The notes under the pieces: generated by a model | Told to the model about the DNA's origin: nothing | Databases searched by the model: none | The model's input: only the letters and a program-made list of their open reading frames with translations | Shown: positions 1 to 64,000 of the stretch, piece after piece | Position numbering within the stretch: the first letter of the stretch is position 1 | Layout: every line of letters starts with the position of its first letter | NCBI GenBank assembly: GCA_040218145.1 | Contig: JAVJQK010000127.1 | Location: 124,001-188,000 of the forward strand | Direction of reading: 5' to 3' | DNA length: 64,000 nt | Source of the DNA: Sandaracinaceae bacterium | GTDB lineage: Bacteria > Myxococcota_A > Polyangia > Polyangiales > Sandaracinaceae | Made by a program: the position numbers and the translations under genes

Positions 1-63
1 GCGCGCTCCGAGCTCGCCTCGAGGGCGGCGCGCTATCTCGTGGACGCGACCCTCGTCGCGTGA
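1..63 (+). CDS. C-terminal end of a gene cut by the window edge
   Basis: An open frame enters from the left edge and ends at TGA 61-63, giving about 20 residues ending in DATLVA. All but one codon end in G or C, as in the real genes nearby, which is the only support. No family can be assigned from so short a tail. Confidence 0.4.
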   Translation, partial: ARSELASRAARYLVDATLVA

Positions 64-137
64 GCCGGAGCCTGATCTCGGCTTAACTCTGCGGCGCTGG
101 CGTGGTCTCCATCATCGGGGCTCGGTAGACGATCCCC

Positions 138-1061
138 ATGGCGAATCGACACCTGGCGTGGGCGCTCCTCCTGGTCGCGACCGGTCTGGTCGCCTGCGAA
201 GGCGGGGCGCTGGAGGACGCCGGGCCCGTCGCCGACGACGGCGGCCGAGGGCCCGTCGACCCGCCCGACGCGGGGCCGCGGCCGGACGACGCCAGCGCGC
301 GAGACGCCGCGTCGCCCGCGCCGGACGCCTCGCGACCCGACGCGGGGCCGGCCGACGCCGGGGTCGACGCGCCGCCGCTCTTCTCCGACGGCTTCGAGTC
401 CGGCGACCTCGGCCATTCGGAGAACGGCGTCGAGTGGTGCTGCAACAGCGTGGGCGTCAGCGACGAGCGCGCCCGGAGCGGTCGCTACAGCTTGCGTTTC
501 TCGTTCGGCCCGGACGGTCCCGGCGAGGACAGCTGGGCCGAGCAGCGCGTCGCGCTGGGGCGCCCGATGACGGACATCTGGGTCTCGTACGCCCTCTACG
601 TGCCCGCGAACTACGCCCACCGAGACGACAGCCCGAGCAACAACAAGTTCTTCGCGCTCTACCACACGCCCTACTCCCGGTCGGGCTTCTCGATGAACTT
701 CACGCTGTGGTCGCAGGGCGGTGGTCCCTCGGAGCTGGCCACCACGTACGCCTATGAGCGCGTGTGGGGCGGGCACGTCGCGGCGCGTGCGGACTTCATG
801 AGCGGGACCGACCCGGGCTGGAAGCAGATCACGATGCACATCGCCGCGGAGTCGGGGCCGGAGGGCCGGGACGGCGTGATCCAGCTCTGGCGGGACGGCG
901 AGTCGATGATCGACATTCGCGACGCGCGTTCGTGGGGCGGCGAGGGCACGAACTTCTTCGACGAGGCCTACATCCTGGGTTGGTCCAACAGCGGCTTCAC
1001 CGAGCACACGGTGCTCTTCGTGGACGACGTACGAATCTCGGAGACGCCGCTCACGCCCTGA
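138..1061 (+). CDS. Secreted lipoprotein with polysaccharide-lyase-like jelly-roll domain
   Basis: A 307-residue protein. It opens with a lipoprotein signal peptide whose lipobox ends LVAC at Cys20. Next comes an Asp/Pro/Ala-rich linker (about residues 25-80), common in myxobacterial surface lipoproteins. The globular part (about 85-300) begins with FSDGFESGDL, contains a WVSYALYVP strand and ends with FVDDVRIS. This pattern is typical of concanavalin-like jelly-roll domains of heparin-lyase/alginate-lyase type. It is probably anchored in the outer membrane and binds or cleaves polysaccharide; the substrate is not predictable and catalytic residues were not verified. A homologous C-terminal fragment lies at 13580-13771. 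Confidence 0.75.
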   Translation: MANRHLAWALLLVATGLVACEGGALEDAGPVADDGGRGPVDPPDAGPRPDDASARDAASPAPDASRPDAGPADAGVDAPPLFSDGFESGDLGHSENGVEWCCNSVGVSDERARSGRYSLRFSFGPDGPGEDSWAEQRVALGRPMTDIWVSYALYVPANYAHRDDSPSNNKFFALYHTPYSRSGFSMNFTLWSQGGGPSELATTYAYERVWGGHVAARADFMSGTDPGWKQITMHIAAESGPEGRDGVIQLWRDGESMIDIRDARSWGGEGTNFFDEAYILGWSNSGFTEHTVLFVDDVRISETPLTP

Positions 1062-1242
1062 GCGTCACCCCTCGAGACGGACGTCCGAGGTCGCGGCGCA
1101 GCGCGCCACGTATCGTGCTGTCGCGATCTGACGCGCCCGTGACGGCCGTGCCGTTCATCGCGCCGTCGCGCAGGCCGAGGCCCTGCGCGCGGAGGTTGGC
1201 GCGGCTCTTGTTCCGGATCTCCTCGAGAAGGAGACCGACAGG

Positions 1243-2559
1243 ATGACTGGAACCATGAATCGAAGCGTCGCACGCGCGCTGAGCGCAGTGCTCGTCGCGT
1301 TCGGGATGACGCTGGCCGGGCCCGCGCTGGCGCAGGAGCGCGCACACGAGCCGCTCTACGTGACGGTGGATATGGGCGTGAGCGGCGCGGTCGCCGATCC
1401 GGTGGAGGACCAGTTCGAGATCGGTGGAGCCGGCGCCGTCGGCATGTACTACGCGCTGATCCCGGAGCTCGCGCTGGGCGGAGAGGTGCTCGGCGGCGCG
1501 CTCGCGGAGGGCCACCGCGTCCCGCAGGATCCCGTCGACCGGGGCGTCGCCGACTTCGGGCTGATGAGCGCGTCGCTGCGCATCTACCCGTTCGCGTCGC
1601 TCATGGCCGCGCACACGGACCACCGCTCGGCCGGCTTCTACCTGCAGGCGTCGCCTGGCGTGGCGCTCTTCGATGGCGAGGTGGTGCCGGGCTACGCGGC
1701 CGCCGCGGGGTACGACATCCCGCTCGGCCCGATCACGATCGGTCCGAAGTTCCGCTTCATGCACTTCATCGAGACGCACGGGCGCTTCGGCGACTCCGAC
1801 CCGCTCATGGTCATGGGCGCGGTCGAGGTGGCGTTCCTCGACGCGCGCGAGCCGGTCGCCGAGCCGGAGCCCTTCGACGCGGCCAACGCGCCGCCCGCGG
1901 AGCTGGACCTCGTGCCCGTCGCGGTGAGCGCGGAGCCGCTGCCTTCGATCGAGATGGGCCCCAACCCGGCGCTGCGCGTCGACCAGCGCGCGTACTTCGA
2001 CTTCGACGAGGTGACCCTGCGCCCCGAGGCGGAGCAGGAGCTCGACCTCGTCGCGATGCACTACGGCAAGTTCGGTGACCGCTACGAGCGCCTGATCGTC
2101 GAGGGGCACGCGGACGACCGCGGTCACCACGGCTACAACGAGCCGCTCAGCGCCGCCCGCGCGCTCGCGGTGGTGCGCTACCTCGTCGGCGCCGGGGTGC
2201 CGCTCGAGGCGATGGAGGTGCGCGCGTTCGGCGAGTCGGACCCGCTCACGACGGCGCAGGACACGCCGCTCGCCCATCAGATCAACCGCCGCGTGCAGGT
2301 CGAGGTGGTCTGGAACGACGCGCTCCGGCCGCCGGGCGAGATGCCCGAGCCCGACCCGACCTTGCCGGCGCGAATCGACCCGGCCGACGACGAAGATGAC
2401 CGCCCCGGGCGCGCCGAGCGCCTCCTCGAGGAGCAGCGCCGCGCGCTCGCAGAGGTGATCGGACAGGACGTCCATATCGCGATCCGGGACGTGGGCGAGG
2501 CGCGTGGCCTGCGGCGCGTCGAGATCCAGACGGCGAGCGACTCGGTCGCGCGGCGCTGA
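1243..2559 (+). CDS. OmpA-family outer membrane protein
   Basis: A 438-residue protein starting at ATG 1243, nine bases after AAGGAG at 1228-1233; an in-frame ATG at 1255 is the alternative. Signal peptide ends near ALAQ. The N-terminal part (about 35-205) looks like a small beta-barrel with alternating hydrophobic and glycine-rich strands. A Pro/Glu-rich hinge leads to a C-terminal OmpA domain (about 245-360) with YFDFDEVTL, the GHADDRG peptidoglycan-binding loop and NRRVQVEVVW. The family tethers the outer membrane to peptidoglycan through that Asp and Arg. A charged tail of about 70 residues follows the OmpA domain, which is unusual. Confidence 0.88.
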   Translation: MTGTMNRSVARALSAVLVAFGMTLAGPALAQERAHEPLYVTVDMGVSGAVADPVEDQFEIGGAGAVGMYYALIPELALGGEVLGGALAEGHRVPQDPVDRGVADFGLMSASLRIYPFASLMAAHTDHRSAGFYLQASPGVALFDGEVVPGYAAAAGYDIPLGPITIGPKFRFMHFIETHGRFGDSDPLMVMGAVEVAFLDAREPVAEPEPFDAANAPPAELDLVPVAVSAEPLPSIEMGPNPALRVDQRAYFDFDEVTLRPEAEQELDLVAMHYGKFGDRYERLIVEGHADDRGHHGYNEPLSAARALAVVRYLVGAGVPLEAMEVRAFGESDPLTTAQDTPLAHQINRRVQVEVVWNDALRPPGEMPEPDPTLPARIDPADDEDDRPGRAERLLEEQRRALAEVIGQDVHIAIRDVGEARGLRRVEIQTASDSVARR

Positions 2560-2565
2560 AGAGCG

Positions 2566-3477
2566 TCAGAGCGCGCGCGCGTACTCGATGGTGTCGCCGA
2601 CGGAAGTGGAGATCCGGAGCGTCTCGCCTTCGACCACCCAGTCGCCGTCGAGCTCCTCGTCCCAGAGATCGCCCTCGCTCGCCACCACCTCGGTCGGCGC
2701 CTCGTCGAGCGACGGGTCGTCGCAGCCGAAGGTCTCGCTCGAGATGGACGACCACGCGACGTCGATCGCGTCCGCGGAGAGCGACCAGCGACCTTGCAGC
2801 CGATAGTCCGCGGTGCAGCCCGACACGTCGTCGGTCCCGGTGAAGTAGCCGACCATGGTGCCGTCCTGGTTCAGCCAGAACATCTCGTCCAGCGCGACGT
2901 CGCGGCCGTCGGCGAACGCGAGGTCGTCGACGAGGGTCTGGCCCGTCCAGCGCCCGACGAAGTCGTTCTCCACGCGGGTGTAGGCGAGGGTGCCGTTGGC
3001 GGCCGCGATGCGGAGGTTCGAGCCGGTCACGGTCCAGAAGCCGCCGAGCTCGTCGTTCCAGAGCTCGCCCTCCTCCGCGGTCACGTCCGCGTCGGGCGCG
3101 TCGAGGGTCTCGTCGGTGCAGCCCGTGAGGCCGCTGCGGATCGAGGTCCAGGAGACGTCGATCGCGTCGTCTTCGGGCGTGCCCCAGACGCCGCGCAGGC
3201 GGTAGGTCACCACGCAGCGCGTGACCGGGTCCCAGCCCGCGAAGTCGCCCCGCATCGTGCCGTCGGCGGACAGCTCGAAGACCTCGTCCAGCCGGACGTC
3301 GCGGCCGTCGGCGAACCCGAAGTCGTCGACCAGCGACTGGCCCGCCCAGCGACCGACGAACGGGTCTTCGGTGGGGCCGCCGTCTCCGGTCGGTTCACAT
3401 CCCGCGAGCGGGGCGCCGAGCGCGAGGCAGGTGATCAGGAGTCCGGGAGCCGAGAGGACAACACGTGAACGGGTCAT
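2566..3477 (-). CDS. Lipoprotein with a duplicated ~110-residue domain
   Basis: A 303-residue protein. ATG 3477 is preferred over GTG 3486 because GGAG lies about eight bases upstream of it. Signal peptide with lipobox LAGC, Cys27. The mature part is two tandem copies of one domain: FVGRWAGQSLVDD...FADGRDV..DE.F near residue 40 and FVGRWTGQTLVDD...FADGRDV..DE.F near residue 170. Each copy contains a conserved Cys and a CTDE/CDDP motif and ends with an LRI.....Y strand. The pattern suggests two lipocalin-like small barrels, but no named family was recognised. Convergent with the OmpA-family gene, six bases apart. Confidence 0.7.
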   Translation of the reverse strand: MTRSRVVLSAPGLLITCLALGAPLAGCEPTGDGGPTEDPFVGRWAGQSLVDDFGFADGRDVRLDEVFELSADGTMRGDFAGWDPVTRCVVTYRLRGVWGTPEDDAIDVSWTSIRSGLTGCTDETLDAPDADVTAEEGELWNDELGGFWTVTGSNLRIAAANGTLAYTRVENDFVGRWTGQTLVDDLAFADGRDVALDEMFWLNQDGTMVGYFTGTDDVSGCTADYRLQGRWSLSADAIDVAWSSISSETFGCDDPSLDEAPTEVVASEGDLWDEELDGDWVVEGETLRISTSVGDTIEYARAL

Positions 3478-3538
3478 GTCGAACACTCCATCGCAAGTGG
3501 TTGCGGAGGTTCTGACCCTGGGTCGCGTGGGCGGCGCG

Positions 3539-4723
3539 TTAATCGAGGCGCTTTAATCCGTCGCGCACCGCCGTCACCCAGTCCACCCCCACCGGGAGCC
3601 GTCCCTGGGCGTGCTGAGGCCGGCCGCCGCCGCGCCCGCCGGCCGCCTTCGCGACCTCTCGCAGGAGATCTCCGCAGGCGACCTCGCCCTCGGGGCCGCG
3701 GGTGATCAGGACGTCGGTGCCGTCCTCGCGCGCCGCCGCGAGCGCCACGAGCCGCGAGCCGGTGGCGAGGCGCTCGGCGACGGCCTTCATCAGCGGCACG
3801 TCCGCGTCGATCATCGCGACGACGTCACCGTCCTTCTCCAGGCTCGCCGCGAGCGCGCCCGCGAGCTGCCCGCGGAGGGCGCCCGCCTCGCGCCGCGCGT
3901 CGTCGAGCTTGCCCTTCAGACCGCGCGCGATGGCCTCGACCTCGGGCGGGGCGCAGGTCAGCTCGGTCGCGGCGTCGCGGAGCAGCTTGGATTGCTCCAT
4001 GAGCGCGCGCCTCGCCCTCGGGCCGGCGCTGAAGGTGATGCGGGTGCCGCCCTTGTAGCGCTCGACCGCCTCGATCCAGACGAGCTCGATCTGCGCCGTG
4101 TGCGTCACGTGGGTGCCGCCGCAGGGCGTGACGTCGAAGCCCGCGATGTCGACCACGCGCACGCGATCGGTGTCGGGCGGCGGCTTGCGGAGGCTCAGGC
4201 GCTGGAGCTCGGCGTCGTCGGGGAAGAGCTGCCGCACCGGGCGATCCTCGTCGATGAGCGCGTTGACCCGGTCCTCCACCGGCTTCAGCTGGGCCAGGCT
4301 CAGGTCGCTCAGGTCCACGTCGATGGTGCACGCGGTCGCCCCGAGCCGGCTCGAGACCGTCACCGCGCCGAGCTCGTCCAGGAGCGCCCGGCTCAGCGCG
4401 TGCTGCCCGGTGTGGAGCGCCATGTTCTCGCGCCGCCGCGCGCCGTCGACCTGCCCGCGCACGGTCGCGCCGACCTCGAGCGGCTCCTTCACCAGGTGAT
4501 GCACGCGGCCCTCGCCGTCCACCTGGACGTCGTCGACCGCGACGCCGCCGAGCGTGCCGCGATCGCCGAGCTGGCCTCCCGACTCCGGGTAGAAGACGGT
4601 GCGGTCGAGGACGACGCTGGGCGCGCCCTCCCACGCGCTCACCTCGAGGACCGTCGACTCCAGCTCGAGCGCGAGCGGATCGTCGTAGTGCAGCCGCTCG
4701 GTTTTCCCGGGGCCTGTCTTCAT
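3539..4723 (-). CDS. Alanyl-tRNA editing protein (AlaX-L type, with DHHA1 domain)
   Basis: A 394-residue homologue of the editing half of alanyl-tRNA synthetase. The family hydrolyses mischarged Ser- or Gly-tRNA(Ala) in trans. The N-terminal beta-barrel carries FYPESGGQ. The editing/zinc site follows as HTGQH and CGGTH, giving the HxxxH and CxxxH zinc ligands. The C-terminal 130 residues end in a glycine-rich DHHA1-like stretch (AKAAGGRGGGRPQHAQG). The synthetase catalytic and anticodon regions are absent, which fits free-standing AlaX-L. ATG 4721-4723 overlaps the stop of the upstream gene as ATGA, so the two are translationally coupled. Confidence 0.88.
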   Translation of the reverse strand: MKTGPGKTERLHYDDPLALELESTVLEVSAWEGAPSVVLDRTVFYPESGGQLGDRGTLGGVAVDDVQVDGEGRVHHLVKEPLEVGATVRGQVDGARRRENMALHTGQHALSRALLDELGAVTVSSRLGATACTIDVDLSDLSLAQLKPVEDRVNALIDEDRPVRQLFPDDAELQRLSLRKPPPDTDRVRVVDIAGFDVTPCGGTHVTHTAQIELVWIEAVERYKGGTRITFSAGPRARRALMEQSKLLRDAATELTCAPPEVEAIARGLKGKLDDARREAGALRGQLAGALAASLEKDGDVVAMIDADVPLMKAVAERLATGSRLVALAAAREDGTDVLITRGPEGEVACGDLLREVAKAAGGRGGGRPQHAQGRLPVGVDWVTAVRDGLKRLD

Positions 4724-5424
4724 CGACCCTTCCGGCGGGAGCGCACCAGATCGAGGAGCGGCGCGATCCCTTCTTTCTTCTCCAGGGTGATCCACGCGCG
4801 GCCGCTCGCCTCGGCGGCCTGAGTGAGGCTGCGCCCGTACGGCAGCTCGCGTCCCCAGACCACGCACGCGGTGGTGGAGGGGAGGGCGGTCAGCTTCTGC
4901 ATGAGCGCGCGCTGCGGGATGGCGGGGATGTCGGACGCGTCGACGATGACGATGGGCGGCGGGGTGCCCTCGAGGCCGTCCGCGAGCTCGAGCTCGGTCG
5001 AGACCACCCACGGCGCGACCCGCCCGGTGCCGAAGGCGACGTTGATGCGCTGCGCGAAGCCGAGCGAGGCGGCGACGACCATCACGCTGACGACCTCGTG
5101 CGCGGTGGTGAACGACGACGTCGAGTCCTCGCGGCGGGTCTCCGCGGCCAGCTCGTCCAGCGGCATCTCGAGGGTGCTCGGATCGGGGCAGAGGCGCGCC
5201 ACGATGTGCGCGATGATGTCTTCGGCCCGGCTCGCGTCGAGGCGCCGGGTGAGGACCGCGCGCAGGGGCCCGCGCACCAGGGTCAGCACGTCGTCGCGTG
5301 TCTGGGGCACGGTCGAGCCCGACGCGCCGAGCGCCTCGAAGAGCACCGTCGAGGCCGCGTGCACCTCCATCGCCTCTTCCAGCGACCGGCGGAGGACGCG
5401 CGTGGGTACTTCTTCTTCGATCAC
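4720..5424 (-). CDS. Conserved protein of unknown function, coupled to alaX-type gene
   Basis: A 234-residue soluble protein beginning with GTG at 5424; codons upstream of it look non-coding. The N-terminal half (about 1-110) is predicted helical, and the C-terminal half (about 130-230) has an alternating strand/helix pattern with PPIVIVDASDIPAI followed by CVVWGREL. This resembles a receiver-like or other Rossmann-type fold, but no phosphorylation site can be assigned. It overlaps the editing gene by four bases (ATGA), so the two products are probably made in fixed proportion. Function not recognised. Confidence 0.6.
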   Translation of the reverse strand: MIEEEVPTRVLRRSLEEAMEVHAASTVLFEALGASGSTVPQTRDDVLTLVRGPLRAVLTRRLDASRAEDIIAHIVARLCPDPSTLEMPLDELAAETRREDSTSSFTTAHEVVSVMVVAASLGFAQRINVAFGTGRVAPWVVSTELELADGLEGTPPPIVIVDASDIPAIPQRALMQKLTALPSTTACVVWGRELPYGRSLTQAAEASGRAWITLEKKEGIAPLLDLVRSRRKGR

Positions 5425-5450
5425 GGCGGCCGATGTTAGCAGCCTTGCGG

Positions 5451-5470
5451 GCGTTCGCGGGCGTTCGCGG
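5451..5470. repeat. Two tandem copies of gcgttcgcgg
   Basis: An exact 10-base unit is repeated head to tail between the divergent genes that start at 5424 (-) and 5508 (+). It may be a binding site in the shared promoter region or simple slippage; no function is claimed. Confidence 0.5.
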
Positions 5471-5507
5471 TGGCGCCCCTCCGAGCTGGACCTACACCAC
5501 TCTCGGG

Positions 5508-6503
5508 ATGGGGAACCAACGCACACATCGCGCTCGCACCGTGCTCTTGACCGGGGCGACGGGATTCATCGGCCAGCACCTCTGGCCCGCGCTCGAGGCG
5601 GCCGGGCACCGCGTGATCGGCACCTCGCGATCCGCGGATCGCGCCAGAGAGGGCCAGCCCGCGCGGGAGTGGCGCTCGCTCGACGTGGAGGACCCGTCCA
5701 CCATGGCCGCCGCGCTCGAGGGCTGCGACGTGGTCGTCTACCTCGTGCACGGCCTGAGGCAGGGCGACGACTACCCGGAGCGGGAGCGCGAGGCGGCCTT
5801 CGCCTTCCGGGACGCGGCCGCGGAGGCCGGGGTGAAGCGCGTGGTGTACCTCGGCGGCGTGGCCCCGGCGGGCGAGGCCTCGCGCCACCTGAAGAGCCGG
5901 CTGAGCACGGGCGCGGTCCTGCGCGGAGGTGCGGTCCCGTGCACGGAGCTGCGCGCGGCGATGATCATCGGGCAGGGCAGCGCGAGCTGGAGCATCACGC
6001 GCGATCTCGCGCGTCGGCTCCCCGCGATGTTGCTCCCGTCCTGGCTCCGCAACCGCAGCCACCCCGTCGACGTCACCGACGTGGTCGCCGCGCTCCGCTG
6101 GGCGGTCGAGCAGCCGGACGACGTCCCGAGCGAGTGGCTCGACGTGCCGGGGCCGCGGTGCCTCACCCACGAAGAGGTGCTGCGGATCGCCGCCGACGAG
6201 TTCGGGCGACACCCGCCCATGCTCAGCGTGCCGCTGCTGAGCCCGCGCCTGTCGAGCTACTGGATCGCGCTCGTGACCCGAGAGCGGCTGTCGATGGCGA
6301 AGGAGCTCGTCGAGGGGCTGCGCTGGGATCTGCTCCCCGCGGGCGAGAGCGTGTGGGAGCGCTGCGGCCACGTGCCGCTGCCGCTGGAGGACTCGGTGAA
6401 GCGCGCCATCGCCGACGAGCTCGAGGGCACGATCCCGTCTCCCGCGACCCTGGCGCGGCTGAAGGCGATCGGGCGCAGAGAGGCGAAGGCCGAGGCGGCG
6501 TGA
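5508..6503 (+). CDS. NAD(P)-dependent epimerase / NmrA-like SDR protein
   Basis: A 331-residue atypical short-chain dehydrogenase. The Rossmann nucleotide-binding motif TGATGFIGQHL lies near residue 16, with VVYLVHGL and VVYLGGVAP strands further on. The usual YxxxK catalytic pair is not obvious, so it may be an NmrA-type sensor or a reductase of quinone or lipid substrates rather than a sugar epimerase. The C-terminal part resembles YbjT/DUF2867-type proteins. The start ATG 5508 follows the divergent promoter region. Its TGA overlaps the GTG of the next gene (GTGA), forming a two-gene operon with a membrane protease. Confidence 0.78.
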   Translation: MGNQRTHRARTVLLTGATGFIGQHLWPALEAAGHRVIGTSRSADRAREGQPAREWRSLDVEDPSTMAAALEGCDVVVYLVHGLRQGDDYPEREREAAFAFRDAAAEAGVKRVVYLGGVAPAGEASRHLKSRLSTGAVLRGGAVPCTELRAAMIIGQGSASWSITRDLARRLPAMLLPSWLRNRSHPVDVTDVVAALRWAVEQPDDVPSEWLDVPGPRCLTHEEVLRIAADEFGRHPPMLSVPLLSPRLSSYWIALVTRERLSMAKELVEGLRWDLLPAGESVWERCGHVPLPLEDSVKRAIADELEGTIPSPATLARLKAIGRREAKAEAA

Positions 6504-7138
6504 CCGAAGTTCGGACCTGGCGGAGGCGCGCCATCTTCGCGGTGGTGCTCTCGGTGCTGGCGCTCGGGATGGCGCTGCGGGTGCGCAGCGAGCTGAGCGT
6601 GTGGGTGTTGACCGGGCTCGCCGGCGCGTTGGCGATCGTGACCGCGCTGTGGGCCCTGGGCGGCGACCTCCCCTCGCGCCTCCGCATCAACCTCCACACC
6701 ACGGTGGTCGGCGGGATCGGAGCGCTGGTCCTCGCCGGGCTGACCTGGCTGATCTACCCGCTCGTCGCGGACGCGGCGCCAGGCATCGTGCCGACCGTGC
6801 GCGACCTCTACGCCAGCCTCGACGACCCCCCGGGGCGGGTCTGGGCGCTGCCGATCCTCGTCACCGTCGTCACCGCGGAGGAGCTGATCTTTCGCGAGGT
6901 GGCGCTGACACGCCTCGTCGACCGCATGCCGCCGCTGCGGGCGGGCGCGGCGGCGGTCCTGCTCTACGCGATCCCCCAGATGATCGGCGGCAGCTGGCTG
7001 CTGGTGCTCCTCGCCGTGGGCTGCGGCGCGGTCTGGACCGCGATGCGCATCGGGACCCGCAGCCTCTGGGCGCCGTGGCTCTGCCACCTCGGCTGGGACC
7101 TGCTGGTGTTCATCGTCCACCCGCTCGAGACGCCCTGA
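6500..7138 (+). CDS. CPBP-family intramembrane metalloprotease (CAAX protease-like)
   Basis: A 212-residue polytopic membrane protein with about six hydrophobic segments. It has the family glutamate motif EELIFRE (Glu127, Glu128) and a late His196 in CHLGWD. The family cleaves peptides in the membrane using glutamate and histidine metal ligands. The second motif, normally FxxxH, reads YAIPQ, so its histidine is a glutamine; activity may be altered. GTG 6500 overlaps the upstream stop by four bases, and upstream codons in the same frame belong to non-coding sequence. Confidence 0.75.
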   Translation: MTEVRTWRRRAIFAVVLSVLALGMALRVRSELSVWVLTGLAGALAIVTALWALGGDLPSRLRINLHTTVVGGIGALVLAGLTWLIYPLVADAAPGIVPTVRDLYASLDDPPGRVWALPILVTVVTAEELIFREVALTRLVDRMPPLRAGAAAVLLYAIPQMIGGSWLLVLLAVGCGAVWTAMRIGTRSLWAPWLCHLGWDLLVFIVHPLETP

Positions 7139-7175
7139 AGGGGGTACATCCGGGGGCCGGGTCGTACTACACCCC

Positions 7176-8627
7176 GTGCAGGTGGCCCCCGTGCAGCAGT
7201 CCTCCGCTCCGTCCTACGCCGCTGGCGTGGTCGTCGGGTCGCGCTTTCGCCTCGAGCGCAAGCTCGGAGAGGGCGGTATGGGCGAGGTGTTCGAGGCCGT
7301 CGATCTCCAGACCGACGCCCGCATCGCCCTGAAGCTCATGCGCCGGGAGCTGGCCGACGACGACCGCGCGGTGGAGCGCTTCCGGCGCGAGGGCGCCGCG
7401 CTCGCGGTGGTGCAGCACCCGGCCATCGTGCAGATCCGCGAGGTCGGGGAGCTCGACGATGGGACGCTCTACCTCGCGATGGAGCTGCTCGAGGGCGAGA
7501 ACCTCTCGGTGCGGCTCGGGCGGGTCGGGCCGATGCCGCCGGCGCAGCTGCTCTCGATCGTGCGCAGCCTCTGCGACGGGCTCTCGGCGGCGCACGCAGC
7601 GGGCATCGTTCACCGCGACATCAAGCCCTCCAACATCCACCTGACGGACGGGGACGGGCCGGATCAGGACGGTCCCGGCGCACAGGTGAAGCTCGTCGAC
7701 TTCGGGGTCGCGCGCGTGCGCGGCTTCTCCAAGATGACCAGCAGCGGGCTGGCGGTCGGGACGGTGCGCTACATGGCGCCCGAGCAGCTGAGCGGCGCCG
7801 CGGTCGACGAGCGGGCCGACCTCTACGCGCTCGGGGTCGTGCTCTACGAGGCGCTGAGCGGCGAGCACCCCTTCGAGCGCACGAGCGGCGAAGATCCGAT
7901 CGGCGCGGTGCTCGTCGGCCGGGCGACCCCGCTGTCGAGCCTGCGCCCGGACCTCTCGCCCGCGATCACCCGCGTGGTGCACAAGGCGATGGCGCGGCTC
8001 GCGACGGAGCGCTTCGCGTCGGCCCGCGCGCTCGCGGACGCGTTCGGGGCCGCCGTGCACGCGCCGCCGGGGTCCGCGCCGGAGCTCACCGCGCAGAGCC
8101 CTGCGCGCCCCGCCCCGATGGATCCCGCGCTGGCCGAGACCGCGCTCGCCCGCCCCGCGCCGAGCTCGGCGCCGTCGGAGATCCCCAGCCAGTCGCAGGT
8201 GCGCCCCAAGCGCTCGACGGCGAAGAAGAAGAGGCGCCCACCCGTCTACCTGCTCCTCCCGCTCCTCGTCGGGGCCTGCCTCGTGCCCACCTTCGGCATC
8301 GCCGGCTTCGTCGGCTGCGGGAGCTGGATGACGGACCTGCAGGTGCGGATCGCGATGCAGAACGTCCGGTCCACCATCGACGAGGATCCCGTCGCCTTCG
8401 CCCCCTACGCGGCCAGCCTCGGCCGCCTCGAGGCGCTGCACGAGCAGGATCGGGTCAACCTCTTCGCCGCCGCCGCGTTCAACAAGCGCGTGCAGGACGC
8501 GCTGCAGCGCGACGGGCGGGTGAGCCGGGACGAGCTGCCGCGAATCATCGGCGTCGTCGACGACATCGTGGCCCGCGGCGGCGAATACGACATCGACACC
8601 TACACGAAGATGGCCGAGCCGAACTGA
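7176..8627 (+). CDS. Transmembrane Ser/Thr protein kinase
   Basis: A 483-residue Hanks-type kinase. The catalytic domain (about 22-290) has the glycine loop GEGGMGEVF, IALKLM, HRDIKPSN, DFGVAR and APEQL, so all catalytic residues are present. A Pro/Ala/Ser-rich juxtamembrane linker follows, then KKKRRPP as a positive-inside anchor, one hydrophobic segment (about 355-378) and about 100 extracytoplasmic residues of unknown fold that could sense an external signal. Start GTG 7176; a second GTG at 7191 is possible. It stands alone, separated by short gaps from both neighbours. Confidence 0.92.
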   Translation: MQVAPVQQSSAPSYAAGVVVGSRFRLERKLGEGGMGEVFEAVDLQTDARIALKLMRRELADDDRAVERFRREGAALAVVQHPAIVQIREVGELDDGTLYLAMELLEGENLSVRLGRVGPMPPAQLLSIVRSLCDGLSAAHAAGIVHRDIKPSNIHLTDGDGPDQDGPGAQVKLVDFGVARVRGFSKMTSSGLAVGTVRYMAPEQLSGAAVDERADLYALGVVLYEALSGEHPFERTSGEDPIGAVLVGRATPLSSLRPDLSPAITRVVHKAMARLATERFASARALADAFGAAVHAPPGSAPELTAQSPARPAPMDPALAETALARPAPSSAPSEIPSQSQVRPKRSTAKKKRRPPVYLLLPLLVGACLVPTFGIAGFVGCGSWMTDLQVRIAMQNVRSTIDEDPVAFAPYAASLGRLEALHEQDRVNLFAAAAFNKRVQDALQRDGRVSRDELPRIIGVVDDIVARGGEYDIDTYTKMAEPN

Positions 8628-8826
8628 GCCTCGCTCCCGGGTGAGGTGCGCACGTCGCGTGCGGTCGCCTTTTGCCGCAGCGAGCGCCACGGTCTCCGCA
8701 AACCGTGTGGTGCGACGCAACGCCCCAACCGCTATCGCTCTCGCGACATCCCGCCCTATTCTCGTAGGGCTGAAGACCTGTGGCACGGCCTTCGCTCTGT
8801 CCTCCGACATCCAGAGGAGGAGAGCC

Positions 8827-9489
8827 GTGAACGAAGCCAACGAAAAGAGCCTGCCCGAGAGCATCCGCCCCGAGACCCTGCCGGTCGAGCGCGCGGACCT
8901 CGAGACCCGCCTCGCGCTCCTGGGCGCGACCAACCCCGGGCTGAAGCCCCCGAAGATGCCGGAGGTGAAGACGCCGCGCCGCCGCCCGAAGTCGCCCTAC
9001 GGGAGCTACGTCATGCTCGGCGCGCTCGCGTTCCTGGTGGGCATCCTCGGCACCATCACCGCGCTCGAGTACAGCACCCCGCGCGTCGCCGACGCGTCGA
9101 CGCCCATCGCGGACGTCTCCGCCCTGGAGGCCGACATCGCGGAGGAGCGCGAGCTGGTCGCCGCCGGCGCGATGGCGGGCGCGATGGGGCAGGTGGTTCA
9201 GCTCGAGCCGATCGACATCGTGGTCGACACCCGCGACTGGGCCGCTCCGTCCAGCACGGACGCGACCCTCGCCGAGACCATCCCCACGCCGCCCGTTCGC
9301 CGCGCCGTCCGCCGCCCGGTCGTGCAGACCGAGCCCGTGATCCTCGCGACCTCTGCGCCCGCGGCCGAGGAGCTCCCGGCGCTGAGCGAGGCGCCCGCGT
9401 CCGACGACCTCATCGCGTCGCTCGCCGAGCCCGCCCCGCACGAGCTGCTCGACTCGCCGGTCGAGGCCGACGCGCTGGCGGCGCGTTGA
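8827..9489 (+). CDS. Single-pass membrane protein of unknown function
   Basis: A 220-residue protein starting at GTG 8827, six bases after the purine-rich GAGGAGG at 8814-8820. About 55 charged cytoplasmic residues end in PRRRPKSPYG. They are followed by one membrane segment (about 63-80, MLGALAFLVGILGTI) and a long Ala/Pro/Glu-rich extracytoplasmic tail with no recognisable domain. The 187 bases before it are less GC-rich than the genes and probably hold its promoter. No family recognised; low-complexity tails of this sort are common in myxobacterial envelope proteins. Confidence 0.65.
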   Translation: MNEANEKSLPESIRPETLPVERADLETRLALLGATNPGLKPPKMPEVKTPRRRPKSPYGSYVMLGALAFLVGILGTITALEYSTPRVADASTPIADVSALEADIAEERELVAAGAMAGAMGQVVQLEPIDIVVDTRDWAAPSSTDATLAETIPTPPVRRAVRRPVVQTEPVILATSAPAAEELPALSEAPASDDLIASLAEPAPHELLDSPVEADALAAR

Positions 9490-9656
9490 TGCGTCACCTC
9501 CAGCCAAGCGCGCCACGACGCGTCCCCGCCCCGGGCTGGGACGCGTCGCGCTGCGTCGACCGCGGCGTGCCGCCACGGACAGGAGGGTGTCCGAGGGTGC
9601 GGGTAGCGCCGCAGACGAGCGCGCACACCTCTTGCTGTCAGAGGGCGAGGACTCCC

Positions 9657-10043
9657 ATGATTCATCGCATCCTGATCATCACCATCGACGAGGCGCTGGC
9701 CGACGCGCTGCACGCCGCCCTCGCCCACTGGGGTTACGACTGCGTGACCTGCCGCGACGCCTCCGATGCGCTGCGCGAGGCCGGGGAGCAGGCGCCACGC
9801 GGGGTCATCGTCGACACCGAGATGCCGCACGTCGACGCCCTCGACGTGGTGACCGCGCTGAGGCAGCACGGGCCCACCGCGAACACGGCCGCCATCGCCA
9901 TCCTGCCGAGCCTCGCCGAGGACGTGCTGGAGCTGGCGACGGGGCGGGGCTGCGACCGTGGGATCGCGCGGCCGATCGATCCGGACTGGATCGCGGCCGA
10001 GATCGACCGGGTCGCGCAGCTGCGGCTCACCGCGGCGGCGTGA
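9657..10043 (+). CDS. Degenerate response-regulator receiver protein (stand-alone)
   Basis: A 128-residue protein consisting only of a receiver fold: RILIIT, VIVDTEMP with the phospho-acceptor-position Asp53, AAIAIL and GIARPID. The acidic pair that binds magnesium is replaced by Thr9-Ile10 (ILIITIDEAL where ILIVDDDEAL is usual). The conserved Lys of the KP motif is Arg105. It may therefore not be phosphorylated in the normal way and could act as a pseudo-receiver or protein-interaction module. It has no output domain and no adjacent histidine kinase. Confidence 0.75.
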   Translation: MIHRILIITIDEALADALHAALAHWGYDCVTCRDASDALREAGEQAPRGVIVDTEMPHVDALDVVTALRQHGPTANTAAIAILPSLAEDVLELATGRGCDRGIARPIDPDWIAAEIDRVAQLRLTAAA

Positions 10044-10085
10044 CGTGCCCGGCAGCGCCACCTCGAGCGCGCTACAACGGCCCGC

Positions 10086-10343
10086 ATGCACCGCTGGCCC
10101 GCTCTCGCCCTGTTCTTGCTCTTTGCGTGCGGCCCGGCCGACGACGACTACGAGTCCCGCGCCCGCGCGGTGCTCGAGCGCGACGGCTACTCCGACGTCG
10201 CCCTGACCCGCCCCGCCGACGTGCCCGATGGTGAGTACGACTTCACCGGCACCCGCGAGGGGCGCCGCTGCGAGGGCACGGTGCAGGTCCGCGTCTCGGG
10301 CGGGACCACGACCTCGATGATCAGCGAGGAGTGCGCGGAGTGA
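10086..10343 (+). CDS. Small predicted lipoprotein
   Basis: An 85-residue protein with a short signal peptide and lipobox-like FACG at Cys15. The mature part of about 70 residues has two further cysteines (RRCEGT and EECAE), which could form a disulphide, and a predicted small beta-rich fold. No family recognised. It lies 42 bases after the receiver gene and 49 bases before the LysM endopeptidase gene, so it could belong to the same transcript. Confidence 0.6.
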   Translation: MHRWPALALFLLFACGPADDDYESRARAVLERDGYSDVALTRPADVPDGEYDFTGTREGRRCEGTVQVRVSGGTTTSMISEECAE

Positions 10344-10392
10344 GACCGACGCTTTTTTGACCGGGCCGGGCTCGCCGGGCGATGTGGGAGAC

Positions 10393-11427
10393 ATGTCTCG
10401 ACGTGCCCTCGGCGTGCCCGCGTGCCTCGCGCTGCTGCTCCTGAGCGGCGGCCTGACGAGCCGCGCCGCCAGCGCGCAGGAGGACCAGGCGGCGGGGCAC
10501 GCGCGCGGGCTGGCGCAGACCGAGGAGGGGCTCGCCTACACGATCGCGCCGGGGGACACCCTCAGCGAGATCGCGGTCCGCTTCGACGTCAGCCTCGAGG
10601 ATCTCCTGCGCTGGAACCCCGGCCTCTCCGCGGACCGCATCCGGGACGGCCAGCGGATCCGGATCCTCAACGGCCTGCGTCGGGTGGTGCACACGGTCGC
10701 GCGCGGGGAGAGCCTCTCGCACATCGCCGCGCGCTACGAGGTGCAGGTCGCGGAGATCCTGGACTGGAACCGCCGGCTCCGACGCGACCACGTCCGCGTG
10801 GGCCGGGAGCTGGTGATCTTCACCCCCGTCCCCGAGAGCCGCAGCCGCTCGATCGGGCTCCCCCACGACGGGCGGCTCGTGCAGGCGAGCCAGCTCCCGC
10901 GGCGGCATCCGTCGTTCTACGTGCGCCGCCCGGGGCGCGCGTGGGCCACCGACGAGACCGTGCGATGGATCGTCGAGGGCTACGAGGCGCTCCGTCGGGC
11001 CGACCCGAGCACCCCCGCCATCGAGGTCCACGACCTGTCTCTCCGGCAGGGTGGCCCCATGCACGGACACCGCAGCCACGAGTCCGGGCGCGACGCCGAC
11101 ATCGCCTACTTCCAGAGGGGCTGCGCCGACCCCTGCCGCTTCCGCCGCATCGGCCCCGAGCACCTCGACGTGGAGCGGCAGTGGCGGGTCTTCTCGCACT
11201 GGCTCGAGAGCGGGCAGGTCGAGGCGATCTTCATGGACATCCACCTCCAGCGCGTCCTCTACGAGCACGCCCGTGACCGCGGGGTGAGCCGCCACGACCT
11301 GAGCCGCTGGTTCCAGTACCCCCGCGACGTCGACGACCGCTACGGGGTGATCCGGCATCATCCGCGGCACGCCGACCACTTCCACGTCCGCTTCATCTGT
11401 CACGACACCGACGAGGAGTGCCGCTGA
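10393..11427 (+). CDS. LysM-containing murein endopeptidase (MepA/peptidase M74 type)
   Basis: A 344-residue secreted protein starting at ATG 10393, with a signal peptide ending near ASAQ. Two LysM peptidoglycan-binding modules follow: YTIAPGDTLSEIAVRF (about 45-90) and HTVARGESLSHIAARY (about 98-145). The C-terminal domain (about 165-340) matches penicillin-insensitive murein endopeptidases, with zinc-site motifs MHGHRSHESGRDADI and HADHFHVRF. The family cuts D-alanyl-meso-DAP crosslinks in the periplasm. E. coli MepA lacks LysM modules, so this is a cell-wall-targeted variant. The LysM repeats and zinc motifs are seen directly; the bond specificity is inferred. Confidence 0.88.
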   Translation: MSRRALGVPACLALLLLSGGLTSRAASAQEDQAAGHARGLAQTEEGLAYTIAPGDTLSEIAVRFDVSLEDLLRWNPGLSADRIRDGQRIRILNGLRRVVHTVARGESLSHIAARYEVQVAEILDWNRRLRRDHVRVGRELVIFTPVPESRSRSIGLPHDGRLVQASQLPRRHPSFYVRRPGRAWATDETVRWIVEGYEALRRADPSTPAIEVHDLSLRQGGPMHGHRSHESGRDADIAYFQRGCADPCRFRRIGPEHLDVERQWRVFSHWLESGQVEAIFMDIHLQRVLYEHARDRGVSRHDLSRWFQYPRDVDDRYGVIRHHPRHADHFHVRFICHDTDEECR

Positions 11428-11478
11428 CGTTTCTCCTGGATCGCCGGCGGGCCCGGGCTACGGTCTCCGTCCCCGCCG

Positions 11479-12558
11479 ATGACCCGCTTCGTCCAAGGCA
11501 CCGTCCTCAAGAGCCCGGTCTCGAAACGCCGCTACGAGCTGTCCCACGTCATCGGGCACGGCGGCTACGGCAAGGCCTTCGAGGCCCTCGACATCAAGGC
11601 CAAGAAGCGCGTGTGCCTGAAGTACACGCTCGACCAGACGAGCTGGCACCGCGAGAGCTACTTCGGCGAGCTGCTCAAGGGGAACAAGCGGGTCATCCAG
11701 ATCTACGACTCGTTCCCCCTGATGCCGACCCGGCCGGCCCGGATCCGCTACTGCCTGGTGCTCGAGCTGGCCGAGCACGGCGCGGTGGCCGACTACCTCA
11801 CCCGAACCCAGAAGCCCTGGCCCGAGGCGCGCGCCCGGCGCGAGATCATCGCGCTGCTGAAGCTCCTCGATCAGCTCCACGGCGGCAGCGCCACCCACCG
11901 CGACATCACCCCGTTCAACATCTTCGTCTGTCGGAGCGGCACGCTGAAGCTCGGCGACTTCGGCATCGCGCGCCACGAGCTCGCCGGCCGCTCGACCCGG
12001 CCCGAGGCGTTCAACCCCGACTACGTCACCAGGGGCTTCATCGACGCCGAGCACCGCGCGTGGACCGCGGTCGACGACGTCTTCCAGATGGGCCAGCTCC
12101 TGGCCATGCTGCTCGCGGGCGAGTCCAAGGCGACCTTCAAGGTCCGCGAGATCCGCAATCTGGATTGCGGGCCCGAGCTGAAGAACGTATTGCGGCGCGC
12201 GATCGGCCCGCGCGGCAAGCGCTACCGCGACGCCTGGGAGATGCTCCAGGCCCTGCGCGGCGAGTCCGAGACCAAGCCGAGCCCGCTCCAGAGCCTGCGC
12301 AACAAGACCCTCGTCTTCGGCGGCGCCCTCGAGCTCGAGCGCTTCGACGCGGAGCTGCTCGCGATCGAGGCTGGCGCCCAGATCGCCAACCGCGTCACCA
12401 AGGACGTCGACGTGGTCGTCGTCGGCCGAGCCCGCAAGCAGAAGCGCGGCGGCTCCCGCCCCGCCAAGCTCGTGACCGCCGAGCGTCTCATCAAGCAGGG
12501 CCACCGCCTCCACATCATCGGCGAGTCCGAGTTTCGCCGCCTCGTCCGCGAGGACTGA
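11479..12558 (+). CDS. Protein kinase-like domain fused to a C-terminal BRCT domain
   Basis: A 359-residue soluble protein. Residues about 15-265 form a Hanks-type kinase fold: glycine loop GHGGYGKAF, lysine in VCLKYTL, catalytic loop HRDITPFN and DFGIAR. The catalytic-loop lysine is Thr and the APE motif is altered to DAEHR, so activity may be atypical. Residues about 273-356 match a BRCT domain of the NAD-ligase type: KTLVFGGALE, EAGAQIANRVTKDVDVVVVG and ESEFRRLV. BRCT domains bind phosphopeptides or DNA ends, which suggests a role near DNA damage or replication, though this is inference. No membrane segment is present. Confidence 0.82.
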   Translation: MTRFVQGTVLKSPVSKRRYELSHVIGHGGYGKAFEALDIKAKKRVCLKYTLDQTSWHRESYFGELLKGNKRVIQIYDSFPLMPTRPARIRYCLVLELAEHGAVADYLTRTQKPWPEARARREIIALLKLLDQLHGGSATHRDITPFNIFVCRSGTLKLGDFGIARHELAGRSTRPEAFNPDYVTRGFIDAEHRAWTAVDDVFQMGQLLAMLLAGESKATFKVREIRNLDCGPELKNVLRRAIGPRGKRYRDAWEMLQALRGESETKPSPLQSLRNKTLVFGGALELERFDAELLAIEAGAQIANRVTKDVDVVVVGRARKQKRGGSRPAKLVTAERLIKQGHRLHIIGESEFRRLVRED

Positions 12559-12574
12559 GCGGTCGGTCCCTCGC

Positions 12575-13183
12575 TCATTCCGCGGGCGCCGCCGCGAGCG
12601 CGTCGAGGTGCCGGCACGCTCCCTCGGCGGTGGCCTCGATGTGGGCAGGCGAGGCGGCGGCCCGGATGAGCACGAACATGCCCAGCACCGACGCGCTCAG
12701 GTAGCTGGCCTCGATGTCGACCTCGACACCACCGCGCAGCTCGCCTCGGCGCCTCGCGTTCTCGAGCGCACCCGCGATCGCGCCGCGAATTCGCTCCAAG
12801 TACTTCGGCACGAACACGCGCTCGCTCGGCGCAGCGGTGCCGCCGAGCTCAACCGCAGTATTGCAAAGCAAGCAGCCTGTTCCCCGAGCGGGTCCGGCCG
12901 CCGCGGCGGCGAGCCGCCGGAAGAGCGCACGCACCTCCTCCAGCCCCGAGCCCTCGGCTTCGAGCGGTCCGAAGTGCCCGGTCAGCACCGAGGTCTCGTA
13001 CGCCCCGACCACCGCGTCGAAGAGCCCCTGCTTGCTGCCGAACTCGGCATACATGCTGTTTCGGTTCACGCCGAGGTGCTCGACGAGCATCGCCGTCGAG
13101 GTGCCCGCGAATCCGTGCGCCCGAAAGAGCGCCATGGCCGCGTCGATCAGCGAGGCGCGGTCGTAACTCTTCTTCCTACCCAT
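12575..13183 (-). CDS. TetR-family transcriptional repressor
   Basis: A 202-residue regulator. The start MGRKKSYDR at 13183 is preferred over 13210 because GGAGAG lies just upstream. The N-terminal helix-turn-helix (about 10-55) contains ALFRAHGFAGTSTAMLVEHLGVNRNSMYAEFGSKQGLF. The ligand-binding half contains GCLLCNT and matches TetR members with the C-terminal domain seen in AcrR/NemR-like proteins. The divergent DUF1330 gene has a perfect palindrome over its promoter, the expected operator. Cys residues in the ligand domain could be redox- or electrophile-sensing. Confidence 0.88.
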   Translation of the reverse strand: MGRKKSYDRASLIDAAMALFRAHGFAGTSTAMLVEHLGVNRNSMYAEFGSKQGLFDAVVGAYETSVLTGHFGPLEAEGSGLEEVRALFRRLAAAAAGPARGTGCLLCNTAVELGGTAAPSERVFVPKYLERIRGAIAGALENARRRGELRGGVEVDIEASYLSASVLGMFVLIRAAASPAHIEATAEGACRHLDALAAAPAE

Positions 13184-13211
13184 TCTCTCCTCGCGCGGGT
13201 GCCGACGCACC

Positions 13212-13240
13212 TTGACACCGACGTGGCCCTCAAGTAACTA
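13212..13240 (+). promoter_or_regulatory. Sigma-70-type promoter for the DUF1330 gene
   Basis: TTGACA at 13212-13217 is a consensus -35 hexamer. Exactly 17 bases later TAACTA at 13235-13240 is a fair -10 hexamer, about 45 bases before the ATG at 13284. The local composition is much more AT-rich than the surroundings. Confidence 0.65.
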
Positions 13241-13253
13241 ACCGATCGGTTAG
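13238..13253. promoter_or_regulatory. Perfect 16-bp palindrome, predicted TetR operator
   Basis: The sequence ctaaccgatcggttag is identical to its reverse complement. It overlaps the -10 element of the promoter for the DUF1330 gene and lies in the divergent region next to the tetR-type gene. This arrangement would let the repressor block both genes. Confidence 0.75.
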
Positions 13254-13283
13254 AAATTGTGCCCTACCCGAAAGGACCGTGCC

Positions 13284-13583
13284 ATGGCCGAGACCACGCT
13301 CGTAGTGACCGCCCGCCCCAACCCGGAGGCGATGGACTCCGTGAAGGCCTACCTCGGCGGTGTACAGCCCCTGCTCGTGGAGGCCGGTGGCCAGATCGTG
13401 AAGCGGCTCCAGGTGCAAGATGTCATGAGTGGTGACGCGCCCTACCGGATGGTGCTGGTGATGGACTTCGCGGACGACGGGGCGCTGAAGGCCATGCTGC
13501 GCTCCGACGCCTATCAGGCCCTCGTCCCCCACCGCGACCGGGGCTTCGCGTCGATGGACATCTGCTTGGCGTCCGGCATGTGA
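13284..13583 (+). CDS. DUF1330 / dimeric alpha-beta barrel protein
   Basis: A 99-residue protein starting at ATG 13284, seven bases after AAAGGA at 13271-13276. The sequence has the ferredoxin-like dimeric alpha/beta-barrel pattern: TLVVTARPNPEAMD, then GGQIVKRL, then RMVLVMDFADDGALKAMLRSDAYQAL. The closest family is DUF1330, whose members are small cytoplasmic proteins, some linked to stress or to degradation of reactive small molecules. It is the divergent neighbour and likely target of the TetR repressor. No catalytic residue can be assigned. Confidence 0.72.
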   Translation: MAETTLVVTARPNPEAMDSVKAYLGGVQPLLVEAGGQIVKRLQVQDVMSGDAPYRMVLVMDFADDGALKAMLRSDAYQALVPHRDRGFASMDICLASGM

Positions 13584-13771
13584 ACGCCTCGCCGCCCTCG
13601 GGCCCCCCCGAGGGCGAAGCGGACTACGAGCAGCTCTACGAGGCGAGCCACGACCTCGGCGAGCTCCCCTGGCGCGCCGGCTACATCATGGGCTGGGCCA
13701 ACGCGCCATACCCGGAGAACACCGAGTTCCTGATCGACGACTTCATGGTGAGCAGCACGCGACCGTTCTGA
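13580..13771 (+). pseudogene. C-terminal remnant of a jelly-roll polysaccharide-lyase-like protein
   Basis: A 63-codon frame begins with GTG overlapping the stop of the DUF1330 gene. Its last 35 residues, GYIMGWANAPYPENTEFLIDDFMVSST, align with the end of the lipoprotein at 138-1061, AYILGWSNSGFTEHTVLFVDDVRISET. Shared are YI.GW.N, the FL/LF strand, the DD pair and the final ST/SET. No signal peptide, linker or N-terminal domain is present, so it is most simply the stranded 3' end of a lost paralogue. It could still be translated through the GTGA overlap. Confidence 0.6.
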
Positions 13772-13788
13772 CGCGGTATCCTCCCGAG

Positions 13789-14769
13789 GTGTCCCAGCCG
13801 AGCGCCTCCAGCGCCATCCTGCGAATCCTCATCCGCTCGACGGGGTTCTCGGTCGAGGAGATCGCGCGCGCGGCGGGGCTCTCGATGGACAGCCTCGCGG
13901 GGGGCGCGGTGTCCTATGGCGACGGGATGCGGGTGTGGCAGGCCATCGCCGAGCTCGCGGAGGACCCGATCCTCGGGCACCACATCGGCGCGGGGCTACG
14001 CCTGCATCACGTCGGCGTCTTCGGGCCGCTCGTCGCGCACTCCGAGCACGTGCGCGCGGGGCTCCTCGCCACCTGTCGCGCGTTCGCGGTGGCGCTGCCC
14101 GAAGGCTGTCTGACCGTCGACGACGCGCCCGACGAGCTGGTCATCCGCTACGCGCGGCCGCCGCACCCGGTGCGTGTCCGCCACGGCGTCGAGTCGCTCT
14201 TCGCGACCCTGGTGAGCCTCGCCCGAGAGGGGTCGGGGCGGGACGTCTCGCCGGAGCGCGTGGAGCTCAGCTCGCCCCCGCCGCCTGACCCGCGCGTGTT
14301 CGAGGCCTTCTATCGCGCGCCCGTGCGATTCGGTACCGCCGTCGACCGGCTCGTGTTCCGGGGCGAGCAGCTCGACTTCCCGATGATCGGAGACGAGCCG
14401 GCGCTGCTGCGGGTGATCGAGGAGCGCGCGGCCGAGGTCCTCTCGCCGGGGGACCTGCGGGAGCGCGCCGTGCAGATCTGTCGGCGCCTGTTCGAGGCGC
14501 AGCGCGAGCCCACGCTCGCCCTCGCGGCGAAAGACCTCGGGATGAGCGCGCGCACCCTGCAGAGGAAGCTCGCCGCCACCTCGGTCTCCTTCCGCCAGAT
14601 CCGCGACGCCGCGGCGCGATCCGTCGCCGAGCAGCTCCTGCGGGATCCGGAGCGCACGGTGGAGGAGATCGCCGAGCGCGTGGGCTACACGAGCCGCAGC
14701 GCGTTCGAGCGCGCCTTCACGCGGTGGACCGGGGTCACGCCCGCCCAGTGGCGTCGCGACCAGGAATGA
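13789..14769 (+). CDS. AraC-family transcriptional regulator
   Basis: A 326-residue regulator starting at GTG 13789. The N-terminal 190 residues match the arabinose-binding-like domain of OruR/ArgR-type AraC proteins (PF12625 type). The C-terminal about 100 residues form the double helix-turn-helix, with LALAAKDLGMSARTLQRKLA and VEEIAERVGYTSRSAFERAFTRWTGVTPAQWRR, the latter being the AraC signature. The following gene is encoded on the same strand 110 bases downstream. Its target is unknown. Confidence 0.9.
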   Translation: MSQPSASSAILRILIRSTGFSVEEIARAAGLSMDSLAGGAVSYGDGMRVWQAIAELAEDPILGHHIGAGLRLHHVGVFGPLVAHSEHVRAGLLATCRAFAVALPEGCLTVDDAPDELVIRYARPPHPVRVRHGVESLFATLVSLAREGSGRDVSPERVELSSPPPPDPRVFEAFYRAPVRFGTAVDRLVFRGEQLDFPMIGDEPALLRVIEERAAEVLSPGDLRERAVQICRRLFEAQREPTLALAAKDLGMSARTLQRKLAATSVSFRQIRDAAARSVAEQLLRDPERTVEEIAERVGYTSRSAFERAFTRWTGVTPAQWRRDQE

Positions 14770-14879
14770 GCGACCCGCCTCACGCAGAACGCGCCGCCGA
14801 TCCCGCCGTTCGTGCCACATGGTGGAGTCGCGTCCCGCCGTGCTGCATTCCCCATACACAGCCTGCAAGGGAGCGAGAC

Positions 14880-15401
14880 ATGAACACGGACGATCGAAAC
14901 GGCGTGCTCGGCGGTCGCGGCGACGCGTGGTGCTACGGAGCGCTGGTGAAGGGCAGGGTGGTCTACACCGAGGACCTCGACGTGGAGGCGCTCGGCCAGA
15001 CGCTGCGACTCATCGGGCGTGAGATGGGGCTCCCGCTCGTCTGCGTCGTGCCCGCCGACGACGCCAGCGACGAAGCGGCCTGCGTGATCGGCACGCCCGT
15101 CGCCTTGGCCACCCTCGACGACGACGCCGGCAATCAGGTCACCCTCGACGTCTCCGCCGAGGCGCTGCGCGCGGGCGCACTCGAGACGCTGCCCGCCGCC
15201 GTCTGGGCGCGCCTCACCGCCGAGACCGGGCTCGAGCCGGAGGGCGAGGACACCCTCTACCTCGCGCCGGGCGGGTGGAGTCAGGCCCGCCTGGAGATCG
15301 GCGACCGCACCTTCGAGGCCTACTCCGAGAACGATCCGCCCGCCGAGCCCGTCGCGCTCGACATCGGCGTCCCGGCGCGACTCACGGTGAGCGCGGCCTG
15401 A
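14880..15401 (+). CDS. Hypothetical protein
   Basis: A 173-residue acidic soluble protein. Start ATG 14880 is six bases after AAGGGAG at 14867-14873. It contains a single Cys-Tyr pair near the N terminus (DAWCYGALVKGR), a central MGLPLVCVVPADDASDEA segment and otherwise alternating strands and helices. No signal peptide, membrane segment or known motif was found. Coding support comes from codon pattern and the ribosome binding site; function not recognised. Confidence 0.6.
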   Translation: MNTDDRNGVLGGRGDAWCYGALVKGRVVYTEDLDVEALGQTLRLIGREMGLPLVCVVPADDASDEAACVIGTPVALATLDDDAGNQVTLDVSAEALRAGALETLPAAVWARLTAETGLEPEGEDTLYLAPGGWSQARLEIGDRTFEAYSENDPPAEPVALDIGVPARLTVSAA

Positions 15402-15414
15402 GGAGCCGCATCCA

Positions 15415-16143
15415 TCAGAAGCGCCAGCGGAGGCCGAGGCCGACTTCGCCGGGGCCACCGACCAGCTCTGGCACCGGCGAGGCGGCCGCCTGCGCGCCAG
15501 GATCGTTGGGGTGGTTCGCCGCGAGCCCGGCGACCATCAGCACCAGGCCCGACGCCTGGATGAGGAACACCCCGCCGCCCAGGCCCCACGCCTGCGAGGT
15601 GTCGACGAGGTTCGCGTGGATCAGCCCGCCCGCGAGCGGGATGAAGAAGAATACGTCGTTGGCGAGCACGCCGATGAACACGGAGGTGCCGATCCCGAGC
15701 CCCAGCGTGATGGCCCCGGCCACCGTGAGGCCCACGTCGATGTGCGTACCGACGATCGGCGCCGGTTCCGGCGCTGGCTCCGGCGCCTGCACGCCCGCCT
15801 GCACCGTCTCTCGCATGAACGCCTGCGTCGACGACTGCGGTGGAGGCCCCGCCGGGTCGGGTTCGACCGGGTCGGGGGCGGCCGGGTCGGGGACGGCAGC
15901 GCCTTGCTCGGGCGCGTCCTGGTCGGGGACGTCAGCGCCTTGCTCGGCCGCGTCCTGGTCGGTCGCTCGGTCCGCCGTGTCCTGGCCCATGGCGTCGTCC
16001 GCAGGGTCGCCGTCCGGAGAACACTCCTCGCCCTCGGGTCCGGGACAGGCGTCCTGCGCGGAGGCGAGCGGGGCGAGCCAGAGCGCGCCGGCCCAGAACG
16101 CGCCGGCCCAGAGCGTGATGAAGATGAACAGAGAGCGTGACAA
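15415..16143 (-). CDS. Envelope protein with Asp/Pro-rich linker and hydrophobic C-terminal region
   Basis: A 242-residue protein starting with TTG 16143, five bases after AAGGGG. Signal peptide ends near ASAQ. Residues about 30-95 are a low-complexity acidic linker with degenerate repeats of the type DQDAPEQGA.VPD. The rest has glycine-rich hydrophobic segments (LTVAGAITLGLGIGTSVFIGVLA and GGVFLIQASGLVLMVAGLAA) and ends in GLGLRWRF, a C-terminal aromatic typical of outer membrane proteins. It is therefore either an inner membrane protein with two or three helices or an atypical barrel. Confidence 0.6.
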   Translation of the reverse strand: MSRSLFIFITLWAGAFWAGALWLAPLASAQDACPGPEGEECSPDGDPADDAMGQDTADRATDQDAAEQGADVPDQDAPEQGAAVPDPAAPDPVEPDPAGPPPQSSTQAFMRETVQAGVQAPEPAPEPAPIVGTHIDVGLTVAGAITLGLGIGTSVFIGVLANDVFFFIPLAGGLIHANLVDTSQAWGLGGGVFLIQASGLVLMVAGLAANHPNDPGAQAAASPVPELVGGPGEVGLGLRWRF

Positions 16144-16250
16144 TCGAGCCCCTTCGTGAAGGAAGCGAGGTTGGCGCGGTTCTCTCTCGCTGTCAAGCCG
16201 TCGTGTGCATCTTGTTCGGCGCGCGGCGGGCCACGCGTCGTGCGCGTCTC

Positions 16251-17258
16251 TCAGCGCGCTCGCGCGACGACGGCGAGGGTGTCGCCGGCCGCGGTCAGCG
16301 CCGGGACGCGCTCGGCCATGAGGACGCCGTCGCGCCGTGCGCGCAGCGTGACGGGCTCGCGCGCGGGCTCCTCGGGGTGGTGAATCCGCCCCACGACCGC
16401 GCCGGCGTCGACCCGATCGCCGAGCTCGAACGCGGGCTCCCAGATCCCCGCGCACGGCGAGAGCGTGTAGTAGGTGCGGTCGGGGACCTCGAGGTAGCGG
16501 GTCTCGTCGCGGCCGGTCGGGACCCCGTCGGGCCGGCTCTCCGTCACGCCGAGGTGAGCGAGCACGTTCCAGATCCCGCGGCGAGCGATGCGCGCGGCCT
16601 GGGGGGTGACGCGGCCGCCGCCACGCAGCTCTGTGGTGAGAAAGGTCTTGCCCATGTCTTCGACGAGGGTGTCGAGCATGCCGACCGCGTCGAGCTCCTC
16701 GAGCACGAGCGCCCACGGCGCGCCGAAGGCCTGCAAGAGGGCCTCCGTCTTCGCGGCCGCCTTCGGGTCGGGCAACAGGTGCATCACGCCGCAGGGCAGG
16801 AAGTCGAGGGAGCGGCCGCCGGAGTGGAAGTCGACGACGGCGTCGACGCGCGGGAGGAGCTCGCTCGAGATGTAGTGCGCGAGCGCCGAGGTGGGTGTGC
16901 CCTTCGGGTCGCCGGGGAAGCTGCGGTTGAGATCGCGGTGGTCGACGGGAGAGATGCGGCAGCCGGCCTGCATCCCGGGCACGTTCATGGCCGGGACGAC
17001 GAAGACCTGGCCGCGCATCGCGTCCGGCTCGAGCGCGCGCATGACCTCCCAGAGTGCGAGCGGGCCCTCGTACTCGTCGCCGTGCGCGCCGCCGGTCAGG
17101 AGCACGGTCGGGCCGTCGCCGTTCTTGATGGAGGCGATGGGCACCACGATCGCGCCCCACGCGGACGTGTTGGAGGGGTTGGGCACGAACAGGCGGCCGA
17201 GGTGCTTGCCCTCCGCGTCGAGGTCGAGATCGGTTCCGATGCGGCTCTTCTCTGACAT
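16251..17258 (-). CDS. doeB: DoeB-like N-acetyl-diaminobutyrate deacetylase (succinylglutamate desuccinylase/aspartoacylase family)
   Basis: A 335-residue M14-type zinc deacylase. Zinc-ligand motifs are GAHGDEYEG (His, Glu) and VDFHSGG (His). DLNRSFPGDPKGT, DMGKTFLTTELRGGG and a C-terminal biotinyl-like lobe (GDRVDAGAVVGRIHHPE) complete the family pattern. Its motifs and layout are those I recall for ectoine-degradation enzyme DoeB, which deacetylates N-alpha-acetyl-L-2,4-diaminobutyrate. The ectABC genes and a DoeA-like gene lie in the same window, supporting the call, but it is not next to either. An aspartoacylase-like enzyme with another N-acyl amino acid substrate is the alternative. Confidence 0.72.
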   Translation of the reverse strand: MSEKSRIGTDLDLDAEGKHLGRLFVPNPSNTSAWGAIVVPIASIKNGDGPTVLLTGGAHGDEYEGPLALWEVMRALEPDAMRGQVFVVPAMNVPGMQAGCRISPVDHRDLNRSFPGDPKGTPTSALAHYISSELLPRVDAVVDFHSGGRSLDFLPCGVMHLLPDPKAAAKTEALLQAFGAPWALVLEELDAVGMLDTLVEDMGKTFLTTELRGGGRVTPQAARIARRGIWNVLAHLGVTESRPDGVPTGRDETRYLEVPDRTYYTLSPCAGIWEPAFELGDRVDAGAVVGRIHHPEEPAREPVTLRARRDGVLMAERVPALTAAGDTLAVVARAR

Positions 17259-17302
17259 GCCGCGAACCTACCAGACGCGCGTTTGGTATCCTCTCCGGCA
17301 AC

Positions 17303-17704
17303 ATGTCCGTGCCGGAGCAGCTCGTTCAGAACGTGGTCTTCGAGGTGTCGCAGCGCATGAGCGACCCGACCTACGCCCAGCTGGCGATCGGCAACTTCGC
17401 CGAATCGCACCCGGACGCGGGGCGGTACATCGCGCTGCAGCTCAGCCGGCAGGGGGGCGACGAGCTGGTGGTGACGGCGCTCTTCCACGCCGAGGTGATC
17501 CACCAGTGCTTCCGCCGCCACCTCGGGCGCGACGTCGACGCGGTCGGCTTCCCGCACCTCGACCGCGCCTCGCAGGGCGACATCGAGAAGCGCTGCGAGC
17601 GAGAGGAGCCAGCGCTGGCGAGCTACGTGGCGAGCAACGCCGACGACGCCAACATGCGGAAGCTCCTCGCGCTCGTGACGCTCGCGATGAACGACGCGGC
17701 CTGA
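17303..17704 (+). CDS. Hypothetical protein, first of a three-gene set
   Basis: A 133-residue mostly helical soluble protein starting at ATG 17303. Notable segments are SQRMSDPTYAQLAIGNFAESHPDAGRYI and FHAEVIHQCFRRHLG. There are two cysteines and no signal peptide. No family recognised. It is 12 bases upstream of the zinc-ribbon-like protein and on the same strand as the macro-domain gene, so the three are likely cotranscribed. Confidence 0.6.
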   Translation: MSVPEQLVQNVVFEVSQRMSDPTYAQLAIGNFAESHPDAGRYIALQLSRQGGDELVVTALFHAEVIHQCFRRHLGRDVDAVGFPHLDRASQGDIEKRCEREEPALASYVASNADDANMRKLLALVTLAMNDAA

Positions 17705-17716
17705 TACATCCCGCGC

Positions 17717-18847
17717 GTGAGCGCAGACCAAGAATCGGTGTTGGCGAAGATCGAGGCGGCGGACGCGGCGGCGCTGCCGTCGCTGGCGCAGGAGGCGGCG
17801 CAGGCTGGCCTGACCCTCGCGTGGGCGGAGGCCGCGGCGGACCGGCCCAGCGCCGAGGCGCTCTCGAGCTTCGCGGCGATCTGGCATCCCGCCGACGAGG
17901 CGCTGGCGTCCTCCTGGGCGCGCGCGGCGGAGGCGATGGAGGCGCCGCTCCCCGACGACGTCGCCGACGCGGCGAAGCGGCACACGCGCCGACAGCGGAA
18001 GCGAGACAAGGCCCGCCGCGCCCCCGCGGGCAGCCCGCTCGTGGACGCGTGGCTCGGCTCGCCGGTGTTGCTGCGCGTGCGCTGCGGGGCGTGCGGGCGC
18101 GACGCGTGCCACGAGGTCGGGACGGCGCTCTTCGATCCCTCGGAGGCGGTGACGGACGCGGCGACCCTCCACCTCGGTGTCTATGTTCCTTTCATTCTCG
18201 CGTGCCCGTTCTGCGACGCGGAGGACGACTACTCGCTGTCGATCCCGAGCGCGCAGGAGATCGCGACGCGCGCGGCGGCGGCGGCCCGGATGCGCCGGGA
18301 CTTCCCGGTGCGGGTGGGCAAGGCGGGGCTCGCCGATGGGACCTCGATCCGCCGCCCGAGCGAGGGGCTGCGGATCCTCCGCGCGCGCGCGGAGGAGCAG
18401 GGCGGCGGCGAGCGTTGGCGCGCGCTTGGCAACTTCGCGCTGCGGGCGGGCCGCGCGGACGAGGCGCTCGAGGCGTTCGAGCGCGGCGCGGAGGATCCCG
18501 CCGAGCTCGCCTGCGCGCTGGCCGTGGCGGCGGAGGCGCTCGGTCGCGAGGATGGCGAGCCCGGCCCGCTGGTGGCGCGCGCCGTCTCCCGCGTCCCGCT
18601 CGCGGAGGAGAAGTGGCGGCCGCAGCTCTGCGCCGAGGTCGCCGAGGCGCTGCGCAAGCTGCTCCCCCGGACCGAGAAGCCGCTGCGGCTCCGCATGGTG
18701 GGCAGGCGCGGGGCGGCCACCGTCGACGTGCGCGCGATCAAGGACTGGGCGCGCCTCGGGGAGCTGCTCGCGATCTCCGTCGAGGCGTCCCTCACCTTCG
18801 ACGACGCGCCGGCGGCCGAGCTGGATCGGGCGGCGGGCGTACTATGA
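17717..18847 (+). CDS. Protein with paired CxxC motifs and helical-repeat C terminus, function unknown
   Basis: A 376-residue protein starting at GTG 17717. An Ala/Glu-rich helical N terminus is followed by a central zinc-ribbon-like region: RCGACGRDAC near residue 120 and ACPFCDAEDD about 45 residues later. The C-terminal half (about 220-330) is Ala-rich with TPR-like helix pairs (ALGNFALRAGRADEALEAFERG). The fold suggests a protein- or nucleic-acid-binding scaffold. It ends four bases before the macro-domain gene, so the two are probably coupled. No family assigned. Confidence 0.62.
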   Translation: MSADQESVLAKIEAADAAALPSLAQEAAQAGLTLAWAEAAADRPSAEALSSFAAIWHPADEALASSWARAAEAMEAPLPDDVADAAKRHTRRQRKRDKARRAPAGSPLVDAWLGSPVLLRVRCGACGRDACHEVGTALFDPSEAVTDAATLHLGVYVPFILACPFCDAEDDYSLSIPSAQEIATRAAAAARMRRDFPVRVGKAGLADGTSIRRPSEGLRILRARAEEQGGGERWRALGNFALRAGRADEALEAFERGAEDPAELACALAVAAEALGREDGEPGPLVARAVSRVPLAEEKWRPQLCAEVAEALRKLLPRTEKPLRLRMVGRRGAATVDVRAIKDWARLGELLAISVEASLTFDDAPAAELDRAAGVL

Positions 18848-18851
18848 CGAC

Positions 18852-19409
18852 ATGCAACCCGAGCCCACCCGTCGCGTGAAGCCGCATCGCCTCCATCCGA
18901 AGCTCGAGCGGGGCGACCTGACCGAGGCGCGGGTGGACGCCATCGTCAACGCGGCCAATGAGCGCATGCTCGGGGGCGGAGGGGTCGACGGCGCGATTCA
19001 CCGCGCGGCGGGGCCGAACCTGCTCGCCGCCTGCAAGGCCGTCCCCGAGGTCACGGCCGGGGTGCGCTGCCCGGTCGGGGAGGCGCGCCTGACGGAAGGC
19101 TTCGAGCTGCCGGCGCGGTACGTCATCCACACCGTCGGGCCCCGATACGTGATGCCCGACGCCGCGAGGCTCCTCGCGCAGGCCTTCCGGAGCTCGCTCG
19201 CCCTCGCGTCGGAGCGGCACGACATCCGGAGCGTCGCGTTCCCCGCCATCAGCTGCGGGGTCTTCGGCTACCCCGTCGACGAGGCGGCCGCCATCGCGCG
19301 CGACGTGGTGCGCGCCGAGCCGTGGGATCTCGACGAGCTCCGCTTCGTGCTCTTCAGCGAGCCCGATCTGCGCGCCTTCGAGGCGGCGTTCGATCTACAG
19401 CCGCAGTAG
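18852..19409 (+). CDS. Macro-domain protein (O-acetyl-ADP-ribose deacetylase-like)
   Basis: A 185-residue macro domain with the ADP-ribose-binding motifs DAIVNAANERMLGGGGVDGAIH, IHTVGP and AISCGVFGYP. These are the signature of MacroD/YmdB-type enzymes, which remove ADP-ribose or deacetylate O-acetyl-ADP-ribose. ATG 18852 lies just behind the upstream stop. No NAD-consuming toxin or ADP-ribosyltransferase is visible next to it, so whether it reverses a dedicated modification or works in general metabolism is unknown. Confidence 0.88.
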   Translation: MQPEPTRRVKPHRLHPKLERGDLTEARVDAIVNAANERMLGGGGVDGAIHRAAGPNLLAACKAVPEVTAGVRCPVGEARLTEGFELPARYVIHTVGPRYVMPDAARLLAQAFRSSLALASERHDIRSVAFPAISCGVFGYPVDEAAAIARDVVRAEPWDLDELRFVLFSEPDLRAFEAAFDLQPQ

Positions 19410-19565
19410 CGAGGCGATCGAGCGACGGTTCTTCTTCGCCGCGCGACGCTCCCCGATCACCGCCCGGCGCGTGTCGTCGCGGCGCTCTTCTTTGGTCAGG
19501 CGCCGCTCCACCTTCATGTAGCTCGCGAGGCGCCAGGTCGACTTCGGATCGTTCCACTGCATCAT
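19395..19565 (-). CDS. Small basic protein, hypothetical
   Basis: A 56-codon frame starting at ATG 19565 (a second ATG follows directly). It is rich in Arg and Lys, with KVERRLTKEERRDDTRR and ERRAAKKNRRS, and most codons end in G or C, as in expressed genes here. It overlaps the end of the macro-domain gene by 15 bases on the opposite strand. No strong ribosome binding site is seen, so it is offered with caution. Confidence 0.4.
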   Translation of the reverse strand: MMQWNDPKSTWRLASYMKVERRLTKEERRDDTRRAVIGERRAAKKNRRSIASLLRL

Positions 19566-19609
19566 GGCCGGCGAGTGTGGCCAGATGTAGGACAAACTCC
19601 AAGAAAGCG

Positions 19610-20809
19610 TCAGGGCGCTGCCGCGGGGAGGGTGATCGTGAAGGTCGCCCCCGCGCCCGGCGCGCTGGACGCCGCGATTCGACCCCCGTGCTGCTCGACG
19701 ATGCCCTTGGTGATGGCGAGGCCGAGGCCCGCGCCCTTGTCGCGTGAGTCCTCACCCCGCCAGAAGGGCTCGAAGAGGCGCTCGGCCACCTCGGGCGCGA
19801 AGCCCGGTCCCGTATCGGTGAGCCGCAGCGCCACCCCGCCCTCGTCGAGGGAGGCGCGGAGGGACACCTCACCTCCCGCGGGGGTCTTGCTCAAGGCGTT
19901 GGTGGCCAGGTTCACGAGCGCCTGCTGGATGCGCATCGGATCGCAGCGCACCGACGCGTCGGTGTCCACGATCACCTCGAGCGCGATGGATCTGGCCTCG
20001 GCGGCGGGCCGCACCTCGGCGCCGAAGCGCTCGAGCAACTCGCGCACGGGGATCGCGCGTTGCTGCATCGAGAGCTTCCCCGCGCGCATGCTCTCGTAGT
20101 CCAGGAGATCGTCGACCAGCCGCCGCATCGTGCCCGACGCGCGGTCGAGGCGGTCCGCGGCGCGGCCGACCTCGGGGTCATCGCTGATCTCGCGCAGCAT
20201 CTCCGCCGTCATCACCACCGTGCCGAGGGGGCTCCGGAGATCGTGCGAGACGACCGCGAGGATGCGCTCCCGGGTCTCGAGCGCCTCGTTCAGCTGCCGC
20301 GTGAGATCCGCCTGAAGCGCGAGCTGCCGGCGCAGCTCCAGGAGCTTCATCACCTGCTCGCTGAGCACCTCGAGCGCGTCGACCTGCTCGGCGGAGAGCG
20401 TCCGGGGTTCGGTGTCGAGCACGCACAGCGTGCCGAGCGGGAACCCGTCGTCCGACTTCAGGAGTGAGCCAGCGTAGAAGCGGAGGTTGGGCTCGCCGGT
20501 CACCAGCGGGTTGCCGTCGAAGCGCTCGTCCTTGGTGGTATCCGGGACGACGAAGAGCTCCTCCTGGAGGATGGCGTGCGCGCAGAACGAAGACTCGAGC
20601 GGCGTCTCCCGGACGCCGAAGCCGATCTCCGCCTTGAACCACTGTCGGCCCTCCGCGATCAGGTTGATCACCGCGAAGGGCACGTCGCAGAGCCGGGCCA
20701 CCAGCCTGGTGATCCCGTCGAACTCCGCCTCCCGCGGCGTGTCGAGGATCTGGTACCGGTCGAGCGCGGCGAGGCGCTCGGGCTCGTTCTGCGGCGTCGG
20801 CGCCTTCAT
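19610..20809 (-). CDS. GAF-domain sensor histidine kinase
   Basis: A 399-residue soluble histidine kinase starting MKAPTPQNEP at 20809. An N-terminal GAF domain (about 25-160) includes FAVINLIAEGRQWFKAEIG and PLGTLCVLD. A short coiled coil leads to HisKA with AVVSHDLRSPLG (His189). The ATPase domain follows, with N-box NLATNALSKTP, G1 DTGPGF and G2 KGAGLGLAI. No membrane segment is present, so the signal is cytoplasmic, as in phytochrome-related GAF kinases. There is no adjacent response regulator. Confidence 0.9.
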   Translation of the reverse strand: MKAPTPQNEPERLAALDRYQILDTPREAEFDGITRLVARLCDVPFAVINLIAEGRQWFKAEIGFGVRETPLESSFCAHAILQEELFVVPDTTKDERFDGNPLVTGEPNLRFYAGSLLKSDDGFPLGTLCVLDTEPRTLSAEQVDALEVLSEQVMKLLELRRQLALQADLTRQLNEALETRERILAVVSHDLRSPLGTVVMTAEMLREISDDPEVGRAADRLDRASGTMRRLVDDLLDYESMRAGKLSMQQRAIPVRELLERFGAEVRPAAEARSIALEVIVDTDASVRCDPMRIQQALVNLATNALSKTPAGGEVSLRASLDEGGVALRLTDTGPGFAPEVAERLFEPFWRGEDSRDKGAGLGLAITKGIVEQHGGRIAASSAPGAGATFTITLPAAAP

Positions 20810-20844
20810 GCTCGCAGGGACCCTAGTCCCCACATGCCCGATCG

Positions 20845-22059
20845 TCACCGGGTCGCGAGCGCCTCGAGCTTCTGCTCGATCTGCTTCGGGCTCATCTTCC
20901 CCTTGTAGACGTAGAGGCCCCCGGGGACGTCGTCGCCCAGCACCTCTTCGCTCACGCGGAGGCGCTTCGATACGGCGAAGAGCATCTTCTGCTCGAGCCC
21001 CTTCTCCACCAGCTCGATCCGCTTCCACACCGCGTCGCGGCTCCAGAAGCCCATGACCTCGAGCAGGATCACCTCGCCGGTGTCGGCGTGGCTGAAGGCG
21101 AGGTCCGGGACCGAGAGGCCGACGCCGGGGATCTCGACGATCTCGTCCGCGGTGGCCGCGCTCCACGGGCCCTTGCGGTCGGCGAAGCGCTCGAGCAGCT
21201 CCTGCACCTCGTCCGGGAGTCGCTCGGGGACCTCGCCTCCGTCCGGGCGCGCGTCGCCCTCGAGTCGGAAGGTCAGCGCGTTGCGCTGCTTGCCCCAGCG
21301 CACGTCCGCCTCGAGCTCCCACTGGCCGCACGCCGTGATCGCGGGCAGCGCGATCGCGAGCTGGAGGCCGTACTTGGTCACCGACTCGAAGAGGCTGAAC
21401 GGCCCGTCGATCTCGAGCAGGAAGCCGCCGTCCCCCGCGCGGGTGAGGCGGTGGAGCAGGCGCTGGAACTTCAGCTTGCGGAAGAGCGTGCGGAGCGCCC
21501 CGGGGCTCGCGCCGCGGATCTTCACGCGCACCTTCGTCGCGCGGAGCAACACCGCGCGGGCCTGCTCGAGGTCGTAGCCCTCGACGAGCGCGGAGGGTGG
21601 GGGCGCGCTGACCGCGGTCAGCACGTGCGCGCTCTTCAGGTCGCCGTAGAGCCCCTTCTCGAGGGCCTCGGGCGTGATGCCGCGCGTCTCGGCGACCTCG
21701 GCGAGCACCGCGTCGCGGCTGAAGCGCGCCTCCTCGTCGAGCGCCTTGCGCCGCGCGGTCGCGAGCTCGAAGACCTCCTTGCGGAGCGCGACCGGGTCGG
21801 CGTCCACCGAGACCTCGAAGACGAGCCCGTCGTCGATCAGCTTGCGCATCCCGTCCGCGAGCTTCTTCTCCCGCGCGCCCACCCGGATGGTGTCCCACGC
21901 CTCGAGCAGCTCCCCGCGGGTCTGGCCCACGTGCGACAGCGCGATGTCGTGGAGCTGCTCGGCGAGGACCAGCGCGCGCGCGCGCTTCTCCGCGTTGAGC
22001 TTGGTCAGCGAGAGCACGCCCTTGCTCCGGCGCGCGTGCACGAGATCAGCGGTAAGCAA
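20845..22059 (-). CDS. DUF790/Bax1-type nuclease partner of an XPB-like helicase
   Basis: A 404-residue protein of the DUF790 family (PF05626), beginning MLTADLVHARRSKGVLSL, characteristic of the family. A conserved C-terminal region with WGKQRNALTFRLEGDARPDGG, PDLAFSHADTGEVILLEVMGFW and the final KQIEQKLEALA holds the predicted nuclease core (D...E.xG). The archaeal family member Bax1 binds and cuts DNA with XPB. Here it directly follows an XPB-like helicase gene with a 14-base overlap, so the partnership is very likely. Catalytic activity is inferred from the family. Confidence 0.82.
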   Translation of the reverse strand: MLTADLVHARRSKGVLSLTKLNAEKRARALVLAEQLHDIALSHVGQTRGELLEAWDTIRVGAREKKLADGMRKLIDDGLVFEVSVDADPVALRKEVFELATARRKALDEEARFSRDAVLAEVAETRGITPEALEKGLYGDLKSAHVLTAVSAPPPSALVEGYDLEQARAVLLRATKVRVKIRGASPGALRTLFRKLKFQRLLHRLTRAGDGGFLLEIDGPFSLFESVTKYGLQLAIALPAITACGQWELEADVRWGKQRNALTFRLEGDARPDGGEVPERLPDEVQELLERFADRKGPWSAATADEIVEIPGVGLSVPDLAFSHADTGEVILLEVMGFWSRDAVWKRIELVEKGLEQKMLFAVSKRLRVSEEVLGDDVPGGLYVYKGKMSPKQIEQKLEALATR

Positions 22060-23410
22060 CGTGCTCCCTCCGCCGCTGGCTCGTGAAGGTCTCGCTCGTC
22101 TCGGCCGTGACCAGCTCGTAGAGGATGGCGCGCTTGTCCCCCTTCTTGCGGAGGACGCGGCCGAGGCGTTGCACGTGCTCGCGCACCGAGCCCGACCCGC
22201 TGACCACGACCGCCACGTTGGCGTCCGGGACGTCGACCCCCTCGTTGAGCACCTTGGAGGTCACGACGGCGCCGTAGCGACCCTCGGCGAGCCCGGCGAG
22301 GATGTCGCTCCGCTCCTTGATCTTGGTCTGGTGGGTGATGGCCGGCACGAGGAACCGACGGCTCACCTCGTAGCAAGTAGCGTTGTCCTGTGTGAAGAGG
22401 ATCGCGCGGTCCTTGCGGTGCTGATGGAGGAGCATCTCGAGGTACTCGAGCTTGGCCGGCGCGCAGAACGCGAGCTCGCGCTGGCGGCGGTAGGCGCGCA
22501 TGGCGCGGCGGCCCGACTCGTCGCGGCTGGAGAGCATGATGAAGCTCGCCCAGCCGTCCGGGCGGCTCATGCGGATGCCGTTCGCGGAGACGAAGCCGCG
22601 GTAGATCGCGCGCTCGGCCTCGTACTCGGCGCGCTCCTCTGGCGACAGCTCCACCACCACCCGTCGCGTCTCGTAGTCGGCGAGGAAGTCACCGCTCAGG
22701 TCCACGATGTCCCGACGGAACACGGTCGGGCCGATCAGCGTCTGGAGCAGCTGCTCGCGGCCGTCCGTGCGCTCCGGCGTGGCGGTGAGCCCGAGCCGGA
22801 AGGGCGCCAGACACAGCTGCGCGCTCATCGCGTAGGCGGCGCTCGGGAGGTGATGGCACTCGTCGAAGACGATCATGCCGAAGCGGTTCCCGATGTTCTC
22901 CATGTGGATGTAGGCGCTGTCGTAGGTCGTGACGGTCAGCGCCTGCACGTCGTGCTCGCCGCCCCCGACGATGCCGACCTGCGCGCGGAAGGTGGCGCGC
23001 AATATGTCGTACCATTGTCTAACGAGATCCAGCGTGGGCGCGACCACGAGGGTCGAGCGGCGCCACATGTCGATGCCCATCATCGCGACGTGCGTCTTGC
23101 CCGCCCCGGTCGGCAGCACCACCACGCCGCGCCCCATGCGCTTCTTCCACTCGGCGATGGCCTCGCTCTGGTAGGGCCGCGGCTCGTATCGGACGAGCGC
23201 GCCGCTGGCGAGCTCCTCGTAGGCGCGGGCCTCGTCTTCGTAGTCGAGCTTCTCCTTGCGGAGCGCGAGCACGGTCTCGGCGTAGGTGCTCGCCGGCGCG
23301 CGATGACAGGCCGTGCGCGCGTCCCACCGCGCGTCGGGGGGCGCGAGGGGGCTGCCCTGCTCGAGACCGTCGATCTCGAGGGTGCCGGCTCTGAAGCGAA
23401 GTCGGACCAT
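22046..23410 (-). CDS. XPB-like superfamily 2 DNA helicase
   Basis: A 454-residue SF2 helicase starting MVRLRFRAG at 23410. Motifs in order: YQSEAIAEWKK (Q-motif-like), PTGAGKT (Walker A), FDECHH (Walker B, DECH), LGLTATPER (motif III/Ia region), AILFTQDN, SKVLNEGVDVPDANV (motif V) and QRLGRVLRKKG (motif VI). It is short like bacterial/archaeal XPB and has an N-terminal damage-recognition-like domain. XPB helicases unwind DNA in nucleotide-excision repair. It overlaps the DUF790 nuclease gene, giving a two-gene repair operon on the minus strand. Confidence 0.88.
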   Translation of the reverse strand: MVRLRFRAGTLEIDGLEQGSPLAPPDARWDARTACHRAPASTYAETVLALRKEKLDYEDEARAYEELASGALVRYEPRPYQSEAIAEWKKRMGRGVVVLPTGAGKTHVAMMGIDMWRRSTLVVAPTLDLVRQWYDILRATFRAQVGIVGGGEHDVQALTVTTYDSAYIHMENIGNRFGMIVFDECHHLPSAAYAMSAQLCLAPFRLGLTATPERTDGREQLLQTLIGPTVFRRDIVDLSGDFLADYETRRVVVELSPEERAEYEAERAIYRGFVSANGIRMSRPDGWASFIMLSSRDESGRRAMRAYRRQRELAFCAPAKLEYLEMLLHQHRKDRAILFTQDNATCYEVSRRFLVPAITHQTKIKERSDILAGLAEGRYGAVVTSKVLNEGVDVPDANVAVVVSGSGSVREHVQRLGRVLRKKGDKRAILYELVTAETSETFTSQRRREHVAYR

Positions 23411-23466
23411 GCGCGTGGAGCTTACATCGCTGGCGCGCCGCGCACGTTGCGCCATCCTCGGGGCGC

Positions 23467-24096
23467 GTGGGCTACGCCATCAAAGAGCTGTTCTACACGC
23501 TGCAGGGCGAGGGCGCGCAGGCGGGCCGGCCGGCGGTGTTCTGCCGCTTCACGGGCTGCAACCTGTGGAGCGGGCGCGAGATCGATCGGCCCAAGGCCGT
23601 CTGCCAGTTCTGCGACACCGACTTCGTCGGGACCGACGGCGTGGGCGGAGGGCGCTTCGACGGCCCCGCCGAGCTCGCGCGGGCGGTGGCCGACGCGTGG
23701 CCCGGGGGCGGCGCGCCCTACGTCGTCTGCACGGGGGGCGAGCCCCTGCTCCAGCTCGACGCGGCGCTCGTGGACGCGCTCCACGCCGAGGGCTTCGAGG
23801 TCGCCATCGAGACCAACGGGACGCTCGCGCCGCCGCCCGGGGTCGACTGGATCTGCGTCAGCCCGAAGGCGGGGTCCGAGCTGGTGCTCACCTCGGGCGA
23901 TGAGCTCAAGCTCGTCTATCCGCAGCCCGGGGCCGAGCCCGAGCGCTTCGTGGATCTCGCGTTCGGCCGCTTCTTTCTCCAGCCCATGGACGGCCCGCTG
24001 CGGGACGAGAACACCCGCGCCGCCCTCGCGTACTGCCTCGCGCAGCCGCGCTGGAGCCTGAGCCTGCAGACGCACAAGCTGCTCGGAATCCCCTGA
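23467..24096 (+). CDS. queE: 7-carboxy-7-deazaguanine synthase (QueE)
   Basis: A 209-residue radical SAM enzyme of the preQ0/queuosine pathway, which ring-contracts carboxytetrahydropterin. Start is GTG 23467, giving the typical opening IKELFYTLQGEGAQAGRPAVF. The iron-sulphur cluster cysteines are Cys31, Cys46 and Cys49 (CX14CX2C), the spacing of the long-loop QueE class rather than CX3CX2C. CTGGEPLLQ and ETNGTLAPP are further signature segments, and it ends LQTHKLLGIP. No other queuosine gene is next to it. Divergent from the helicase operon across a 56-base gap. Confidence 0.95.
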   Translation: MGYAIKELFYTLQGEGAQAGRPAVFCRFTGCNLWSGREIDRPKAVCQFCDTDFVGTDGVGGGRFDGPAELARAVADAWPGGGAPYVVCTGGEPLLQLDAALVDALHAEGFEVAIETNGTLAPPPGVDWICVSPKAGSELVLTSGDELKLVYPQPGAEPERFVDLAFGRFFLQPMDGPLRDENTRAALAYCLAQPRWSLSLQTHKLLGIP

Positions 24097-24154
24097 ATTT
24101 CCGGCCCCGTCTTGTCCGGGCTTGCGAAATTCCAGCTTCCTGGTATAGCTTTGT

Positions 24155-24310
24155 CTCCGAAGCCTTCGTGCACGAAGGTTTTGCTCACGAATGTTTCCCA
24201 GGCGAAGCCTTTGTGGCAAAAAAGCTCCTTGACCCGAAGCCTTTTGGGTCATAGGAAACGTGCCCGAAACCTTTGACCCCTAATCATTCGTGGCCGAATA
24301 CTTCGACATA
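24155..24310 (+). repeat. Degenerate 15-bp tandem repeat region
   Basis: GAA triplets within a cGAAgcctt-type unit occur at 24159, 24174, 24189 and 24204, exactly 15 bases apart, then at 24236, 24266 and 24296 (steps of 32, 30 and 30). The unit reads roughly cgaagccttngtgcn with variations. In one frame it encodes a pentapeptide-like series SEAFV HEGFA HECFP GEAFV, later broken by stop codons. The 300 bases between queE and the MarR gene are markedly less GC-rich than the rest. No gene is seen in them other than this decayed repeat and the MarR upstream region. Confidence 0.6.
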
Positions 24311-24400
24311 GATCCTGGACCCGCCTCTTTCGAGGGCTCCTTCGATGGAGCCTTCGAGGGCCTGCGCACCCGCATGCCCCCGGCGCGGCAGAAGACTGCT

Positions 24401-24928
24401 ATGGTCCGGGTCATGGGAGCCACGGTGGAGGAGCGGATTCTGCGCTCCCTGCGTCGGATCAGCCGCGCCATCGAGCTGCACAGCAAGCAGCTCAAGGCGA
24501 CGCACCGACTCACCGCGCCCCAGCTCATCTGCCTGCGAGAGCTCAGGGTGGTGCCCCACACCACCCCCAGCGAGCTCGCGCGCGCGGTCTCCCTCAGTCA
24601 GGCCACGATCACCGGGATCCTCGATCGGCTCGAATCGCGCGGGTTCATCCAGCGCGCCCGTAACCCCCGCGACAAGCGGCGGGTGATGGTGGAGCTGACC
24701 GAAGAAGGGCGCGCCGCCGTCGACGCTGCTCCGCTCCCCCTCCATCACAGCTTCGCCACGCGTTTGGGGAAGCTCTCGGAGGAGGAGCAGGCGCAGATCG
24801 AGAACGTGCTCGCCCGCATCGTGCGAATGATGGAAGCCGAGGACATCGACGCGGCCCCCATGCTGGTGGGCGGCGCCATGTCCGACGACGCAGACGAGGG
24901 ACGCACCGGCCGGGCGAAGAAGCCCTGA
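24401..24928 (+). CDS. MarR-family regulator of the ectoine operon (EctR-like)
   Basis: A 175-residue MarR regulator. I chose ATG 24401; ATG 24413 is equally possible, and the frame stays open upstream to GTG 24290 through the 15-bp repeat. The winged helix (about 45-115) contains TAPQLICLRELRVVPHTTPSELARAVSLSQATITGILDRLESRGFIQR followed by RDKRRVMVELTEEG, the typical wing. MarR proteins called EctR precede ectABC in other bacteria and repress it; position and family support that role here. A long acidic tail follows the effector-proximal helix. Separated from ask by 207 bases containing inverted repeats. Confidence 0.85.
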   Translation: MVRVMGATVEERILRSLRRISRAIELHSKQLKATHRLTAPQLICLRELRVVPHTTPSELARAVSLSQATITGILDRLESRGFIQRARNPRDKRRVMVELTEEGRAAVDAAPLPLHHSFATRLGKLSEEEQAQIENVLARIVRMMEAEDIDAAPMLVGGAMSDDADEGRTGRAKKP

Positions 24929-24943
24929 CGGATGCCGTCCTGT

Positions 24944-25031
24944 CGGGGCTCGCGCCCCGGCGACCGTGAAGCCGTCTGACGGCTTCGCGCCATGACGATG
25001 CGGATTCGCCGATCTGGACCTCGGTCCGCAT
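24944..25031. promoter_or_regulatory. Inverted repeats between the MarR gene and ask
   Basis: Four inverted repeats lie here: CGGGGC/GCCCCG at 24944-24959; GAAGCCGTC t GACGGCTTC at 24968-24986; ATGCGGA (24998-25004) with TCCGCAT (25025-25031); and inside the last, GGACC tc GGTCC at 25016-25027. The first may terminate the MarR transcript; the second is a perfect 9-bp palindrome well placed as an operator for the adjacent MarR regulator. The stretch 25032-25125 before ask shows no further gene. Confidence 0.5.
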
Positions 25032-25135
25032 CCTTTTGACCGTGGCGATTCGTCTCACGACGGGTCTCTGAGGGGACACCTGCGTCTCGCATCCGCGAGC
25101 CGTCGGCGTCGAGGTCCTACGAGAGAAAAAGGACG

Positions 25136-26461
25136 ATGCAGCTTACTACCCGAAACGACAGCGAACCCACGAGCCCTTCACAGAGTCCCGTGGCGCGGCC
25201 GACCGAACGAAAGGTCGTCGTGCAGAAGTACGGTGGCTCGTCCGTCGCGACGCTGGAGAAGCTCCAGGGGGTCGCGAAGAAGATCGTCGAGACGCGCCGT
25301 CAGGGCTGGGATGTGGTCGTCGTGGTCTCCGCCATGGGCAAGACCACCGACGAGCTCGTATCCAAGGCTCGCGCGATCAGCTCCGACCCCTCCAGCCGCG
25401 AGATGGACATGCTCCTGACCAGCGGTGAGCGGATCAGCATGTCGCTCCTCGCGATGGCCATCCAGGAGCTCGGCGTGCCCTCCATCTCTTTGACCGGGAG
25501 CCAGAGCGGCATCCTCACCAACGACGTGCACGCCAACGCGCGCATCATCGAGGTGCGCCCGTTCCGCATCGAGGACGAGCTCGAGAAGGGCCGCGTCGTC
25601 ATCGTCGCGGGCTTCCAGGGCGCGTCGTATCGGCGTGAGATCACCACGCTCGGGCGCGGCGGCAGCGACACCTCGGCCGTGGCCCTCGCGGCGGCGCTCG
25701 ACGCCGACCACTGCGACATCTTCAGCGACGTCGACGGCGTGTACAGCGCCGACCCCCGCGTCTGCGACGACGCGCAGCGGCTCGACCAGCTCTGCTACGA
25801 AGAGATGCAGGAGCTGGCGCGTCAGGGCGCCCGCGTGCTCAACGCGCAGGCGGTCGAGTTCGCGCGGCGTCACCAGATCGCCATCTACGCGCGCAGCACC
25901 TTCGGCAGCGACAACCACACCCGCGTCGACCGCGTCGACGAGGGCCCGCAGGACCGGCTCAAGGAGCTCAACGCGCACGGCGTGACGGGCGTGACGGGCC
26001 GCAAGGACCTCCTCCGCGTCTCCTGCAACGGTGAGGGCTGCGGCCAGTGCGCGAGCGGCGTGCTGACCGCGCTCAACGAGTGCGACGTGCTCTCGAGCGG
26101 CGTCGAGCCCTCCGAGAACCGACTCGACCTCGTGGTCGCCACCGAGAACGTGCCCGACCCCGCGGCGTTCGCGCTCGAGCTCGAGCAGCGCTTCGCGCAG
26201 GCCGGCCTGAAGGTCGAGGGCGGGCTCGGCTCGGTCTCGGCCGTCGGCCTCGGCGTGGGCGACAAGACCGGCGCGCTGCTGGAGACGCTCGACGCGCTCC
26301 AGGAGGCGGGCGTGAACGTCCTGACGAGCTTCACCTCGCGTGAGGCGCTGACCTGCCTGGTCGAGATCGACCACGTCGACGCGGCGGTGCAGGTCGTCCA
26401 CACGCTCTTCCTCAACGACGACGTCGCGGAGAAGGTCGACGGGAAGCAGGTGTCGGCGTGA
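25136..26461 (+). CDS. lysC: Aspartate kinase of the ectoine cluster (Ask_Ect)
   Basis: A 441-residue aspartokinase, the first enzyme of the aspartate family pathway feeding aspartate semialdehyde to ectoine. Start ATG 25136 follows an AAAAAGGA purine tract. The catalytic domain shows [28 protein letters not shown] and [13 protein letters not shown]; two C-terminal ACT domains follow ([13 protein letters not shown] and [24 protein letters not shown]). Cluster-encoded copies are often less feedback-inhibited; whether this one is cannot be read from sequence. Its stop overlaps ectA as GTGA. A purine-rich leader, but no recognised riboswitch, precedes it. Confidence 0.93.
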
Positions 26462-27018
26462 GCGAGATGACCGAAGCCGCCATGGAGCAGCTGCGACCGC
26501 AGCCGCGCTCCGACCGCATCCGCTACCGCGCGCCCGCGCCGGAGGAGGGCAAGCTCCTCCACCGCCTCGTCGAAGAGGGTGGCACGCTCGAGCTGAACAC
26601 CACGTACAAGTACGTGCTCTTCGCGGATCACTTCGCGGGGACCACCACGGTGGCGGAGCACGACGGCCAGGTCGTCGGCTTCGTGAGCGCCTACCGGCCT
26701 CCTTCGCACCCCGACACCGTGTTCGTGTGGCAGATCGGCGTGCACCCGCGCATGCGCGGTCGCGGCGTCGCCCGCGGCCTGCTCGAGGCGATGGTGCGGC
26801 GTCCCGGCTGCCGCGGCGTCCGCTACCTCGAGGCGACGGTGACGCCGTCCAACCTCGCGAGCCGCCGCCTCTTCCAGAGCTTCGCCCGACACCAGGGCGC
26901 GCCCCACGAGTGGAGCGACGGCTACCCCGGCGAGCTGTTCGGCACGCCGGGTGAGCACGAGCCCGAGAACCTGATCCGCGTTGGCCCGTTCACCGCCGGC
27001 GCCACTGCACTGAGCTGA
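26458..27018 (+). CDS. ectA: L-2,4-diaminobutyrate acetyltransferase
   Basis: A 186-residue GNAT acetyltransferase that acetylates diaminobutyrate, the second step of ectoine synthesis. Start GTG 26458 overlaps the ask stop by four bases. Family features include [40 protein letters not shown] and the acetyl-CoA-binding loop [12 protein letters not shown], then LEATVTPSN and [10 protein letters not shown]. Length matches EctA. Six bases separate it from ectB, so one operon is certain from spacing. Confidence 0.95.
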
Positions 27019-27024
27019 GAGAAC

Positions 27025-28335
27025 ATGAAGACCAACGACACCCAGACCTTCCTCGACCACGAGTCCGAGGTTCGCTCCTACTGCCGCTCCTTCCCGACCG
27101 TCTTCGAGACGTCGCAGGGAGCGGAGCTCGTCGACGAGCGCGGCCAGCGCTACCTCGACTTCTTCGCCGGCGCGGGGGCGCTCAACTACGGGCACAACAA
27201 CCCGGTCCTCAAGGAGGCGCTCATCGCGTACCTCTCGAAGGACGGCATCACGCACAGCCTCGACATGCACACGAGCGCCAAGCGTGAGCTGCTCGAGCGG
27301 CTGCACCACCTCGTGCTGAAGCCGCGCGACCTCGCCTTCCGCGTGATGTTCCCCGGGCCGACGGGCACCAACGCCGTCGAGTCCGCGCTGAAGATCGCCC
27401 GCAAGGTGACCGGCCGGACCAACGTGGTCTCGTTCACCAACGGCTTCCACGGCATGACGCTCGGCTCGCTCGCGGTGACGGGCAACGCCGGCAAGCGCGC
27501 CGGGGCGCACGTGCCGCTCTCGGGCGCCACCGCGCTGCCCTTCGACGGCTACCTCGGCGAGGGCATCGACACCCTCGACTATTTCGAGCAGTCGCTCCGT
27601 GACACCTCGAGCGGCCTCGACAAGCCCGCCGCGGTGATCCTCGAGACCGTGCAGGCGGAGGGCGGGGTCAACGTGGCCAGCGCGCCGTGGCTGAAGCGCC
27701 TCCAGAGCGTCTGCCGCGAGCACGGCATCCTGCTCATCGTCGACGACATCCAGGTGGGCTGCGGCCGCACCGGGCCCTTCTTCAGCTTCGATCGCGCGGG
27801 CCTCCAGCCCGACATCGTGACCCTGAGCAAGTCGCTCAGCGGGTACGGCACGCCGCTCTCGCTCGTGCTCATCCGTCCGGACCTCGACCAGTGGCGTCCG
27901 GGCGAGCACAACGGCACGTTCCGCGGGCACAACCTCGCGTTCGTCACGGCGGCCAAGGCGCTCGAGCACTACTGGAGCGACGACACGCTGAAGAACGAGG
28001 TGGAGCAGAAGGCGGCCTACGCCAAGACCCGCTTCACCAGCATGGCGGCGCGTCACCCGCACCTCGAGATCGAGCATCGCGGCCTCGGGCTCATCCAGGG
28101 CATCGCGTTCCGGGACCACGAGCTGGCCGGGCGCATGTCGAAGGAGGCCTTCGAGCGCGGCGTGATCATCGAGACCGCGGGCAGCAACGACGAAGTGCTG
28201 AAGCTCCTGCCCCCGCTCGTCATCGACCAGGGCGCGCTGGCGCGCGGCATGGACGTGCTCGAGGAGTGCCTCGAGGTCGTGGCCAAGCAGGCCGAGGTCC
28301 GCGCGAGCGCGTCGACCACCACGGTGCACGCGTGA
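27025..28335 (+). CDS. ectB: Diaminobutyrate-2-oxoglutarate aminotransferase
   Basis: A 436-residue class III PLP aminotransferase that makes L-2,4-diaminobutyrate from aspartate semialdehyde and glutamate. Motifs: [62 protein letters not shown] and the PLP lysine in [10 protein letters not shown]. These are the ectoine-type hallmarks. Its stop overlaps the GTG of ectC (GTGA). Starts at ATG 27025 with a GAGAGAAC-like leader. Confidence 0.96.
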
Positions 28336-28718
28336 TCGTGCGCACCCTCGACGAGGTGGTCGGGAGCGACGACGACGTGTCCGCCGAAGGGTGGAACAGC
28401 CGTCGCCTCCTGCTCGCCAAGCACGGCATGGGCTTCTCCATGCACGACACCCTCATCCACGAGGGCGCCGAGCTGGACCTCTGGTACAAGCACCACCTCG
28501 AGGCCGTCTACTGCATCGAGGGCGAGGGTGAGATCGAGTCGCGCGTGACGGGCCAGAAGTGGCCCATCCGCCCGGGCACGATCTACGCGCTCGACGAGCA
28601 CGACAAGCACACCCTGCGGGCGACCAAGCAGATGCGCATGATCTGCACCTTCAACCCGCCCGTCACGGGCAACGAAGTGCACGACGCCGACGGCGCCTAC
28701 GCGCCCGCGCCCGAATAG
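28332..28718 (+). CDS. ectC: Ectoine synthase
   Basis: A 128-residue cupin that cyclises N-gamma-acetyl-diaminobutyrate to ectoine. Start GTG 28332 lies inside the end of ectB. The iron ligands known for the family fall at their expected places: Glu57 in HHLEAVYC, Tyr85 and His93 in [12 protein letters not shown]. Further hallmarks are [18 protein letters not shown] and the final [14 protein letters not shown]. Length is typical. No ectD (hydroxylase) follows; a terminator closes the operon. Confidence 0.96.
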
Positions 28719-28740
28719 CGCTCGGGGCGCACACACCGCG

Positions 28741-28773
28741 ACGGGAGCGTTCCGAGAGGGGCGCTCCCGTTTT
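28741..28773 (+). terminator. Rho-independent terminator of the ect operon
   Basis: A perfect 9-bp stem ACGGGAGCG (28741-28749) and CGCTCCCGT (28762-28770) with a 12-base loop is followed by TTT and GCG. It stands 22 bases after the ectC stop. Confidence 0.75.
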
Positions 28774-28943
28774 GCGTTCCCCGGCGGACCCCAAGACTCG
28801 GGGACGGTGTTTACTTGTTGACTTGTGCTCGGAAACTTTGCGTATCCGCGATCGCGGACGCCCAGCGTCGATGGCAGCGGGGGCTACGACGCCGCTGACA
28901 CAGAGGGTTGCTCGCTCGCGGTCGCTGCCGGTATCGTCGGCGC

Positions 28944-29582
28944 GTGCGTGCTCTGAAGCTCATCTCGTGGCTGGCGCTGGGGGCCGTCTTTCTCGTGGCG
29001 TGCGGCGAGGAGGCCGCGTCCAGCGAGGCGCCGGTCGCTCCGAGCGCGGCTCCCGTCGCGGCGGCGCCGACGGCGCGTGCGCGGACCACGCTCGCCGATG
29101 CGCAGGGCGCGACGCTGGCCGTGCTCATGCCGCGGGACGATGGCGGCGGCTGGCGGATCGAGGACGAGGCGGGCGAGAAGACGGGGAGCCTCCGGGTCAC
29201 CGACGATCGCGTCAACGCGAAGGACGCCGCCGATCGGCGGACCGGCCGCGCGAAGCGCCGCGACTACGGCTTCAAGGTCGAGGACGCGCACGAGGAGACC
29301 GTGCTGAAGGTGCAGCGCCGCGATCAGCGCTTCCGGCTGAAGCGCGGCGACGACCAGGTCATCGGCTGGTGGACGGGGGCGCGCATCGAGCTGAACGGCG
29401 GGGTGGTCATCGACGCGATCGAGGCCGACGGCCGGGTCACGGTGCGCCGCGCGGGCGCCCCGGTGGCGACGGTCGAGGGGCCCTTCCCGGCCCAGGCGGC
29501 GCTCTTTCTGGGGCTGACGGAGGAGCTGTCGCTGGAGCAGCGCCTCGCGGCCATGGTGTTCGTGCGGGAGGTCCGGTTCTGA
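28944..29582 (+). CDS. Predicted lipoprotein, unknown function
   Basis: A 212-residue protein starting at GTG 28944. Signal peptide with lipobox LVAC at Cys20. A Pro/Ala-rich linker precedes a beta-rich domain (about 55-200) with repeated short strands (VLKVQRRDQRFRLKRGDDQVIGWWTG). No known family. Its stop overlaps the ATG of the next gene by one base (TGATG), so it begins a three-gene unit with a Cys-rich protein and a glycosyltransferase-like protein. A possible -35 TTGACT lies at 28818-28823. Confidence 0.65.
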   Translation: MRALKLISWLALGAVFLVACGEEAASSEAPVAPSAAPVAAAPTARARTTLADAQGATLAVLMPRDDGGGWRIEDEAGEKTGSLRVTDDRVNAKDAADRRTGRAKRRDYGFKVEDAHEETVLKVQRRDQRFRLKRGDDQVIGWWTGARIELNGGVVIDAIEADGRVTVRRAGAPVATVEGPFPAQAALFLGLTEELSLEQRLAAMVFVREVRF

Positions 29583-29917
29583 TGTCACGGTGCAAGGAGA
29601 GCGCGGGCTTCCTCTTCCCGCGCAAGTGCGACCAGATGGCGAACCGGCAGTGCGGTCAGTGCGCGCGCGCCGTCTGCCAGCTCCACCACCGCGACGTGCA
29701 AGGCCGGCAGCTCTGCATCAGCTGCGTGCGCGCGGGCATGCGCGACCAGCAGCACCGCGGGAGCTACGCGCACCTCGCCGACGACCCCTACTTCTACTGG
29801 TATTATCACTCGTCGAGCTGGTTCGAGGGCGGGTTCACGGCCCAGGACTACGCGCTCTTCGACGACACGGGCGTCGACTTCGACGCGGGCTTCGAGCACG
29901 ACTGGGGCGGCAGCTGA
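29582..29917 (+). CDS. Cys-rich small zinc-finger-like protein
   Basis: A 111-residue protein whose first 55 residues hold nine cysteines and three histidines (SRCKES, RKCDQ, RQCGQC, CQLHHRD, LCISCV). The spacing resembles a B-box or treble-clef zinc finger, as in some membrane-proximal proteins. The remainder is aromatic and acidic (DDPYFYWYYHSSSWFEGGF and ending DWGGS), with no transmembrane segment. The start overlaps the upstream stop by one base; the next frame begins inside its end. No function assigned. Confidence 0.6.
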   Translation: MSRCKESAGFLFPRKCDQMANRQCGQCARAVCQLHHRDVQGRQLCISCVRAGMRDQQHRGSYAHLADDPYFYWYYHSSSWFEGGFTAQDYALFDDTGVDFDAGFEHDWGGS

Positions 29918-30816
29918 AGGTCCTCGTCTACGCGCCGGGGGGAGGGCGCGGACACGGGGTGAGGGGCGCGGAGCTGACGTGGGCGCTCTCGGAGCGTCGC
30001 GTGCACGCCACCCTGGTCGTGCCGTTCGAGCGCCCACACGACGACCTGCTGAACATCCGGGTGCGGCGCTTGCCGCGCGTCGAGTCCGAGGCCGACGCGC
30101 GCGAGGCGGCCCGCGCGCTGCTCGACGACCATCGCCCCGACCTGCTGGTCGTGGACAGCTTCCCGTCCGGTCCCGCGGGTGAGCTGCGCGGGCTCTCGCT
30201 CCCCCCGTCGATCTTGCTCGCCCGGCTCCACCGCGGCGCGAAGGAGGCGGGCTACGCGCGCGACGCGTCCGTTTTCGAGCGCGTCCTGGATCTCGAGCCG
30301 CACCTCGACTGGTTGCCGCTGCCGGCGGAGCCCTTCGGTCCGGTCGCGCGCGCGCCGCGGCCTGGCGCCGACGCCCCGGAGGTGGACGCGCTCTTCGTCG
30401 CCTCCGAGCCCGAGCTGGAGGGGCTCTTCCTCCGCGTGGCCCCCTCGCTGGGAGGCCGCGTCTGCGTGGCCCGCGCGGCGGGGCTCTCCACCGACGGCAG
30501 CGACGCGTATCCCTGGCTCCTGGACCGGGTGCGCCCACGCGTGATCGTCGGCCCGGCCGGCTTCAACCTCACCTACGAGGCGCGCGCCGCCGGGCTGACG
30601 CATCTGGCGGTCCCGCGCCCGCGCCGCTTCGACGATCAGGCGCGCCGCGCGGAGGCGGCGGCCACCCGCGTTCGCTCGCCGCGCCATCTCCTGCGGCTGC
30701 TCCAGGACCCGCCCGCGCCGGCGCCGATCCGGGTGCGCTCGCACGACGACCTCGCCGACGTGGTGCTCGAAGCATGGCGCGTGCGCCCTCCGACGCCGCT
30801 CAGCCTACGACCCTGA
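29914..30816 (+). CDS. Glycosyltransferase-like protein (GT-B/MurG-type fold)
   Basis: A 300-residue protein of GT-B appearance: KVLVYAPGGGRGHGVRGAELTWALSERRV near the N terminus is a typical first Rossmann motif, and IVGPAGFNLTYEARAAGLTHLAVPRPRRFDDQARRA near residue 210-250 matches the nucleotide-sugar region of MurG/UGT-like enzymes. The start is uncertain: CTG 29914 overlaps the upstream stop, and no ATG or GTG precedes the motif in frame. It converges with the radical SAM gene, overlapping it by 17 bases. Substrate unknown. Confidence 0.65.
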   Translation: MKVLVYAPGGGRGHGVRGAELTWALSERRVHATLVVPFERPHDDLLNIRVRRLPRVESEADAREAARALLDDHRPDLLVVDSFPSGPAGELRGLSLPPSILLARLHRGAKEAGYARDASVFERVLDLEPHLDWLPLPAEPFGPVARAPRPGADAPEVDALFVASEPELEGLFLRVAPSLGGRVCVARAAGLSTDGSDAYPWLLDRVRPRVIVGPAGFNLTYEARAAGLTHLAVPRPRRFDDQARRAEAAATRVRSPRHLLRLLQDPPAPAPIRVRSHDDLADVVLEAWRVRPPTPLSLRP

Positions 30817-31942
30817 GCGCCCGGCGCGCGTCGTCTTCGCGCGGCCGGATCGGTCCCGGCGTCAGCGGCCCCGGCAGCACGGCGGCGAGGGCGCGGTTCT
30901 CTTCGAGCACCATGTCGCACTGGTGACAGCTCGGGAGCCGCTCGCGCTTCATCTGCGCGCGGATCGCGGCGAAGCGCGGCCCGTGAAAGACCTCCGCGAC
31001 GCTCTGGTGCGCCAGCTCCCCGAGCGGCTCGATGCGGCCGTTCGTCATGCAGCACAGGAAGACCTCGCCGTCCCAGGCGATGAAGACATGCGTCCACGGC
31101 GCGTAGCAGAGGTGCTCGCGATAGAAGCCGCCCGCGTAGTCCCCGCGCTTGGCCTCCTCGAGCTGCTCCGACGCCACGCCGAAGGGGTGCACGTAGCGCT
31201 CCCCCATCGGCATGCCGTAGCGCTGGCGGAGCGCCGCGACCTCGGGCGCGATCTCCGCCTCGTACTCGCGGATGAGGCGCTTGCTCAGCCGCAGCGCGTC
31301 GTCCTTCGTGTCGACCGGCATCGGCAGCACGTCGCTCGCCCCGTGCTCGCCCGCGAGCCGGATCACGCCCGGGTATTCGCGGAAGTTCTCGCGGAGGATC
31401 GTGAAGTTGACCCGCACGCGGGTCTTGCGCCGCCGCCGCTCTCGCTCGCGCGCGATGTAGCCGAGGGCGCGCAGCGTCTTGTCGAAGCTCCCGGGCACGC
31501 CGCGGATGGCCTCGTGCGTCTTGCGCCGCGCGCCGTCGAGCGAGGTCGAGATCGAGCGCACGCGGTGCCGCATCAGCGCCTTGGCCCGCTCCTTGGTGAG
31601 CAGCGTGAGGTTGCTGGTGAGGGTGACCTTGAGCTCGCGCTCCGCCGCGCGCCCGACCAGCTGCTCGAAGTCCCGGCGCGAGAAGACCTCACCGCCCGAG
31701 AAGTGCACCTTGCGGCAGCCGAGGCCGGCCAGCTCGTCGAGGATGCCCAGCATGCGCTCGGTGGGCAGCTCGGGCAGGCTCAGCCCCTTGCCGTAGCGGC
31801 ACATCTTGCACTTCAAGTTGCAGCGCGCCGTGACCTTGATCTTCGCGCTCCGCAGGTAGGCGGGCGGGGCGTCCTCCGCGATCGCGCGGCGCAGGGGCTC
31901 GAGCAGCAAGGGCTCGGCGGCGATCTGCTCGACGTCGTACAT
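30800..31942 (-). CDS. Radical SAM protein with SPASM-like C-terminal domain
   Basis: A 380-residue radical SAM enzyme. The cluster motif is ARCNLKCKMC (CX3CX2C), followed by HFSGGEVFSRRDF and TSLDG. A C-terminal cysteine-rich region (LCYAPWTHVFIAWDGEVFLCCMTNGRIEPLG then LPSCHQC) resembles a SPASM domain binding a further iron-sulphur cluster. Such proteins mature peptides or modify sugars and tRNAs; the substrate here is not indicated. ATG 31942 overlaps the stop of the upstream membrane-protein gene (TGATG). Neighbours suggest a surface-polysaccharide role, but this is inference. Confidence 0.85.
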   Translation of the reverse strand: MYDVEQIAAEPLLLEPLRRAIAEDAPPAYLRSAKIKVTARCNLKCKMCRYGKGLSLPELPTERMLGILDELAGLGCRKVHFSGGEVFSRRDFEQLVGRAAERELKVTLTSNLTLLTKERAKALMRHRVRSISTSLDGARRKTHEAIRGVPGSFDKTLRALGYIARERERRRRKTRVRVNFTILRENFREYPGVIRLAGEHGASDVLPMPVDTKDDALRLSKRLIREYEAEIAPEVAALRQRYGMPMGERYVHPFGVASEQLEEAKRGDYAGGFYREHLCYAPWTHVFIAWDGEVFLCCMTNGRIEPLGELAHQSVAEVFHGPRFAAIRAQMKRERLPSCHQCDMVLEENRALAAVLPGPLTPGPIRPREDDARRALRVVG

Positions 31943-32784
31943 CAGGCCGCCTGACGCTGCGCCGCGGCGAGCGTCTTGTAGCTGGTGATCAGCGCGCCGA
32001 GCGCGGCCGGCGCGTCGAGGAGCTGCCCGTTCACCTGCCAGCCGTAGCGCGAGCGCGTGCGCTGCAGCGCCGGGCCCGCCCACTCGAGGCGCGCCGAGCG
32101 CGGCTTCACCTGCGCGCGCACCAGCCTCATCCCGCCGGAGGACGTCATGCGCGGGAGCTGCTGCACGCCGAAGCTGCGGCCCTGCGGCGCGGACAGCTCC
32201 ACCACGAAGTGGTCGACGCAGCGCTCCTTGATCTTCGTGTACTTCCGCTTCGGCTTGGTCTTGCGCTTCGCCTTCGTGACCGCGCTCAGCTTCGCCTTGG
32301 TCCCGTCCTGCAAGACCACCCGCAGCTCGAACCACGGGTGCTCGTAGGCGTAGGACTTGGGGCCCCACGCGCCGCCCGACTTCTCCTTCGGGGGCAGTTT
32401 GTGGTGCGCGCGGAAGTCGAGGTCCATGTCGAGCGGCTTGCCCGCCTTGAGCTCCGGCTCGAGCTGCCGGACGAGGCCCGACGCGAGGTAGAGCTTGCGG
32501 TCCTCGATGTCGCCGCGCAGCACGAAGCTCCGGGCCACGAGCGCCGCGACGCCGGCGAAGCCGAGCAGGAAGGGCAGGACCATGAGCAGGTCGATGCCGC
32601 TGACCCCAGCCACGAAGAACCCGCCGAACGCGCCCACGAACGACATGATCCCCAGCGCGAGCAAGAGCTTGCCGTGCTTCTCCGCCGCCTTGTCCCTGTG
32701 ATGCAAGACGTCGCAGCGCGCGAGGAGAGCGGGCGCGCTCCCCGTGAACCGCTCTTGCACCGTGGCGTGCTTGGCTTCCCCCAT
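31942..32784 (-). CDS. Two-helix membrane protein of unknown function, coupled to radical SAM gene
   Basis: A 280-residue protein starting MGEAKHATVQERF at 32784. Two hydrophobic segments (about 40-58 and 60-85, with LLALGIMSFVGAFGGFFVAG and LLMVLPFLLGFAGVAALVA) are followed by about 190 soluble residues rich in Lys and Arg (AKRKTKPKRKYTKIKERC), presumably cytoplasmic. No family recognised. It overlaps the radical SAM gene by one base and would be translated with it. Confidence 0.65.
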   Translation of the reverse strand: MGEAKHATVQERFTGSAPALLARCDVLHHRDKAAEKHGKLLLALGIMSFVGAFGGFFVAGVSGIDLLMVLPFLLGFAGVAALVARSFVLRGDIEDRKLYLASGLVRQLEPELKAGKPLDMDLDFRAHHKLPPKEKSGGAWGPKSYAYEHPWFELRVVLQDGTKAKLSAVTKAKRKTKPKRKYTKIKERCVDHFVVELSAPQGRSFGVQQLPRMTSSGGMRLVRAQVKPRSARLEWAGPALQRTRSRYGWQVNGQLLDAPAALGALITSYKTLAAAQRQAA

Positions 32785-32839
32785 GCTCGCAGCGTAGCCG
32801 AAGCCCCCGCCGAGTTGAAGCCTGCTACCCTCCCGGCCC

Positions 32840-34000
32840 GTGCTCGCTGGACCGCTCCATGGCCTGCGCGTCTCCTTCGTGGCGCTCGAGGCGTTCCCCA
32901 ACGCGAAGGGCTCGGGCACGCGCATCGGGCAGATGACCCGCGCGCTCGCGGACGCGGGGGCCGAGGTCAGCGTGCTCTCCCTCCCGGGGCGCACCGACGA
33001 GGCCCACCCGCGCGTGCGCCTGCGGCCGGTCCCGATCGCCGAGGGCAACTACCTCGCGCGGGCGCTCGCCTTCCGGGACGCGGTGGCCCGAGAGCTGCGC
33101 GCGCTCCGGCCCGACGTCGTGCACTTTCGTGGACCCTTCGAGGGGCAGGCGGCGGCGGCGTACGCAGAGGACACGAAGGCGCGCGCCGTCTTCGAGGTCA
33201 ACGGCTTGCCCTGCGTCGAGCTCCGCTATCACTACCCGCGCTTCGCCGAGGACCCCTCCCTCGAGGGGCGTCTCCGCACGCTGGAGGCGAAGCTGCTCGG
33301 CGCGGCCGACCTCGTGCTGACCCAGAGCGAGACGACGCGCGACTTCCTCCGGCACCGTGGGCTGCGCGGCGAGGCGCGCGTGATCCACAACGGCGCGAAG
33401 CTCATCGCGCCGTCGGCGGGGGCGCAGGACGCGGCCCTTTATACGGGGAGCCTGACGCCCTGGCAGGGCCTGCCCGAGCTGCTCATGGCGCTGCGGCGCG
33501 CGCGGCGCGAGGGCGGGGAGGCGATCCGTCTGAAGGTGGTGGGGCCGGCGAAGAAGCGGTGGCGCCGTCAGATCGCGCGGGCCGCGAAGCGGCTGAAGGT
33601 CGAGGACGGGCTCGAGCTCGTCTCGGCGGTCCCGCGGGACGAGCTGGCGTCGCTCGTCGCGCAGGCGCCCTTCTGCGTCGCCCCGCTCCGCCGCGATCTG
33701 CGCAACGACGTGCAGGGCTGCAACCCCATCAAGCTCTACGAGTACATGGCGGCCGGCCGGGCGGTGCTCGCGACCGACCTGCGCTGCGTGCGCGAGATCG
33801 TGACGCACGACGAGACCGGCTGGCTGGTCCGCCCGAACCCGAAGGCGCTCGCCGAGGGCCTCCTCCGGCTGGCGGGTGACCCGGCCCTGCGCGAGCGGCT
33901 GGGCGAAGCGGCGCGTCGAACGATCGAGGAGGGCGGCACGTGGGCGCATCGCCGCGCCGAGCTGGTCGAGGCCTACGAGGCGCTCCTCGCCCGCGCGTAG
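32840..34000 (+). CDS. Glycosyltransferase family 4-like protein
   Basis: A 386-residue GT-B glycosyltransferase starting at GTG 32840. The N-terminal Rossmann region is SFVALEAFPNAKGSGTRIGQMTRALADAGAEVSVLSLPGR. The family 4 signature comes late: YEYMAAGRAVLATDLRCVREIVTHDETGWLVRPNP, with the conserved Glu and Gly of the nucleotide-sugar pocket. It probably adds a sugar in exopolysaccharide or glycolipid assembly. The end overlaps the convergent glycosyltransferase gene by 28 bases. Confidence 0.88.
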   Translation: MLAGPLHGLRVSFVALEAFPNAKGSGTRIGQMTRALADAGAEVSVLSLPGRTDEAHPRVRLRPVPIAEGNYLARALAFRDAVARELRALRPDVVHFRGPFEGQAAAAYAEDTKARAVFEVNGLPCVELRYHYPRFAEDPSLEGRLRTLEAKLLGAADLVLTQSETTRDFLRHRGLRGEARVIHNGAKLIAPSAGAQDAALYTGSLTPWQGLPELLMALRRARREGGEAIRLKVVGPAKKRWRRQIARAAKRLKVEDGLELVSAVPRDELASLVAQAPFCVAPLRRDLRNDVQGCNPIKLYEYMAAGRAVLATDLRCVREIVTHDETGWLVRPNPKALAEGLLRLAGDPALRERLGEAARRTIEEGGTWAHRRAELVEAYEALLARA

Positions 34001-35121
34001 ACCTCGGCCCACGCGTCGCTCTCGTCCTCGGGGCGGTGCCGCTCGAGCACGTGCGCGCGCGCCGCGGCCCCGAGCCGGTCGCGCTCTTCGCGCGGGAGGT
34101 CCAGCAGCTCTTCGATCGCCTCCGGCAGCCGGTCGAGCGCGTCGAGCCCGAGGAGCGCGCCCGTCTCGCCGTGCGCGATGAGGTCGGTGTGCCCGCCCAC
34201 CGCCGTCGCGAGCACGGGCCGGGCGGACGCCATCGCCTCGAGCACCGCGTTGGGCGTGCCCTCGTAGAGTGAAGGGAAGACCATCAGATCGCAGAGCGCC
34301 AGGAGCCGCGTGAGCCGGTCCGCGTCGCGCGCGTAGTCCACGGTGACGATCCGGGCCGCCGCCTCGGGCGCGCTGCGCTCGAACGCCTCGAAGGCCTCGC
34401 GCGCGTCGGCGCGGAGCCCTCCGATCAGGAGCAAGCGCGCGCTGCGCTGCTCACAGAGATGGGCGAAGGCGGGCAGCAAGAAGCGCATGCCCTTCTTCTC
34501 GCGCAGCTCGCCCACGAAGCCGAGCACCGCGGCGTCCGGCTCGAGCCCGAGCGCGGCGGCCAGCGTGTTGTCGCGACGCTCGGGCGAGAAGCGCGCCGCG
34601 TCCACCGAGTTGGTCACGTGCTCCACCGGGCGGTCGAAGATCGCGCTCGCCCGCTCCGCCGCGCTGCGGCTCACGGCGGTGGCCACGGTGGTGTGGCGCA
34701 TCGCGTGGGCGAGGAAGGGCAGGTCCGCGGCGCGGTACAGGCCGCGGTCGAGGTCGTTGCCGCGGATGGCGATCACCGAGCGCGCGCCGACGATCGCCGC
34801 GGCCAGCGTGGCGACGTACCCGCCGCGCGTCGCGTACATGCCGTGCACCACGTCGAGGTCGTGCTCCCGCGCGAGCTCCACCGCGTGGTCGGTCAGCGCC
34901 ATGAGGCGCCGCTCCTCGGTGGCCGGCGGCCCGAGGGGGTGCACCACGACGCCGTCCTGCTCCCGCCGCCCGCGGGCCCCGGGCGCGCTGTCCTTCGAGA
35001 AGGCCAGCAAGTGGACCTGCTCACCGCGCGCGGCGGCTTGCTTCGCGATGCGGCTGGTGGCGACGGCGAGGCCGCCGCGCCCCGGCAGCGCGCGCTCGGA
35101 GACGATCAAGACGCCAGGCAT
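33973..35121 (-). CDS. Glycosyltransferase family 4 protein
   Basis: A 382-residue GT4 enzyme. The opening SERALPGRGGLAVATSRIAKQAAARGEQVHLLAF is typical of the acceptor-binding lobe; the donor lobe shows LGFVGELREKKGMRFLLPAF, FPSLYEGTPNAVLEAMASARPVLATAVGGHTDLI with the EX7E-like glutamates. Retaining sugar transfer from a nucleotide-sugar is expected; the sugar is unknown. Convergent with the preceding GT4 gene (28-base overlap) and divergent from the MpaB-like gene. Confidence 0.9.
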   Translation of the reverse strand: MPGVLIVSERALPGRGGLAVATSRIAKQAAARGEQVHLLAFSKDSAPGARGRREQDGVVVHPLGPPATEERRLMALTDHAVELAREHDLDVVHGMYATRGGYVATLAAAIVGARSVIAIRGNDLDRGLYRAADLPFLAHAMRHTTVATAVSRSAAERASAIFDRPVEHVTNSVDAARFSPERRDNTLAAALGLEPDAAVLGFVGELREKKGMRFLLPAFAHLCEQRSARLLLIGGLRADAREAFEAFERSAPEAAARIVTVDYARDADRLTRLLALCDLMVFPSLYEGTPNAVLEAMASARPVLATAVGGHTDLIAHGETGALLGLDALDRLPEAIEELLDLPREERDRLGAAARAHVLERHRPEDESDAWAEVYARARSAS

Positions 35122-35158
35122 GGATGCGCTCTACCACGATGGGATAGGTTTCCGGCGC

Positions 35159-36388
35159 ATGACCCGCGCTCCGACCGAGTTTCGCTACTGGGATCGCCTC
35201 GAGCGGCCGGCCCATCGCTGGATGCGCCGCGCCTCGCGCGCGCTCGGGGGCTTCGACCTCGCGCCGCCCGACGACGTCGTGCGCGCCTTCGCGGACATGT
35301 ACTACGACGCCGATCCGCTCGCGGAGGCGTTCGTGCGCGACGTCTACCTCACGCGCGGCATGGCGGCGGGGCGCGCGATGCTCGAGGACGCGCTGACGAA
35401 CGGGGCCGGACCCGAGGCGCCGCCCTCGCTGCGCGCGCTCTTCGCGGACATCGACGAGGACCCGCCGTGGCTCGACCGGGATCGCCTCGAGCGCGGCGCG
35501 CGCGTCTTCCGGCGCTGGGGCACGTCCGTCTTTCGCTTCGCGGGCGCGGTGACCCTCGCCGCGTACTCCGAGAGCTCCGTCGCGAAGCCGCTCGCGCTGA
35601 CCGGCGCCTACGCAGGCGCGTCGACCAAGCACCGCTTCCTCGAGACGGCGGCCTTCTGGATCGCGGTCTCCGAGCCCGGCGGCATGCGCCCGGGTGGGGC
35701 GGGCCGCGCGTCGGCGCTGCGCGTCCGCATGATGCACGTCTTCGTGCGAGACCGCCTGCTGGCGCACCCCGACTGGGACCTCGAGGCGTGGGGCGTGCCC
35801 ATCTCGCAGGCCGACGCGCTGCTGACCCTGATGGGCGGCTCGGTCGCGCCCGGCATCGCGCTGCGGGCCATGGGCTACCGCCCGAGCCGCGCCGACATCG
35901 AGGCCACGATGCACTTCTGGCGCTACGTCGGACACGTCATGGGCGTGCGGCCGAGGTGGTACCCCGCGTCGGTCGAGGAGGCGCTGCAGCTCGCGTTCGT
36001 GACGCACGTGAAGTCCGCGCGCACGGCGGGTGAAGACGGCGTGCGATTGTGCCAATCCTGGGTCGACGCGTTCGCGGCGGGGGAGGACGCCACCCTCCGC
36101 AGCCGGCTGAGCGACGGAGTGCACCGGGGCTTCACGCGCGCCTTCCTCCCGCCCGCCGCCTACGCCGCGAACCGCCTCCCGCCCGCCGGGCCGTGGGCGC
36201 TGCTCCCCTTCGCCTGCTTCCCGTTCATCTTCGGAGCCGAGACCCTGCGCCGGGCGCTGCCGCCGCTCGAGCACGTCGCGGATCGGGCCGCTCGCTGGAG
36301 GCGCCGCCGCTGGCTCGCGCACCACACGGGCGGGCGTCCCCCGGAGTACGCGCCACGCGATCCCACCGCTACGCGGGCTCGAGCCTGA
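35159..36388 (+). CDS. Oxygenase MpaB / DUF2236-family protein
   Basis: A 409-residue protein of the MpaB/rubber-oxygenase-like family, heme-binding oxygenases acting on lipids or isoprenoids. The family-typical core is seen as ASTKHRFLETAAFW and RVRMMHVFVRDRLL followed by DWDLEAWGVPISQADALLTLMGGS. C-terminal HHTGGRPPEYAPR is Arg-rich. I chose ATG 35159; ATG 35121 would add twelve residues. It ends 20 bases inside the convergent GH44 gene. Cofactor ligands were not verified. Confidence 0.75.
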   Translation: MTRAPTEFRYWDRLERPAHRWMRRASRALGGFDLAPPDDVVRAFADMYYDADPLAEAFVRDVYLTRGMAAGRAMLEDALTNGAGPEAPPSLRALFADIDEDPPWLDRDRLERGARVFRRWGTSVFRFAGAVTLAAYSESSVAKPLALTGAYAGASTKHRFLETAAFWIAVSEPGGMRPGGAGRASALRVRMMHVFVRDRLLAHPDWDLEAWGVPISQADALLTLMGGSVAPGIALRAMGYRPSRADIEATMHFWRYVGHVMGVRPRWYPASVEEALQLAFVTHVKSARTAGEDGVRLCQSWVDAFAAGEDATLRSRLSDGVHRGFTRAFLPPAAYAANRLPPAGPWALLPFACFPFIFGAETLRRALPPLEHVADRAARWRRRRWLAHHTGGRPPEYAPRDPTATRARA

Positions 36389-37916
36389 GCAGCGAGACGC
36401 TCCGCGCGGGCACGGGCACCGTCACGCGGCCGTCGCCCATGGTCAGCGCGGGCGCGTCGCGCGCCTCGGGGGCGCCGTCGATCACGCGCCGCAGGATCCG
36501 CGCGGCGTCCATGCCCTCCACGCGCAGCTCCACGTCCAGCGCCTCGTCCGCGCGCCCGATGATCACGAGCACGAGCGCCTCGCCGTCCCGGCTCGCCCAC
36601 ACGCCGACCTGCGACAGATCGCTCGAGGCGGCGTCGACCGCCTCGGGCCCGAAGTCCGCGTAGAGCCGGAGCGCCGCGAACGCATGGTCGTGCGCCTGGT
36701 TGGTCAGCGGCCAGTAGCAGGCGGCCAGGACGCCGCGCGTGGCCATCGCGCCCAGCGCGTCCGCGACCGCGACCGCGCCCGACGGATGCGCGGCGCCGCC
36801 GTAGGCCCACTCGGTGATCGCGATCTCGGCCCCGGGCGCGGAGCCGTCGATCCAGGTCTGCAGTCGGTCGAGGAGCTTGACCGAGCCGCGCAAGTCGTCC
36901 TCGACGATCCAGGATGGCTCGAGGTACGTCGGGTCGTGCAGGCTGCGCGGGACCTGCATGCGGAGCCGCGCCACCGCGTCGCCCTCCGTGTCCTCGGTCA
37001 CGCTCACCCCGTCCGCGCGCACGTCCGGGTACCAGTGCACGTCGAGCACGTCCACGCGCCCGCGCAGCGAGCGCAGGTAGGTGCGGATGAAGTGCCGCCC
37101 GCGCGCGTCGCTCGCGCCCGTCAGCCGCGTCATCGCGGGCCAGCCGAAGCTCACGGGCCCGAAGATCTTCGCCCCCGGCGCCTCGTCTCGGATCATCGCC
37201 GCGTACTCGCGGCTCGTGTCGATGAGCTCCGCGTAGGTCAGCGCCTCGCGCCGCAGCCGCGGGTGCGTGACCGTCCAGCTCGAGGGCTCGTTGTCGAGGG
37301 CGAAGAAGACGGTCACGCCGCGCTCCTCGGCCGCCTCGCGCACGAAGCGCACGTACTCGTCCTGGCAGACCGCGCCCTCCTCGCATGCGCCCCGTTGGGA
37401 CCGCGCCACCGACCGTCGGAACCGCGTCGCCAGGTACTCGGGCGTCTGCGCCACGTCACCGTCGGCGTCCCGGTCGGCGGCCACGTGCCCGAGCATGGGC
37501 ACGGTGATCAGCGCCGCCGCCCCGCGCGCCTGCGCCGCGTCGAGCACGTCGAGCACCGCGCCTCCGGGCTCCTCGCGCGCGCTCAGGTACGCGTCGTTCT
37601 GGTGCCCGGGCGGGTCCGCGCCCGAGTTCGACGCGTTCGCCCGCCAGTTGTAGTTGCTGGTCCGGTTGCCCCCGAAGCGGATGAGCTTGGTGTAGGGGCC
37701 GAGCGCCTCGAGGTCGGCCAGCCCGTTGATGCCGTAGACGTAGGGCGAGATGGGCCGGCCCTCCGCTCGCGCGTCGACCGTGATCCGCAGCGTGTCGTCC
37801 ACGGGCTCCCCCTCCGCGGTCTCCTCCTCCTGGGTGGTCGCGCGCGGCGAGTCCCCCTCACAGCCGGCGCAGCCGGTCAGCAGGGCGAAGCAAGACAGCA
37901 CGATCCAGGCACGCAT
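36369..37916 (-). CDS. Lipoprotein glycoside hydrolase, family GH44-like
   Basis: A 515-residue secreted enzyme starting MRAWIVLSCF at 37916, with lipobox LTGC (Cys16). The GH44 pattern is clear: SPYVYGINGLADLEALGPY, IRFGGNRTSNYNWRANASNSGAD, FALDNEPSSW (acid/base Glu), DVLDVHWYPD and EIAITEWAYGG (nucleophile Glu). A C-terminal beta-domain of about 80 residues follows. GH44 enzymes cleave xyloglucan and cellulose-like glucans, so surface degradation of plant or microbial polysaccharide is likely. It would be anchored in the outer membrane. Convergent with the MpaB-like gene. Confidence 0.85.
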   Translation of the reverse strand: MRAWIVLSCFALLTGCAGCEGDSPRATTQEEETAEGEPVDDTLRITVDARAEGRPISPYVYGINGLADLEALGPYTKLIRFGGNRTSNYNWRANASNSGADPPGHQNDAYLSAREEPGGAVLDVLDAAQARGAAALITVPMLGHVAADRDADGDVAQTPEYLATRFRRSVARSQRGACEEGAVCQDEYVRFVREAAEERGVTVFFALDNEPSSWTVTHPRLRREALTYAELIDTSREYAAMIRDEAPGAKIFGPVSFGWPAMTRLTGASDARGRHFIRTYLRSLRGRVDVLDVHWYPDVRADGVSVTEDTEGDAVARLRMQVPRSLHDPTYLEPSWIVEDDLRGSVKLLDRLQTWIDGSAPGAEIAITEWAYGGAAHPSGAVAVADALGAMATRGVLAACYWPLTNQAHDHAFAALRLYADFGPEAVDAASSDLSQVGVWASRDGEALVLVIIGRADEALDVELRVEGMDAARILRRVIDGAPEARDAPALTMGDGRVTVPVPARSVSLLRLEPA

Positions 37917-37999
37917 CTGCCCCCTATCTGTCCCCGAAGCCGCCATCCACCAAGACCGCCGCGTGGGGAGCGCGTCTCCACTCCGCGCTGCCTCGGGGC

Positions 38000-38764
38000 T
38001 CACTGCCGAGCGCGTAGGTTGTACTTCGCGATGCAGTAGAGGGCCCGGACGCCGTCGCGCCAGCCGATCTTCTTGCCCTCGTCGTAGGTTCGACCCGCGT
38101 AGCTGATCCCGACCTCGTAGATGCGGACGCCGGGGCGCCGCGCCACCTTCGCGGTGATCTCGGGCTCGAACCCGAACCGGTCCTCTTCGATCTCCACCCC
38201 CTCGAGGACCTCTCGCCGGAACGCCTTGTAGCAGGTCTCCATGTCGGTGAGGTTCAGGTTGCTGAGCATGTTCGAGGCGGACGTGAGCACTTTGTTGCCG
38301 ACGGAGTGCCAGTAGTACAGGACCCGGTGAGGGCCGGCGCCGGAGAAGCGGGAGCCGTACACGACGTCCGCCCTGCCCTCGAGGATGGGCGCGAGAAGCT
38401 TCGGGTACTCCCCGGGGTCGTACTCGAGGTCGGCGTCCTGAACGAGGACAATCTCGCCCGTAGCCGCCTCGAAGCCTGCTCGAAGCGCCGCGCCCTTCCC
38501 ACGGTTCTCTGGTTGGAGAATCACCCGGGTTCGCGGGCTGTCCGCGAGCGTGGCGAGCAGCTCTCGGCTGCGGTCCGTGGAGCCGTCGTCGACGAGGATG
38601 ATCTCGAGCTGCCAGCGCAGGCCCGTCTGCGGCCTCGCCTCCGACTCACGGACGCGGCGCACCAGCTCGAGGAGGGTGCGCTCCTCGTTGAACACGGGGA
38701 TGACCGCCGAGACGAGCGTGACGTGATCAGAGCTTCGTTGCATGACAGATGAGTCCGAGGCCAA
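38000..38764 (-). CDS. Glycosyltransferase family 2 (dolichyl/polyprenyl-phosphate sugar transferase-like)
   Basis: A 254-residue GT-A enzyme with [40 protein letters not shown] and [19 protein letters not shown]. The DXD-like metal site is DAD. No C-terminal membrane helices are present, as in soluble DPM1-type enzymes, which transfer a sugar to a polyprenyl-phosphate carrier. It overlaps the methyltransferase gene start by 38 bases; ATG 38743 is an alternative start. It is grouped with two membrane GT39-like proteins that would use such a carrier. Confidence 0.88.
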
Positions 38765-39467
38765 TGGGGGGTGGACGGCGCTCCAGGCGCCGCACGATCG
38801 GGACCAAGCGGTCGAAGGCGTGCGTCTGGTGCGTCGAGAGGGACGCGCGCCGGAGTAGCCTCCCGTTGAGCAGCCAGCCGAGCAGACCGACGGCGTTCAT
38901 GTAGTGAAGGCGGTCGACGCGAAGGCCGGCCCCCTCCATCAGGGCGCGAAACGACCGCTTGCCGTATCGCCGATAGTGCAGGAGGTGCCGGTCGAGGGAG
39001 CCGTACGCCCAGTCACAAGCGGGGACATAGCTCAGCAGGCGCCCACCTGGGCGGAGCCGACCCGCGAGGGCCTCCACCGCCGACAGGTCGTCTTCGACGT
39101 GCTCGATCACGTTCAGCGAGACGATGGCGTCGAAGCGACGCTCACGGATCTCACTTGGCATGTCGCGACCCAGCTCGTACTGGACCACCCGGACGTCACG
39201 TCTCCCGTCGAAGCGTCGCTGCAACTCCGAGACGTAGCTCGTGGACATCTCACTGACGGTGAGACTGTCGCAGGCCTCCGCGATCAGCGCTGACATGTTC
39301 CCGATCCCGGCTCCGATCTCCAGCACGTCGCCCTGGAGGCCGTCCGCGAGCGCCTCGAAGTACCAGCGATTGATGCGCGGCGTCTCCGCGAAGGTTTCGA
39401 GCGCGGAGAGCCCATGGTGCGCGACCGGAAACGCGCGCTTCCTCGAGACTTCACTGGGCCGGTCCAT
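38727..39467 (-). CDS. Class I SAM-dependent methyltransferase
   Basis: A 246-residue methyltransferase starting [11 protein letters not shown] at 39467. Motif I is [20 protein letters not shown], acidic loop [14 protein letters not shown], and post-[35 protein letters not shown]. It resembles methyltransferases found in glycan or polyketide gene clusters. It overlaps the GT2 gene at its 3' end, so both belong to one operon with the large membrane protein upstream (11-base gap). Confidence 0.87.
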
Positions 39468-39478
39468 CGGCGCGAGGG

Positions 39479-41746
39479 TTACCGTGCCGTGAAGCGACCG
39501 TCCACCAGAACTGCCCTCCCGTGGAGCGTCAACGCCAAGTCCGCGCCGGCTCGGGGCACGGGCAGGCGGTGCACGTGCACGCGGCCTCCTGCCAGGTCGG
39601 CGAGGTCGATGCGCTCTGTCATCTGGTCGTCGAAGGCGATCTCGAGGGTGCCCGCGCTCGGGAGCTCGTCCGCGAGGGCGACGCGCAGTTCGAGCGTTTC
39701 CCCCTCGGCCACCGTCGGCCACCGGACGGTCCGAGGTCGGCTCGGGCTCGCGGTGAGCAGGAACATCTCCGACTCCCGTCCGCCCACGTGCAGCGGAGCG
39801 CTGGTGGCCAGACCCGTTTCCCCGTGAACGCCGCGGTCGAGCGTCGCGCACTCCCAGTTGAGGTGCTCCCAGGCCAGGAAATCGCACGGCGTGGTGCCGG
39901 AGTAAACCTCCGCGTGGCGCACCCCTCCGGGGCTCGCGATCCGAAAGCTCGTGTCACCGCGCCGCGCCGCGCCGATCGCCACGAGCGCGCTCGCGACGCC
40001 GACGAGCAGGATCATGGCGCGGGGGCGGTCGAGGCGGCGCCACGCGAGCGTGAGCGCGCTCCCCGCGTGCTCCAGCGTCGCCGGCAGGGCGACACAGCCG
40101 CAGGCGAGCGCAAAGAGCGGCGTGCTGCCCGATCCCAGGCTGGCGAGCCGAGGGACCGCGAGCAAGACGAGCGGCGCGAGCAGCCACGCGCGGCGCCGCA
40201 GAAGCGGCACCCCGATGAGGGCCAGCGCTCCGAGCGCGATCGGCGTCGGGGCCTGCCACCAGGTGTCGCCGGGGGAGTCGCTCGCGAGGACGGCCACACC
40301 CGCCGCTCCGCACGCGAGCCCCAGGGCGACAGCCGTTCGCTTCACCGCCAGCGAGAGCATCACCAACAGCGCGAAGCCCAGATCGATGGACGGAGTCGCG
40401 AGCCGATCCAGCACCCCGGGGAGCGTCCCGAGCACGAGCGGCGCGAGCACCGTGAGCCGGGTTCCTCGGGCGCGGCGCGCCACGAGCGCGGCGGCGAACG
40501 CCAACGCGCCGGAGAAGAGGGCGCCCCCAGCCAGGCTCGCGGCGGCTTCTCCCTCGAGCGTCGACAGCGCCGAGCCTCGGCTCGCCACCACCATCGCGGC
40601 GATCGCGAAGGCCGCCACGCCGGGGGCGCGCAGCCCTGGTCGCCGACGGAGAACCGTACTGACGCCGTCCAGGGTCATCGCGATGGCCGGCGTCAGGAGC
40701 GCGAGCGTCGGCCACAGGAACCGATCACCGTACCAGGTGTACTTGGCGAAGACGGCGACGGAGGCGACCACGGCGTAGAGGATCGCGACCCCGAGGCCCC
40801 GCCGTCGCCAGAGGGCCCACGCGAGCCCCGGACCGGCGAGCGCGAGGAACGTGGAGCGGTGGCTCACGCCGTACGGGCCGCCCCACAGGGCGCCGAGACC
40901 CTGACTCAGCGGTACGTCGAAGGCGCCGCCCACGTCGGCCAAAGACAACGTGCCATCCACGCGCACCAGCACTCGGTTGTAGCCGCTCCACCAGGGTGCG
41001 CCGTAGAGCATCCAGTTCGCCGCCGCGATCACCGCGATCATCCCGGTGCCCGCCAGCAACGCGCGCCCGAGCGTGGCGCGGTCGCCTCGCAGCATCGCGA
41101 GGATGGCGAGCGCCGGGACCCAGAGGAGAACGGTGGGGCGGCACATCACGGCCAGGCCGACGAGGAACCCGGCCCATGCCCCCCGTCGCCACGACAGCGC
41201 GGTCAGCGCGAGCGCGAACAGGCCGAGGATCAGGACGTCGACGTGGTAGTCGTAGACATACTCGCGGAGGCTGGTGGCGAGGGTCGCTCCGAACACCGCC
41301 GCGGCGGCGGCGGGGCTGGAAGCCCAGCGCTGACAGAACGCGAAGAGCGCGCCGCCCGCGAGCCCGAAGAAGAGCACGTTGAACAGCAGCGTGCCCAGTA
41401 GCCCGAAGGCCCAGAAGAGCGGAGTCGAGAGGATCGGCAGCGCGATGGTGTGCTTGGGCATCCGACGCCCATCGGCGCCGCGCGCCAAGTTGCTCCACGA
41501 GGCGTCGAGATCGTGGTTCCACCCGAGGTCGTCCTCGTACCAGCTGGCGGCGAACTCCTCCTGGACGAAGCTCGCTTCCTCCACCAGCGTCGTGTTCACG
41601 TTGACGTAGAAACGCCCGTCGCGCTGGATCCACGTGCTGGGGACGTATTGCGTCGCCGCCTGTACGCCTGCCACAAGGAGGATGGCCAAGGCGACACTCG
41701 GCACCAACCTCGAGCCGAAGGACGGCAAGGGATCCGCTGCCTTCAC
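39479..41746 (-). CDS. Large polytopic membrane protein, GT39/PMT-like
   Basis: A 755-residue protein with about eleven to thirteen transmembrane segments. The N-terminal hydrophobic segment precedes a long extracytoplasmic loop carrying the acidic pair and Asp-rich EDDLGWNHDLDASW, in the position where C-type (polyprenyl-phosphate-dependent) glycosyltransferases have their catalytic Asp. LREYVYDYHVDVLILGLFALALTAL follows. The C-terminal about 170 residues form a soluble extracytoplasmic domain. The GT2 enzyme downstream could supply the lipid-linked sugar. Family is inferred from topology, not from a clear motif. Confidence 0.72.
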   Translation of the reverse strand: MKAADPLPSFGSRLVPSVALAILLVAGVQAATQYVPSTWIQRDGRFYVNVNTTLVEEASFVQEEFAASWYEDDLGWNHDLDASWSNLARGADGRRMPKHTIALPILSTPLFWAFGLLGTLLFNVLFFGLAGGALFAFCQRWASSPAAAAAVFGATLATSLREYVYDYHVDVLILGLFALALTALSWRRGAWAGFLVGLAVMCRPTVLLWVPALAILAMLRGDRATLGRALLAGTGMIAVIAAANWMLYGAPWWSGYNRVLVRVDGTLSLADVGGAFDVPLSQGLGALWGGPYGVSHRSTFLALAGPGLAWALWRRRGLGVAILYAVVASVAVFAKYTWYGDRFLWPTLALLTPAIAMTLDGVSTVLRRRPGLRAPGVAAFAIAAMVVASRGSALSTLEGEAAASLAGGALFSGALAFAAALVARRARGTRLTVLAPLVLGTLPGVLDRLATPSIDLGFALLVMLSLAVKRTAVALGLACGAAGVAVLASDSPGDTWWQAPTPIALGALALIGVPLLRRRAWLLAPLVLLAVPRLASLGSGSTPLFALACGCVALPATLEHAGSALTLAWRRLDRPRAMILLVGVASALVAIGAARRGDTSFRIASPGGVRHAEVYSGTTPCDFLAWEHLNWECATLDRGVHGETGLATSAPLHVGGRESEMFLLTASPSRPRTVRWPTVAEGETLELRVALADELPSAGTLEIAFDDQMTERIDLADLAGGRVHVHRLPVPRAGADLALTLHGRAVLVDGRFTAR

Positions 41747-41853
41747 GCGGCCGAGCCTACACCGAAGCCACGGGCGCGCACCTCCCCGTGGTGGAGATCA
41801 CGGCGGCGCGCCTACGGTTCCTCTACGGTGCCGGCACAGCAGAAGGAGACCGG

Positions 41854-43272
41854 GTGAGCCAAGAGAAGAAGCAGGGCATGGGCACGACCGCCGTCTGGGC
41901 GGGAGAAGAGGGCGAGCAGCCCTATGGCGCGACGGTCGTTCCGGTCGTGCACAGCGTCACCTACAACTACGACGACGTGGACGAGTGGTTCGCGGTCGCC
42001 ACCGGTACCCAGCCCGGCCACATCTACTCGCGCAACACCAACCCGACCGTCGACGCGCTCGAGAAGAAGATGGCCGGTCTCGAGGCGGCGGAGGACGCGA
42101 CGAGCTTCTCCACCGGGATGGCCGCGATCAGCAACACGCTCTTCACGCTGCTCTCGCCCGGCGACCGCGTCGTGAGCGTGAAGGACAGCTACGGCGGCAC
42201 CCTCAAGGTCTTCACGGACTTCCTCCCGCGCTTCGGCGTGGAGGTCGAGCTGTGCGAGACCGAGGACCACGAGGCCATCGAGGCCGCGGTGGCCAAGGGC
42301 TGCAAGGTCCTCTACCTCGAGACGCCCACCAACCCGACGCTGAAGGTGCTCGACCTCGAGCGACTCTCCAAGGCGGGGCACGCGCAGGGCGCGACGGTCG
42401 TGGTCGACAACACCTTCAGCACGCCGATCAACCAGCGCCCGCTCGAGCTCGGCGCGGACCTCGTCGTGTACAGCGGCACGAAGTTCCTCAACGGCCACTC
42501 CGACGCGATGTGCGGCATCCTGACGGGCAGCCGCGAGCTCGTGCGGCAGGTCTTCCACTTCCGCGAGATCAACGGCGCGAGCCTGCACGCCTCGACCGCG
42601 TACCTCGTGATGCGGGGCCTGAAGACGCTCGAGCTCCGCATCGCGCGGCACAACGAGAACGCCGGGCGCCTCGCGCGCTTCCTCGCCGAGCGCGACGAGG
42701 TCGAGCAGGTGAACTACCCGGGCCTCGAGACGCACCGCGGCCACGACATCGCCAAGCGCCAGATGCTCGGCTACGGCGGCATGCTCTCCTTCTCGCTGAA
42801 GGGCGGCATGGACGCGGTGAAGGCGTTCATGCCCAAGCTCCGCTTCGCCCACCGCGGCGCCTCGCTCGGCTCGGTCGGCACGCTGGTCGGCTCCCCCGGG
42901 ACCACGAGCCACGTCGAGGTCCCGAAGGAGGAGCGCGCCAAGGCCGGCATCCCCGAGGGCCTCGTGCGCGTCTCGGCTGGCATCGAGAACGGCGACGACC
43001 TCATCGCCGACTTCAGCCCGGCGCTCGCGAGCTCGTCGGCGGCCCCCCCCTCCCCCCCCCCGTCCGTAGGGCGGATGACGACATTGAGCGTGCGCAAACG
43101 TCCTTTGCACAAGGAGACGGGCGCGGGTATGCACGTCGTGTGTCGTCGCGACGCGCGCTTGCCTCGTACTTCCCCGGGTGGTGGCGACTCGAGGGCGCCG
43201 GTGCGGGCGTATGGGATCGCGAGCGCCTCGCGCTGTGTCTCGTGCTGCTCGCGGCCGCTGCCATCCGCCTGA
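41854..43272 (+). CDS. Cystathionine gamma-synthase/lyase-type PLP enzyme with doubtful 3' end
   Basis: A member of the trans-sulphuration PLP family (MetB/MetC/MdeA-like). Start GTG 41854 is five bases after AAGGAG at 41843-41848. Motifs: YSRNTNPTVDALEKKMAGLEAAEDA, ETPTNPTLKVLDL, VVDNTFSTP and the PLP lysine in YSGTKFLNGHSD; the family C terminus is reached at GLVRVSAGIENGDDLIADF. After this the frame crosses C8-T-C10 at 43043-43061 and runs on for about 70 residues without family features, overlapping the next gene by 133 bases. With one C fewer it would stop at TAG 43067-43069, a normal length (about 404 residues). Substrate is not predictable. Confidence 0.85.
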   Translation: MSQEKKQGMGTTAVWAGEEGEQPYGATVVPVVHSVTYNYDDVDEWFAVATGTQPGHIYSRNTNPTVDALEKKMAGLEAAEDATSFSTGMAAISNTLFTLLSPGDRVVSVKDSYGGTLKVFTDFLPRFGVEVELCETEDHEAIEAAVAKGCKVLYLETPTNPTLKVLDLERLSKAGHAQGATVVVDNTFSTPINQRPLELGADLVVYSGTKFLNGHSDAMCGILTGSRELVRQVFHFREINGASLHASTAYLVMRGLKTLELRIARHNENAGRLARFLAERDEVEQVNYPGLETHRGHDIAKRQMLGYGGMLSFSLKGGMDAVKAFMPKLRFAHRGASLGSVGTLVGSPGTTSHVEVPKEERAKAGIPEGLVRVSAGIENGDDLIADFSPALASSSAAPPSPPPSVGRMTTLSVRKRPLHKETGAGMHVVCRRDARLPRTSPGGGDSRAPVRAYGIASASRCVSCCSRPLPSA

Positions 43273-44750
43273 CCGGCTTGGCCGACGTCCCGCCGGGGCT
43301 CTACTGCGATGAGGCCTCGACAGGCTACGACGCGTGGAGCCTCGCCCTCACGGGGCGCGATCAATACGGAGAGATGTTTCCTCTCTTCGCGCGCTCGTTC
43401 GGCGACTACAACGAGGCGAGCTACCGCTACCTCGCGGCTCCGATCATCGCCGCGCTCGGCCCCACCGTGATGGCGGTGCGCCTGCCGGCGGCGCTCGCGG
43501 GCACTGCGCTCGTCGGCCTGCTCTACGTCCTCGGGGGGCAGCTCTTCTCCCGCCGCGCCGGGCTCGTCGCGGCGGCGCTCGGGGCCACCAGCCCTTGGCT
43601 CGTCCTGTTCAGCCGGGTCGGGTTCCGCGGGATCCTGCTCCCGCTCGCGCTGAGCGCCGCCGTCGCGCTCTTCCTCTCGGCCGTTCGACGGCGCCGATCG
43701 CTCCTTCCCGCGGCGCTCCTCTTCTCTCTCGCCCTCTGGACCTACACCCCCGCTCGTTTGCTCGTGCCAGCCGTGGTGGTGCTCTGCGCCGCGCTCCACG
43801 CACGGTCGCTGAGGCTGCATGCTCGCCACCTCGGATCCGCCGCCGCGCTCTTCTGCTTGGTGCTCTCAGGCCTCGCGACCTTCTGGTTCTCCGAAGACGG
43901 CATGGCTCGTACGAGCGCTGAGCTCCGCGACTCCCTCGAACTCGGACCCCTCCGCGACGACCTCCTGGCCTATCTCAGCCCGGCCTTCCTCTTCGAGCGG
44001 GGCGATGCCAACCTCCGCCACTCCATGCCCGAGTGGGGGCTCCTCCTGCCCTTCGAGTGGTTGACGGTGGCGTGGGGCGTGGGCGCCTTCGTCCGTGCGC
44101 CGTCCAGGGCGGGCGCTCTCGTCCTCGGCTGGGTCGTGCTCGGTGTCCTCCCGGCGGCGCTCACGGCCGAGGGGCACGCGCTGCGCGCGGTCGGCGCCGC
44201 GCCCGCTTTCACGCTGCTCTCCGCCGCGGGCGTGGACGCGCTTCTGTCCTCCGTTCGCCGTCCGTTGTGGCGACGGACCCTCGCCTTTGGTCTGGCGGCC
44301 GCAGTCGCGGTTTTCGGCTACGCGGCCGTGTGGCGCACGATGCATGGCGAGTACAGAGAGACGTCACCCGCTCACTGGCAGTGGGGGATGCGAGAGGGGG
44401 TCGCTGCGCTCGAGGCCAGCCACCGGTCTTGTCGTGTCGTGAGCGCGGGGCTCTTCCTGCCCCACATCTTCATCCTCTTTCACGGGAGAGTGCCGCCGGC
44501 GCACTATCAGGCGCAGCCACTCACGCAGATCTCACAAGAGAACATGCGGTATTCCCGCTTCGACCTCGCTCCTTGGCACGTCGCGCCGCTGTCGAGCGCG
44601 GCCGCGGAGCACGCCGGCTGCGTGTTCCTGGGGGGAGCGGCAGAAGTCGAGGGGCTCGCTGTGCCGGGCCTTCGCGTCACCGAGAGGTTGATCGGACCCG
44701 ACGGCGTGCACCACTTGACGGTGTTCGTCGTCGACGCGGCTACGCCTTGA
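43140..44750 (+). CDS. GT39/ArnT-like polytopic membrane glycosyltransferase
   Basis: A 536-residue membrane protein, start GTG 43140. Its first hydrophobic segment is LALCLVLLAAAAIRLTGLADVP, followed by PPGLYCDEASTGYDAWSLALTGRDQYGEMFPLFARSF, with the Asp/Glu pair of PMT/ArnT catalytic loops. About ten further helices include the segment HALRAVGAAPAFTLLSAAGVD. A soluble C-terminal domain of about 110 residues contains two cysteines. It probably transfers a sugar from a polyprenyl phosphate carrier, with the GT2 enzyme as possible supplier. It ends 11 bases into the convergent DoeA-like gene. Confidence 0.78.
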   Translation: MSSRRALASYFPGWWRLEGAGAGVWDRERLALCLVLLAAAAIRLTGLADVPPGLYCDEASTGYDAWSLALTGRDQYGEMFPLFARSFGDYNEASYRYLAAPIIAALGPTVMAVRLPAALAGTALVGLLYVLGGQLFSRRAGLVAAALGATSPWLVLFSRVGFRGILLPLALSAAVALFLSAVRRRRSLLPAALLFSLALWTYTPARLLVPAVVVLCAALHARSLRLHARHLGSAAALFCLVLSGLATFWFSEDGMARTSAELRDSLELGPLRDDLLAYLSPAFLFERGDANLRHSMPEWGLLLPFEWLTVAWGVGAFVRAPSRAGALVLGWVVLGVLPAALTAEGHALRAVGAAPAFTLLSAAGVDALLSSVRRPLWRRTLAFGLAAAVAVFGYAAVWRTMHGEYRETSPAHWQWGMREGVAALEASHRSCRVVSAGLFLPHIFILFHGRVPPAHYQAQPLTQISQENMRYSRFDLAPWHVAPLSSAAAEHAGCVFLGGAAEVEGLAVPGLRVTERLIGPDGVHHLTVFVVDAATP

Positions 44751-45906
44751 CGACCACCTTGCGGTCGAGATCGCACAGGGGCTTGGCGCCGTCGGGGGTG
44801 ACGACGACGGTCTCGCTGATGCCCATGACGCGGTCGCCCTCGTAGCCGAAGAGCCACGGGATGCAGTGGAAGGTCATGTTCTCTTCGAGCAGGCGGTTGT
44901 CGCCCGGCTTGAGGCTGATGATGTAGCCCTCGTCCCAGCTCGGGGCGAAGGCGATGCCGATGCAGTAGCCGGCGCGGGTGACGAGGCTGCCGCCCACGTG
45001 GGTGCGGCTGATGACGTCGCGCGCGAGGCGGTCGGCGTGGCTGATGGTGATGCCGGGGCGCATGCCGTCGAGCATGGCGTCGAGCGCCTCGAGCACGATC
45101 TTCTCGGCCTCGCGCACGACGTCGGGCGGCTCGCCCACGAAGGCGGTGCGCATCTGGGCCGAGTGGTAGCGGCGGAAGCAGCCGCCGACCTCGAGGAAGA
45201 CGCTGTCGCCCTTCTCGATGGTGCGGCCCTCCCAGGTGGCGTGGCCGATCATGCAGCGCGGGCCGCTCGTGACGTACGGCATGACGGCCGGGTACTCGCC
45301 GCCCGCGCGGAACATGGCGGCGGAGATCTCGGCCGCGAGGTCGTTCTCGGTCGCGCCCTCCTCGATGGCCTCGAGCCCGGCGATCATGCCCGCCTTGCCC
45401 GCCTCGGCCGCCCTGCGCATGACGGCCAGCTCCTCCGGTGACTTGATCGCGCGGCCCTCCTCGACGATGCCGAAGCAGTCGACGAAGTCGGCGTCGTACC
45501 AGGTCGCCGTCATGCGGTCCTGCTGGTAGGCCGGGAAGAAGTAGCTGTTGCGCTCGTAGCCGATGCGCTTGTTCTGGTGCAGCTCGAATTCGTTGAGCGC
45601 GTGCCAGAGGGTCTCGATGGCGTCGCCCGTGTCGGTGTAGGGCCGCGTCAGCTCCACCCAGGTGCGCGCGTGCACGTTCGTCTCTTCGAGCAGGCGTGTG
45701 ACCATGAAGGGCTCGTCGGCGAGCGGGACGATGAGCGCCTGGAAGTATGAGTAGCCCGTGGTCTGGTACTCGGTCAGGTAGAACAGGTTCTCCGGATCCG
45801 TGATGATCACGACGTCCAGGTTCTGTCTCTCCATGCGACCGCGCAGCGCCTGCAGGCGCCGCTCGTACTCGTCCATGGAGAACGTCATGTCGTCACGCTG
45901 TCTCAT
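44740..45906 (-). CDS. doeA: Ectoine hydrolase DoeA-like M24-family protein
   Basis: A 388-residue creatinase-fold protein. N-terminal domain starts DEYERRLQALRGRMERQNLDVVIITDPENLFYLTEY. The C-terminal pita-bread domain has GGEYPAVMPYVTSGP, FLEVGGCFRRYHSAQMRTAFVG and FAPSWDEGYIISLKPGDNRLL. Metal ligands of true aminopeptidases P are absent: the DAG motif is EVG and the second Asp is Ala, as in creatinase and DoeA. The DoeA-like segments support ectoine hydrolysis to N-alpha-acetyl-diaminobutyrate. An alternative is another creatinase-type amidohydrolase. It lies about 16 kb from ectABC. Confidence 0.72.
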   Translation of the reverse strand: MRQRDDMTFSMDEYERRLQALRGRMERQNLDVVIITDPENLFYLTEYQTTGYSYFQALIVPLADEPFMVTRLLEETNVHARTWVELTRPYTDTGDAIETLWHALNEFELHQNKRIGYERNSYFFPAYQQDRMTATWYDADFVDCFGIVEEGRAIKSPEELAVMRRAAEAGKAGMIAGLEAIEEGATENDLAAEISAAMFRAGGEYPAVMPYVTSGPRCMIGHATWEGRTIEKGDSVFLEVGGCFRRYHSAQMRTAFVGEPPDVVREAEKIVLEALDAMLDGMRPGITISHADRLARDVISRTHVGGSLVTRAGYCIGIAFAPSWDEGYIISLKPGDNRLLEENMTFHCIPWLFGYEGDRVMGISETVVVTPDGAKPLCDLDRKVVVKA

Positions 45907-45963
45907 GTCTCGGCTGTACCTCTCGCGTGTGTCGCGCGTCTGTTCGTTTGCTCATCGGACCGC

Positions 45964-47493
45964 TCATCGCACGTGGCGCCACACCGACCAGTGCTGGCTC
46001 TGCCAGACGCGCTCGAAGGGCTGGCTGGCCTGCGCGATCCGTCCGGGCCCGCCGCGCACGAGCACGTAGTCGTACCACGTGAGATCGCGCCCGGGGTCGA
46101 CGCGCTCCGGCATCCACTCCCAGCGCGGGCCGACGCGGGGAGGGCGGCGGTCTTCCCGGAACACGAAGGGGCTCTGCGGGAAGTCGGCGAAGGTGAACAT
46201 CACCGCGCCGCCGTTCTCCGCCTGCACCCACGCGGCGCTGTGGATGAAGGGCGCGAACTTCACCTGGCGCGAGCCGCGGTCGAAGACGAGCGCCGCCACC
46301 CGCGCGCCCTTCGGCAGCTGCGCGATGGCCTCGTCGAGCGCGCCGACCTCGTCGCGATCGAACTCGACGAAGGCGCGCCGCACCTCGAGGCTGCTGCTGA
46401 TGGACAGGGTGACGACGGCCGCGAGCACCACCGCGCCGACCAGGCCGCGCTGACGCGGGAGCGCGACGATCGCGAACATCACGGCCAGGAGCGGGAAGCG
46501 CGCGTTGATCGGCCAGATCCAGTCGTAGGACGCGGGCGTGACGAAGTAGAGCAGAGCGGCCAGCGGGGAGAGCAGCGCGACGCGCCGCCGCACCGTCCAG
46601 TCCGACGGGCCGCTCGACGCGTTGCCCCCGCGACGACCCGCCACCGCGGCCACGACGAAGGTCAGCCCGAAGCCGACGAGGAGCTGGCTGTCCTGCTCGC
46701 CGTGCAGCACGTCGGTCAGCCAGCTGGGCAGCTCGGTCAGCGCTTGACTCGCGCTCATGAAGATCGCGTTGCCGCGCGCGCCGCCGCCCGAGGCGGCGCT
46801 GACCGTCGACTCACCGGCCGGGCTCAGCTGGGTCCAGATCAGCATCGCGGCGCCGGCCGGGACGAGTGGCAGCCAGCGCCAGGCCGTCTCGCGGCGCTGC
46901 CTCCACTCCAGGCCGATCAGCGCGGCGCCGAGGCCGAGGAAGGCGAAGGGCACGACGTGCGTGTAGAAGCAGACGAGGGTGACGACGCCGAGGGTGATCG
47001 CCCGTCGCCGGGTCCAGCGCTCCCGCAGCCGCACCGCGAGCGCCAGGCCCCACAGCGCCAGCGGGATCGCCGCGGTGAAGTTCATGAACCCGAGGATCAG
47101 GTGCGCGTTCCAGGTCAGCGGCACGACGAAGAGCGCGAGCCGCTCGTCGCCACCGAGCGCGCGGATCAGGGCGCGCATCGCGTAGGGCGTGCCGACGATC
47201 GACGCGGTGATGAGGATCTTGTTCGCCGCCAGCACCCCGAAGGGCCAGCTCAGGACGATCGCCGCGAGGTAATACGCGAGGTACTGCGTCCGGAAGAGGT
47301 CGACGGTGAAGTACTGCGCGAAGGCGAGCTCCGGGTCGCCGTAGTCGGCCAGCACGCGCACCGCCGCGAGGTGCTGGGGCAGGTCCTGGATGGCGGGGTG
47401 CGCGACGCTCCACACGGGCCACGCCGCCGTCGCCGCGACCGCGGCGAAGACGAGCTCGAAGCCCCAGCGGCGAAGCGGCTCACCCGATGGCAC
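45964..47493 (-). CDS. Polytopic membrane protein, possible glycosyltransferase (GT39/GT87-like)
   Basis: A 509-residue protein with about ten membrane helices. I chose GTG 47493; an in-frame ATG further upstream would add about fifteen residues. The first extracytoplasmic loop has HPAIQDLPQHLAAVRVLADYGDPELAF, with acidic residues where C-type glycosyltransferases keep theirs. A soluble C-terminal extracytoplasmic domain of about 140 residues follows (VAALVFDRGSRQVKFAPFIH). No close family is certain. Divergent from the PhoX-like gene across about 55 bases. Confidence 0.68.
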   Translation of the reverse strand: MPSGEPLRRWGFELVFAAVAATAAWPVWSVAHPAIQDLPQHLAAVRVLADYGDPELAFAQYFTVDLFRTQYLAYYLAAIVLSWPFGVLAANKILITASIVGTPYAMRALIRALGGDERLALFVVPLTWNAHLILGFMNFTAAIPLALWGLALAVRLRERWTRRRAITLGVVTLVCFYTHVVPFAFLGLGAALIGLEWRQRRETAWRWLPLVPAGAAMLIWTQLSPAGESTVSAASGGGARGNAIFMSASQALTELPSWLTDVLHGEQDSQLLVGFGLTFVVAAVAGRRGGNASSGPSDWTVRRRVALLSPLAALLYFVTPASYDWIWPINARFPLLAVMFAIVALPRQRGLVGAVVLAAVVTLSISSSLEVRRAFVEFDRDEVGALDEAIAQLPKGARVAALVFDRGSRQVKFAPFIHSAAWVQAENGGAVMFTFADFPQSPFVFREDRRPPRVGPRWEWMPERVDPGRDLTWYDYVLVRGGPGRIAQASQPFERVWQSQHWSVWRHVR

Positions 47494-47548
47494 GCGGCGG
47501 AGCCTACACGCTTTGGCGCTCCCGGCTACGGAACCCATACTGCGCGGC

Positions 47549-48796
47549 GTGAGCAGTGAGCCCAAGAGCGGTCGGAGGGTGTGGCTGGCGTCCGGTGTGG
47601 TCGCGGCGTCCGCGGCCGCGTTCCCCATTCATCGCTGGCTGGACGCGCGGGACGTGCCCCCGAGTGGCCGGCGCGGGGACCTTCGACGCGACCCGGCGGG
47701 GGTGCTCGATCTGCGCGAGGGCTTCCACTACCGCATCCTCGAGCGCAGCGGCGGGCGCATGAGCGACGGAGGCGTCGTGCCGATCCGCCCCGACGGGATG
47801 GCCTGCTTCGACGTGCCGGGCGAAGGCTGGGTGCTCACCCGCAACCACGAGGTGCCGCTGCGTTTCCCCTGCATCGGCGAGCCCGCGTACGACCCCCGCG
47901 CGGGCGGTGGCGTGACGCGGCTGATGCTCGATCCACAGACCCTCGAGCGCCGGAGCAGCAACCTGCTCCTGGCGGGCACGGCGATGAACTGCAGCGGCGG
48001 CGCGACCCCGGACGGCTGGCTGAGCTGCGAGGAGGCGGTCGACTCCGGGCACGGCTTCGTCTTCCTCTGTGACCCGCGGGCCGAGCGCGCGCAGCCGCCC
48101 GTCCGCCTGGACGCGCTCGGCCGCTTCCGCCACGAGGCTGCGGCCTACGACCCCGACAGCGGCGTGATCTACCTGACCGAGGACCGCCCCGACGGCTGCC
48201 TCTATCGCTTCGTCCCCCACACGGCCGCGCGACCGTTCGAGGGACGCCTCGAGGCGCTCTCGCTCGGTCCACGCGCGGTCGACACGAGCGGCTGGCCCCG
48301 CGGCCGGCGCGCCGAGGTGACCTGGATCGCGCTCGAACACGTCACGCCCGAGGACGACGTGCTCCGGCATCGCGCGCAGGCGCAGGGGGCGGCGTCGTTC
48401 AAGCGCGGGGAGGGCGCGTGCGTGTCCGAGGGCGCGCTCCACTTCTGCGCCACCACGGGCGGGCCGATCGGCGCGGGCCAGATCTTCCGGCTCGACGGGG
48501 ACACGCTCGAGGTGCTGGCCGCCTCGACGGATCGCGCCGAGATGGACATGCCCGACAACGTGACGCTCTCTCCCGACGGCGCGCTCTTCTTCGTCGAGGA
48601 CGGCCCGGGCCACGACTGCCTCCGCGCGGTCGAGCCGGACGGAGAGGTGGTCACCCTCGCGCGAAACGCCGCGAGCGAGGGCGAGCTGACCGGCGTGTGC
48701 TTCAGCCCCGACGGCCGCGCCCTCTTCCTCAACATGCAGGAGGACGGCCTGACGGTCGTCATCGAGGGCGACTTCGCCGCGTTCGCCCCCTCGTGA
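47549..48796 (+). CDS. PhoX / DUF839-family phosphatase-like protein, possible Tat substrate
   Basis: A 415-residue protein starting at GTG 47549. The N terminus SGRRVWLASGVVAASAAAF looks like a twin-arginine signal, which fits export of a cofactor-bearing enzyme. The rest is a beta-propeller-like fold of the PhoX/DUF839 family: VLTRNHEVPLRFPC, CSGGATPDGWLSCEEAV, LDALGRFRHEAAAYDPDSGVIYLTED and ATTGGPIGAGQIF. PhoX enzymes are calcium/iron alkaline phosphatases of the periplasm. Conserved metal-ligand residues were not checked one by one, so phosphatase activity is likely but not shown. Confidence 0.8.
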   Translation: MSSEPKSGRRVWLASGVVAASAAAFPIHRWLDARDVPPSGRRGDLRRDPAGVLDLREGFHYRILERSGGRMSDGGVVPIRPDGMACFDVPGEGWVLTRNHEVPLRFPCIGEPAYDPRAGGGVTRLMLDPQTLERRSSNLLLAGTAMNCSGGATPDGWLSCEEAVDSGHGFVFLCDPRAERAQPPVRLDALGRFRHEAAAYDPDSGVIYLTEDRPDGCLYRFVPHTAARPFEGRLEALSLGPRAVDTSGWPRGRRAEVTWIALEHVTPEDDVLRHRAQAQGAASFKRGEGACVSEGALHFCATTGGPIGAGQIFRLDGDTLEVLAASTDRAEMDMPDNVTLSPDGALFFVEDGPGHDCLRAVEPDGEVVTLARNAASEGELTGVCFSPDGRALFLNMQEDGLTVVIEGDFAAFAPS

Positions 48797-48811
48797 CCGC
48801 GCGCGTTCGAC

Positions 48812-49705
48812 TCAGGGGCAGTCGCGGTTGCAGGCGATGACGCCGCCGCCGCACTCGCGTCGCTCCTCGCAGCCTTCGCCGGCCGCCTCGCAGTTGTCGC
48901 CGTCGCACCGGAGGAGGCAGCGCGCGTCTTCGTCACAGTCCAGCCGACAGTTGGAGGTGCCCCGGCAATCGAGCTCGCAGTCCGAGCCGTCGCGGCACCG
49001 GATGGTCTCGGCGTTCGAGGCGCCGCGCGCGTCGATCATGCAGCGCGCCCCGCCCTTGCACTCCACCTCCACGTTGGAGGCCTCGCGCGCGTCGATCGCG
49101 CACTCCCTGTCGGGGCCACTGCAGCGCACGTCCCGGCAGTCGTCCGCGCAGTGGAGCGCGCAGCGGTCGCAGCTCCCCTCGCACTCGCATCGCCCGCCCC
49201 CACAGGTCTCCGCGCAGGCGTCGCCCGCGTCCACGCCCGAGTCCGAGGCAGGCGGTGGCCCCGCGTCGGGGGGCGGCGTCATGCCCGCGTCGGGGAGCAC
49301 GATCTCGACGCATCGCCCCTCCGCGTCGCACGCCTCCGCGGGGCCGCAGCGCGTCGCGTCGCAGGCGCGGAAGAGGTCGAGCGGGACGAACACCGAGCGG
49401 CCGAGGAGGAAGCGCGCCTCGATCTCGGCGCGGGTCACCTCTCGGCCGTCGCGCAGGCCGAGGGCGCGCAGGGTCAGCGGACCGAGCGGCCCGCCCTCGT
49501 GCACCAGCGTCATGCGCACGGGAGCGCCCGACGTGAGCGCGGTCTCCCGCCGCTGCACGCCGCCCCCGACCGCGGTGGCGTCGACCTCCCAGCGCACCGC
49601 GTCGAGCTCCCCCGGCACGTCGCGGTCGGTCTCGGTGCTGACGACGATCTCGGTCACGGCCGCGTTGCAGCCGAGGAGGAGCGTCGCGGTGAGCAGGGTG
49701 GCTCT
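48812..49705 (-). CDS. Cysteine-rich lipoprotein with degenerate repeats
   Basis: A 298-residue protein; the TTG start occupies 49706-49708, overlapping the upstream stop as TTGA, so the true 5' end is base 49708. Lipobox LLGC (Cys14) follows a short signal. A beta-rich N-terminal domain (to about 125) leads to a Pro/Asp linker (PDAGMTPPPDAG) and a C-terminal region of about 110 residues with some 24 cysteines. In it a unit like CxxGxxCxIDARGASNAExxC repeats, as in myxobacterial surface Cys-rich proteins. Function unknown; disulphide-bonded surface adhesion is one possibility. Confidence 0.7.
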   Translation of the reverse strand, partial: RATLLTATLLLGCNAAVTEIVVSTETDRDVPGELDAVRWEVDATAVGGGVQRRETALTSGAPVRMTLVHEGGPLGPLTLRALGLRDGREVTRAEIEARFLLGRSVFVPLDLFRACDATRCGPAEACDAEGRCVEIVLPDAGMTPPPDAGPPPASDSGVDAGDACAETCGGGRCECEGSCDRCALHCADDCRDVRCSGPDRECAIDAREASNVEVECKGGARCMIDARGASNAETIRCRDGSDCELDCRGTSNCRLDCDEDARCLLRCDGDNCEAAGEGCEERRECGGGVIACNRDCP

Positions 49706-50463
49706 CAATCCATCTCTCCGATCACCACGGGGGGGACATTGCTCATCGTGGGGCTCATGCCGGACGACTCGGAGACGGCCACGCCGATCGCGATCGAGAC
49801 CGCGATCAGGACGACGGTGCCGGCGCCCGCGAGGATCCAGGGCAAGGCCTCGTCCAGGTCGAATCCGGTGGACGCGTCAGCCGCGGCGCCCTGGTCGTAG
49901 GCGAGCGCGGGCGGAGGGAGCCCGGCGGGCATCAGCGCCACCTCGCTCCGCTGGCCCTCTCGGACCTCGCTCTCGGTCCGCGCGAGCACGTGCCCGTCCG
50001 CGTCGTGCACCTCGACGACGTGCACACCGGGGTCGAGGGTGAGCGTGGTCGTGCGCGCGCCGATCAGCTGGGCTTCGAGCTGGCCGTCGATCATCAAGCG
50101 GGACGACGGCGGCGGTGGGTCGCGAAACATCACCGTCAGCGTCGGGAGCCTGCGCTCGATCGCCGCGAGGCGCTCCCGGGCGACCTCGGCCACGAGCGGG
50201 TTGGTGCCCGCGTCGATCAAGGCCCGGAGCAGCGTCGCCGCGTCACGCAGGGACCCGGTGGCGGCGAGGTTGACGGCCAGGCTGAGGTCGAGACGCGCGC
50301 TCGGTGTCTCGGCCCGCGCGGTCTCGAGCACGGCGATGGCGGCGCGGTGATCGCCCTCCTGCGCGTGCGCGTCGGCCGTCTGCAGCGCGGCGTCCACCGA
50401 AGATTGCGCGTGCCCGACGCTCGCCGTGAGCCAGAGGAGGCCTGCAAGAGAGGTCCAGCGCAT
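49705..50463 (-). CDS. Secreted TPR/PEGA-like membrane protein
   Basis: A 252-residue protein starting MRWTSLAGLLWLTASVGHAQ at 50463 (signal peptide, cleavage near HAQ). A helical TPR-like region (about 25-100: ALQTADAHAQEGDHRAAIAVLETARAETP) is followed by a beta segment resembling a PEGA domain (LMIDGQLEAQLIG, LDPGVHVVEVHDADG). A C-terminal membrane helix ends it (LPWILAGAGTVVLIAVSIAIGVAV). Its stop overlaps the Cys-rich lipoprotein gene start as TTGA. A Ser/Thr kinase gene lies just upstream on the same strand, a frequent arrangement in myxobacteria. Confidence 0.72.
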   Translation of the reverse strand: MRWTSLAGLLWLTASVGHAQSSVDAALQTADAHAQEGDHRAAIAVLETARAETPSARLDLSLAVNLAATGSLRDAATLLRALIDAGTNPLVAEVARERLAAIERRLPTLTVMFRDPPPPSSRLMIDGQLEAQLIGARTTTLTLDPGVHVVEVHDADGHVLARTESEVREGQRSEVALMPAGLPPPALAYDQGAAADASTGFDLDEALPWILAGAGTVVLIAVSIAIGVAVSESSGMSPTMSNVPPVVIGEMD

Positions 50464-50573
50464 GGGGGTCGCTGCAGCAATCGCCGATCCACCGCCATCG
50501 CGCCGAGGGCGAGCCACGGAGGCGTGGCGAAGCGCCGCTCGCGGGGCGAACGGCCCCATGCGCTCGTGCCGGA

Positions 50574-52220
<1,647 letters not shown>

Positions 52221-52328
52221 GTCGTCCTCCTCTAGCGAGGAGGTGCTGTGCAGCCTTCGTTCCGTCGGGATCCGCGCGGGATGGGAGGTCCGTGCTTGGT
52301 GCCTGGCCGCCGCGGGGGGGGCGGTTTG

Positions 52329-53401
52329 CTACAGCCGCTCGAGCCGCGCGTCGAGCACGCCGGTGTCCGCCGCGGTCACGGTGACGTGCCCGATCTTGCG
52401 GCCGGGGCGCGGGCGTTTGCCGTAGAGATGCAGGTGCGCGCCGGGCACGCTCAGGATGCTCTGGGCCGCGGGCGCCTCGCCGATCAGGTTGATCATCGCG
52501 CTGACCCCGCGGGGCGCGCAGGATCCGAGCGCGGCGCCCGTGATCGCGCGCAAATGATTCGCGAACTGACTGGTTTCTGCGCCTTCGATTGTCCAATGGC
52601 CGCTGTTGTGCACCCGCGGTGCAATCTCGTTGGCCAGCAATTTCACGCCGTCGTCGAAGAGCTCCAGGGCGAGCACGCCCACGTAGTCGAGGTGCTCGAG
52701 CAGCGCCTTCGCGTAGCCCTCGGCCGTGGCCTGCATCTCGGGGGTCACGTCGGGCGCGGGCGCGCGCGTGAGCCGGAGCACGCCGCCCTCGTGGCGGTTC
52801 TCGACGAGCGGGTACGAGGCGATCTCCCCGTCCTTGCCCCGCACCGAGACGATGGACAGCTCGCGCCGGAAGTCGACGAAGCCCTCGAGGATCTGCGGCA
52901 CCGCGCCGAGGCCGGTGAAGGCGCCCTCGACGTCGGCGCCATGACGCAAGACACGCTGCCCCTTGCCGTCGTAGCCGAAGCGTCGCGTCTTGAGCACGGC
53001 GGGCAGACCGATGAAGCGGGTAGCGGCCTCCATCGAAGCCGCGTCGTCCACGGCCTGGAACGGGACGGTCGGGATGCCGAGCTCGGTGAAGAGGGATTTC
53101 TCGTTCAGCCGGTCCGAGGCCACCTCGAGCGCGCGCGGGTTCGGGTGCACCGGCACGTTCTTCTCGCGGAGGAGCTCCACCGCGGCGACGGGCACGTTCT
53201 CGAACTCGTAGGTCACGACGTCCACGCGCTCGGCCAGCGACGCGAGCGCGACGGGGTCGTCGTACTCCGCGACGATCGTCTCGGCGACGCTCGCGGCGGG
53301 GGCGTTGGCGTCCGGGGTGAGCACGACGAAGGAGTAGCCGAGCGGGTGGCCGGAGAGGGCGAGCATGCGGCCGAGCTGGCCTCCGCCGAGGATCCCGACC
53401 C

Positions 53402-53405
<4 letters not shown>
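52329..53405 (-). CDS. purK: N5-carboxyaminoimidazole ribonucleotide synthase
   Basis: A 358-residue ATP-grasp enzyme that carboxylates AIR using ATP and bicarbonate in purine synthesis. Family marks: [56 protein letters not shown] and NLIGE near the C terminus. The C-terminal tail [19 protein letters not shown] is typical. Start ATG 53405 overlaps the purE stop as ATGA, so the two are translationally coupled. Confidence 0.96.
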
Positions 53406-53911
<506 letters not shown>

Positions 53912-53998
53912 GCCTGCTCCTTTTGCTGCCCCGGCCTCCCGGACGGCTCCACGACTCGCGGCGTCATCCTACCGATCGGAACGCGGAACGCCAGCCCC

Positions 53999-54604
53999 AT
54001 GCACGACCCACGAATGTTCAGCGCAGCTTGTGAACGAAACAGAGAGCCCATCCTCGAGGTGCTCCGCGAGGCGTTGCCCGAGCGCGGGCTCGTGCTCGAG
54101 ATCGCCTCCGGCACCGGCATGCACGGCGCGTGGTTCGCGCCACGCCTGGGCCCCGCGATCGTCTGGCAGCCCACGGACGCCTCGCCCGAGGCGCTCGCGA
54201 GCATCGAGGCGTGGCGCGCGTCGGTGTCGGCCCCGAACCTGCTCCCGCCGCGGCAGCTCGACGTGACCGAGGCGAGCTGGCCGGTCGACGAGGCGGACGC
54301 GATCTTCAGCGCGAACATGATCCACATCTCGCCGTGGGCCTGCACCGAGGGGCTCTTCGCCGGGGCCGAGCGCGTCCTCGACGGGGGCGCGCCGCTGGTG
54401 CTCTACGGGCCGTTCCTGCGCGACGACGTCGCCACCGCGCCCAGCAACGTCGCCTTCGACGAGAGCCTGCGCGCGCGCAACCCCGCGTGGGGCATCCGCG
54501 CGCTGGCCGCCGTGAGCGACGTCGCCGGGCAGCGAGGCTTCGCGCTGGAGGGCGTGGTCGACATGCCCGCCAACAACGTGATCGTCACCTTCAGACGTCA
54601 GTAG
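53999..54604 (+). CDS. DUF938-family class I SAM methyltransferase-like protein
   Basis: A 201-residue protein starting MHDPRMFSAACERNREPILEVL at ATG 53999. The DUF938 (PF06080) pattern is clear: VLEIASGTGMHGAWFAPRL, WQPTDASPEALASIEAW, NMIHISPWACTEGLFAGAERVLDGGAPLVLYGPF and a final ITVTF-like strand. The fold is a methyltransferase, but the substrate of the family is unknown. It is divergent from purE, with an 87-base gap. Confidence 0.85.
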   Translation: MHDPRMFSAACERNREPILEVLREALPERGLVLEIASGTGMHGAWFAPRLGPAIVWQPTDASPEALASIEAWRASVSAPNLLPPRQLDVTEASWPVDEADAIFSANMIHISPWACTEGLFAGAERVLDGGAPLVLYGPFLRDDVATAPSNVAFDESLRARNPAWGIRALAAVSDVAGQRGFALEGVVDMPANNVIVTFRRQ

Positions 54605-54840
54605 TCCTCGACGGGCTCCGAGTCCTCCTCGCCCGCTTCGCCCATGTCGTCCGGGTCGTCGTCGTCGCCGACGTCCACGTCGACCGCCGCCTCGCCTTCG
54701 GTGAGGTCACCCCCGGCGGAGACCTCGACGTCGCCGTCCTCGGTCCCGGGGTCGTCGTCGACGCTCGCGCCCGCGCTCCCGCAGGCGCCGAGCGCCGCGC
54801 TGAGGCCGAGCGCACAGAGGATCTGTTTCCATCGCAACAT
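54598..54840 (-). CDS. Small acidic lipoprotein
   Basis: An 80-residue lipoprotein: ATG 54840 sits six bases after AAAGGAA, and the lipobox LGAC ends at Cys20. The mature 60 residues are almost entirely Asp, Glu, Gly and Val (VDVDVGDDDDPDDMGEAGEED), which is disordered and could bind calcium. Function unknown. It converges with the methyltransferase gene, overlapping it by seven bases. Confidence 0.65.
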   Translation of the reverse strand: MLRWKQILCALGLSAALGACGSAGASVDDDPGTEDGDVEVSAGGDLTEGEAAVDVDVGDDDDPDDMGEAGEEDSEPVEDY

Positions 54841-55135
54841 GTTCGTTCCTTTCGACGGTTCGTGGCGGGCCGCAGATCGCAGCCCGTGACCCGCGCAGCT
54901 AGTGCGAGATCCATCCCGGTAGAAGGGGAGCTGGCTCGTCGCGACGCTCCAGGGCGGCGTTGCTCCTCCTCGCCGATGCGGTGCATCGACTCGTCGTCGC
55001 GCCTTGCCCTGAAACGCCGGTCCGGCGCCATCTCCACTTCCACCGGTCGGATCTCTGCACTAGCGCCCGCGGCCGGGAGCTCCAAGCCCCTGCGCGCGCT
55101 GGACGGGAGTGCCTGGCTCTGCGACGGTGCGCCGC
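54841..55135. other. Intergenic region of about 295 bases without a recognised gene
   Basis: The stretch between the divergent acidic lipoprotein and BtpA-family genes has codon-like GC content, but no frame with family features or a good ribosome binding site. No hairpin terminator is expected for divergent genes and none was seen. It presumably holds promoters for both genes. Confidence 0.5.
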
Positions 55136-55963
55136 ATGATCCGCGGCCTGATCGGTGTGGTGCACCTCGCCCCGCTCCCCGGAGACCCGTCGCTGGGTGC
55201 GTCCTTCGACGCGGCCATCGACGCGGCGAAGCGTGACGCGGCGGCGCTCGCCGAGGGCGGCGCGGCGGCCATCATCGTCGAGAACTTCGGCAGCGCGCCG
55301 TTCCCCAAGGGGACCCCCGAGCAGCCCACGCCGCCACATCAGCTCGCCGCGATCACCCGGGCCACGCTCGCCTGCGCGGCATACGGCGTCCCGGTCGGGG
55401 TCAACGTGCTCCGCAACGACGTGCGCGCCGCGCTCGGGATCGCGGCGGCGACGGGCGCGGCCTTCGTGCGCGTCAATGTGCATGTCGGCGCCTATGTCGC
55501 GGACCAGGGCCTGATCGAGGGGCGCGCGTTCGAGACGCTCCGCTACCGGCGCTCGCTCGACGCGGACGGAATCCAGATCTTCGCGGATGTCCGGGTGAAG
55601 CACGCCGCGCCGGTCGCTCCGCTCTCGATCGCGACCGAGGTCGAGGACACGCTGAAGCGGGGCCGCGCCGACGCGGTGATCGTGACCGGCGCGGGCACGG
55701 GCAAGCCGGTCGACGAGGCGCTGCTGATCGAGGTGCGCGCGGCCGCGGGCGACGCGCCGGTCCTGATCGGGAGCGGCCTGTCGCCCGAGAGCGCGCCGCG
55801 GCTCGCCCCCCACGCCGACGCCGCGATCGTCGGCACCTGGCTGAAAGAAGACGGCGACGTGCGCCGGCCGGTCGACCCGGCGCGAGTGCGCGCGATGGCC
55901 GACGCGCTCGACGCCCACCTGCGCCGGGGCGCGGGGCCCGGCGACCGATCCTCGGCGCTATAG
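55136..55963 (+). CDS. BtpA/SgcQ-family protein
   Basis: A 275-residue TIM-barrel-like protein of the BtpA family. Typical segments are GVVHLAPLPGDP, IVENFGSAPF, GVNVLRND, VNVHVGAYVADQGLIEG, IFADVRVKHAAP and IGSGLSPE, with a final GTWLKEDGDVRRPVD. BtpA is known from photosystem I stability in cyanobacteria, while bacterial homologues such as SgcQ occur in sugar-related clusters; the enzyme activity is unsettled. It is 12 bases upstream of the sensor kinase gene and probably co-transcribed. Confidence 0.85.
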   Translation: MIRGLIGVVHLAPLPGDPSLGASFDAAIDAAKRDAAALAEGGAAAIIVENFGSAPFPKGTPEQPTPPHQLAAITRATLACAAYGVPVGVNVLRNDVRAALGIAAATGAAFVRVNVHVGAYVADQGLIEGRAFETLRYRRSLDADGIQIFADVRVKHAAPVAPLSIATEVEDTLKRGRADAVIVTGAGTGKPVDEALLIEVRAAAGDAPVLIGSGLSPESAPRLAPHADAAIVGTWLKEDGDVRRPVDPARVRAMADALDAHLRRGAGPGDRSSAL

Positions 55964-55975
55964 TCGGACGCGCCC

Positions 55976-56938
55976 ATGGCCTCGCCCCGGAGACACCTCC
56001 CCTCGCTCTCGACGCCGATCATCATGGCGTCGATCGCCGTGCCCATCGCGGTGGCGCTCCTCACCGGCTGGACGCTCGTCTTCGCGCGGAACCTCGCGGA
56101 GGGCGACGACGTCGCGCAGAACGTCTGGCTCCTCGTGCTGGGCGTCATCGCGTTCATGGCCCTGATGAGCGTGATGATCATGTTCGCGGTCTTCCTCGGG
56201 CGGGAGATCCTCGAGGTGCGACGGCAGGACAGCTTCATCGACTCGGTGACGCACGAGCTCCGCAGCCCGCTCGCGTCGCTCAAGCTCGGCCTGCAGACGC
56301 TGGGTCGCGAGGGGTTGCCGGAAGAGAAGCGGGAGATGATGCGAAGCATGATGCTCGACGACGTCGATCGCCTGAGCGCGTTCGTCGACGACATCCTCCA
56401 GGCCAGCCGGCTCGCGCACGTCCGGGACAAGGTCGGCATGGACCTCGGCGAGGTGCCGCTCCGCGAGCTGGTCGAGGACTGCGTCGAGAACGTCTCCCAG
56501 CGCCACCACCTCGCGGACGACGCGATCGAGGTGTGCGTCCCGCCCGAGCTGTCGGTGGTCTCCGACCGCGTGGCATTGACGGTCGTGGTCCGCAACCTCA
56601 TCGACAACGCGGTGAAGTACTCGGACGAGCCGGTGAAGGTGATCGTGAGCGCCTCGAAGGATCGAAAGGGCGTGCGCATCGACGTCCGGGACAGCGGTAT
56701 CGGGATCGCGCCGCGCGATCTCAAGCGCGTGTTCCACCGCTTCTACCGGGTGTCGAGCGAAGGCGTGCGCCAGCGGCGCGGGACCGGGCTCGGCCTCTTC
56801 GTGGTCTCGGCGCTGGTGCGGAACCTGGGGGGCAAGGTCGAGGCCTCCTCGGAGGGGCTCGGCGCGGGCACCACGATCCGCGTCTCGCTCCCGCAGACCC
56901 CCCCGGGCTCGTCACACGATCCTCAGGAGGCGGCGTGA
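55976..56938 (+). CDS. Membrane sensor histidine kinase
   Basis: A 320-residue histidine kinase. Two hydrophobic segments (about 14-36 and 50-75) flank a very short periplasmic loop, so it probably senses membrane state. HisKA has DSVTHELRSPLASLK with His93; the ATPase domain has NLIDNAVKYS (N box), DSGIGIA (G1) and RGTGLGLFV (G2). The gene overlaps the response regulator gene by four bases (GTGA), giving a cognate two-component pair. The desaturase gene and its direct repeats lie downstream. Confidence 0.93.
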   Translation: MASPRRHLPSLSTPIIMASIAVPIAVALLTGWTLVFARNLAEGDDVAQNVWLLVLGVIAFMALMSVMIMFAVFLGREILEVRRQDSFIDSVTHELRSPLASLKLGLQTLGREGLPEEKREMMRSMMLDDVDRLSAFVDDILQASRLAHVRDKVGMDLGEVPLRELVEDCVENVSQRHHLADDAIEVCVPPELSVVSDRVALTVVVRNLIDNAVKYSDEPVKVIVSASKDRKGVRIDVRDSGIGIAPRDLKRVFHRFYRVSSEGVRQRRGTGLGLFVVSALVRNLGGKVEASSEGLGAGTTIRVSLPQTPPGSSHDPQEAA

Positions 56939-57648
56939 GCGCAGACGAGCTGAAGCTCCTCGTGGTCGAAGACGAGGAGCACCTCGCGGCCGGGCTCAAG
57001 CTGAACCTCGAGCTCGAGGGCTACGAGGTCGACATCGCGGGCACCGCGCGCGAGGCGGGCGAGCGCCTGCTCAAGCCCGACGGATACGACGCGATCGTGC
57101 TCGACGTGATGCTCCCCGACATCGACGGCTTCGAGCTCTGCAAGAAGCTCAGGCGCAGCGGGAATTACACGCCGGTCATCATGTTGACGGCGCGCAGCTC
57201 GGCCGAGGACCGCGTCAAGGGCCTGGAGAGCGGCGCGGACGACTACCTGGTCAAGCCCTTCGAGCTCGACGAGCTCCTGGCGCGCGTGCGCTCGATGGTC
57301 CGGCGCCGCCGCTGGGAGCGCAGCTCGGAGGAGAGCCTGCCCACGTCGACGAGGGCGCGCTTCGGGGAGGCGCAGATCGACTTCGAGTCCCACGAGGCGA
57401 GCGTCGGCGACACCCGCGTGGAGCTGACCCGGCTCGAGCTGGACCTGCTGCGCTACTTCGTCGACAACCCCGGGCGCGTGCTGAGCCGGGACGAGCTGCT
57501 CGAGCAGGTCTGGAAGCTCCGCAACTACTCCTCGGCGCGCACGGTGGACAATTTCATCTCGCGGCTGCGCAAGCACTTCGAGCCGGACCCCTCGAACCCG
57601 CGACACTTCCTCTCCGTCAGAGGCGCCGGGTACAAGTTCGTGCCCTGA
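56935..57648 (+). CDS. OmpR-family response regulator
   Basis: A 237-residue DNA-binding response regulator starting with GTG 56935, behind AGGAGG at 56925-56930. The receiver (about 5-120) has VVEDEEHLA, phospho-acceptor Asp in IVLDVMLPD and YLVKPF. The winged-helix output (about 140-235) ends with the typical ARTVDNFISRLRKHFE...FLSVRGAGYKFVP. It is the partner of the upstream kinase. The adjacent direct repeats at 57682-57736 are a candidate binding site. Confidence 0.94.
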   Translation: MSADELKLLVVEDEEHLAAGLKLNLELEGYEVDIAGTAREAGERLLKPDGYDAIVLDVMLPDIDGFELCKKLRRSGNYTPVIMLTARSSAEDRVKGLESGADDYLVKPFELDELLARVRSMVRRRRWERSSEESLPTSTRARFGEAQIDFESHEASVGDTRVELTRLELDLLRYFVDNPGRVLSRDELLEQVWKLRNYSSARTVDNFISRLRKHFEPDPSNPRHFLSVRGAGYKFVP

Positions 57649-57681
57649 AGCGCTCGGAATGACACGCGAAAGTCACCAATT

Positions 57682-57736
57682 ACCAAACCGTGACAGACGT
57701 TGACCAAACGGTGACCTGGCGCGACCGAACCATGAC
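57682..57736 (+). promoter_or_regulatory. Three direct repeats at exact 21-bp spacing
   Basis: Copies are ACCAAACCGTGAC at 57682-57694, ACCAAACGGTGAC at 57703-57715 and ACCGAACCATGAC at 57724-57736, consensus ACCRAACSRTGAC. Starts are 21 bases apart, two helical turns, so all three face the same side of DNA. They lie between the response regulator and the desaturase gene and probably bind a regulator such as the adjacent OmpR-type protein. Confidence 0.7.
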
Positions 57737-57759
57737 CGACGCCTGGGACGGCGGCTCCT

Positions 57760-58728
57760 ATGGTTCACATCATGAGCAGCTTCCCGAGCCGAGGCCCCTT
57801 CCTCTCGTCGGCTGAAGACGACGTCGTCTCCTCTCTGGTCGGAGAAGCGGTCGGAGAGGCCGAGGGCGCCACCCCCAAGCACCGCTACGAGTGGGGCGCG
57901 ATGATCCCGTGGTTCCTCACCCACGCCGCCGTGCTCGGCGCCGTGTGGTCGGGCGTGACCTGGGAGTCGCTGGTCGTCATGGCCGGGCTGTTCTTCTTCC
58001 GCATCTTCAGCGTCACCGCGTTCCATCACCGCTACTTCTCCCACCGCACGTACTCCACGAGCCGGTGGTTCCAGTTCCTGATGGCCTGGGCGGCGCAGAC
58101 CAGCACCCAGCGCGGCGTGCTCTGGTGGGCGGCGCATCACCGCGCTCACCACCTCTACAGCGACACCGAGCGCGATCTGCACTCCGCCAAGCAGGACGGC
58201 TTCTGGCACTCGCACGTGGGCTGGGTCTTCGCCGACAACAGCGAGACCGACTGGAAGCGCATCAAGGACTTCGCCGAGTACCCGGAGCTGGTCTGGCTCA
58301 ACAAGTACTGGATCGTGCCGCCCATCGTGACGGGCGTGCTGACCCTCGTGCTCTTCGGCTGGCCGGGCCTCTTCATCGGCTTCTTCGCGAGCCAGGTCCT
58401 CGTGTGGCACTCGACTTACACGATCAACTCGCTCTGCCACGTCTGGGGCAACCGCCGCTTCGAGACCAAGGACACCAGCCGCAACAACCTCTGGCTCGCG
58501 CTGCTGACCTGGGGCGAGGGCTGGCACAACAACCACCACCACCACATGAACAGCTGCCGTCAGGGCTTCTACTGGTGGGAGATCGACCTGAGCTACTACG
58601 TCATCAAGATGATGAGCTGGGTCGGCCTGGTGTGGGACATCAAGGAGCCGTCGGCGCGCGTGCTCGAAGAGGGCCGCCGCCTCGACGCCGAGGCCAAGAG
58701 CAGCGCGCGCGAGCGGGCGTCGGCCTAG
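57760..58728 (+). CDS. Delta-9-type acyl-CoA/fatty acid desaturase
   Basis: A 322-residue di-iron desaturase. The three histidine boxes are HHRYFSHR, HHRAHH and HNNHHHH, separated by four membrane helices in the DesC/OLE1-like arrangement. It makes unsaturated membrane lipids, which matter in cold or osmotic stress. ATG 57760 is used; ATG 57772 (MSSFPSRG) would remove four residues. It is preceded by the triple direct repeats, suggesting regulation, and followed by a hairpin terminator. Confidence 0.93.
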   Translation: MVHIMSSFPSRGPFLSSAEDDVVSSLVGEAVGEAEGATPKHRYEWGAMIPWFLTHAAVLGAVWSGVTWESLVVMAGLFFFRIFSVTAFHHRYFSHRTYSTSRWFQFLMAWAAQTSTQRGVLWWAAHHRAHHLYSDTERDLHSAKQDGFWHSHVGWVFADNSETDWKRIKDFAEYPELVWLNKYWIVPPIVTGVLTLVLFGWPGLFIGFFASQVLVWHSTYTINSLCHVWGNRRFETKDTSRNNLWLALLTWGEGWHNNHHHHMNSCRQGFYWWEIDLSYYVIKMMSWVGLVWDIKEPSARVLEEGRRLDAEAKSSARERASA

Positions 58729-58761
58729 CCCAGCCGAGCGTCGGAACCTTGACGATCCATG

Positions 58762-58797
58762 ACGATCCGCCGGCCGCTGTCGGCGGATCGTTCCGTT
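58762..58797 (+). terminator. Hairpin terminator after the desaturase gene
   Basis: An 11-bp perfect stem ACGATCCGCCG (58762-58772) and CGGCGGATCGT (58781-58791) with an 8-base loop is followed by TCCGTT. The T-run is short, so it may be only a partial terminator. Confidence 0.6.
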
Positions 58798-58832
58798 AAT
58801 GGTGTGGCACGGCGGTTGCCAAGACTCCAGGC

Positions 58833-59492
58833 ATGCCGCTCGTGCCCGAAGCCCTCACCGCGCTCGCCTGCGCCGAAGATCCCACCGTCGCCCGCGAGGC
58901 GTTGAAAGCCGCGCGCCGAGCGCTGGGCGAGGAGGCCGCGCGCTACGAGCCGCTGATGGAGCTGCTCTGTCGGCGCGCGACCGAGCTGGCGCGCCTGCGG
59001 CGCCTGGCCGGGAGCGACGAGCTGACCGGGCTCGCCAACCGCCGCGCGTTCAAGCTCGCCCTCGACCGAGAGCGTGCTCGGCTCGAGCGCGGAGGGATCG
59101 GACCGGCGGTGGTGCTGATCGACCTCGACGACATGAAGTCCATCAACGACGACCTCGGCCACGCGGCCGGCGACGAGGCGCTCCAGCACGTGGCCGAGGC
59201 TCTGCAGGAGGCCGTGCGCGGCAGCGACCTGGTGGCCCGCCTCGGCGGTGACGAGCTCGCGCTCCTGCTCCCCGAGACCTGCGCCCAGGGCGCCCGCGCC
59301 GTCGCCGAGCGCGCCCGGCGCTTCGTCGAGGCCCGCTCCGTCCGCGGGCGACCCCTGCGCACCAGCGTCGGCTGGGCCGTCGCCTCGCCCGACGAGCCGG
59401 ACGCGCTCCTCCAGACCGCCGACGCCCGCCTCTACGCCGACAAGCGTCGCCGCCGTCGAGGCCGGAGCCGCTCTCCGTCCGCCGCGGCCTGA
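58833..59492 (+). CDS. GGDEF-domain diguanylate cyclase-like protein
   Basis: A 219-residue soluble protein. The GGDEF domain (about 62-205) has DELTGLANRRAFKLALDRER, VVLIDLDDMKSINDDLGHAAGDEAL and the active-site loop LGGDELALLLPE. The final residue of the signature is Leu (GGDEL), still compatible with c-di-GMP synthesis. No RxxD inhibitory site is obvious. About 60 N-terminal helical residues have no recognised sensor domain. The next gene is divergent/convergent on the other strand. Confidence 0.88.
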   Translation: MPLVPEALTALACAEDPTVAREALKAARRALGEEAARYEPLMELLCRRATELARLRRLAGSDELTGLANRRAFKLALDRERARLERGGIGPAVVLIDLDDMKSINDDLGHAAGDEALQHVAEALQEAVRGSDLVARLGGDELALLLPETCAQGARAVAERARRFVEARSVRGRPLRTSVGWAVASPDEPDALLQTADARLYADKRRRRRGRSRSPSAAA

Positions 59493-59493
59493 C

Positions 59494-61179
59494 TCACGCG
59501 TCGCGGGTGCGGACGTGCTCGATGGCCGTGACGAGCTCGCTCGCGCGGCAGGGCTTGCCGACGCGGTGGATGTCCGGCTCCTCGCTCGAGGCGTCGTCGC
59601 CGCTGACGAAGACGATGAGGGCGTCGCTGCGGAGCTGGCGCGCGGCGCGGGCGAGCTCGACTCCGGAGAGGCCAGGCATCTGCTGGTCGGTGACGAGCAC
59701 GTCCCAGTCTCCGCCTTCGACCTCCGCGAGCGCGGTCTCGGGTCCGGCGGGGGTCACGTCGTAGCCGACGTCCTCGAGCATGGCGGCGAGCACGTTGCGG
59801 ACCTGCGGGTCGTCGTCGACGAGGAGGATGCGCGCCGCGCTGGCGTCGATGTTGGGCAGCTCGTACTCGGCGCTCACGGGCTCGTCTTCGATGAGCGGCA
59901 TGCGCACCTCGAAGGTGGTCCCCGCTCCGGGCGCGCTCTCGACCCGCAGCTCCCAGCCCTGCTGGGCCGCGATGCCGTGCACGCTCGCGAGGCCGAGGCC
60001 GGTCCCCTTGCCGCGCTCCTTGGTGGTGAAGAACGGCTCGAAGATCCGCGCGCGGGTCTCCTCGCTCATGCCCACGCCCTGATCGTGCACGGAGAGCACG
60101 ACGACGCGCCCGCGCGCCTCCGCGCTGACCTCGACGGTGCCGCCTTCGGGCATGGCGTCGCGCGCGTTGGTCACGAGGTTCAACACGACCTGCTCGATCT
60201 GACCGCGGTCGGCGAAGACGGGCAGCTGCCGCTCGGCGCGCAGCTCGAGGGTCACGTGGTCGCCCAGCAGCCGCGGGAGCCACTCGCCCACCTCGCCGAT
60301 GACGCGGCTCAGATCGAGGGCGCGTGGCTGCCAGGCGTGGCGCTGGCCGAACGCGAGCAGCTGGCGGGTCAGGTCGGCGCCGCGGGTCGTGGCGTCGAGC
60401 GCGAGCTTCAGGTAGCGATCCTTGCGATCGGGCGGGGTGCGGTCGCGCTGGGCCACCTCGAGCGCGCCGGCCACGACCTGCAAGAGGTTGTTGAAGTCGT
60501 GGGCGATGCCGCCCGCGAGCCGCCCGAGCGCCTCGAGGCGGTGGCCCTCCGCGAGCGCGCGCTCGAGCGCGCCGGCCTCCTCGCGCGCCCGCTCGAAGTA
60601 CGCCATCAAAACGCCGCTCGGCACGAGCAAGCCCAGGAACGTGCTCAGCGCGTACCCCCACTGCTTGGCCGCCTCGACGTCGCCGAGGAGTGGATACGTC
60701 AAGCCGTGCAGCGCCCACAGGCCCATGGCGCTGGCGGCCATGACCCGGCCGAGGCCCGACGCGAAGGCGTTCCACAGGGCCCAGGCGACGAGGCCGCGGA
60801 TCACGGCGGTCACGGCGGTGACCGGCAGGTGCCACCAGAGAAAGGGGACGTCCTGATAGACGAAGAGGAAGACCATCCAGCACGCGACGCAGAGGAGCGG
60901 CAGGCGGAGCCAGGGGTTGGGAGGGCGGCCGCCCACGCGGAACGCGGCCTCGAGCAGCACGCCGAGCGCGGCGACGAAGGTGAAGCCGCCCGCGAAGAAG
61001 GTGATGGGCGAGAACTCCGCGAGGGAGAAGAGGTGCCGTACCGCCTCGAGCGTCCACGCGACCGCGAACCAGCTCATGCCCGGGCTGCGCTCCCGCACGT
61101 GGAGCGCCCCGAATACGATCGCGGCCAGCAAGTTCGCCAGCGCGACCGAGAGGATGGCGGGGACCGGGTAGTCGGTCAC
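59494..61179 (-). CDS. Hybrid histidine kinase with receiver domain
   Basis: A 561-residue membrane protein. Six or seven hydrophobic helices occupy residues 8-195 (a 7TM-type sensor). They are followed by HisKA (GGIAHDFNNLLQ, His227), an ATPase domain with NLVTNARDAMPEGG, DQGVGM and GKGTGLGLASVHG, and a C-terminal receiver (about 438-555) with ILLVDDDPQV, phospho-acceptor in VLVTDQQMPG and a final GKPCRASELV. The absence of a phosphotransfer domain means its output protein is elsewhere. No regulator lies next to it. Confidence 0.9.
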   Translation of the reverse strand: MTDYPVPAILSVALANLLAAIVFGALHVRERSPGMSWFAVAWTLEAVRHLFSLAEFSPITFFAGGFTFVAALGVLLEAAFRVGGRPPNPWLRLPLLCVACWMVFLFVYQDVPFLWWHLPVTAVTAVIRGLVAWALWNAFASGLGRVMAASAMGLWALHGLTYPLLGDVEAAKQWGYALSTFLGLLVPSGVLMAYFERAREEAGALERALAEGHRLEALGRLAGGIAHDFNNLLQVVAGALEVAQRDRTPPDRKDRYLKLALDATTRGADLTRQLLAFGQRHAWQPRALDLSRVIGEVGEWLPRLLGDHVTLELRAERQLPVFADRGQIEQVVLNLVTNARDAMPEGGTVEVSAEARGRVVVLSVHDQGVGMSEETRARIFEPFFTTKERGKGTGLGLASVHGIAAQQGWELRVESAPGAGTTFEVRMPLIEDEPVSAEYELPNIDASAARILLVDDDPQVRNVLAAMLEDVGYDVTPAGPETALAEVEGGDWDVLVTDQQMPGLSGVELARAARQLRSDALIVFVSGDDASSEEPDIHRVGKPCRASELVTAIEHVRTRDA

Positions 61180-61225
61180 GCCATGGTGTTATCGTGATTC
61201 CGCCTCGGGGGCGAGAGTTGACGTC

Positions 61226-62719
61226 TCAGAAAGCGCGCGCGACGACCTGGACGCCCTCGCGAGGCCGCAACGTGACCAGCGGTTGTGGCGTGACGGTGTG
61301 CCCCGGGACGAGCTCGAGGTGGAAGCGTCGCGCCAGGGTGGCGAGGATCAAGACGCCCTCCATCATCGCGAAGCCGTGCCCGATGCAGAGGCGCGGGCCG
61401 CCGCCGAAGGGGAAGAACGCGAACCGATCGATCGCCTTCGGATCCGCGAACCGGTCCGGGTCGAAGCCCTCGGGATCGGGCCAGACGTCGGGGTGGCGGT
61501 GCGTGACCCAGGGGCTCAGGAAGACGCGGCTGCCCGCCGGCAGGACGTATCCGTCCACCTCGACGTCGGTGAGCGGCGCGCGCGCCATGATCCACGCCGG
61601 CGGGTAGAGGCGCATCGCCTCGCGGAAGACTTGCTGCGCGTAGGCGAGCCGGCCGTAGTCGGCCGCGGTCGGATCGCGATCCCCGAGCACCGTCGTGAGC
61701 TCCTGACGGAGCTTGCGCGCCACGTGCGGGTGACGACCGAGCAGATAGAAGGTCCAGCTGAGGGCGTTGGCGGTGGTCTCGTGCCCCGCGAGGAAGATGG
61801 TCATCACCTCGTCGCGGAGCTGGGTGTCGTCCATGCCCTCGCCGGTGTCCTCGTCGCGGGCCGCGAGCAGCATGGAGAGGAGGTCCCCGCCGTCTTCACC
61901 TCGGTCCATGTCGCGCCTGCGCTGGCGGATGATGTCGAACACGGCGTCGTCGAGGACCGCCTTGGCGGCGCGGAAGCGGCGGTTGGCCGGCGTCGGCCAG
62001 TCCTCGGGCGGGTCGATGACGCGGGTGAAGCGACGGTTCACCTCGCCGAGCACGTAGGAGACGGACTCGCCGATGCGGTCGGCGTTCTGGCTCGAGGTCG
62101 TGCCGAGCAGGGTCTCCTGAACGACCCGCAAGGTGAGGTGCATCATGTCGTTGGAGACGTCGAAGGCCTCCTCGCGGCGCGCGCGCAGCGCCCACTCGTC
62201 GGCGAGCTGGCTCGCCGCGGACACGATGTGCTCGCCGAAGCCGTCGATGCGGCGCTTGTGGAACGCGGGCTGGGCGATCCGCCGCTGGCGCAGCCAGAAG
62301 GAGCCCTCGCTCACGAGCAGCCCGTTGCCGAGCATGCGCGCCATGTTCTCGCGGCCCTGGATCGGTTTGACGAACTCGCGGTGACGCTCCTGGAGGACGG
62401 CGCGCACGAGCCGCGGGTGACAGAGGAGATGTGCGGTGGTTCCGGCGAGGCGCACCCGGACGACGTCTCCGACCTCGCGGCGCCAGCGCAGGAACGACGT
62501 CAGGGGATCGCCGATGCCCTCGCGCAGGTGCCCGAGCAGGCGATCGCCTTCCCGGGGGGAGGGCGCGAGCTGGGTCCCGGGAGGGTGCGCGGGCGCGCCG
62601 CTCGCGAGCTGGCGGAGAAACTTCTTCGCGCTCTCCTGCCACATCGGACGCAGCAAACCTCGTTGGTCGAGATCGATGCGGTCCGGATGGGCGACGTGCG
62701 ATTCGGTGCCGACGTTCAT
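61226..62719 (-). CDS. Cytochrome P450
   Basis: A 497-residue P450 starting MNVGTESHVAHPDR at 62719. Conserved features: LAGHETT (I helix), EAMR (ExxR), RFADPKAIDRF and the heme-binding loop FPFGGGPRLCIGHGF. It resembles CYP110/CYP102-like oxidases of fatty acids or terpenoids; the substrate is unknown. The N terminus has no membrane anchor. ATGA overlap with the TetR gene upstream makes the two one operon, so the repressor probably controls the P450. Confidence 0.95.
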   Translation of the reverse strand: MNVGTESHVAHPDRIDLDQRGLLRPMWQESAKKFLRQLASGAPAHPPGTQLAPSPREGDRLLGHLREGIGDPLTSFLRWRREVGDVVRVRLAGTTAHLLCHPRLVRAVLQERHREFVKPIQGRENMARMLGNGLLVSEGSFWLRQRRIAQPAFHKRRIDGFGEHIVSAASQLADEWALRARREEAFDVSNDMMHLTLRVVQETLLGTTSSQNADRIGESVSYVLGEVNRRFTRVIDPPEDWPTPANRRFRAAKAVLDDAVFDIIRQRRRDMDRGEDGGDLLSMLLAARDEDTGEGMDDTQLRDEVMTIFLAGHETTANALSWTFYLLGRHPHVARKLRQELTTVLGDRDPTAADYGRLAYAQQVFREAMRLYPPAWIMARAPLTDVEVDGYVLPAGSRVFLSPWVTHRHPDVWPDPEGFDPDRFADPKAIDRFAFFPFGGGPRLCIGHGFAMMEGVLILATLARRFHLELVPGHTVTPQPLVTLRPREGVQVVARAF

Positions 62720-63351
62720 GACTCCCCCTGTTCGTCTCTCGTGACGCCCCGCCGCAAGAGCGAGAGCATCTGTTCGTGAATGCGCTGCCGCGAGACACCC
62801 TCGTCGCCGATGAGCAGCGAGCGCGTGCGGAGGCCGGTCAGGAAGCTCTCGAGCGTCGCCACCGCGGCCTCGACGTCGAGGTCCTCGCGCAGCACGCCGC
62901 GCGCCTGGCCCTCGCGGACCCACGCGCAGCCGAGCGCGTGAAGCCGCCCCTGGAACTCGCGGAAGTGAGGGCGCAGCTCCGGGCTCGGCCCGATCGCCTC
63001 GAACATCAGCACCTGGAAGAGCCGACCGATCTGCGGGCGCTCGTCCGCGAAGCGACGCTGCGCCGTCATCATCGCCTCGAGGTCCCCGACGCCGAAGTCA
63101 CGCTCGCGGTCCGAGGCCGCGCCGATCACGTGGGTCGAGAACGCCTCGAAGCACGTCTCGACCACGGCCAGGAGGAGCCCCTCCTTGGAGCCGAAGTGGA
63201 ACGGGATCACGCCATGGCTGATCCCGGCTTCCTCTCCGATCGCCTTGAGCGAGGTGGCGCGATAGCCGCGCTCCGAGAAGAGGGCGACCGCGGCGTCGAT
63301 CACCGCTCGCTTGGTCCGGGCCGATTGCTGGGCTTTCCGCACGGGCTCCAC
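62716..63351 (-). CDS. TetR-family transcriptional regulator
   Basis: A 211-residue TetR protein. Its helix-turn-helix (about 12-58) shows RAVIDAAVALFSERGYRATSLKAIGEEAGISHGVIPFHFGSKEGLL. The C-terminal ligand domain is helical with no special motif. Its stop overlaps the P450 start (ATGA). Just upstream, 63359-63384 is a strong near-palindrome between this gene and the divergent TRAP transporter, a probable autoregulatory site. Confidence 0.9.
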   Translation of the reverse strand: MEPVRKAQQSARTKRAVIDAAVALFSERGYRATSLKAIGEEAGISHGVIPFHFGSKEGLLLAVVETCFEAFSTHVIGAASDRERDFGVGDLEAMMTAQRRFADERPQIGRLFQVLMFEAIGPSPELRPHFREFQGRLHALGCAWVREGQARGVLREDLDVEAAVATLESFLTGLRTRSLLIGDEGVSRQRIHEQMLSLLRRGVTRDEQGES

Positions 63352-63358
63352 TCTAAGC

Positions 63359-63384
63359 TTCTATTTTGAACGGTCAACATAGAA
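63359..63384. promoter_or_regulatory. 26-bp near-perfect palindrome, predicted TetR operator
   Basis: The sequence ttctattttgaacggtcaacatagaa (26 bases, split as TTCTAT-T-TTGA...TCAA-C-ATAGAA) matches its reverse complement at 20 or more positions. It lies in the 66-base gap between the divergent tetR-type gene and the TRAP transporter genes, a region much richer in AT than its neighbours. Confidence 0.68.
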
Positions 63385-63417
63385 GTGGAGACCGTGTGTT
63401 AGTGTGCCGACCCGCCG

Positions 63418-63966
63418 ATGCGACGCGTCGCCACCAGCCTGTCCAAAGCCGTCACCCAGCTCGAGGAGCTCTGCCTCGCGTGGGGCATCCTCGGCATCGC
63501 CGCGTTGACCATCGGCAACGTGATCGCGCGGACGTTCTTCGGGACCAGCCTCGCGTTCGCCGAGGAGATCAGCCAGTTCCTGATCGTGCTCGTGACCTTC
63601 CTCGGCCTCGGCTACGCGGCGGGCAAGGGGCGGCACATCCGCATGACGGCGCTCTACGACCAGCTGCCCGAGAAGCAGCGCAAGGCGCTCACCGTCTTGA
63701 TCAGCGCGACGACCTCGGCCCTGCTCTTCTACCTGAGCTACCTCGCCGTGCGGTACGCGCTGTCCACCGTGCGCGAGCTGGGCAGCGTCTCGCCCGCCCT
63801 CCGCGTGCCGCTCTGGATCGTCTACCTCTCGGCGCCGATCGGCTTCGCGCTGGGCGGCATCCAGTACGCCCTGGCCCTGATCAAGAACCTCACCACACCG
63901 GGCGTCTGGCTCTCGTTCGAGGTGAAGGACGAGTACGAAGAGCTGCCGCCAGCGGGGGGGCTCTGA
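63418..63966 (+). CDS. TRAP transporter small permease (DctQ-like)
   Basis: A 182-residue protein with four hydrophobic helices, as in DctQ-type TRAP subunits. Segments include LAWGILGIAALTIGNVIARTFFGTSLAFAEEISQFLIVLVTFLGLGYA followed by GKGRHIRM, the family signature. TRAP transporters take up organic acids, ectoines and other small solutes with a sodium gradient; the substrate cannot be read here. Its stop overlaps the ATG of the large permease (TGATG). The solute-binding subunit is not seen in the window. Confidence 0.9.
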   Translation: MRRVATSLSKAVTQLEELCLAWGILGIAALTIGNVIARTFFGTSLAFAEEISQFLIVLVTFLGLGYAAGKGRHIRMTALYDQLPEKQRKALTVLISATTSALLFYLSYLAVRYALSTVRELGSVSPALRVPLWIVYLSAPIGFALGGIQYALALIKNLTTPGVWLSFEVKDEYEELPPAGGL

Positions 63967-64000
63967 TGGGGTTCGCGATCCTCGCCCTGATGCTCGTGCT
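63966..64000 (+). CDS. TRAP transporter large permease, 5' fragment (window edge)
   Basis: ATG 63966 overlaps the small-permease stop. The eleven visible codons, MGFAILALMLV, match the usual hydrophobic start of DctM-type subunits. The gene continues beyond the window. Confidence 0.75.
   Translation, partial: MGFAILALMLV

Follow-up and report, generated by a model that had tools for sequence, protein, structure and literature searches.

The eukaryotic checkpoint kinases Chk2 and Rad53, which act in DNA damage signaling, join an FHA domain, a phosphate-reading module, to a protein kinase. The BRCT domain is a module of the DNA-repair type that usually grips phosphate groups at broken DNA. In prokaryotes, the phosphate pocket of BRCT domains has been linked to the phosphates of nicked DNA or DNA ends (PMC10504179), and the same pocket serves DNA ends in RFC1 and phosphopeptides or poly(ADP-ribose) in other BRCT domains (PMC6334254). 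Among bacterial kinases, the Bacillus subtilis Hanks kinase YabT is activated by DNA (PMC3708118, PMC6333020), so an enzyme of this type can be switched on by DNA, and the Deinococcus Ser/Thr kinase RqkA is responsive to DNA damage (PMC6052341).

Here, we analyzed a gene in a 64,000-nucleotide stretch of a Sandaracinaceae genome (the window) that encodes a protein kinase domain followed by a BRCT domain. The protein shares the fold, G-loop, VAIK Lys, alpha-C Glu, HRD, N, and DFG of the PknB/Stk1-type Hanks kinases (PF00069), but it differs from them in having a Thr for the catalytic-loop Lys and a BRCT tail and in lacking an APE motif and a transmembrane or PASTA part. YabT is likewise a Hanks kinase without an extracellular sensor domain, and we propose it as a functional analogue, not a homologue; it works through a basic juxtamembrane motif and a membrane anchor, not through a BRCT domain. 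The likeness to RqkA, in which we know of no BRCT domain, is a functional analogy only, and the likeness to Chk2 and Rad53, which carry an FHA domain where this protein carries a BRCT domain, is one of architecture. The defense kinases PD-T4-6, Mad6 (MADS), MkoA (Mokosh), and Stk2 resemble it in the kinase part only, and to our knowledge none of these systems has a BRCT domain.

The gene lies on contig C127 of an 11.06-Mb genome (G000) and is an open reading frame of 359 amino acids, with its ATG at position 11479 and its stop codon at 12556 to 12558. An earlier reading of this DNA from the letters alone (the sequence-only reading) had given its position and length exactly. The features that we assign to it are as follows.

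11479 to 12558, forward strand: kinase-BRCT fusion gene, 359 amino acids (open reading frame, Pfam, and a second assembly with synonymous-only differences)
11527 to 12258, forward strand: protein kinase domain, residues about 17 to 260, PknB-like fold (Pfam Pkinase and VIA-align to PknB 1o6y)
11896 to 11919, forward strand: catalytic loop HRDITPFN, residues 140 to 147, in which Thr144 replaces the usual Lys (same Thr in 8/8 members)
11956 to 12078, forward strand: activation segment, DFG (160) through the alpha-F Asp (200), with no APE/SPE motif (alignment)
12259 to 12288, forward strand: variable linker, residues 261 to 270 (27% mean identity, no invariant position)
12289 to 12549, forward strand: BRCT domain, about residues 271 to 357 (Pfam BRCT, hmmsearch of the PDB, and VIA-align)
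12319 to 12324, forward strand: GG (281-282) in the place of the TG motif of the phosphate pocket, with Gly282 invariant
12340 to 12342, forward strand: Arg288, invariant, aligned with what we take to be Arg423 of RFC1 (alignment)
12466 to 12468, forward strand: Lys330, invariant, at the position of the GSKL lysine in LigA and, presumably, of Lys458 in RFC1 (alignment)

The G+C content of the open reading frame by codon position is 0.67, 0.43, and 0.97, a pattern typical of genuine genes. The gene recurs with the same flanks, over 8.8 kb at 98.7% identity, in another assembly of the species (the MAG Sandaracinaceae MED-G138; L009), and the two alleles differ at 12 nucleotides, all of them third-position and synonymous, with no amino acid changes. 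Thus, the fusion is real and under purifying selection, and an artifact of assembly or reading frame is ruled out.

The whole two-domain architecture was present in seven further distinct proteins, for eight in total. They come from a Polyangia MAG (L010), an uncultured bacterium (L011), a MAG labeled Acidimicrobiia (L012, in genome G394), and genomes G355 (L015) and G871 (L027), with a second subfamily (38% identity to the window protein) in G366 (L016) and as a second copy in the genome of L010 (L017). The hosts are Myxococcota, one MAG labeled Actinomycetota, and one unidentified bacterium. The two subfamilies split with full support in a tree, while branching inside the main subfamily is not settled. 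The family is rare. Among the near relatives of the window genome, only 1 of 56 genomes, the window's own, carries the architecture, and the genome draws gave 4 of 377 for the phylum, 6 of 317 for the class (two assemblies of the window's species included), 1 of 396 for the phylum of the Acidimicrobiia MAG, 1 of 294 for the phylum of L011, and 3 of 376 for a further draw. The viral contigs searched gave no relative at all, and the plasmids and phages searched showed similarity to the kinase domain only, with no match to the full architecture; we therefore rejected carriage by phages or plasmids. We also found no description of a kinase-BRCT fusion in the open literature searched; a mention in a BRCT-evolution survey is possible. 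The sequence-only reading had regarded the pairing as uncommon, and this is borne out, since the fusion proved rare in the genome draws and the literature searched gave no description of it. The fusion is real, rare, and conserved, and it is apparently undescribed, although both of its component domains are well known.

In the kinase part, Pfam Pkinase (PF00069) matched residues 19 to 217 (E = 2.7e-21; 76.6 bits against a curated cutoff of 31.7). An AlphaFold model of the whole protein, made with an eight-row alignment (mean pLDDT of 77.7, pTM of 0.70), had Mycobacterium tuberculosis PknB (1o6y) as its best structural match (VIA-align Z of 21.9, rmsd of 2.7, 226 aligned), with low confidence at the activation segment and at the loop preceding Lys330. 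Residues K48, E59, H140-R141-D142, T144, N147, D160-F-G, and D200 are identical in all eight members, the second subfamily included. The catalytic-loop Lys (HRDxK) of Ser/Thr kinases is replaced by Thr in 8/8 members, and all of them lack the APE motif that normally closes the activation segment. Each of these elements, from the kinase fold with HRD..N and DFG to the Thr for Lys and the lack of a normal APE motif, is as the sequence-only reading had described it.

We searched the G000 genome for the coding patterns of HRDxTP and HRDxKP, using the reversed patterns as controls, and obtained 13 and 173 matches, respectively, against 1 and 0 for the controls. Eleven of the 13 HRDxTP matches are real kinases, the kinase-BRCT protein included, and an [A/S/P]PE motif is present in each of the remaining 10. 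The HRDxTP form accounts for about 6% of the HRDx[K/T]P kinases in this genome (11 against 173 HRDxKP; loci L032 to L044), with otherwise normal motifs, and Thr-for-Lys is a recurrent kinase variant or class in G000. The Thr that had been taken as abnormal is therefore present, but its abnormality is weakened by the 10 other HRDxTP kinases with ordinary activation segments, and for the same reason we reject it as the sole argument for a unique or dead kinase. Since those kinases keep an APE-type motif, it is the missing APE that sets this family apart, and the altered P+1/APE region suggests that the enzyme may have a narrow, unusual substrate. A conventional Ser/Thr kinase gene (HRDIKPSN, APE present) lies at window positions 7176 to 8627, about 2.9 kb upstream on the same strand.

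These departures bear on whether the protein could be a pseudokinase, in which the kinase domain would only bind nucleotide or act as a scaffold and the BRCT domain would do the work. The Thr for the catalytic-loop Lys and the lack of APE in every member are what such a protein might show, but all the residues that bind ATP and Mg and all those for catalysis are unchanged among the eight divergent members, and HRDxTP also occurs in the 10 ordinary-looking G000 kinases whose APE-type motif is intact. Active members of the kinase superfamily have lost individual key residues (PMC1821047), so the departures at Thr144 and APE are no proof of a pseudokinase, and we consider this explanation quite improbable.

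We found that the C-terminal segment is a BRCT domain, as the sequence-only reading had proposed, by Pfam, by a profile search of the PDB, and by structure prediction, which together exclude a non-BRCT fold. Pfam BRCT (PF00533) gave an E value of 1.9e-4 when the whole protein was searched and 1.1e-5 when the C-terminal 95 amino acids were searched alone (26.1 bits, curated cutoff of 21.3), and it matched seven of the eight family members (best E = 2.2e-9). When a profile of the eight BRCT domains was compared to the PDB with hmmsearch, the best solved structures were LigA (2e-7) and RFC1 (2.9e-7). The BRCT domain modeled alone (pLDDT of 80.6) has the BRCT element order beta-alpha-beta-beta-alpha-beta-alpha, and its top structural matches were the BRCT domain of the bacterial ligase DnlJ (LigA; VIA-align Z of 10.2, rmsd of 1.7, 75 aligned) and RFC1 on nicked DNA (Z of 10.0, rmsd of 1.9, 75 aligned). 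As other folds for this segment, we rejected Card1, Ldh, and AAA_24, whose Pfam matches were single and below the cutoff, while BRCT domains top the matches of the BRCT-only model. Some details of the earlier assignment changed: the domain extends over about residues 271 to 357, and GGALE, which had been listed as a hallmark, is a divergent TG motif that reads VFTGPL in most relatives.

The BRCT proteins of G000 are LigA, the kinase-BRCT protein, and a 604-amino-acid protein (L030; G000:C82, about 118.7 kb) with an N-terminal BRCT domain and a long uncharacterized remainder. We aligned the eight family members with RFC1, a LigA of solved structure, and both other BRCT proteins of G000. Gly282, Arg288, and Lys330 are invariant in 8/8 members and fall at the positions that Gly, Arg, and Lys occupy in the phosphate pockets of RFC1 and LigA; in RFC1, we take these to be residues 416, 423, and 458. 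Six of the eight members keep the Thr of the TG motif at residue 281; the window protein has Gly there, and L010 has Ala. The BRCT domain carries a net positive charge in every family member. Its mean pairwise identity is 48%, compared to 52 to 53% for the kinase and 27% for the linker; because it is about as conserved as the kinase and the linker is not, the BRCT domain is a working part rather than a relic. Thus, the BRCT domains of LigA and eukaryotic RFC1 are the closest both by sequence (about 2e-7) and by structure (Z of about 10) and have the same pocket Gly, Arg, and Lys, but the domain described here differs from them in being attached to a kinase, in having a longer, mostly basic loop before the pocket Lys, and, in the window protein, in the loss of the TG Thr.

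Because the domain is basic and is most closely related to those of LigA and RFC1, we predict DNA ends as the likelier ligand. We propose, with a probability of roughly 0.4, that the protein is a cytosolic PknB-like Ser/Thr kinase whose single C-terminal BRCT domain, of the LigA/RFC1 type, would bind a phosphate group (the best candidate being the 5'-phosphate of nicked DNA or of a DNA end) and would by this binding place the kinase at broken DNA or switch it on there, in a setting of either DNA damage signaling or defense against invading DNA. Three parts of this proposal are inferred: activity of the kinase, DNA and not a phosphoprotein as the ligand of the pocket, and control of the kinase through this binding. 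The Gly at residue 281 of the window protein and the Ala in L010, in place of the pocket Thr, are a point against the proposal. The sequence-only reading had suggested that phosphorylation or phosphopeptide sensing could be coupled to DNA ends or repair, and the idea that phosphorylation is coupled to DNA ends or to phosphopeptides fits the conserved phosphate pocket.

Since this pocket is shared with BRCT domains that bind phosphopeptides or poly(ADP-ribose), the ligand is not readable from the pocket residues, and phosphopeptide binding is the main rival to the reading of DNA ends. The BRCT domain would then bind a phosphoprotein, either its own autophosphorylated copy or a prephosphorylated substrate, for docking or feedback as the FHA domain does in Chk2/Rad53, and DNA would not be its ligand. 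The Gly, Arg, and Lys pocket is that of phosphopeptide-binding BRCT domains (PMC6334254), the structural matches include TopBP1/Rad4 BRCT domains with bound phosphopeptides (Z of 8 to 9), and the partner kinase domain makes phosphoproteins. However, the nearest domains in sequence and structure are those of the DNA-binding LigA and RFC1, and there is a single BRCT domain here, whereas the well-studied phosphopeptide readers are mostly tandem BRCT domains. We view a phosphoprotein ligand as somewhat unlikely.

The window gene is flanked by a gene for a LysM/M74 murein endopeptidase (10357 to 11427) and a TetR gene. We found neither a repair gene nor a clear defense gene among its neighbors, and the lack of an adjoining repair gene is a second point against the DNA-end reading of this copy. 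In L011, a transketolase gene lies upstream of the kinase-BRCT gene, and a conserved operon partner was rejected across the neighborhoods compared. In the window and in L010 (3665 to 4789), which belong to distant genomes, the kinase-BRCT gene has an M74 (MepA-like) peptidase gene as its neighbor, but the orientations differ; the window and L010 genomes have 8 and 15 M74 matches, respectively. In G241, each of the two kinase-BRCT copies has nearby a gene for a lipoprotein with an HExxH-like motif (L010, 2252 to 3349; L023, 10503 to 11630); the two are distantly related, with 26% identity over 219 columns (E = 2e-11).

The L012 copy, in G394, is surrounded by a dense defense island (G394:C136, about 5 to 42 kb; L052 and L053). 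On one side of it are PD-Lambda-1 (6e-118), an Hhe/PDC-S37 helicase-nuclease, an Old/Gabija-like ATPase, a helicase, and an endonuclease/exonuclease family protein, and on the other side are LeoBC/LeoA dynamins (4e-121 and 6e-73), a type IV-like restriction enzyme, and a DrmD-like helicase. The island has two LeoA-type dynamins, one of them a LeoBC-LeoA fusion, and a HIT-PLD-helicase restriction enzyme.

The position of L012 makes defense a serious option for that copy and only a hint for the window copy. As an anti-phage defense kinase, the protein would recognize foreign or broken DNA through its BRCT domain and phosphorylate a defense or host target. Its sparse, patchy distribution is like that of defense genes, and the kinase domain matches the defense models PD-T4-6 (1.9e-24) and Mad6 (3.5e-23), but PADLOC kinase models match kinase domains generally, and no copy of the full architecture was found on the phages, plasmids, and viral contigs searched. 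Among the neighbors tested in the window, L010, L011, and L015, there was no clear defense gene, with one weak match (6.6e-5) beside L015. A defense function of the window copy itself thus has no support from its neighbors, and we judge the defense explanation to be unlikely.

Returning to a kinase that is positioned or activated by DNA ends, the protein could be a bacterial counterpart of the DNA-damage checkpoint kinases, that is, a Hanks kinase that would sense 5'-phosphate ends via its BRCT domain and relay DNA breakage or the entry of phage DNA by phosphorylation; we regard this extension as possible but doubtful. The protein is small (359 amino acids), so its binding and activity are directly testable. 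A kinase-BRCT fusion that is conserved would imply that, in some bacteria, a reader of DNA ends or phosphoproteins is coupled directly to the phosphorylation of proteins, as is known chiefly from the checkpoint signaling of eukaryotes. That a rare pairing of domains has been kept in distant bacteria points to a bacterial kinase that is so far undescribed and that might act where DNA is damaged or foreign.
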